Shown one piece after another: positions 1 to 26,434 of a DNA stretch of 26,434 bases. This stretch comes from a virus. The number at the start of each line of letters is the position of its first letter. The first letter of the stretch is position 1. Location of the stretch: positions 1 to 26,434 of the IMG/VR virus record IMGVR_UViG_3300004806_000084, one strand, 5' to 3'. Below the pieces are notes generated by a model. The model was not told the origin of the DNA, made no database searches, and was given only the letters and a program-made list of their open reading frames with translations. The translations under genes and the position numbers were made by a program.

Positions 1-60
1 GCACTTCGGTTTCTGATCGAAGCCGAGCGCACGGCTTACGAAGTGGTAAAAGGGTGTTGA
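1..60 (+). CDS. C-terminal end of an upstream gene (partial)
   Basis: The frame is open from the first base to a TGA at 58-60 and would encode 19 residues ending in EVVKGC. It is consistent with the tail of a gene whose start lies outside the window, but 19 codons are too few for a product call. It could also be a chance open frame. Confidence 0.35.
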   Translation, partial: ALRFLIEAERTAYEVVKGC

Positions 61-160
61 CCGTGCGTGCTATGCTCATGGCTCACGGTGGCGGTGCTGA
101 CATGAACACGGCGATCCCTAGAACGGCGTCCGGCCAGTGCGCGCCACCAATTTAATTTCA

Positions 161-616
161 ATGGCCCAGCTCGAATTAACCGGTGTCGAATTGCCGCGCA
201 CGAAACCAACCCTCGCGTTGGAATCGTGCGCGGATTTCTTTGACCGTGATTACGCGACGCTGGTGCAGGACGTGGAGAATCAGTTGATCAAATTCGCCTG
301 GGACATCGCGCTGCTGCGCGGCGAGGGCCAGACGCCCTGCATCCGCATCTACGCGCCGTGCGCGTGGGCCTTCTGCTATCAAAAGCCAATGCCGGCGCTG
401 GGGGAGGAGGATGTTTACAAGCTCATCCTGCCCAACCGCGATCTCCGCAGCACGGAGCTTAAACGGATTCTGGCCTGCTCCTCGGATCACATCCACAATC
501 TCAAAGACTTTTTCACCATCACCCGGCCGCCCCGGCAGGAGGATGGGCCGAACAGTTACACGGTTTTTGCTCGTGCCAGCATTGTTGATTTCTTAAAGTC
601 CCGCCGCCTTTCCTGA
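161..616 (+). CDS. Putative small DNA-binding (winged-helix or MerR/excisionase-like) protein
   Basis: A 151-residue protein. I chose the ATG at 161 over a GTG at 137 because it follows an A/T-rich, G-free leader like those before other genes here. Residues about 92-150 read as a compact DNA-binding domain: a helix-turn-helix-like stretch (STELKRILACSSDHIHNL), a Pro/Arg turn that could be a wing, and a final helix ending in DFLKSRRLS. The N-terminal 90 residues are not recognised. It sits ahead of the lysis and packaging genes, where a phage-borne regulator would fit. No enzyme motif is visible. That it is a real gene is fairly sure; the regulator role is an inference from weak sequence resemblance. 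Confidence 0.6.
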   Translation: MAQLELTGVELPRTKPTLALESCADFFDRDYATLVQDVENQLIKFAWDIALLRGEGQTPCIRIYAPCAWAFCYQKPMPALGEEDVYKLILPNRDLRSTELKRILACSSDHIHNLKDFFTITRPPRQEDGPNSYTVFARASIVDFLKSRRLS

Positions 617-630
617 TTCCCCTCCGTATT

Positions 631-645
631 CGCCGACCGTCGGCG
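631..645. promoter_or_regulatory. Operator-like dyad
   Basis: CGCCGAC and GTCGGCG are perfect inverted 7-base arms around a single base. The centre is too tight for an RNA hairpin, so a protein-binding dyad is more plausible. It lies 15 bases after the stop of the putative DNA-binding gene, within the 242-base gap before the lipoprotein gene. Confidence 0.25.
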
Positions 646-681
646 ATATTTCCACATGGAACTCTGCCATCGTCTCGGCAG

Positions 682-849
682 ATGAGCGACGCGATAAACC
701 AAAACCTGCCGGGAGTCCAAACCGCTCCTGTTTCCATTTGCCAATCTTCGGCGATGGCTGCCATCAACGATTCTTCGCGAAGCTCATCACTTGCGTCTCG
801 TCGGTTGTCATCGCCGTCTTCCTTCCGCAGTCAACCCTCAACCAAATAA
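682..849 (+). CDS. Possible small protein, 55 aa, unknown
   Basis: An ATG-started frame fills most of the 617-858 gap and ends just before the A-rich leader of the lipoprotein gene. The product is Ser/Arg-rich in its second half (SSRSSSLASRRLSS), has no recognisable domain, and lacks a clear ribosome site. The first half has ordinary codon use for this window, while the second half looks like chance coding. The gap may simply be a regulatory region. I consider this weak. Confidence 0.2.
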   Translation: MSDAINQNLPGVQTAPVSICQSSAMAAINDSSRSSSLASRRLSSPSSFRSQPSTK

Positions 850-858
850 AAATCGAAC

Positions 859-1380
859 ATGAAAAAAACGCTCCAAATTCTTTGTGTCGCGGCCCTCGCG
901 GTGGCGACGTTCACCCTCACCGGCTGCGCCACCAGCCACCACACCACCACCACGAAAGTGGAGAACGGCGTCACCAACACCATCGTCCAGGCGGATGAGA
1001 TGTATGACGCGCTGCGCGACAAGGTCGTTGTGCAGGAGGACACGTTCTACGGATTGAACGCGGATGTCATCGGCAACTCGTATGTGACGCCGTTCAAGAT
1101 CAAGTGCGGCTTCGGCCGGACCATCTGGCGCAGTCTGCCGACCTCGACGGCCGGCGTTGTGGCCACCGCGCCTTACAACGCCTCCGCGCACGGCAACGCG
1201 AGCATCATCAACCAGACCGCCGATGAATCGGTTTCCACCACGACGAACCTGACGAGCTATGCGCCGGTGTCCGCCTCTGTGTTCAACCCGGTGACCGGAT
1301 CGTATGGCTCCAGTCCGGTTGTCGGCATGGACAGGAAGGGTAATCCGATCATCGTCACGACCAACGGCGTGGTGAAATAA
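859..1380 (+). CDS. Secreted lipoprotein, unknown role
   Basis: A 173-residue protein with a textbook lipoprotein signal. It has two lysines, a hydrophobic core, and the lipobox LTGC with the lipidated Cys at residue 23, so it should be exported and anchored to a membrane. The mature part starts with a His/Thr-rich linker (ATSHHTTTT) and then has no domain I recognise. It is preceded by an A-rich leader without Shine-Dalgarno site and followed by a hairpin repeat. Its place directly before the lysis genes suggests either an outer-membrane spanin-type function or a superinfection-exclusion lipoprotein made by the prophage. It is long for a spanin, so the second is at least as likely. The lipoprotein call is firm; the role is an inference. 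Confidence 0.8.
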   Translation: MKKTLQILCVAALAVATFTLTGCATSHHTTTTKVENGVTNTIVQADEMYDALRDKVVVQEDTFYGLNADVIGNSYVTPFKIKCGFGRTIWRSLPTSTAGVVATAPYNASAHGNASIINQTADESVSTTTNLTSYAPVSASVFNPVTGSYGSSPVVGMDRKGNPIIVTTNGVVK

Positions 1381-1405
1381 GCAGCGTGACGCTGCACCCA
1401 AATTA
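1376..1405 (+). repeat. 30-bp leader repeat, copy 1
   Basis: Identical over 30 bases to 17968-17997. It comprises a TAA stop context, the hairpin GCAGCG-TGA-CGCTGC, and the tail ACCCAAATTA. In both copies the element begins at the stop codon of one gene and ends exactly three bases before a start codon (GTG at 1409 here). Confidence 0.85.
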
Positions 1406-1408
1406 GTC

Positions 1409-1525
1409 GTGAACAACGATTCTAAAAAAACCAATGCGAACGAGGCCGCGCCCGGACGGCCGCAGGTAAATCGCGTGGGACTGCGCTTACGCGCAGCCGC
1501 GAATCCGGGCTGCAATCTTTTTTGA
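1409..1525 (+). CDS. Possible small protein, 38 aa, unknown
   Basis: GTG-started frame, beginning three bases after the 30-bp repeat, as the fibre gene at 18001 does, and stopping one base before the ATG of the hydrolase gene at 1527. The product is polar and basic (begins MNNDSKKTNANEAAPG) with no domain or membrane segment. The shared leader and the tight junction with the next gene argue that it is translated, possibly to couple translation of the lysis gene. The GTG start and small size keep confidence moderate. Much of the same stretch also forms GC-rich inverted repeats (for example CTGCGC-TTAC-GCGCAG at 1481-1496), so it may be only a structured leader. Confidence 0.4.
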   Translation: MNNDSKKTNANEAAPGRPQVNRVGLRLRAAANPGCNLF

Positions 1526-1526
1526 A

Positions 1527-2015
1527 ATGAAACCGGCGACCACCATCAATGATTTCCCGGAGCTGATGCCCGGCGACATTCTGCTCTATGGTGGCACCGA
1601 TCTGGTGAGCCGGCTGATCCAGTTCCGCACCTGGTCGGATGTCTCGCACATCGAGGTCTATGTCGGCGACGGCCGTTCGGTGGCGTCGCGCAATGGCGTC
1701 GGCGTGGGTAAATATGCGCTGCGCGTGGATGGCCTGCGCCGGGTGTATCGGCCGAAATTGATTCCAGACTTCGCCAAGGGGATAACGTGGTTCGCCACGG
1801 TGGACGGAACCAAGTATGGCTGGGCTGATCTGCTGCGGTTCTATCTGATCGATGTTCCGACCGAAGGATTGATCTGCTCCGAGTTCGGCGATTTGTTTTT
1901 CCGCAACTGCGATTTGCCGCTGTTCAATACCAATTATCCCGAAGGCGCGGTTTGCCCCGGCGACTACGAAAAAATCTCCGACCTGCTGGTGGAGGAGATC
2001 TGGAGCTGGAAGTGA
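1527..2015 (+). CDS. Permuted NlpC/P60 (YiiX/YaeF-like) cysteine hydrolase, probable endolysin
   Basis: A 162-residue protein, probably a peptidoglycan peptidase or amidase that opens the cell wall at lysis. The sequence shows the circularly permuted papain order. First comes PGDILLYGG (15-23), then His41 in SHIEVYVGDG, and late in the protein Cys117 in LICSEF, as in the YiiX/YebB-like group of NlpC/P60 proteins. No signal peptide is seen, so it would need a holin to reach the wall, and the next gene is a holin candidate. It directly follows the possible 38-aa gene and is followed two bases later by the membrane-protein gene. Family membership is fairly sure. The lysis role follows from position; a tail-associated wall hydrolase is the main alternative. 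Confidence 0.75.
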   Translation: MKPATTINDFPELMPGDILLYGGTDLVSRLIQFRTWSDVSHIEVYVGDGRSVASRNGVGVGKYALRVDGLRRVYRPKLIPDFAKGITWFATVDGTKYGWADLLRFYLIDVPTEGLICSEFGDLFFRNCDLPLFNTNYPEGAVCPGDYEKISDLLVEEIWSWK

Positions 2016-2017
2016 CT

Positions 2018-2275
2018 ATGAAAATTCCACCCTACATTTTGCGCTACTGGCTGGCGATGAATGCCACGGCGTTCGACTCCGCCGTCAACTCGGTGATCAT
2101 TTATGGCGGCGCGGCCTCGGTCCACCAGGCGGCGGCGGAACTGAACCTGAACGTCGCGGCGTTCACGCTGCAGCAGTTCGCGCTGATTTTCTTGAGCGCC
2201 TTCGGCTGGGCCGTCCTGCAATACCTGCACGCGCACCCGCTCGCCGATCTGCTGCCGAAGGAGGCGGGGAAATAA
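2018..2275 (+). CDS. Small membrane protein, holin candidate
   Basis: An 85-residue protein. I chose the ATG at 2018 (MKIPPYILRYW) because it follows the upstream stop by two bases and has GGAGGAG about 20 bases upstream within the preceding gene. A longer frame from 1952 would overlap the hydrolase gene. There is one clear membrane segment near the C-terminus (FALIFLSAFGWAVLQYL, about 51-67), a weaker hydrophobic stretch around 18-35, and a charged tail (LLPKEAGK). Size, topology and position between a wall hydrolase and a membrane-anchored coiled coil fit a holin. Holins are too diverse to assign by motif, so the role is an inference. Confidence 0.6.
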   Translation: MKIPPYILRYWLAMNATAFDSAVNSVIIYGGAASVHQAAAELNLNVAAFTLQQFALIFLSAFGWAVLQYLHAHPLADLLPKEAGK

Positions 2276-2279
2276 TTTT

Positions 2280-2756
2280 ATGATGTTAGCTGACGCCACC
2301 ACCTCCGGGGGAACACCTTCGTGGACATCCACCATCGCCGTGCTGTCCATGTGCGGCACCGGTGTCATGCTGCTGCTGACGGCGCTGATGGTCTATTACA
2401 TGAAGGTGCAGTCGGATTCCTTCCGTGATCAGACGGAGCTGCTTCGCAAGCAGGCCAGCACGCCCCAGCAGATCCAGCAGCCGGTGAGCGTCACGATTAG
2501 CGAGGAGTTGCATAAGGTTTTCGCCGCCAAGGAGGCGTTTGAAAATCACGTCGCGGAAAACAAGGACGACCACGACAAGCTGTTTTCCAAGATCGGCGGC
2601 GTGGAGCGCGGCGGCCGCGACGAGGTGGAGCGCAAGATCACCCTGTTAAGCACGCAGCTTAATTCCACCAACGCCACCATGCACGAGACGAAGGGCGAGA
2701 TGAAGCAGCTCACCTCGCAGCTCGTGCTCATCCAACAGGAGCTGGCAAGACGATGA
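2280..2756 (+). CDS. Membrane-anchored coiled-coil protein, possible spanin-like lysis protein
   Basis: A 158-residue protein. A short Ser/Thr-rich N-terminus precedes one membrane helix (about 19-40, TGVMLLLTALMVYYM). The rest is a long charged, heptad-rich helix with few prolines (QSDSFRDQTELLRKQ ... EMKQLTSQLVLIQQELARR). A second ATG at 2283 is an equally possible start. This layout, one inner-membrane anchor with a periplasmic coiled coil, is that of inner-membrane spanins, which with holin and endolysin complete lysis in Gram-negative hosts. A cytoplasmic packaging-related role is also possible, since the gene overlaps the next one by ATGA and leads into the terminase genes. Confidence 0.6.
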   Translation: MMLADATTSGGTPSWTSTIAVLSMCGTGVMLLLTALMVYYMKVQSDSFRDQTELLRKQASTPQQIQQPVSVTISEELHKVFAAKEAFENHVAENKDDHDKLFSKIGGVERGGRDEVERKITLLSTQLNSTNATMHETKGEMKQLTSQLVLIQQELARR

Positions 2757-3028
2757 GCGATCTCGAACTCCAATCCGTCCGCGATTTTATCCTGTGCGCG
2801 GCCGCCCGCTTTCCGAACGGCATCACGACGTTCTCCCTGGACATCTCCGTCAAGGCGGCCGGCTTTGAGCTGGAGGCGCGCGGGCCGGACTCGCTGGCGG
2901 CGCAACTGCAGTATCTGCGCGGCAAGAATCTGCTGGCGCTCAAGCCCAAGGCGCACACGGCCAGCGCCGAGCTGCACCTCCTGACGGCGGATGGCGACGA
3001 CTATTTGCGCAGTAAAAAACTGCTGTAA
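2753..3028 (+). CDS. Small winged-helix-like phage protein
   Basis: A 91-residue protein overlapping the previous gene by ATGA. The pattern reads as a compact winged helix: helix 1 (LQSVRDFILCAAARF), a sensor-like strand, a recognition-type helix (DSLAAQLQYLRGKNLL), then a two-strand wing (LALKPKAHTASAELHLLTADGDDYL). Mu-like phages often carry a winged-helix protein of about this size just before the small terminase gene (the VpaChn25_0724-type family). The fold and position match, though I cannot confirm the family by search. It may help in packaging or late regulation. Confidence 0.55.
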   Translation: MSDLELQSVRDFILCAAARFPNGITTFSLDISVKAAGFELEARGPDSLAAQLQYLRGKNLLALKPKAHTASAELHLLTADGDDYLRSKKLL

Positions 3029-3031
3029 TGA

Positions 3032-3754
3032 ATGAGCAACAAAAATTCCAACTCAACGGAGCGCGAAAATTTAATCGCGCTGCTGGAGCGCTTCAACGTC
3101 TCGCCGGAGTCGTTCGACGAATTGCGCGCGGATGCCTACGAAAAGGTTTTGTCGCTGCAATCGTTGGAGGCGTTGGAGCTGGTGTATGCGCTGGTGCTGT
3201 CGGGCAAGAAGCTGGAGGAAATCCAGCCGGACTGTCCGACGTGGCCCAAGGGCAGCAAGCGCGCGGGCCAGTTGCCGGGCATCGAGACGCTGTCGCAGAT
3301 CAAGCGCCGGCTGGTGACCGAGCAGACGCTGAACGGGCTGGGACAGGTTTCCAAGTTTGTGGAGAAGCTGCGCGGCCGGGCGGCTACGTTGCCGGCTGGG
3401 CAGCAGGCGGAAGTCCTGGACTCGGTGATCACGATGGTGGGCGAGGAGCTGGTGCAGGCGAAGCTGACCGGCGGCAGCACCATTGCAGCGAACCTGCCGG
3501 TGGTGGACCGGCTGCTGACGGCCGCGACCGCCAAGACCACGGCGGCCCAGGAGAACATGAAGATCGAGCTGCGCAAGCAAGCCGAGGCGCGGGCGCAGAA
3601 GAAATTGGAGTTCGACCGGGAGAAATTCAAGGAAGGTCTGCGGACGAAGCTGGAGTCCGGGCTGGCCGAACTGGCGGCGCATATCAAAGGCAACCCGGAG
3701 GCGAAGAAAGCCTACGATGCGTTTCGCGCGACGATCAAGGAATCCACAAAATGA
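3032..3754 (+). CDS. Terminase small subunit (putative, Mu gp27/DUF3486-like position)
   Basis: A 240-residue soluble, mostly helical protein. The N-terminal third (NLIALLERFNVSPESFDELR) resembles a DNA-recognition helix bundle. The C-terminal third is a Lys/Glu-rich coiled coil (about 180-225, RKQAEARAQKKLEFDREKF). It lies immediately before the large terminase and overlaps its ATG by ATGA, the usual place for the packaging-site recognition subunit. In Mu-like phages the equivalent is the DUF3486 family, which also pairs a helical N-terminus with a coiled coil. I chose ATG 3032 (MSNKNSN) over 3028, whose frame is the empty third frame upstream of the large terminase. Confidence 0.65.
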   Translation: MSNKNSNSTERENLIALLERFNVSPESFDELRADAYEKVLSLQSLEALELVYALVLSGKKLEEIQPDCPTWPKGSKRAGQLPGIETLSQIKRRLVTEQTLNGLGQVSKFVEKLRGRAATLPAGQQAEVLDSVITMVGEELVQAKLTGGSTIAANLPVVDRLLTAATAKTTAAQENMKIELRKQAEARAQKKLEFDREKFKEGLRTKLESGLAELAAHIKGNPEAKKAYDAFRATIKESTK

Positions 3755-5796
3755 GTGGAACGTCCACATCGGCTCTCGAACAGCTTGACGCGCAAGTCAG
3801 CGACAGTCGCGGCGTGAAAGCGCCGCTGCGTAAATCGTTCGAGGAGTTTCTGCTCAACGATGCCCGCGTGCCGAGCGGCCGGGGTTTGCATGGCTCGTAT
3901 TCATTTGCCGGGCGCGAAGCGTTGCTGGCGGTCGTGCGCGTGGTGGACCGGGTTATTTCTGAAAAATTGGCGGATGCGGAAGTTTCGCTCGCCGGCGGCG
4001 CGCAATTCGGCAAGACGATTCTGGAGTTGAATCTGGCGGCCTATATTACTTCCCAGCAGTTCCGCAACTTTGGCTTGTATCTGCCCGACGATGATCTGGT
4101 GGAAGGCATCGTGGATTCCAAGTTTCGTCCGGACGTGGTGGACCAGATTGATTGGTTTGCGGAAATGGTGCAGGTCGGCAAGGCGTTGAACAAATCCGGG
4201 AAGGCCGTCAATCGCAAGGGCGCATTCCTGGTAACCGATGGCCAGCGGAAATCAGTCGGCATGATTCGCGGCCTCGGCAAAGTTCCGACCACCTTCAGCA
4301 TGGATGCGGCCGCGATGGACGAGGTGGATGACATCCAGCCCAAGATGATGAAGTTCGTCCGGGGCCGTCTGACCGCCAGCGACCTGCGTTTTGTTTTCAA
4401 GATCGGCACCCAGCGCGTCCACGGTCGCGGGATGAACAAGGCGTGGAAGGACGGCAGCCAGGGTGTGTTCAATTTCGTCTGCCCAAAATGCGGCCGGGTT
4501 CACAATGCCGAGGAGGAATTTCCGCAGATCGTCCGGATGGACTATTGGGCGGCTGAAGGTCTGGAGTTTTCCGAGCTGGCCGCGCCAAAATTAACCTGGG
4601 GCGGTGATTTCAAGCGGGATGATAGCGACGCCACGGTCGCGACGCATGATCCGCTGAATTCTTATTATCTTGGGTGTGTTGCCTGCGGCGCGCAGCTTGA
4701 CCGCTCACAACCGGTGGAAGAACATCGCGCGCCGGCCCGCATCAAACAGCGCAACTGGTCCTTCCGTATTTCCCAGCTCGCCATCGGCGCGATTGATCTC
4801 TCGCAAATCGTCGGCCGGTTCCAGTCGGCCGTCGCTGACCCGGAGGAAATGATCGTCTTCCGCTGCGATGTGCTGGGCCTGCCACAAAGCACCGCGCAGG
4901 CGCTCACGCCGGCCACGATGGACCGGGCGCGCAGCGTGGAGGTGTTTGACCTGGCTCCGCGTGCGCGGGAAGGCTGCACGGCGTTTGGCGGTCTGGACAT
5001 GGGCGACCGCTGCTGGCTGTTTGCCCGCGAGGTGGATGCAGCCCAAACCAAGCGACTGCTCGCGGCGGAACGCATGAGCGCCGGCGACGTGGTGGCCCGC
5101 GCGCAATCCTTGTTTGCCCGGCTGGGCCTCTCGGCGCTGTTCATTGACGAGCGGCCGCTGGTGAATGAATCGCGCACCATTGCGCTGGGCTTGAACGGAC
5201 TCCAGTCGCTGACGGAATGGCCGGCGATCAGCAATGCGAAAGATGCCTACGTTTCCCTGCCGGGCGGTCTGACTTGGGACGGACGGAATTCCCGCTGGCT
5301 GAATTTGAAATGCGCGGTCGTGCGGTTCACCAAGAACAAGCTCGGTGCCGGCATTGAGCAGGACATCGTGTTTTTTGAGGAGGGCGGCCAGACCAAGTTT
5401 GTGCCGATGATTTCCTGCAACCGGTTTGAGTCCATTGACCGGGTGGTCCGGGAATTTCTCACGCCGGCGGAAGGGGTCGTGGAGATTGTCGGCGGCAAGG
5501 TGCGCGAGACCCCGGCCATGTTGCTGCCGCGCCTGACGCCGGGACATCCGCCGATCCTGGACACCGTGGACGCCCATCTGATCACCGGCAGTGAGCGGGA
5601 AAAGGAGGCGGATGGCACGATGGGTGAATATGTGGACCAGTGCGAGAACCATTTCCTCCTGGCTGATGGCTACTCCAAGCTGGCGGAGATTGTTTGCGGC
5701 TCGCCGGTCAATGTTTCCTTTGGCCGGTTTCTACCACCGAGCGGCCGGCGCTCACAACTGCTGGCTTCGCGCCGGGATCGGAGTGTTGAGGGATGA
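3751..5796 (+). CDS. Terminase large subunit, GpA-like
   Basis: A 681-residue packaging motor: an ATPase that pumps DNA into the procapsid plus a nuclease that cuts it. The N-terminal ATPase has a P-loop variant GAQFGKT (83-89) and a Walker B-like MDEVDDI (189-195, with D190 E191). Two Cys pairs, CPKC (244-247) and CVAC (309-312), frame a zinc-ribbon-like insert typical of GpA-type terminases. An RNase H-like nuclease follows, with acidic residues in GGLDMGD (D416) and LFIDERP (D466). The frame is open back to 3028, but the true start is the ATG at 3751, overlapping the small subunit stop. Large-terminase function is secure; assignment to GpA rests on the paired Cys motifs and length. Confidence 0.9.
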   Translation: MSGTSTSALEQLDAQVSDSRGVKAPLRKSFEEFLLNDARVPSGRGLHGSYSFAGREALLAVVRVVDRVISEKLADAEVSLAGGAQFGKTILELNLAAYITSQQFRNFGLYLPDDDLVEGIVDSKFRPDVVDQIDWFAEMVQVGKALNKSGKAVNRKGAFLVTDGQRKSVGMIRGLGKVPTTFSMDAAAMDEVDDIQPKMMKFVRGRLTASDLRFVFKIGTQRVHGRGMNKAWKDGSQGVFNFVCPKCGRVHNAEEEFPQIVRMDYWAAEGLEFSELAAPKLTWGGDFKRDDSDATVATHDPLNSYYLGCVACGAQLDRSQPVEEHRAPARIKQRNWSFRISQLAIGAIDLSQIVGRFQSAVADPEEMIVFRCDVLGLPQSTAQALTPATMDRARSVEVFDLAPRAREGCTAFGGLDMGDRCWLFAREVDAAQTKRLLAAERMSAGDVVARAQSLFARLGLSALFIDERPLVNESRTIALGLNGLQSLTEWPAISNAKDAYVSLPGGLTWDGRNSRWLNLKCAVVRFTKNKLGAGIEQDIVFFEEGGQTKFVPMISCNRFESIDRVVREFLTPAEGVVEIVGGKVRETPAMLLPRLTPGHPPILDTVDAHLITGSEREKEADGTMGEYVDQCENHFLLADGYSKLAEIVCGSPVNVSFGRFLPPSGRRSQLLASRRDRSVEG

Positions 5797-5936
5797 ACTT
5801 TAACCACCCAACGAAGGCCGCTGGCTGCCCGCAGGGCGTTTTCCCGCTCCGTGGAGCGGCTCATGGGGGCATCAACGCCACAGCGGGGCGGCAATGCGCG
5901 GCAGTGGCCAGAACTTTTGGAGGTTTCCATGTCTAA
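5793..5936 (+). CDS. Possible small protein, 47 aa, between terminase and portal
   Basis: The ATG overlaps the terminase stop as ATGA and the frame runs across the only gap in this operon stretch, ending 8 bases inside the portal gene. The product (begins MNFNHPTKAAGCPQGV) is small, has two cysteines, and is rich in Gly and Ala with an aromatic C-terminus (ARTFGGFHV). No family is recognised. Its position suggests a head-joining or packaging accessory protein. The junction geometry copies that of well-supported neighbours, so I believe it is more likely real than not, but there is no sequence-family support. Confidence 0.45.
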   Translation: MNFNHPTKAAGCPQGVFPLRGAAHGGINATAGRQCAAVARTFGGFHV

Positions 5937-7722
5937 AACCGGCAAAAAGGGTGTCGTCACCCGGCACCACGGTGTTCGAGTGATTCGCAACCGGGAAACG
6001 GCTCCCAAGTCCAACGTCCCCGCCACCGCTCCCGGCGTGAAGGATGTTCCCGCCATCCAGGCACCCGCCGGCAAGGCGGCGGCCCTGGTGCGCGGCGGCA
6101 CGACCAGCGGCACGCCCGGCCAGATCGTCCGGTTCTGGAACCGCTGGCGGGAAAACTACAATGCGCTGACGGCGCTCACCATCGCCCGCGTCCGTTCGCT
6201 GAATGAAATGACCCAGCGCGGCGACCATGCCTACCCGCAATGGACGTATCGCACGATTGAACGCCGGCACCCGGTGCTGAAGGCGCTGATCGACTGCTGC
6301 GAGGCTCCGCTGGAAAACATCAAGTGGGATGTCCGGATCAAGGAACAGTTGCCAGAGGGTTTCACGGAAGCCGACGCGGAAAAACAAAAGGCGGCGCTCA
6401 AGGCGGCTTACGGCCAGATTGATAATCTGCGCGAGGCGCTGAAGCATCTGTCGCACGCGGATTTTTCCGGCTACGCCCATTGCCAGAAACATTACCTCGA
6501 CGGCGAGGTGGTGCATCTGGAGCCGCTCTTCACCTTCTGCGTCTGCCGCGACGGTTTGTTTGGCGACTGGTTTTGGAATCCTGATTCCCGGTCCATGACC
6601 GCGCCGGAGTTTGTCCTGTCCGAGAAAAACCGGATCGGCGGCGACAACCTGCCGCGCCTGGATTTCATCATCCGCGAAGTGGAGCGGCCCATCAACGAGA
6701 TCGGGCTGGAAAATTTCGTGCGGCGCAAGCTGATCGAAAAAGACTGGTCCGCCTTCGATGAGATTTTCGGCATCCCGTCCGGCGTGGTCATCATGCCGCC
6801 GGGCATCCCCAAGGAGCTGGTCGCCGAATATGAAGCCTCGGCGAAACAGATTTCCGAGGGCGGCAGCGGCGCGATGCCGCACGGCAGCGATTACAAGAAG
6901 AACGATATGCCGCACGACGGCTCGGCGCTCTTCAAGACGCATATCAGCTCGCTGGATGAAGACCTGGTGCTGGCTGGCACCGGCGGCAAGCTGAAGATGT
7001 TGGTGGAACACGCGGCCGGCGGCGCGGGCGGCGGCGGTGGCAATGTGCGCGGCAGCAGCAAGACGCAGGACGACACCTTCAAGGAAATCGCGATGGCGCG
7101 CGGCAATGATGTGGCGCAGCAGTTCCGCCGGGATTTTGACAATCCGTTCCTGACGGGAAAATTTCCACTGCAGCCGGTGCTCGTGGAATTTTGCCTGGTG
7201 ACGGAAAACGAGGTGGACGTGTCCGCGATCTGCACCAACGTCAACACGCTCAAGCAGGCCGGGAAAAACGTGAAGACGGATTTCATCGCCGCGCAGACCG
7301 GCTATGAATTTGAGGCTGACACCGTGCCTCCGAATCCGGACGCCAATAAACTGCCGCTGTCCGAGGATGAACTTGAGCCGGCTCCCGGCGACACGCTGGC
7401 GATGACGCAGTTAAAAAACCGGCTGCGGGTTCACAATCGGACGTTGGTGCCGGCGGCCGCCACCGCGCCAGAAGATCTCGGCGCGACCCTGCATGAGATG
7501 ATCCTGCCGCTCATCGCGCGCCTGGAAAAGATCGCGGCGATTGATGATCCCGGCATCCAGCAGCACATGATTGAAAAGCTGCTGGCGGACTATCCGCAGA
7601 TTTCGGCCGCCATCACCGCCGACGATTCGCTCGCCAAAAAACTTTCGCCGCAACTGGAGTCCGCGCTGATCGCGGGCCTGACCACCACCAAACCGGCAAC
7701 CAAGGAAAAGGTGACCGCATGA
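5929..7722 (+). CDS. Portal protein, Mu gp29-like (DUF935)
   Basis: A 597-residue portal, which would form the dodecameric ring at one capsid vertex through which DNA enters and leaves. Start chosen at ATG 5929 (MSKTGKKG) because GGAGG lies five bases upstream; a GTG at 5851 is the alternative. After a disordered basic N-terminus (1-60), the core carries the DUF935 pattern: QWTYRTIERRHPVLKAL, then CEAPLENIKWDVRI, then YLDGEVVHLEPLFTF. Late in the protein there is a Gly-rich loop (GGAGGGGGNVRG) followed by KTQDDTFKEIAMARGNDVA, as in this family. Just past it is a region that could be the clip or crown. The C-terminal 100 residues are helical. It overlaps the next gene by ATGA. Confidence 0.88.
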   Translation: MSKTGKKGVVTRHHGVRVIRNRETAPKSNVPATAPGVKDVPAIQAPAGKAAALVRGGTTSGTPGQIVRFWNRWRENYNALTALTIARVRSLNEMTQRGDHAYPQWTYRTIERRHPVLKALIDCCEAPLENIKWDVRIKEQLPEGFTEADAEKQKAALKAAYGQIDNLREALKHLSHADFSGYAHCQKHYLDGEVVHLEPLFTFCVCRDGLFGDWFWNPDSRSMTAPEFVLSEKNRIGGDNLPRLDFIIREVERPINEIGLENFVRRKLIEKDWSAFDEIFGIPSGVVIMPPGIPKELVAEYEASAKQISEGGSGAMPHGSDYKKNDMPHDGSALFKTHISSLDEDLVLAGTGGKLKMLVEHAAGGAGGGGGNVRGSSKTQDDTFKEIAMARGNDVAQQFRRDFDNPFLTGKFPLQPVLVEFCLVTENEVDVSAICTNVNTLKQAGKNVKTDFIAAQTGYEFEADTVPPNPDANKLPLSEDELEPAPGDTLAMTQLKNRLRVHNRTLVPAAATAPEDLGATLHEMILPLIARLEKIAAIDDPGIQQHMIEKLLADYPQISAAITADDSLAKKLSPQLESALIAGLTTTKPATKEKVTA

Positions 7723-7988
7723 GCCGCGCCGACAAAATCAAAAAACTCGCCAACGCCATCCGTGAATATCGCGGGCTGCGCGAACCTGGCACCGGTCGCT
7801 GGATTAACTCGCCCCGGCCGGCGGCCGGCGAGCGCGTGGTGAAATGGCTGGGCGAGCTGGGCCGGAACGTCGCGGCGGATTTCCTGGAGATCAACTCCTT
7901 CACCAAGGTTTCCGAGTTCAACGCCTGGCTGAAGAAATTGGAGCAGCCCGTCAACCCCTGCGTTGAAAATAAAAAGGCCACCGCATGA
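7719..7988 (+). CDS. Small protein of unknown function, 89 aa
   Basis: Overlaps the portal gene at its start and the protease gene at its end, both by ATGA. It is basic at the N-terminus (MSRADKIKKLANAIREYRG) and has a central Pro/Arg loop and a helical C-terminus. No domain is recognised. In Mu-like phages a gpF-type minor head protein usually lies between portal and protease; here that slot holds only this short gene. A gpF-like C-terminus is found further on, at 11989-12795. It could be a remnant or substitute for that slot. Confidence 0.7.
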   Translation: MSRADKIKKLANAIREYRGLREPGTGRWINSPRPAAGERVVKWLGELGRNVAADFLEINSFTKVSEFNAWLKKLEQPVNPCVENKKATA

Positions 7989-9145
7989 ATCTCACCATTC
8001 TGAATCGTGACTGCAAACATCCTGAAGATGGTTGGTATCCCATCGAAGGCAAAGGTTACTTTCCCGGCATCGCGGATGACGGCCGCAAGATCGTCCAGGT
8101 GATTGATGACAAGGCCATCACCAGCATCGTGAACCGTTTCAACAGTGCCGCCGCCCGCTCCGCCCTGCCGCATGGGAGCGAGATGCTGATCGACCGCGAA
8201 CATTTCCGCCATCACCGCGATGCCACCGGCCAGAAGGATATGGACAGCGCCGCCTACGGCTGGATCAAGCAGCTTCGCGTCGCGCCGGCCGGCGATGGTT
8301 ACCAGATGAAAAACCGCTGGACGGGCGTCGGGCAACAGGCGGTGGACACCGGCATCTACCGGTTTGTCTCCACGGAATATGACGAGACGAATCCCGGTGA
8401 CGTTTGGGAGCCGGTGGCACCGGCGGACCTGCCGACCGAGATCAAAAACAAATACCCTGCCGCCGATGGCTGGGAATATATGCGGCCGCTGCAGCTCACC
8501 GGCCTCTCGCTGACCAACGACAACAACAACAAGGGCGTGAAGCCGCTGACCATCCTGAATAAAACCACTTTCGCCGGCGACATGCCGGCGGACAGCACAG
8601 CAAACAAACAACCAAAGAACAAAAAAATGAAAACAGTCTGCACCCTGCTTGGACTGTCCGCCGACGCGGATGAATCATCCGTTCACGCGGCAGTTACAAG
8701 CCTCAAAAACCGCCTCGTCGTCCTTGAGCCGATGGAAGCGGAAGTGACCACGCTCAAAAACCGCAACACCGAACTCGTCGGCGAGCAATGCGACGCCCTG
8801 ATGGACGCGCATGGCCTGAAGACGGACGCGCCCCAGCGTGTCACGCTCAAGCCGGTTTTGATCGGCATGAAGAACCGCGCCGACCGGGTCACGTTCCTCA
8901 CGGAATGCGTCAGCAAGCCCACGGCCCCGGCCGCCGGCAAACTGCAGACGCAGTTGCACAATCGTGACACCAAGCCGCCCGGCACCGCCGGCGCGGGTGC
9001 CGGTGTCGAAACCGACGAGAAGGCGCAGCAGGCGCTGTCCGTCAAAATCCGCAACCGAGCCAACGAACTGCGCGCCGGCAAACACCTCTCGTTTGACGCC
9101 GCGTGGAACCAGGCCAAACAGGAACTCACCCCGGCCGCCGAGTAA
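7985..9145 (+). CDS. Prohead protease with fused scaffold, Mu gpI-like
   Basis: A 386-residue protein combining a head-maturation protease (about 1-200) with a C-terminal scaffold region. The protease half shows the Mu gpI pattern in order: LIDREH with His73, AAYGWIKQLRV, a WTG turn (112-114), and YRFVSTEYDE with Ser129 as likely nucleophile. It ends at a typical LTGLSLTN segment. From residue 215 the sequence is helical and charged (VVLEPMEAEVTTLKNRNTEL), as expected for scaffold that is digested after assembly. An A-rich leader precedes an internal in-frame ATG at 8627, so the scaffold may also be made alone, as gpZ is from the Mu I gene. It overlaps the previous gene by ATGA. Confidence 0.85.
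   Translation: MNLTILNRDCKHPEDGWYPIEGKGYFPGIADDGRKIVQVIDDKAITSIVNRFNSAAARSALPHGSEMLIDREHFRHHRDATGQKDMDSAAYGWIKQLRVAPAGDGYQMKNRWTGVGQQAVDTGIYRFVSTEYDETNPGDVWEPVAPADLPTEIKNKYPAADGWEYMRPLQLTGLSLTNDNNNKGVKPLTILNKTTFAGDMPADSTANKQPKNKKMKTVCTLLGLSADADESSVHAAVTSLKNRLVVLEPMEAEVTTLKNRNTELVGEQCDALMDAHGLKTDAPQRVTLKPVLIGMKNRADRVTFLTECVSKPTAPAAGKLQTQLHNRDTKPPGTAGAGAGVETDEKAQQALSVKIRNRANELRAGKHLSFDAAWNQAKQELTPAAE
8601..8626 (+). promoter_or_regulatory. Internal A-rich translation leader
   Basis: Inside the protease gene, the stretch before the internal ATG is almost pure A and C (CAAACAAACAACCAAAG then an A run), like the leaders before the cement, capsid and tail-tube genes. The codons give a low-complexity Asn/Lys/Gln linker. 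There is no Shine-Dalgarno site. Confidence 0.6.
8627..9145 (+). CDS. Internal-start scaffold protein (in frame with protease)
   Basis: The in-frame ATG codes for residue 215 of the protease-scaffold protein and would give a 172-residue product (begins MKTVCTLLGLSADADE). The product is helical with a Leu/Glu/Lys-rich coil, then a Gly/Ala/Pro linker and a C-terminal helical segment (VKIRNRANELRAG) of the kind that binds capsid subunits. In Mu the I gene makes the Z scaffold by exactly this arrangement. Evidence here is the leader identity and the domain break at that residue. Separate expression is an inference. Confidence 0.55.
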   Translation: MKTVCTLLGLSADADESSVHAAVTSLKNRLVVLEPMEAEVTTLKNRNTELVGEQCDALMDAHGLKTDAPQRVTLKPVLIGMKNRADRVTFLTECVSKPTAPAAGKLQTQLHNRDTKPPGTAGAGAGVETDEKAQQALSVKIRNRANELRAGKHLSFDAAWNQAKQELTPAAE

Positions 9146-9184
9146 GCGACCACGCAGTCAACCAAAACATCCATCAATAAAAAT

Positions 9185-9610
9185 ATGAGTTCAGCACTCC
9201 TCGCGAAGGGAAACGCAATTTTTCCCGAAACCGCCACCGACCTTTCGGCGGCGATTGGCAAGCTCGTCACGTTCGCGGCCGGCGTTCCGGCGGTGAACGC
9301 CTCCGCCACGGTTCCGGCCGTGGGCATCGTCCTCGATGCGCGCAAGCGCACCGTGGGTGCCGGTTCCACCTATGACAACGCCATCGGCGTGATCGGTGCC
9401 TTGACCGGCCCGGTGCGCGCCCTGATCAGCGCGAACAGCGCGGCGCTGTCCCTGGGGGACAAACTTCAGCAGGCCGCCGATGGCACGCTGACGAAAGACC
9501 TGGGCGCGGGCAATGCGCGCGTCACGGTCGCCATCCTCACCGATCTGAACGGCGCGCAGCCGGGCGATCTGGCGGAAGTCACGTTCCTCACGCCGGTCAT
9601 CGGCGCTTAA
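9185..9610 (+). CDS. Capsid cement/decoration protein (DUF2190-like)
   Basis: A 141-residue, strand-rich Ala/Val/Gly protein directly before the capsid gene. The pattern fits the small decoration proteins often annotated DUF2190, which sit on or between capsomers. It has an early LVTFAAGVPAVNAS, a central AVGIVLDAR, then VGAGSTYDNAIGVIGALTG, and a C-terminal GDLAEVTFLTP. A G-free leader (TCAACCAAAACATCC) precedes the ATG, suggesting strong, independent translation as expected of an abundant virion part. A capsid fibre or head-stabilising role is possible, but position and composition support cement. Confidence 0.65.
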   Translation: MSSALLAKGNAIFPETATDLSAAIGKLVTFAAGVPAVNASATVPAVGIVLDARKRTVGAGSTYDNAIGVIGALTGPVRALISANSAALSLGDKLQQAADGTLTKDLGAGNARVTVAILTDLNGAQPGDLAEVTFLTPVIGA

Positions 9611-9670
9611 GTGCGAGCCGCACTGGCAAATAAACAAACAAACAACCGAAAAAATTAACGAACTAAATAT
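9611..9670 (+). promoter_or_regulatory. Small hairpin and A-rich leader of the capsid gene
   Basis: AGTGCG-AGC-CGCACT forms a short hairpin right at the cement gene's stop. It is followed by repeated AAACAAACAAAC and CCGAAAAAATTAACG up to the capsid ATG. The leader has very few G bases, no Shine-Dalgarno site, and should be unstructured. Confidence 0.55.
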
Positions 9671-10633
9671 ATGGCAGCTAATTCAACACTCGGCAGCGCA
9701 ACACTGAATTATCAGTTGACCGCGTATGCCCAAGGCCTTTGGAACGACCTCGCGGACGTGACCAAGCTGGCTGAACGCCTGGCTCCCACCACACCGGTTC
9801 CCGGTGCGGCCGGCCAGTTCAAGAAATTCGACGACAAGAATTCGTTCTTGCCGGAGAAAACCGCCCGCGCCCAGGGCAGCGACCCGGTCCTGATCGGGTT
9901 TGCGGCCTCGGACGACACCTACGCCTGCCGCCCGCAGGCGCTGGAAGTGCGCGTGGACAAGACCGAACTCCAGGCCGCCGGCGTGGAAGGCGGCGACGTG
10001 GCCAACGACCTGCTCGACCAGGGCAAGATCAAGGCGCTGCTCAACAAGGCGGCGCTCTCGCACGTTCTGGACGTCTGCACGGCGGTCATCGCCAACACCA
10101 ACGCCGTGGCCGGCGTCGGCAACTGGAGCAATCCGGACATCGATCCGATTGACCAGATTGACGCGCAGCTCCTCCAGCTCACGCAGGATTGCGGCAGCAC
10201 GCAGAACATCAAGCTCACGCTCGACGTGGCTTCGTGGAATGCGCTGCGCAACCATCCCAAGGTGAAGGCCCGCGCGCTGTTCGGCGCGGCCTCCGCGCTG
10301 TCGAGCATCAGCACGGACCAGCTCAACTCGGCGTTGATCTTCCCGTGCGACATCATGGTCGCGAACATCGTGTATGATCAGGCCCGTCTGGCGCAGGCGG
10401 CGAACAAGGCCCGCGCGCTGGCCAACACCTGCCTCCTGCACTACTCGGTGCCGGGCGCGACGCTCTACGATCCGAGCGCGTTCAAGGCGTTCACCGTGGG
10501 CGGTGCCGGGTTCCTCGGCAACGTCTATACCTACCAGTCGTTGAACAACCTCTGGCGCGGCCACTTGGTGGACTGGAGCCGGGACATCAAGCAGACCAGC
10601 ACGCTCTCCATGCGCCGGCTGGCCATCAACTGA
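9671..10633 (+). CDS. Major capsid protein
   Basis: A 320-residue protein that fits an HK97-fold capsid subunit by size, place and composition. The N-terminal arm (Leu, Ala and Gln-rich, about 1-45) leads to a loop with GQFKKFDDKNSFLPEKT. The rest is mixed alpha/beta with typical capsid segments: KALLNKAALSHVLDV, a QIDAQLLQLTQ helix, LTLDVASWNALRNHP, and a C-terminal region with VGGAGFLGNVYTYQSL. It is downstream of protease, scaffold and cement genes, and a very strong hairpin follows its stop. Capsid identity is nearly certain from context; the exact family (one of several E-like groups) cannot be named from sequence alone. Confidence 0.85.
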   Translation: MAANSTLGSATLNYQLTAYAQGLWNDLADVTKLAERLAPTTPVPGAAGQFKKFDDKNSFLPEKTARAQGSDPVLIGFAASDDTYACRPQALEVRVDKTELQAAGVEGGDVANDLLDQGKIKALLNKAALSHVLDVCTAVIANTNAVAGVGNWSNPDIDPIDQIDAQLLQLTQDCGSTQNIKLTLDVASWNALRNHPKVKARALFGAASALSSISTDQLNSALIFPCDIMVANIVYDQARLAQAANKARALANTCLLHYSVPGATLYDPSAFKAFTVGGAGFLGNVYTYQSLNNLWRGHLVDWSRDIKQTSTLSMRRLAIN

Positions 10634-10638
10634 ATCAC

Positions 10639-10675
10639 GGCACCGTGACGGCAGGCCGGCTGCCGTCGCGGTGCC
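10639..10675 (+). terminator. Strong 16-bp hairpin after the capsid gene
   Basis: GGCACCGTGACGGCAG and CTGCCGTCGCGGTGCC pair over 16 positions with one G-T wobble and a five-base loop, starting six bases after the capsid stop. There is no T run, so it is not a classic terminator. It could be a 3' end stabiliser or partial attenuator that keeps capsid mRNA abundant compared with downstream genes. Confidence 0.7.
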
Positions 10676-10705
10676 ACCAACCAAAACATTCATCCAAATA
10701 TAAAA

Positions 10706-11215
10706 ATGAAATTCACATCTCTTAAAAAAGGCGGATTCACCCTGGTGCAGTTGCTCCTGGTGATCTGCATCATCGGCATCCTCGCCGCGCTGGCTTTGCC
10801 GGCCCGCGCGCAGGTGACTCCCACCACGCTGACCGGGCTGACCAACGCCAATGTCCAGGTCATCCCGTCCGCCACGTTGGTCGCGACGACAAACATCATC
10901 CCGCTCACCAAAAAGAGCGGGGTGAGTTTCTCGCCGATCTTCAACGCCTCCACCGGCACCGGCAGCGCGGTGTTTTACATCGCGCCCACGGGCAACGGCA
11001 CCAACTATGCCGCGCCGGCTTATCCCGGCACAAATGCCTGGACGGTGACGCAGGCCGCCAACGGCACCACGACGGTGACCGGATTTGCCAACTGGAGTCC
11101 GGCCCAGCTCGCGGGGGTGGCGGCGCTGAATGTGTATGCCATCAGCAACGGCACCGGCGGCATCCTCACCAACCAAGGCTCGGTGTTCAACCGGGTCGCC
11201 GAACCGGCGTATTAA
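10706..11215 (+). CDS. Pilin-like (prepilin N-terminus) protein within the capsid block
   Basis: A 169-residue protein whose first 35 residues are a near-perfect type IV prepilin or pseudopilin N-terminus. KKGG is followed by FTLVQLLLVICIIGIL and AALALPA, with cleavage expected after Gly10. The invariant Glu at position 5 of the mature protein is Gln here (Gln15). The segment also ends in a good signal peptidase I site, ARA-Q (33-36). The rest (VTPTTLTGLTNANVQ onwards) is a Thr/Asn/Gly-rich beta-type body without disulfide Cys and with several NGT motifs, unlike the usual pilin head. It has its own A-rich leader, and hairpins flank it on both sides. Location between capsid and connector genes suggests a virion or exported phage part. 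Function is unknown. Confidence 0.8.
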   Translation: MKFTSLKKGGFTLVQLLLVICIIGILAALALPARAQVTPTTLTGLTNANVQVIPSATLVATTNIIPLTKKSGVSFSPIFNASTGTGSAVFYIAPTGNGTNYAAPAYPGTNAWTVTQAANGTTTVTGFANWSPAQLAGVAALNVYAISNGTGGILTNQGSVFNRVAEPAY

Positions 11216-11230
11216 CGCCGCCTTGAATCC

Positions 11231-11259
11231 GGCGGCGGATGGTTGGTGCATCCGCCGCC
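11231..11259 (+). terminator. 10-bp hairpin after the pilin-like gene
   Basis: GGCGGCGGAT and ATCCGCCGCC pair perfectly around a nine-base loop, 16 bases after the stop. No T run follows. With the hairpin at 10639-10675 it brackets the pilin-like gene, suggesting that this gene has its own mRNA stability or was inserted as a unit. Confidence 0.6.
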
Positions 11260-11276
11260 AATTTCCAAAAAATATT

Positions 11277-11543
11277 ATGATTAAAAAATGTGAGCAGCTC
11301 CTCGCCGGTCTGAAGGAAAGCCTCAAGCTCGCGCAGGAGATCCAAAAGGAAGTGGGCGGTGCCACCACCGATGTGATGCACATCACGTTTGCGATCCAGA
11401 TAGTGACGCAGCGGATCAGCTACCACAAAAATCTGGCGGAAAAACCGAAGGCGGAAAAACCGAAGGCGGAGAAACCGAAGGCGGAGAAACCGAAGGCGGA
11501 GAAAGAATCCGCGCCGGCAAATCTGGAAGCCGCCAAGGAATAA
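11277..11543 (+). CDS. Small helical protein with EKPKA repeats
   Basis: An 88-residue protein. I chose the ATG at 11277 (MIKKCEQLLAGLKESLKLAQ) because it follows the hairpin and an A/T-rich leader; a longer frame from 11130 overlaps the pilin-like gene. The first 50 residues form an amphipathic helix bundle. The second half is four exact copies of the pentad EKPKA plus a partial fifth, then an Ala/Glu tail. The repeat is highly charged and extended, as in Lys/Pro-rich linkers that bind DNA or cross walls. No family is recognised. Position between head genes suggests a structural accessory. Confidence 0.65.
   Translation: MIKKCEQLLAGLKESLKLAQEIQKEVGGATTDVMHITFAIQIVTQRISYHKNLAEKPKAEKPKAEKPKAEKPKAEKESAPANLEAAKE
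11439..11504 (+). repeat. 15-bp in-frame tandem repeat
   Basis: Four copies of GARAAACCGAAGGCG (R = A or G; 11439-11498) plus GAGAAA encode EKPKA repeats. Copies 1-2 and 3-4 differ only at the third base of the first codon, which fits recent in-frame expansion. Confidence 0.95.
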
Positions 11544-11549
11544 ATCATC

Positions 11550-11987
11550 ATGCCCTGGTCCGCCATCAGCACCGACGAAGTCATGGGTGAATTGACACCC
11601 GTGGAGTTGGCCACCCTGCAAAACATCCAGGGCACGACCGACGCGATCTCGGCCGTGCTGGATCGGACCGTGGGCATGGCGCGCGGCTGCATCCAGGCCG
11701 GCGGCAACGCCCTGGGTGCGGCCGGCACCGTGCCGGACCAGTTGCGCGCCGACATCATCGCGCTGGCCCGGTGGAAATGGCTCATCAGCTTTCCGAAGCT
11801 GAAATCCATGCAGACCGACGAGCGCAAACAGGCCGGCAAGGATGCCGAAGACTTGCTGCAGCTCATCGCCTCGCAAAAAGCGGACCGGCCGCGCGTGGAG
11901 AATCCGGACGGCACCACGCCGCTCACCGCGCCGGCCATCAAGCCCAGCCACCGCCACATGAGCCGCCGCCAGCAGGAAGGTTTGTGA
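11550..11987 (+). CDS. Head-tail connector, Mu gp36-like (DUF1320)
   Basis: A 145-residue protein in the Mu gp36/DUF1320 pattern. It has an acidic N-terminus (MPWSAISTDEVMGELTP), a helical core with VLDRTVGMARGCIQAGGNALG, LRADIIALARWKWLISFP, and an ERKQAGKDAEDLLQLIAS helix, then a proline-rich extended tail ending in the Arg-rich SRRQQEGL. Proteins of this family join the portal to the tail. The gene lies six bases after the EKPKA protein and one base before the next gene, as in Mu-like operons. Family assignment is good; the exact contact partner is inferred. Confidence 0.8.
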   Translation: MPWSAISTDEVMGELTPVELATLQNIQGTTDAISAVLDRTVGMARGCIQAGGNALGAAGTVPDQLRADIIALARWKWLISFPKLKSMQTDERKQAGKDAEDLLQLIASQKADRPRVENPDGTTPLTAPAIKPSHRHMSRRQQEGL

Positions 11988-11988
11988 C

Positions 11989-12795
11989 ATGGCCACCGAT
12001 CTGACCTCCGCCCTCGACGAGCTCAAGCGCGGCGGTTTCCGCGTGCCGCCGGCGGCGGAGGCGGCGGTGCGGCGTCAGCTCGTCCAGTTCGCGGATGCCT
12101 TGGACGAAAAAACCAAGCGCCAGTTGCTCCAGAAATTTCTCGACGGTTTGCAGTCCATCGCGCGGCCGGTGCAGACCTTGCGGCTGGGGGAAACCCGGAC
12201 GGTCACGGAAGGCGCGACCCCGGCCAGCCTGACCAGCGACATCAATAAATTGCTGCTGCGGTTTGAAAACGGTGCCGCGCTCGTCGCCGAACTGAATCTC
12301 GGCTTTAAACTTGATGTCGCCAACAAGGTCATGCGCGGCGCGGGCCATTTCCTCACGGACCAGACGGACGTGGACGAATATCCCGCGTGGGAACTGCACC
12401 GCATTTATGATCGCGATCTGCCCCGTGGCGAGAAGCGCGGCCCCAAGGGCGCGATCATTGAAGTGCCTGACGAGGCGTGGGACACCGAGGACGGCCGCTG
12501 GGTGAAGGCGTGCGCCGACGCGGGTGATGATGAAGCGCTGCGCGTGTTCAATGAAACCGGCCGCATGGTGGCCTTGAAATCCAGCGGGGTTTGGGCGGCG
12601 CTGGGCGCGGGTGCCGGCGGCTATGACGACACGCTCGGCAATCCGTTCGCGCCGTTCGCGTTCAACTCCGGCTACGGCACGGACGGAGTGCCGCGCCTGG
12701 AAGCCATCGAGCTGGGCCTGCTCGCCACGGATGAGCGGGCGAAGCCGGCGGATTACGATTTTAAGCAACTGTTCACCATCCCGGAGGCCGCATGA
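11989..12795 (+). CDS. Putative minor head protein with gpF-like C-terminus
   Basis: A 268-residue protein. The C-terminal half carries a pattern I associate with the ends of Mu gpF/SPP1 gp7-type minor head proteins. It has EYPAWELHRIYDRDLPRG, then a variable loop, MVALKSSGVWAALGAG, and NPFAPFAFNSGYGTDGV with an acidic C-terminus. The N-terminal half is helical (AAVRRQLVQFADALDEKTKRQ and NKLLLRFENG). The gpF gene normally sits between portal and protease; here it appears to have moved or split, which would explain its absence from the expected slot. It overlaps the next small gene by ATGA. Head-completion or DNA-ejection roles are possible. The resemblance is by eye and needs a profile search. 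Confidence 0.55.
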   Translation: MATDLTSALDELKRGGFRVPPAAEAAVRRQLVQFADALDEKTKRQLLQKFLDGLQSIARPVQTLRLGETRTVTEGATPASLTSDINKLLLRFENGAALVAELNLGFKLDVANKVMRGAGHFLTDQTDVDEYPAWELHRIYDRDLPRGEKRGPKGAIIEVPDEAWDTEDGRWVKACADAGDDEALRVFNETGRMVALKSSGVWAALGAGAGGYDDTLGNPFAPFAFNSGYGTDGVPRLEAIELGLLATDERAKPADYDFKQLFTIPEAA

Positions 12796-12890
12796 AACAT
12801 CGCCGCCGCCATTTCCTTCAGCTCGTCGCCCAGGCGTTTTCCTGCCCGCCGGTTTTCCGCCGCGCCCAGGCGTTTGAATTTCTCACATGA
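12792..12890 (+). CDS. Possible 32-aa protein linking minor head gene and Acb2
   Basis: The ATG overlaps the preceding stop and the stop overlaps the ATG of the acb2-like gene, ATGA at both ends. The predicted product is a short, basic peptide (begins MKHRRRHFLQLVAQ, ends RRAQAFEFLT). No family is recognised. The double overlap is the junction type used throughout this operon, so it may be translated and serve to couple acb2 to the head genes. It is also possible that it is only a reinitiation bridge. Confidence 0.5.
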   Translation: MKHRRRHFLQLVAQAFSCPPVFRRAQAFEFLT

Positions 12891-13105
12891 ATGCCACCCT
12901 CGAACATAATTTCAAATATCACCCGCCGGTCGGCAACGCGGCGGAAAAGCACGCGGCCGTCCGGGCCAAGGCCAAGGAGCTGGCGCGGCTGATCGACGAA
13001 TCGCTCCCGGCCAGCGCCGGCCGGGAAAAAGCCGCCGCCATCACCAAGTGCGAAGAGGCCATGATGTGGGCCTGCGCCGGCATCGCCCGCCACGCCGAAA
13101 AATAA
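12887..13105 (+). CDS. acb2: Acb2-like anti-CBASS cyclic-nucleotide sponge
   Basis: A 72-residue all-helical protein with the Acb2/Tad1 hairpin pattern. Acb2 binds and sequesters the cyclic di- and trinucleotides that activate CBASS (and related Thoeris) defence effectors, so the phage avoids abortive death. Visible family features are an N-terminal HNFKYHPP (Tyr11), then a long helix with AAVRAKAKELARLIDE (Arg26 where others have Lys), a short turn LPAS, and the second helix REKAAAITKCEEAMMWACAGIARH. The end MW-A-x-IAR is strongly diagnostic. A two-residue insertion (AG) follows LPAS. In Pseudomonas Mu-like phages acb2 also lies among head genes, as here. Identity is a confident visual call; ligand choice is not predictable. 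Confidence 0.85.
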   Translation: MNATLEHNFKYHPPVGNAAEKHAAVRAKAKELARLIDESLPASAGREKAAAITKCEEAMMWACAGIARHAEK

Positions 13106-13106
13106 A

Positions 13107-13733
13107 ATGAGCATCAGCGCGCAAATCTCCATCACGGCCGACAACGCCACACCGGCGGTGGCGCAGTTGATGGAGTCGGTGCAGCCCGGCCGGCTGGCGC
13201 GCGTGGTGCGCGATCCGCTCCGGGCGTTCTGGCGCGACCGGCTGAAACATTATCCGCGCCTGCCGGGCAAGTTCGCGGCGTTCCCGTCCACTGGCTTTGG
13301 CGAGGAGGCGGCGGACAGCGTGGAAGCCATCGCCGGCGAAGGCACGGTGAATCTTACCGCGCACAAACAAGGTCTCCGCGCGCAATACGAGGGCGCGGTC
13401 ATCCGGCCGGTCCACGCCCGGTGCCTGGTGTTCGGCATCACGCCGGAGACTTACGGAAAATCCTACGCGGAAATGCGCGCGGGGATTTCGTGGCAGAAAT
13501 CGAAAAAGAAAATCACGCTCACCGGCGAGGTGCAGAAGGGCCGCCGCCGCACGCGCACCGTCCTGGCTCCGTTGAACAAGGATGAGCAGGCGAATGCGCT
13601 GAAGGAGCTGAACAAAAAATTTGCGTTCGCCAAACAGATCACCCTGCAGCGCAACCTCGCGCTGGTGCCGACGTCGGATGAATTCGCCGAGGTCGGCATG
13701 GCGGCGATTGAAAGGAGCCTGGCGCAAAACTGA
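13107..13733 (+). CDS. Virion morphogenesis/tail completion protein, Mu gpG-like
   Basis: A 208-residue protein starting one base after the acb2-like stop. It follows the phage virion morphogenesis pattern: a strand-rich N-terminus (ISAQISITADNATPAVAQLM), a helix with RLARVVRDPLRAFWRDRLKHY, a basic loop, an HKQGLRAQYEGAVIRP segment with LVFGITPE, and a charged tail (VQKGRRRTRTVLAPLNKDEQ). Mu gpG and its relatives act in joining or finishing the tail, and the neighbours (gp36-like before, tail terminator-like after) agree. The family is called from pattern and order. Confidence 0.75.
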   Translation: MSISAQISITADNATPAVAQLMESVQPGRLARVVRDPLRAFWRDRLKHYPRLPGKFAAFPSTGFGEEAADSVEAIAGEGTVNLTAHKQGLRAQYEGAVIRPVHARCLVFGITPETYGKSYAEMRAGISWQKSKKKITLTGEVQKGRRRTRTVLAPLNKDEQANALKELNKKFAFAKQITLQRNLALVPTSDEFAEVGMAAIERSLAQN

Positions 13734-13734
13734 T

Positions 13735-14484
13735 ATGAAACCGCTCCAAGACAACATTGCGATCCAGTATGCGCTTTTTCGCGGGATTCGTTCCTGCCCG
13801 GTTTTTGACGCCACCAACACGGTGCTGGGCCGGGAATACCTGGCGAGCAAGGTGCAGCAGGACGCGATCTATCAGACGCCGGCAAAGAATGGTTTGGTGG
13901 GCATCGGCAACATCATCCAGATTCCGACGCTGCGGTTTCCGAAACAGAACGGCCTGCAGCGCGAGCGCGAATACAGCGTGGGCATCTACGAGGAGCCGGA
14001 TTCCAACTGGACACCGGGCGTGGGCACGATGCGCGGCGCGGACGACTGGGCGGACCTGATGATTGATTTTTTATGGAACTGGCGGCTCTGGCGGTCTAGC
14101 GGGCTGATCCTGCGCGATGCGGCCGTGGTGCCGGATGCGCGCTATGCCGACCAGGGCATCGTGGGCGTGCGCGCGGTCTGTTATCTCCGGCAGGAACGCC
14201 CGCAGCCGGCACGCGCGGCCACGCCGGTGATCACGGTGGACGGCGGCCGCAATGTGACGCTGACCGTCACCGATGGCTCGGACGTTTACTACACGACCGA
14301 TGGCTTCAGCACGCCGGCCCCGGACAATGACGGCAGCCTTCCGGGCGAACAAGCCGCGACGAAATATGCCGGACCTTTTCAAGTTGAAGCTAACACTATC
14401 ATCCTGGCTGCCGCCTGGGCACCCGTGGCCGGCGGCGGCTCGCCGCTCCTGCCCTCCCAAACCGCCGATCTGCTCATCAACTAA
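13735..14484 (+). CDS. Tail terminator-like protein with C-terminal Ig-like (chitobiase) domain
   Basis: A 249-residue protein; start at ATG 13735, one base after the previous stop. Residues about 1-155 are a mixed domain at the position of a tail terminator or tail-completion protein (Mu gp37/DUF1834 slot). From about 157 there is a beta-sandwich tail, TPVITVDGGRNVTLTVTDG and VYYTTDGFSTPAP. It ends in KYAGPFQVEANTIILAAAW, the pattern of chitobiase/FN3-like C-terminal repeats (CHB_HEX_C_1). Such Ig-like add-ons on virion proteins are surface-exposed and often bind carbohydrate. The domain split is clear; the N-terminal role is by context. Confidence 0.65.
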   Translation: MKPLQDNIAIQYALFRGIRSCPVFDATNTVLGREYLASKVQQDAIYQTPAKNGLVGIGNIIQIPTLRFPKQNGLQREREYSVGIYEEPDSNWTPGVGTMRGADDWADLMIDFLWNWRLWRSSGLILRDAAVVPDARYADQGIVGVRAVCYLRQERPQPARAATPVITVDGGRNVTLTVTDGSDVYYTTDGFSTPAPDNDGSLPGEQAATKYAGPFQVEANTIILAAAWAPVAGGGSPLLPSQTADLLIN

Positions 14485-14504
14485 AACCATAACCAAAATA
14501 AAAT

Positions 14505-15416
14505 ATGCCATCCCTAACTGAAGGCCAAATCACCATCGGCGGTCCGTGCAAGATCACCGACCCCAACGGCACCATCTACACCGAAGGCGATGTGGTGCTC
14601 GAACCCAACCCCGTCTTTCGCGCCCTTCCCTCCGCCGTCCTCGGCGAGCAGGATGACGCGCTGGTGGACGGCTGGTGGACCGTGAAATTCAAGCCGAAGT
14701 CCGTCTGGACGGCCGGCTATCGCGGCGTGCTGCTGCCGAATGCGTTTTACAATTATGCGCAGACCGGTGCGCCACTGATCGGCGCGGCCAACCGGGCGGT
14801 CACCATCATCGGCGCGGAAGGCCACGGCTTCACGCTCACCCGCGCGATCACCACCACGATGCCGGTGGTTTACGCCGGCCTGGGCGAGTCGGTTTACGGC
14901 GATGCGGAGATGACCGCGTTCCTCGGCGACGGCAAGGCGCTGACGGATGCCGACGCCTTCCTGGTGGAAAACACCACCGCGTGGTCGCAGAGTGATTATC
15001 CGACCTCGCATCAGGAGCAGCTCGCCACGCTCGCCTGGGGCGCGGTCACCGGCTGGTCCAACGTCTTTGCCGAGGCCGGCTTCAAACTCTCGCACGAGTT
15101 CAAGACCAACCCGATCAAGCAGGGCAACATCACGATTGATAAAAAGGTCGCGGGCTATCGCGGGATGCTTTCCTTCCTGCCGCAGCAGCCGTCCACGACG
15201 CAACTGCAGACGGCGCTGAACTTCGTGATCGGCTCGCGCCGGAGCGACAACGCCAACAATGCCGTCGTCACCGCGACCGGCATGAGCATCACGGTCTATT
15301 CCACCGCGCTCCGCAAGATCGCGTATCACTTCGACAACAAGCTGAACCGGCACGGCGAGCTGCAGCTCGTCACCGCCATGACCGGCGCGTCCACCACGCG
15401 CCTAGCCTTCGCTTAA
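14505..15416 (+). CDS. Major tail tube protein
   Basis: A 303-residue beta-rich protein after an A-rich leader without a Shine-Dalgarno site. It begins with ITIGGPCKITDPNGTIYTEGD and carries repeated strand segments (DALVDGWWTVKFKPKSVWT, RGVLLPNAFYNYAQTG). It later has ITIDKKVAGYRGMLSFLP and a C-terminus with LQLVTAMTGASTTRL. Order (terminator-like, this gene, small gene, tip gene), single copy and large size suggest the tube of a long non-contractile tail; no sheath-type gene is nearby. A strong leader fits the high copy number. A family name is not assigned. Confidence 0.65.
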   Translation: MPSLTEGQITIGGPCKITDPNGTIYTEGDVVLEPNPVFRALPSAVLGEQDDALVDGWWTVKFKPKSVWTAGYRGVLLPNAFYNYAQTGAPLIGAANRAVTIIGAEGHGFTLTRAITTTMPVVYAGLGESVYGDAEMTAFLGDGKALTDADAFLVENTTAWSQSDYPTSHQEQLATLAWGAVTGWSNVFAEAGFKLSHEFKTNPIKQGNITIDKKVAGYRGMLSFLPQQPSTTQLQTALNFVIGSRRSDNANNAVVTATGMSITVYSTALRKIAYHFDNKLNRHGELQLVTAMTGASTTRLAFA

Positions 15417-15453
15417 AATTCCGCGCAACTAAACCATCAAACACAAAACAAAA

Positions 15454-15744
15454 ATGAAAACCAAGATCCTCCTCATCAATGACTCCGCTCCCGGCCTGCC
15501 GGCGGCGACCGCCCTCACGTCGGCCACGGCCGGCCAAACTCTTGACGGCCTGAAGACGGCGCTGACGTCGGCCGACGCCACGCTCCAGGGCTTGCTCAAA
15601 GACCCGCACTTCGCCAACTGTCCCTTCCTCGCCCCGATCCGCAGCGGCGTGTTGAACGGCGCGTTGAGCCGTTTTGAACATCTCGAAAAATGGCTGGCCG
15701 CCAATCCGGTGCCCGCGCCGGCCGCCGCCACCGCCAACCAATAA
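15454..15744 (+). CDS. Possible tail assembly chaperone or accessory protein
   Basis: A 96-residue protein with an A-rich leader. After a short strand (KTKILLINDS) it is mainly helical (LDGLKTALTSADATLQGLLKD; SRFEHLEKWLAANP) and ends in a Pro/Ala-rich tail. It sits directly after the tube gene, where tail assembly chaperones lie, but I see no slippery sequence or second frame to make the usual G-GT pair. No family is recognised. A strong hairpin follows its stop. Confidence 0.55.
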   Translation: MKTKILLINDSAPGLPAATALTSATAGQTLDGLKTALTSADATLQGLLKDPHFANCPFLAPIRSGVLNGALSRFEHLEKWLAANPVPAPAAATANQ

Positions 15745-15752
15745 TTGTCATC

Positions 15753-15791
15753 CTGCCGGCCGGCTGCCGTTGGACGGCCGCCGACCGGCAG
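15753..15791 (+). terminator. 18-position GC-rich hairpin
   Basis: CTGCCGGCCGGCTGCCGT pairs with ACGGCCGCCGACCGGCAG at 16 of 18 positions, with a three-base loop, starting eight bases after the stop at 15744. There is no T run. It resembles the hairpins after the capsid and pilin-like genes and is probably a transcript-stability or attenuation element. Confidence 0.6.
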
Positions 15792-15801
15792 CGGTGGCGC
15801 A

Positions 15802-16248
15802 ATGCCAATTGTGCCGGCCATCTGCTACATCTTTTATCCAGGGGGAAACAACCAGCCAATCACGCTGGGTGATGACGCCGTGGGTGATCGCATCTCCGGG
15901 GCCACCCCGCAGTTCGATCCGCAGAGCGAGCTGGTGAAATTCGGCGGGGCGGCGTTCGGGGTGTTGATCGAGCATGGCAACGGCATCCATTCCCTCACCT
16001 GGCGCGTGGACCGCAACCACTTGACGCTCGCTGCGGCGGAACAATTCCGGCTGGATCACCCCGCCAGCCTCCCGGTGATCTTGGGCATCGCGCCCGGCAT
16101 CCTGCAGGAACTGAACCACGATGGGACGACGCGTTTTTTCCAGAACTGCGTCCGCCCCAAAATCAAGTGTGTGAGCTGGGACGGCCAGAGCACCATTTTT
16201 GAATACTCGGTCCAATTTGGAAAAGTCACCCGCACTATCAACCTCTAA
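15802..16248 (+). CDS. Unknown tail protein, 148 aa
   Basis: Start taken at ATG 15802 (MPIVPAICYIFYPGG); an upstream TTG at 15745 would place the hairpin inside the gene. The protein is strand-rich (FDPQSELVKFGGAAFGVLIEH; LTWRVDRNHLTLA), with SWDGQSTIFEYSVQFGKVT near the C-terminus, a pattern compatible with a distal tail or tail-tip beta protein. No family is recognised. It is followed at once by the fibre genes. Confidence 0.6.
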   Translation: MPIVPAICYIFYPGGNNQPITLGDDAVGDRISGATPQFDPQSELVKFGGAAFGVLIEHGNGIHSLTWRVDRNHLTLAAAEQFRLDHPASLPVILGIAPGILQELNHDGTTRFFQNCVRPKIKCVSWDGQSTIFEYSVQFGKVTRTINL

Positions 16249-16253
16249 AAATT

Positions 16254-17972
16254 ATGATTCACGATTTACGATTGACGATTAAACGCGTGCTGCTGCTCGC
16301 CTTGTTTTTTTTCGCACTCCGCACTCCGCCTTCCGCATTAGGAACGCCCTGCATTTATTCCGCCAACAATTTTCTGTGGGCCTATGGCTTCGGTCCCAAC
16401 CCGCTGACCAACGCCATCTCCATCCAGCCGGTTTATTCCACGCAGGTGACGATCTATGGCACCAACCTCATCACCGGCGCGGCGCAGACGGTTAATCCCG
16501 ACACCAACGGTGTGGCGCAGTTTAATCTCTATCCCAACAGCTACCTGCTGCAGATCGCGGGCCTGAACTATTCGCTGCCGTTCAACGTGCCGGACCAGAC
16601 CAACGTCCTGAACATCGGCCTCGCGGCTCCGGCGGTGGGCACCTACACCTATACGAACAATTCCAACTTCCGGGTGAACGGCTCGCCGGGGGATAATTAT
16701 CCCGGCACGCTGACGGAAAAAATCCTCGCGGCCAACGGGCTGCTGCTGACCACCAACAATGTGGGTGGCAACCTTTGCCTGCAGCTTGCGCTGCCGGCCG
16801 GCCTGCTCTACGCCAACGCCACCAACACGGTGATGACCGCCCTCGGCGCGCAAATCAATGGCGCGAGCAATGTGCTCGAATCGCAGATTTACACCTTTCT
16901 GCCGAATGGCACCAACAACATCGGGAGCGCTGGCAATCCCTACGGCACGCAGAACAACATCGCGTTCGGTGGCACCAACAACACCTGGCCGGTGTGGCCG
17001 GCTTACAACAGCGCCATCATCGGCGGTCGCGGCAACCAGGTGTCGGGGCAGAACGTGACGCCGGCCAACGAGGCGCTGGGAATCTTCTGTGGCATTGGCG
17101 ACCTGATCCAATGGCCCTGTTGGAACTCGCAAATCATCGGCGGGATGTTCGACACCTTGTCGGCGAACACCGGGACGGTGATCGTCGGTGGCACGAACTG
17201 CACCGCCGGCGGTTTTGGTTACTTCAATCTGGTTTTGGGCGGCTACAAGAATCAGGTCGGCGGCTGCAGTTATTCCATCGCCGCCGGTGCCGGCGCGGTC
17301 GCCAACCAGAACAGCACGTTTGTTTGGTCGGACAGCCAGGGCTTGACCAACAACTTCACCACCACGGCCCCGGACGAGTTCCTGATCCGGGCGCGCGGCG
17401 GCGTGGGCATCAACACGAACAATCCCGGAACCAACGCGCTGGAGGTGGCCGGCAATGCGGACTTCGCGAACGCCAGCATCAGCGGCGTCAGTATGTTCAC
17501 GCTCTTCAGCACCACGGCCGTTAGTAATGCGCTCTCCGTTATTTGGAATTACAATTTGAATTCCGTCAGCAACGCGCTGCAGGTGCAGATCACGGCGGTC
17601 AGCAATGCGACGGTCACGGCGAGCAACACGCTCGCGGCCCGGCTCGCGGCCACCAACGCCGCGCTCGTGGCGCTGGTGCAGACGACCTCCAACAGTTTCG
17701 CCGCCAACATCGGGCCGGCCAAGGCGCTGACCGCGACCGTGCCGGCCACTTACAGCAGCATCGGCATCGGCTTCAGCACGCCGCTCATGCCGGATGGAAA
17801 TTATTCCGTGACGCTCACGCCCCAGGACCAGGCCACGGCGGAAGCGCCCTTGAACGGCATCGTGTGGTGGGTTGGTTCCAAGAATGCCAGCGGCTTCACC
17901 ATCTACACTACTTACGCGACCAACGCCTACAACCTGAACTTTGAATGCCAGGTCAAAGAGAACACCCAATAA
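16254..17972 (+). CDS. Tail fibre-like protein with signal peptide (fibre 1)
   Basis: A 572-residue protein. Residues 1-30 form a signal peptide-like start (MIHDLRLTIKRVLLLALFF then SALG-TP), its n-region encoded by 7-bp repeats. A beta domain follows (about 50-120, shared in pattern with fibre 2: TNG...NLYPNSYLLQ...SLPFNV...TNVLNI). Next come stalk-type repeats like YadA/Hia heads (SAIIGGRGNQVSG, SQIIGGMFDTLSAN, FNLVLGGYKNQVGG) with VGINTNNPGTNALEV typical of phage fibres. A coiled coil (440-490) and a C-terminal lectin-like beta domain complete it. A trimeric fibre or adhesin is likely. The signal peptide on a phage fibre is odd. Confidence 0.7.
   Translation: MIHDLRLTIKRVLLLALFFFALRTPPSALGTPCIYSANNFLWAYGFGPNPLTNAISIQPVYSTQVTIYGTNLITGAAQTVNPDTNGVAQFNLYPNSYLLQIAGLNYSLPFNVPDQTNVLNIGLAAPAVGTYTYTNNSNFRVNGSPGDNYPGTLTEKILAANGLLLTTNNVGGNLCLQLALPAGLLYANATNTVMTALGAQINGASNVLESQIYTFLPNGTNNIGSAGNPYGTQNNIAFGGTNNTWPVWPAYNSAIIGGRGNQVSGQNVTPANEALGIFCGIGDLIQWPCWNSQIIGGMFDTLSANTGTVIVGGTNCTAGGFGYFNLVLGGYKNQVGGCSYSIAAGAGAVANQNSTFVWSDSQGLTNNFTTTAPDEFLIRARGGVGINTNNPGTNALEVAGNADFANASISGVSMFTLFSTTAVSNALSVIWNYNLNSVSNALQVQITAVSNATVTASNTLAARLAATNAALVALVQTTSNSFAANIGPAKALTATVPATYSSIGIGFSTPLMPDGNYSVTLTPQDQATAEAPLNGIVWWVGSKNASGFTIYTTYATNAYNLNFECQVKENTQ
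16256..16283 (+). repeat. 7-bp repeats over the fibre 1 start
   Basis: Three GATTNAC units (C, T and G at the variable base) and a fourth diverged unit (GATTAAA) follow immediately after the AT of the ATG. They encode the n-region of the signal peptide. Because the unit is not a multiple of three, gain or loss of one would shift the frame of the fibre gene. Confidence 0.8.
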
Positions 17973-17997
17973 GCAGCGTGACGCTGCACCCAAATTA
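17968..17997 (+). repeat. 30-bp leader repeat, copy 2
   Basis: The same 30 bases as 1376-1405, spanning the fibre 1 stop, the GCAGCG/CGCTGC hairpin and ACCCAAATTA. The fibre 2 ATG at 18001 follows after three bases, the same distance as in copy 1. Confidence 0.85.
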
Positions 17998-18000
17998 TTT

Positions 18001-18993
18001 ATGAAAAAAATCATCGCCATTTCCGCTTTCAGCTTTTTGCTTTCCGCTTTGGGAACTCCGGTGCTCTTTCCGCTGCAGACGATTTCCGGCCAGCCGTTGA
18101 CGGCCGGGTTCAGCATCACTCCAGACGCGCGGCTGAATCCGCAGACGGATGGCAGCAACATCTTTGGCGGCTTCCCGCTGGCGCAGCAGCGGCTGACGAA
18201 CGGCGCGGCCGTGATCAACCTGGTGCCGGGCGGTTACTCGCTGCTCGCGCCGGGCTGGACGCACTCGCTGCATTTCAACGTGAACGCCGGCACCAATATT
18301 GTCAACGTGGTCACGCTCATCACCAACCTCGCGAGTTATTTCCCGGTCACGTTCGGTGGCGGACCCGTCACCAACATTGACAACGCGACCGGAACGAATG
18401 TGGTGATTAATGATTATAGCGGAGTATTGCTTCAGGCTCCTTCATCGTCACCATACATCCCGCCTCTGTATTCAACGGTTTCGGGTGGGAATGTTGACAT
18501 AGGAACCGGACGCGATGCCATCGGAGTAGCTGGCGGTTCTGGAGGAACCGTTCAGATTGGTTGCGGAGGCGCGTCATCTATTGGACAAGGTGGTTCTGGT
18601 GGCATCGTGAAGCTGGCTATTGGTGGTAGCTTCGGTGGAACCGATGGGCAGACGACCGTTGGCTATCTCACCGCTCTTGATTTTGCGCAGTTTAATGGAG
18701 GGATAAATTTGGCTGGCGGTTTGACCGTTGATTCGTTAAGTGACGGAACAGGAACTTTCCCGGCAGCTAATGCTATTGTGACCACCAACTCGACGGTGTC
18801 AACGTCGAAACTAATTGGCGTGGTGACTAACATCATCAACTCTGTCGCCGGCGTCATCACCAATGCCGGGCTGGTCTGGTATTCGGTGAAGACGAACGCC
18901 GCCCCGAACTTCGCCGCGCCGAGCGGTTCCATCTGCACGACCACCAACGGTCAATTCTTTGTGCGTTCTAATACGGTCTGGCTGTTGAAGTAA
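18001..18993 (+). CDS. Tail fibre-like protein with signal peptide (fibre 2), Gly-rich tip
   Basis: A 330-residue protein. Start at ATG 18001 after the repeat; the longer frame from 17941 overlaps fibre 1. A signal peptide (MKKIIAISAFSFLLSALG) is followed by a beta domain matching fibre 1 in pattern (TNGAAVINLVPGGYSL ... SLHFNVNAGTNIVNV). Residues about 155-225 are Gly-rich (GGSGGTVQIGCGGASS, GGSGGIVKLAIGG), as in polyglycine-helix tips of phage adhesins. The coding DNA at about 18406-18830 is visibly less GC-rich than its flanks. This suggests a swapped tip with the anchor kept. A host-range or surface-binding role is likely. Confidence 0.7.
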   Translation: MKKIIAISAFSFLLSALGTPVLFPLQTISGQPLTAGFSITPDARLNPQTDGSNIFGGFPLAQQRLTNGAAVINLVPGGYSLLAPGWTHSLHFNVNAGTNIVNVVTLITNLASYFPVTFGGGPVTNIDNATGTNVVINDYSGVLLQAPSSSPYIPPLYSTVSGGNVDIGTGRDAIGVAGGSGGTVQIGCGGASSIGQGGSGGIVKLAIGGSFGGTDGQTTVGYLTALDFAQFNGGINLAGGLTVDSLSDGTGTFPAANAIVTTNSTVSTSKLIGVVTNIINSVAGVITNAGLVWYSVKTNAAPNFAAPSGSICTTTNGQFFVRSNTVWLLK

Positions 18994-18994
18994 T

Positions 18995-19273
18995 ATGCCT
19001 AGCGCCACAAAAGTCGTCGCCATCGCCGCCGCCATCATCTTCGCGGCCACGGTCATTCCGTTGCTGGCACCCAAGCCCGCACCGGCCGGCTATGATCTCC
19101 CGCCGTTTCAATATCCCACGAACATGGAGCGGTTCGCGTGGAGCCTTCAGAGCAGCACGGACCTGGTGACGTGGACGACGGAGATGAGTTGGCCTAGCGG
19201 CCTGGTCGCCGGCGGCGCGATCAACATCGTGCGCGACGGACAGCATAAGTTCTACCGGATGCAGGGCAAATGA
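18995..19273 (+). CDS. Small membrane-anchored protein with Verrucomicrobia-type beta repeat
   Basis: A 92-residue protein starting one base after fibre 2. It has an N-terminal membrane anchor or signal (VVAIAAAIIFAATVIPLLA, 6-24). The rest is one beta module, FAWSLQSSTDLVTWTTE ... GQHKFYRMQGK. That module (LQ-SSTDLVTW ending in FYR) is frequent in secreted proteins of Verrucomicrobiota, and fibre 3 carries a relaxed copy (YSIQTSTNILLGSAGF ... DLSRFYRA). It is likely exported and associated with the fibres. Its function is not known. Confidence 0.6.
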   Translation: MPSATKVVAIAAAIIFAATVIPLLAPKPAPAGYDLPPFQYPTNMERFAWSLQSSTDLVTWTTEMSWPSGLVAGGAINIVRDGQHKFYRMQGK

Positions 19274-19274
19274 C

Positions 19275-19436
19275 ATGAAATCCAAGACCCGCAAAATCTG
19301 TTTTGCCAGCGGCGCGAACGCCGAGGCCACGCTGGCGGCCGTGCGCGCGTATTCTGAAAACGCCTGCACCGCGCCGATCCGGCCAATCGTGGCCGTCCGC
19401 CAGGACAAATCGGCAATCGGCAATCGTAAATCGTAA
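19275..19436 (+). CDS. Small basic protein, 53 aa
   Basis: ATG one base after the previous stop; it ends eight bases before the tape-measure start. The product is MKSKTRKICFASGANAE and onwards, with two cysteines and a basic tail (QDKSAIGNRKS) encoded by 7-bp repeats. It occupies an otherwise empty stretch and follows the tight spacing of the operon, so it is probably expressed. Tail assembly chaperones often lie directly before the tape measure, but no frameshift site is seen. No family is recognised. Confidence 0.5.
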   Translation: MKSKTRKICFASGANAEATLAAVRAYSENACTAPIRPIVAVRQDKSAIGNRKS

Positions 19437-19440
19437 ATTT
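19407..19440 (+). repeat. 7-bp repeats before the tape-measure gene
   Basis: AAATCGG, CAATCGG, CAATCGT, AAATCGT and a partial AAATTT. Read on the opposite strand this is the same ACGATT-family heptamer as at the fibre 1 start (16256-16283). It spans the stop of the small basic gene and stops three bases before ATG 19444. Confidence 0.8.
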
Positions 19441-19443
19441 GTT

Positions 19444-20838
19444 ATGGCCGACAACCAACTCGACATCCTGGTCAAGCTCGGCGTCATCGGCAAAGAGGAC
19501 GTCAAGGCCGTCAACGATCTGATGGCGGAGACGAAGCAGACAACCGACAAGGTTTCTGAATCCACCGAAACCGCAAATAAGCATCATGGCGAGACGCGGC
19601 TGGTATTTACCGAGCTGAACAAAATTGTTCCCGGTCTGGGCCATGCGATGCACGCCGCGTTTGCCGGCCCGCTGGGTCCGATCATCCTGCTCGGCATCGC
19701 CATCAAGGAAACGCAGGACAAGCTCAAGGAATACAACGCTGAACTGGACAAGGTGACCGAGTCGGAGGTGGCTGAACATCAGGCGAACATTGACCGGGTA
19801 AAAACCGCTTGGACGAATGCCGCGGTGGAACTGGGAAAATATTATGCCGCGCTGGAGACGGCCGGCGGGGAAAAAGACCCCATTAAAAAACAACTGGAAA
19901 ACATCCGGGCCGTCACGGATGCCCAACTTGACTCCAGCAAGAAAATCGTCGAGGCGCTGGGCAAGCAGGAGCTGGCTTACGCCCGCGCCCACGGCGGCAG
20001 CCCGGAGCAGATCGCCGCCATCGAGGAGCGCATCCGCCGGGAGACCGAAGGTATCGACGCGCGCAAGGAATATGGTGACGGATTGGGTGAGTTGAAACAG
20101 GAGCAGCAAACCCGCGCCGCCCAGGACGCTCCACTGAAGGCGGCGGCGGAGAAAGCCCTGGCTGAATCCGCGCGCGCCAAAGACAATTTCGAGGACAACG
20201 AAGCGGAGCGCGCGAATCTTGAAAGCCAGCTTAATCCCACCACGGAGGCCGGCCAGGCGCGGCTGAAAAAAGAGCAGGAAGCCGAGGCCAAACTGGAGCG
20301 CGCGAAAAATCTGCCGGCCGGCACCATGTCGGGGGGCACCGCGCCGGCGGTGGACAACTCAATTCAAAACGCCCGCATGGTGAAAGCGGCCGAGGAAGAA
20401 ATTGAGCGAAACCGCAAGGAGCGGGAGGCCATAGAGAAGCGCCTGGCGCAAACCGCCGCCGAAGTCACGCCGCTGGAAACGGCCGCTGAATCCGCTCAAA
20501 AAAAAGCAACGGCCGCGACCGGCAAAAGTGAAACCAATCGCGCCCGGTTAAATGAATTGCCGGAAGAGATTGACCAGGCTGGCAAGGTTGAATCTGCCAA
20601 GCAACATGGCCGGGAAGTGGTGGATGCCATCAACACGCATGGTGGTAAAACCAATCAATCATTGGGCGAGTTGGCGGCAGCGGTAAAGCTGACCGAACAA
20701 CAGAAGCTGAATATCGTCGCCGGCATTTTGAACCTTACTTTGTCGTGGCAACAGGTTTGGGCCGGGCTTGAGACTCGTCTGGCTATCCAGGAGCAGGCGC
20801 TGGCGAATCTGAAATCAACGACGCACCACGCGCCATGA
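19444..20838 (+). CDS. Tape measure-like coiled-coil tail protein
   Basis: A 464-residue protein; start at ATG 19444 (MADNQLDILVKLGVIG), directly after the heptamer leader. It has a helical N-terminus, one hydrophobic segment (GPLGPIILLGIAI, about 75-87), then about 350 residues of Glu/Lys/Ala-rich coiled coil (AAEKALAESARAKDNFED; AAEEEIERNRKEREAIEKR). Length, composition and position before the hub gene fit the tape measure that sets tail length and is ejected during infection. It is short for that class, suggesting a short tail if so. It overlaps the hub gene by ATGA. Confidence 0.65.
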   Translation: MADNQLDILVKLGVIGKEDVKAVNDLMAETKQTTDKVSESTETANKHHGETRLVFTELNKIVPGLGHAMHAAFAGPLGPIILLGIAIKETQDKLKEYNAELDKVTESEVAEHQANIDRVKTAWTNAAVELGKYYAALETAGGEKDPIKKQLENIRAVTDAQLDSSKKIVEALGKQELAYARAHGGSPEQIAAIEERIRRETEGIDARKEYGDGLGELKQEQQTRAAQDAPLKAAAEKALAESARAKDNFEDNEAERANLESQLNPTTEAGQARLKKEQEAEAKLERAKNLPAGTMSGGTAPAVDNSIQNARMVKAAEEEIERNRKEREAIEKRLAQTAAEVTPLETAAESAQKKATAATGKSETNRARLNELPEEIDQAGKVESAKQHGREVVDAINTHGGKTNQSLGELAAAVKLTEQQKLNIVAGILNLTLSWQQVWAGLETRLAIQEQALANLKSTTHHAP

Positions 20839-22877
20839 ACCGCACCCTGACACTTTTCCCCTACGATGCGGCGAACAATGCTTATCGCGCCGGCGTGACC
20901 AAACCCCTGAACGATTGGGGCATCCTGGATGAGATCAGTGGCGCGCTGCGCAGCCAGACGGCCGACCAGCTCAACTTGGAATTTCCGGCCGGGGCGCTGA
21001 ACGCCGCGTCGCCCTTCATTTATCGCTCGCGCCTGCAGCTCGCAATTGACAACAAACTTTTCTTCACGGGGTATGTGGTGGACGACGTGCGCGAGTTTTC
21101 CGGCAGCGCCAACAATGGCCAGCTCGCGGTCGCCGGGCCGTGGTGGTATTTCGAGAACCTGGTCTTTCAGCAGACCATCAACATTCTGACGGGATTTAAT
21201 CCGGATAAAACGCCGATCTACACGCAGCAATATTTCACCCATTTCACGCTGAACCTGACGCGCACGCCGCAGATCAGTCCCGGCACGGCCACGCTGATCT
21301 ATGGCACGACGTATCTGAACAGCCAGGACCAGATCGCCGCCGTGCTGGATTGGGCCAAGGCCAACGGCGCTTACTTCCAATACGTCAAGGCCGACCTGAT
21401 GGCGGTGCCGGTGCTGCCGCGTGACGTGATGAACATCTCCTGCGCCGACGCGATCCGCCGGCAGATGGAGGACGTGGACGCGGTCTGCTGGTTTGACCAC
21501 ACGGTGGACCCGCCGATGTTCCGGTGCAAACAGCGGAAGGATTTGCCGGCGATCAGCCGCGCGCTGGGCGATGCGTATCAAGCCCAGGGTTTCAAGCTGA
21601 AGCGCCGCTACGATCTGGCGGTGCCGTTTGTGCGGATTTGTTTCGAGCAGGTGTCCACCTACAACGGTCAGCAGAGCATCAACCAGGTGTTTGACACTTA
21701 TCCCAACCCGCCGCCGGCGGACCAGCTCAAGGCGCTCATCACCACCGTGCCGCTGCGCGGCTATAGCGCCAGCACCACCGAGAAGTGGATCAAGACGGCC
21801 GCCTTCGATCCCAATGACCTGGCGTTTTGGAAACTGCGCAAGCCGGAGATGGACCGCAACACCAACCAGAATGCGGATGTGGAATACGCCAACCTCGCTA
21901 TCACACCCAACAGCGCCCAGCGCCAGAGCCAGTTGCCCAACATGATCATCGAGGGCGGTTATGCCGACTGGATGGGCGGGAACCACATCGAGGACAATGT
22001 CACCGCGCAGGCCACCTATGAGCGCAAGGTGACGACGACGCCGGCGGCGTCGCCTTTGCCGGGCGCGCTGCAGGTGACTTTGCCGGGCAAGAAATTATCG
22101 CAGCACACGCTGCGCACGCGCGTCCACGTCACCAATCTGAATTATCCCAACGGCAAGGCGCTGACCACGACCACGGTCAGCACGCAGGCGGAAGACCCGA
22201 ACCAGTTCCTTGGCCTCGCGCAGATCATTTACACGGACTTGAACACGCCGCAATGGGAGGGAACCATCCCGCTGTTTGAGGGCGTTTATTCCACCGGCAT
22301 TGTGCTGGGTGTGAATTTCAACCTCACCGGCGGCCTGGTGGAATATGAGACGATGAATGCGCTGGCGCAGGAAATCAGCTTCACCAGCAAGGGCGGCGGC
22401 CTGTTCTATGTCGTGAACGTCGGGGCGAATAAAAAACTTTCGCCGGGCCAGCTCGCCGACCGGCTGCGCGCAAAACGGATGGCTTACGTCACGGCATTAT
22501 TTTTCCAGCCGGCACCGGCCGGGGGCAGCAAGGTCACGCTGACGCGCGACGAGCGCCAGGACAACACCAGTGACGCCGAGCCGCAGAAGACGCAGGACCA
22601 TGTGTTCGAGAATGGCGGCGGCATTCTGCTGCAGGGGAATAACGGGCAGCCGATCTTCACCATGCAACGCTACGATGCCGGTGGCAACCCGCTGCCGGCT
22701 GGCGCGGCCGGGACGCTGGTGCTGGATTACGGCAAGCTGAAAGGCAGCGACGGCAAATGGCATGGCGTATTGCTGCAGGAACAGAAGGTCTGCCAAAAAA
22801 TTGGCGGCGTCCTGAAGCAGCGCACGGTGATTGTGCCTACTTCAGAAATCTTTCAGGCACCTGATGACCCGGCATGA
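20835..22877 (+). CDS. Tail hub/baseplate-like protein
   Basis: A 680-residue protein after the tape-measure gene. The N-terminal half (NRTLTLFPYDAANNAYRAG, SPFIYRSRLQLAIDNKLFFTGYVVD) has the strand order of tail hub proteins (gp27/gpD-like), and the C-terminal half is beta-rich (QVTLPGKKLSQHTLRTRVH; GVYSTGIVLGVNFNLTGG). Many Asn-, Gln- and Tyr-rich stretches match structural tail proteins. It should form the tail-tip hub through which DNA and the tape measure exit. No enzymatic motif is seen. The class is supported by order and length, the exact family is not. Confidence 0.6.
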   Translation: MNRTLTLFPYDAANNAYRAGVTKPLNDWGILDEISGALRSQTADQLNLEFPAGALNAASPFIYRSRLQLAIDNKLFFTGYVVDDVREFSGSANNGQLAVAGPWWYFENLVFQQTINILTGFNPDKTPIYTQQYFTHFTLNLTRTPQISPGTATLIYGTTYLNSQDQIAAVLDWAKANGAYFQYVKADLMAVPVLPRDVMNISCADAIRRQMEDVDAVCWFDHTVDPPMFRCKQRKDLPAISRALGDAYQAQGFKLKRRYDLAVPFVRICFEQVSTYNGQQSINQVFDTYPNPPPADQLKALITTVPLRGYSASTTEKWIKTAAFDPNDLAFWKLRKPEMDRNTNQNADVEYANLAITPNSAQRQSQLPNMIIEGGYADWMGGNHIEDNVTAQATYERKVTTTPAASPLPGALQVTLPGKKLSQHTLRTRVHVTNLNYPNGKALTTTTVSTQAEDPNQFLGLAQIIYTDLNTPQWEGTIPLFEGVYSTGIVLGVNFNLTGGLVEYETMNALAQEISFTSKGGGLFYVVNVGANKKLSPGQLADRLRAKRMAYVTALFFQPAPAGGSKVTLTRDERQDNTSDAEPQKTQDHVFENGGGILLQGNNGQPIFTMQRYDAGGNPLPAGAAGTLVLDYGKLKGSDGKWHGVLLQEQKVCQKIGGVLKQRTVIVPTSEIFQAPDDPA

Positions 22878-23851
22878 GCGCTTTTCTCTTTGGCGACTGC
22901 GGCTGCTGCCGGGGATCGTTGCTTTCCGGCGGTGAGGGACAGGTGGTTGTTGCCGCGTTACCATTCACGATGGGTTGGCGGCCAGATGGGGCGGGCGGTT
23001 GGGAGCCTGGTGGTGATTATCTGGCGACCTGGAGTCGGGGCATTCCTGACACGATTTACCTGACCCGCCGGACAGACTTCAAAGATGGTTATGACGGCTC
23101 GTATTTGGGATTTGTGGTTGATTCCTGGAATATTTACGGCAAAAAACCCGATTGGGCTCCTTGGCCGGTTTTGCAGTATCCTCATTCTGTCGTCCCCACC
23201 TACACCTATTCCGACCCCTACACTTATCAGCAGTGCACAAACAACGCGGTGAAGATGCTAGATCAGGCCGACCTGATAAATCCTGACCGCATCTATCCCA
23301 TAGCTGCTGCCGAGGGCGTCTGGGGCAATTCACTGCCGGTGTATCAGGCGCATTTATGTTACGGTTCAGAGAACGCCGCCTATGTTGGGTTTGGGCTGCA
23401 AACACTATTTGTTAAATACGATTTGGACGGAAATTTCTTCTACTCCACGCGAAATTTTGTGGATGGCGTGCCCGTGGGTTATTCGGCGGCGATGAATGGG
23501 GATATGCCCGCGCTGTTTGCCGCTGGCGGCACTGAAAGTAAAGCGGGCTGGGTGTATGCTCTAAAATCAGCGAACCGCCGGCCGCAAAAGTATCTATCGA
23601 GCATTTATGGGGAAGTATTGATTGGCAATGGTCCCGCTGGCGTTGGCTCTGTCGGTTATCAATCTGTCCACCCCACTCAACCAGAGGATTTGGGGCCTGG
23701 TGAGCTGCTTTTTTACCCGTCTGATGTGCCTGGTTTGGGAACGAAAAGTTGGAGCATTGATCCCGCGCCCGGCTTGCCACCCGCCAAGACCACGGCTGAT
23801 TCCACGAAAACTACCGCTGACACCACCACTGAAACCGCCGACGAACAATGA
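22874..23851 (+). CDS. Unknown tail tip protein with Cys-rich start
   Basis: A 325-residue protein overlapping the hub gene by ATGA. It starts with a Cys cluster (FGDCGCCRGSLLSG) that could bind metal, followed by an aromatic-rich beta region (GGWEPGGDYLATWSRGI; YTYSDPYTYQQCTNNAV). It ends in a Thr/Lys/Asp-rich flexible tail (TTADSTKTTADTTTETADEQ). The coding DNA is less GC-rich than the neighbours. No family is recognised. Position between hub and the last fibre suggests an adaptor or adhesin that links the two, and the composition shift suggests exchange with other phages. Confidence 0.65.
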   Translation: MSAFLFGDCGCCRGSLLSGGEGQVVVAALPFTMGWRPDGAGGWEPGGDYLATWSRGIPDTIYLTRRTDFKDGYDGSYLGFVVDSWNIYGKKPDWAPWPVLQYPHSVVPTYTYSDPYTYQQCTNNAVKMLDQADLINPDRIYPIAAAEGVWGNSLPVYQAHLCYGSENAAYVGFGLQTLFVKYDLDGNFFYSTRNFVDGVPVGYSAAMNGDMPALFAAGGTESKAGWVYALKSANRRPQKYLSSIYGEVLIGNGPAGVGSVGYQSVHPTQPEDLGPGELLFYPSDVPGLGTKSWSIDPAPGLPPAKTTADSTKTTADTTTETADEQ

Positions 23852-25257
23852 AAAAAACCATACTCATCCTCACCGTGGCCCTGGCGTCGGTCGCCAGCGC
23901 CCAAACCTCAAACCTGTTGAGCTACGTCAACACCGGTTCCGGTGCCAACACCGGCACCGGCGATCCGATGCGAACCGCGTTCGGCAAGATCAATGGCGAC
24001 TTCATGTTGCTGTCCACGATTGTGGACAGCAACACCGCCGCGATCACCGCGCTGCAAACAAACTCGGGTGCCGGCGGCGGCGGTGTCACCAACTTCGTCC
24101 TGACGGTGACAAACCTGCCGGCTGGCAGCGCGGCCACGGCCACGAACACTGGTGTCGTGGGCGGCATCGCCTACGTCACCATCGGGATTCCGGCCGGCTC
24201 CAATGGTGTCGCTGGCAGCAATGGCACCAACGGCACGCCTGGCACCAACATAATCACGGCTTACAACCTCACGAACTCGGTTTTGCAGAGTCATAAATCG
24301 ACGACTTTTGCCACCAACAATATCACTTGGGGAACCTCGAATTTCTTGGCGCGGGTCGCTGGCCTTTGGGACTGGAGTTTGAACTATGGTGTGCTGGGCG
24401 GTAGCGGCCAATATCCGCCGACGAATGTCTGGGGTCAATTGTCAGGCAGCTACACCGGCACGAATGGCTGGTTTGTCCTCACGAATGGCTTCACGACCAC
24501 GAACACTATTTCCGTCAGTTCGCGCAGTGCCGGGGGAGGTTTGGGCTTCATTTCTTTATTTGCGATTGATCATCCTGAACTGGTTGGCCGAACCAACTGG
24601 ATGGATTATCAGACCATTGGCAGCAGCGTTGCGCCGACCGCCGGCTGGCAGTTTGTGAACAAGGATTATGTGGACACGTCTGTCGCTATCCTGAAGTCGG
24701 GAAACTTCGCCAGTTCCTCCGACACAAACGGCGTCTATCATTACAGCTATTCCGTCAACGGCACGACCGTTTTCGACCTCTGGAATTCCATTGGTTTTAT
24801 CCCGATTATTTCCATCACTTTTGATGGGACTGGAACCAACGTCGTGCTGGCTATCACCCAGACAAACTTGATGGCTGGCTACTCGATCCAGACCTCGACG
24901 AATATCCTACTCGGATCCGCCGGCTTTACCACGTTCACGAACTACATTCTTTCCACCAACAGTGGGGTTGTCAGCTTCACGACGCCGCTCAATGGGAATG
25001 ACCTGTCGCGGTTCTACCGGGCCATCTATGGTGTATCGGCGGGGGTGAATGCTTACAGCTCGGTCGCGGCCTACGCCGGCACACTTTACCCATCAAATAC
25101 TTGGAGCTTTTCGGCGATAACGAACACGATGAGTGACCGGAGTTATTGGACTGGCAGCAGCAACGGCGCGGCACTGGTAACGCTATGGCGGTCAAATAGC
25201 GCGGTTTATTACATCGTCCAGAGCAATGCTGTCAGTTTGAAGATACCCGCGCCGTAA
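23848..25257 (+). CDS. Tail fibre-like protein with signal peptide (fibre 3), collagen-like stretch
   Basis: A 469-residue protein overlapping the previous gene by ATGA. Residues 1-18 are a clear signal peptide (MKKTILILTVALASVASA, cut before Q). Directly after it comes GTGDPMRTAFGKINGDFMLL, the motif seen at the N-terminus of many phage fibres (G-D-x-x-R-x-A-F-x-K-I-N). Then a short collagen-like run of about six triplets (GSNGVAGSNGTNGTPG), a beta-rich stalk, and a C-terminal region that includes the STNILLG...FYRA module seen at 18995. So it combines a virion fibre start with an export signal. Confidence 0.75.
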   Translation: MKKTILILTVALASVASAQTSNLLSYVNTGSGANTGTGDPMRTAFGKINGDFMLLSTIVDSNTAAITALQTNSGAGGGGVTNFVLTVTNLPAGSAATATNTGVVGGIAYVTIGIPAGSNGVAGSNGTNGTPGTNIITAYNLTNSVLQSHKSTTFATNNITWGTSNFLARVAGLWDWSLNYGVLGGSGQYPPTNVWGQLSGSYTGTNGWFVLTNGFTTTNTISVSSRSAGGGLGFISLFAIDHPELVGRTNWMDYQTIGSSVAPTAGWQFVNKDYVDTSVAILKSGNFASSSDTNGVYHYSYSVNGTTVFDLWNSIGFIPIISITFDGTGTNVVLAITQTNLMAGYSIQTSTNILLGSAGFTTFTNYILSTNSGVVSFTTPLNGNDLSRFYRAIYGVSAGVNAYSSVAAYAGTLYPSNTWSFSAITNTMSDRSYWTGSSNGAALVTLWRSNSAVYYIVQSNAVSLKIPAP

Positions 25258-25264
25258 GCTGGTG

Positions 25265-25293
25265 GGAGTCTCCGAGGAGACGCTGGAGACTCC
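25265..25293 (+). terminator. Hairpin at the end of the late operon
   Basis: GGAGTCTCC and GGAGACTCC pair perfectly over nine bases around an 11-base loop, eight bases after the fibre 3 stop. No T run follows. Being at the end of the last tail gene, it probably marks the end of the late transcript. Confidence 0.6.
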
Positions 25294-25341
25294 GGCTGGG
25301 GTTCTGCCGGCTGGCTGCAGTGGGTTTGCCGGGTCACTGCA

Positions 25342-25409
25342 ACCCTTTTCGCCGGCGCGATTTTCCCCCGATTTATACCCTTTTCAGGCTTAACTCCGAC
25401 CCTTTTCAG
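25342..25409. promoter_or_regulatory. Direct repeats, possible operators
   Basis: ACCCTTTTC occurs three times, at 25342, 25377 and 25399, the last two extended to ACCCTTTTCAG and spaced 22 bases apart. They lie directly before the likely start of the XRE-type regulator and may be its own binding sites. Confidence 0.4.
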
Positions 25410-25436
25410 TCATTTGTCTCTTGCCACGCCAGCGGC

Positions 25437-25679
25437 TTGAAACGCTGGCGGCAGCAGCACGGCCTCTCCCTGAAAGCAATGGCCGCCAAACTCGGGTTCG
25501 GCGTCGCCACCGTGAGCGCCTGGGAAAGGGGGACGCGGTTTCCCAACGGCTATGCGCTGTCTCACCTCGTCATCTATACCCAGACCACGCCCTGCCGGCT
25601 GTTCTGCGACCAGCCCCAGCGCTGCGCGCCGGAAAATTGCGTGTTCCTCACCGGCCGGGACGAATCCCTCCGCCCCTGA
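25437..25679 (+). CDS. XRE-family helix-turn-helix regulator with Cys-rich tail
   Basis: An 80-residue protein if started at the TTG at 25437; a GTG at 25320 gives 119 residues but would place the direct repeats inside the gene. Residues 1-45 form a standard Cro/C1-type helix-turn-helix: LKRWRQQHGLSLKAMAAKLG, then FGVATVSAWERGTRFPNG. The tail has four cysteines (CRLFCDQPQRCAPENC) in a spacing that could bind metal or a cluster. It would act as a DNA-binding regulator, perhaps of the phage. Short single-domain proteins of this type with a Cys tail appear in Verrucomicrobiota. The start is uncertain; the fold is not. Confidence 0.7.
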   Translation: MKRWRQQHGLSLKAMAAKLGFGVATVSAWERGTRFPNGYALSHLVIYTQTTPCRLFCDQPQRCAPENCVFLTGRDESLRP

Positions 25680-25736
25680 CCCATTCGCTTGGTCGGGCGG
25701 CACCCATTCTGCGGATGCGCTGGTCGCCGGCCCAAA

Positions 25737-25831
25737 GCGCCAGAGGGCTGGCGCACTCCCAGACGCTTCGCGTTTCATGGAACGGGGGTAACCGCGCGCC
25801 AGCGTCTGGGAGTGCGGCGGTCCTCCGCCGC
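25737..25831. repeat. Nested inverted repeats
   Basis: Three interlocking dyads. GCGCCAG/CTGGCGC pairs over 7 bases (25737-25754). A 16-base pair joins 25752-25767 to 25801-25816 (CACTCCCAGACGCT within it) over a 33-base loop. GCGGCGG/CCGCCGC pairs over 7 bases (25814-25831). The overlaps mean alternative folds. It looks like a dispersed palindromic repeat of the host type, not phage coding. Confidence 0.7.
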
Positions 25832-25888
25832 TGTTCTCCCGCCGAACCCGCCGCCACGGAGCACACCGCCAGCCGTTCAGATTTCAAC

Positions 25889-25908
25889 GGCTGACCAGCA
25901 GGTCAGCC
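25889..25908. repeat. 8-bp perfect hairpin
   Basis: GGCTGACC, loop AGCA, GGTCAGCC. It belongs to the same string of inverted repeats between the regulator and the heptad gene; the gap from 25680 to 25976 otherwise holds no gene I can support. Confidence 0.65.
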
Positions 25909-25925
25909 CTACCGCCGCCGCGCCC

Positions 25926-25944
25926 ATTCTACGCAATGTAGAAT
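25926..25944. promoter_or_regulatory. Inverted repeat before the heptad gene
   Basis: ATTCTAC and GTAGAAT are perfect inverted arms around GCAAT, 32 bases upstream of ATG 25977. It is A/T-richer than its surroundings, so it is a candidate operator or promoter-proximal site. Confidence 0.35.
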
Positions 25945-25976
25945 CTGAGTTCTCGCTTCCCGCCCAAACCGCGCTC

Positions 25977-26434
25977 ATGCTGCGTTTTGTGAGCTTAATT
26001 GCCACAAATCCAGTCACGGCCCCCGCCCCCGGACCATTCCGCGCCGCCAAGCAGTCATTCCGCGTCGCCAAGGAATCATTCCTCGGCGCCAAAAAATCAT
26101 TGCTCGGCGCCAAGGAGTCATTTCGCGTCGCCAAAAAATCGTTCCGCGTCGCCAAGGAGTCATTGCTCGGCGCCAAAAAATCACTCCGCGTCGCCAAGGA
26201 GTCATTGCTTGTCGCCAAAAAATCGCTCCGCGTCGCCAAGCAATCATTGCTCGTCGCCGGCGAGTGGCTCCGCGTCGCCAAAAAATCATCCAGAGCCGGC
26301 CTGCCTTTCACCGTCCACCACCTCGAAACCAGGTTTCCCGTGGTTTTCGATGGAATCGGACAGTTTGCGAACCGGCTTTTGCCCGGCTCTGAAGGAGCCA
26401 AGGAAATTAGCCGGGGGCAAGCCGCCGGCGCCGC
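25977..26434 (+). CDS. Heptad-repeat helical protein, runs off the window (partial)
   Basis: A frame opens at ATG 25977 and has no stop up to the end, giving at least 152 residues. After a short N-terminus, residues 21-104 are twelve consecutive heptads of type (F/L)-x-(V/G)-A-K-(K/E/Q)-S, with a hydrophobic first and an Ala fourth residue, as in a coiled coil. From about 8 heptads the KES and KKS ends alternate, so the true unit is 14 residues. After the repeat a different, possibly globular sequence begins (AGLPFTVHHLETRFPVVF). The minus strand carries an open frame over the same DNA, but base changes between units are mostly silent in the plus frame. Function is unknown; it may be host or phage. 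Confidence 0.6.
   Translation, partial: MLRFVSLIATNPVTAPAPGPFRAAKQSFRVAKESFLGAKKSLLGAKESFRVAKKSFRVAKESLLGAKKSLRVAKESLLVAKKSLRVAKQSLLVAGEWLRVAKKSSRAGLPFTVHHLETRFPVVFDGIGQFANRLLPGSEGAKEISRGQAAGA
26037..26288 (+). repeat. Twelve 21-bp tandem repeats
   Basis: Twelve units of 21 bases, each like CGCGTCGCCAAGGAGTCA plus a TTC/TTG/CTC codon. Units with AAGGAG and AAAAAA alternate through most of the array, showing a 42-bp higher-order unit. Units 10-11 are diverged (GCCGGCGAG in unit 11). Confidence 0.95.

Follow-up and report, generated by a model that had tools for sequence, protein, structure and literature searches.

Assembly of the virions of tailed phages is taught as a wholly cytoplasmic process. 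In filamentous phages, by comparison, the coat proteins pIII and pVIII carry Sec leaders and are added outside the cytoplasm, with the virions being extruded through the envelope. Literature reports of leaders on phage proteins concern endolysins and envelope proteins of the Lom type. Lys44 of phage fOg44 is a secreted endolysin with a genuine Sec leader (PMC6116005), while Lom of lambda is a leader-bearing outer-membrane protein whose gene lies between tail genes (PMC12309495). No report of leaders on the fibres or capsid-associated proteins of tailed phages was found in the part of the literature covered. The proteins described here share with Lys44 a Sec leader and, presumably, export before lysis, but are putative virion parts rather than lysis enzymes. 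With Lom they share a leader and a gene in the tail region, but Lom is a β-barrel envelope protein, whereas these are fibre- or jelly-roll-like. With pIII and pVIII they share the leader and, as proposed below, addition outside the cytoplasm, although here the virion is the packaged icosahedral capsid of a tailed phage. The likeness to the fibres and tailspikes of tailed phages (PHROG families; T4-type gp9) lies in the attachment motif of fibre 3, a conserved N terminus with a variable C terminus, and a place in the late block, with clear homology in one relative (L079); the Sec leader, however, is absent from all of the other-host homologues that were checked. The components are of known kinds, and what is new is the leader, its breadth and its place.

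The window analysed spans the whole of an IMG/VR record (26,434 bases) that is probably a fragment; coordinates are on the plus strand unless stated otherwise. Among its genes are those for a lambda-like terminase, portal, protease and major capsid protein, the last of which (9671–10633; PHROG major head protein, E=1e-33; relatives 60–73% identical) has no leader. The closest capsid relatives in bacterial genomes are 68% identical and come from metagenome-assembled genomes of Verrucomicrobia subdivision 3, which makes a verrucomicrobium the very probable host. A tape-measure-like coiled-coil protein (19444–20838) was assigned from its position and its resemblance to the counterpart in relative L006, a family search having given no match. 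Upstream of the terminase, a lipoprotein, a YaeF-type permuted papain-like enzyme and a membrane protein are encoded consecutively (859–2756), a probable lysis cassette. An ORF at the right end (25877–26401, minus strand) encodes a short repeated peptide (SLATRNDFLAPSND...) and resembles a repetitive tract.

Sec signal peptides had been claimed for fibres 1, 2 and 3 in the preliminary description, and these were indeed present at the three ORFs, whose starts are well placed. The n-, h- and c-regions of Sec leaders were seen at the N termini of all three proteins and of the small protein encoded at 18995–19273, and the window genes show the form typical of Sec export and signal peptidase I: a positive n-region, a hydrophobic core and an A-x-A-like site. 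For leader calling, a home-made rule set took the place of SignalP, and 6 of the 29 window genes were marked, namely, fibres 1 to 3, the gene at 18995, the gene at 10706–11215 and the lipoprotein gene at 859–1380. The earlier observation is larger than stated, as the leader-bearing gene at 10706–11215, directly after the capsid gene, had been missed. The same caller passed 40 of 850 internal Met positions (4.7%) and 15–28% of shuffled fibre N termini of the same composition. Because of these rates the leaders are only suggestive from the window alone, and relatives were therefore needed; it is comparison with them that makes the case solid. Close relatives of fibres 1, 2 and 3 were not found in scans of viral contigs, nor were any of fibres 1 and 3 in the phage collection, and conservation was for this reason followed via the capsid gene. 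No Pfam or PHROG model matched fibres 1 to 3, and no family library recognised them.

Fibre 1 (572 aa; 16254–17972) begins with a leader of 30 residues, MIHDLRLTIKRVLLLALFFFALRTPPSALG (16254–16343), and fibre 2 (330 aa; 18001–18993) with one of 18 residues, MKKIIAISAFSFLLSALG (18001–18054). Both leaders end in ALG and are predicted to be cut before TP. The leader and the N-terminal domain that follows are common to the two fibres (33% identity over 113 residues, E=2e-10), after which the sequences diverge; a weak trace of this domain was also detected in L006. Likewise, the N-terminal part of the L008 protein is 65–68% identical to those of L009 and L010 over 80 residues, followed by divergence. 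A common N terminus joined to differing C termini is the usual anatomy of virion fibres, with a fixed attachment end and an exchangeable tip, and the description of fibres 1 and 2 as fibre-like is supported by this anatomy as read from sequence.

Fibre 3 (469 aa; 23848–25257) has a well-placed start that overlaps the upstream stop by 4 nt, and its leader, MKKTILILTVALASVASA (23848–23901), is predicted to be cut before QT. The motif D-x-x-R-x-A-F-x-K-I-N, which had been noted after the signal peptide, was confirmed at residue 39. Just after the leader lies a gp9-type virion-attachment motif (VNTGSGANTGTGDPMRTAFGKINGD; 23926–24000), with residues 27–51 aligning to the N termini of gp9-type proteins, including those of Prochlorococcus phages. 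The stretch immediately following the leader, VNTGSGANTGTGDPMRTAFGKINGDF, can be aligned with the beginning of cyanophage gp9, the baseplate wedge tail fibre connector, and with the starts of baseplate or hypothetical proteins from phages of Rhizobium, Sinorhizobium and Bradyrhizobium. Fibre 3 is therefore supported as putatively fibre-like by its gp9-type N terminus. Since the gp9 and baseplate homologues begin at the motif, without a leader, the fibre 3 leader looks like something added ahead of a canonical virion-attachment end.

A corresponding case is found in L079, where the protein encoded at 6398–8641 is, judged by its matches, an unmistakable, textbook tail fibre (PHROG tail fibre, E=1e-25) with the leader MLKKFSLLFAAALTLSVPLHA, cut before Q. 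It carries NPHSVTK-QVGLGNVDNTSD repeats, and similar stretches occur in 536 phage records. No leader was called in ten annotated homologues from other hosts, comprising phages of Acinetobacter (two), Gordonia, Sinorhizobium, Synechococcus, Flavobacterium, E. coli, Tsukamurella and Janthinobacterium and one crAss-like phage. With the gp9-type set included, the leader was absent from all 16 other-host homologues checked. Relatives starting after the hydrophobic segment had been named as evidence that would refute the preliminary reading, and the outcome is split: the equivalents from other hosts start leaderless at the motif, and the Verrucomicrobiota relatives keep a leader. The leader accordingly has the look of an extension added before canonical virion-attachment ends in the Verrucomicrobiota host lineage. 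Among the control phages lambda, HK97, crAss001 and Cellulophaga phi12:1, the caller marked 3 of 91 genes, none of them a fibre gene: one encodes Lom, one a lysis-regulatory protein and one a lipoprotein in the lysis region, beside the amidase gene.

Leader-bearing fibres or tailspikes were found in at least 14 other Verrucomicrobiota phages or prophages, and most of the relatives examined carry leaders both on fibre proteins and on the small post-capsid protein. The fibre-like proteins concerned are 250–940 residues long (L002, L003, L005, L006, L008, L009/L010, L016, L017, L020, L022, L026, L079, L083, L084, L087 and L089). Their genes usually follow that of the presumed major tail protein and precede that of the tape measure. 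In L017 and L020, however, they belong to the head block and not to the tail block, which counts against the explanation favoured below. Fibre-family models matched the proteins of L005, L079 and L083 (PHROG tail fibre for L005 and L079; collagen repeats, Pfam E=2e-8, for L083), and a LamG-type domain is present in the L016 fibre. The proteins of L009 and L010 resemble polysaccharide-degrading tailspikes by sequence pattern; the predicted structure of the L010 tailspike had a mean pLDDT of 31 and was not used. Cysteine counts of 10–12 in L008 to L010 suit an oxidising compartment but prove nothing. Among the L006 fibres, a leader-bearing protein of 447 residues (reverse complement of L061, 10941–12284) is, from its look, possibly an SGNH/GDSL-type esterase.

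The gene directly after the capsid gene (10706–11215) was characterised from a 15-sequence alignment, a structural model and fold searches, and is taken to encode a small exported β-sandwich protein of 169 aa. Its leader (10706–10810) is MKFTSLKKGGFTLVQLLLVICIIGILAALALPARA, then cut before Q, with a prepilin-like hydrophobic stretch followed by an A-x-A site. A leader was found on the post-capsid gene in every relative with a capsid about 48% or more identical and a readable next gene; in L011, no clear gene was found after the capsid gene. The caller marked 15 of the 15 aligned relatives, which include the near duplicates L009 and L010, while it marked 1 of 102 other structural orthologues (terminase, portal, protease, decoration, capsid and others). 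Within the alignment, the −3,−1 rule always fits before an invariant Gln, the site being (A/S/V)-x-(A/G) in the forms ARA, SFG, AQA, SKA, AHA, ASA and VHA. The hydrophobic stretch, in contrast, is exchanged: three sequences (window, L016 and L018) have one that resembles a type IV prepilin helix, and the other relatives have an ordinary one. Since this stretch is exchanged while the A-x-A-like site before Gln stays, export is deduced to be what is kept. In more distant prophages, too, a small gene with a leader lies at this position or close to it (L030, L034, L036, L044, L051 and L052), and none was seen there in some others (e.g., L022–L025, L028 and L037). Across the Verrucomicrobiota phages compared, leaders of typical form are shown, as far as can be read from sequence, to be conserved though their sequences are replaced.

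Prepilin-like leaders with the A-x-A-like end before Gln occur at 10706–10810 in the window, 11042–11146 in L016 and 1819–1926 in L018, which gives the impression that pilin leaders of the host were taken over to serve as ordinary signal peptides. The L016 protein passes the TIGR02532 cut-off. A type IV pilin or pseudopilin assignment for 10706–11215 was nevertheless rejected, as the G-F-T-L-x-E prepilin-peptidase leader was not found: Gln replaces Glu5 in the window, and the Gly preceding Phe is lost in L016 and L018. The NCBIfam and PHROG matches were weak, confined to the N-terminal helix and below the pilin cut-offs. The predicted structure is a β-sandwich (mean pLDDT 78), and fold searches with the model weakly retrieved TNF/C1q-like jelly rolls. 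Since the TM-scores were mostly below 0.5, only a fold class, a weakly indicated jelly roll, is claimed. A profile of the protein found few chromosomal homologues, and the protein is too variable for a contig scan.

The leaders are best explained as working Sec signal peptides on accessory virion proteins, that is, on fibres or tailspikes and on a small jelly-roll protein beside the capsid gene, a reading to which we give about an even chance. Export of the leader-bearing proteins appears well supported, and we infer that the exported proteins join virions. The accessory proteins would be produced late and sent to the periplasm, where, after cleavage at A-x-A (or ALG), they would fold and oligomerise, some being cysteine-rich. 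Attachment to tails and heads would follow at or after lysis, when the two compartments mix. Late joining of this kind would be feasible, as in vitro addition to particles is possible for P22 tailspikes and for T4 decoration proteins. Somewhat more tentatively, split-compartment assembly may be a general strategy of Verrucomicrobiota tailed phages, with heads and tails made in the cytoplasm and the receptor-binding fibres and capsid-associated jelly-roll protein passing through Sec, maturing in the periplasm and being added at or after lysis.

The preliminary description had named three outcomes, namely, display on infected or lysogenic cells, receptor blocking and assembly on the outside. The last agrees best with what follows the leader, namely, a conserved domain in fibres 1 and 2 and, in fibre 3, a motif for virion attachment. 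Display on lysogens is least supported: the fibre genes follow one another head-to-tail within the block of late structural genes, signals resembling promoters or terminators are not clearly above chance there, and family searches of fibres 1 to 3 recognised neither an outer-membrane anchor nor a sorting domain (lipobox, autotransporter barrel or PEP-CTERM). Export signals on phage fibres and a capsid-adjacent protein throughout a host phylum would mean either a second assembly site or phage-made surface proteins annotated as tail fibres. Leader-bearing fibres bear on fibre annotation and on the prediction of phage hosts from fibres.

The second of these meanings is the main rival, which we consider possible without thinking it probable: the exported proteins would not be virion parts but would work on the infected cell's envelope or beyond it, in receptor masking or removal, degradation of surface polysaccharide, phage exclusion or surface adhesion. 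Lom is a precedent, being a leader-bearing envelope protein encoded among tail genes (PMC12309495), although no match to an outer-membrane β-barrel family of this kind was found for fibres 1 to 3. The resemblance of the L009 and L010 proteins to polysaccharide-degrading tailspikes suits an envelope function as well, as does the place of the 18995 gene just before the tape-measure-like gene, the position of the HK97 moron gene 15. The rival is kept alive by several relatives that encode long leaderless tail-tip or fibre proteins after the tape measure, which as alternative receptor binders could be the only ones in the virion. Against it stand the absence of a recognised anchor, the location inside a late block without clear promoter-like signals of its own, the attachment motif that follows the fibre 3 leader, and the body of the L079 protein, which is that of a standard virion fibre.

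A second alternative, which seems improbable, is that the hydrophobic segments are translated but left uncleaved as membrane or virion anchors, for example, as an inner-membrane tether of the signal-arrest-release type or as hydrophobic tail patches. The prepilin-like leader at 10706 could stay transmembrane, as a prepilin helix normally stays in the membrane, and so could the small protein at 18995. Short h-regions of about 10–15 residues followed by A-x-A, present in 15 of 15 post-capsid relatives, are instead typical of cleaved leaders. The 18995–19273 gene lies directly upstream of the tape-measure-like gene and has a well-placed start 1 nt after the fibre 2 stop. It had been described as encoding a small membrane-anchored protein; the hydrophobic N terminus is there, and may either be cleaved or stay as an anchor. 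Positional counterparts occur in L006 (reverse complement of L061, 12281–12625) and L022 (18241–18594). A small protein with a hydrophobic N terminus directly before the tape measure was seen in several of these phages, in the place of the HK97 gp15 moron. The comparison with gp15 is by position alone, and gp15, unlike the 18995 protein, was not called leader-bearing.

That the leaders are artefacts of wrong start codons or of mistakenly translated hydrophobic low-complexity repeats is very improbable: repeats do code the start of the fibre 1 protein and the hydrophobic part of the fibre 2 N terminus, and shuffled N termini pass the caller at the rate given above, but the start codon of fibre 3 is coupled to the stop codon of the gene upstream, and leaders recur at the same place in independent relatives while the other-host controls have none.

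The repeats themselves include one of 7-nt period (GATTNACGATT...), with 5 matches against 0.01 expected. It lies at 16256–16280 (plus strand), covering the first codons of fibre 1, and recurs inverted at 19408–19439 (minus strand), in the gap before the tape-measure-like gene. That leader sequence may come from host repeats was not borne out, as the repeats were rare in the two host genomes searched. Repetitive sequence also codes the hydrophobic stretch or n-region of several leaders, at 18028–18044 in the window (fibre 2), at 14142 in L026, at 12886 in L020 and at 16247 in L006, the leader peptides so coded being FSFLLSA, YWLLVIGLLATCHLPLATC, LLPIAWCLLPIA and KVQSPKSKVQ.
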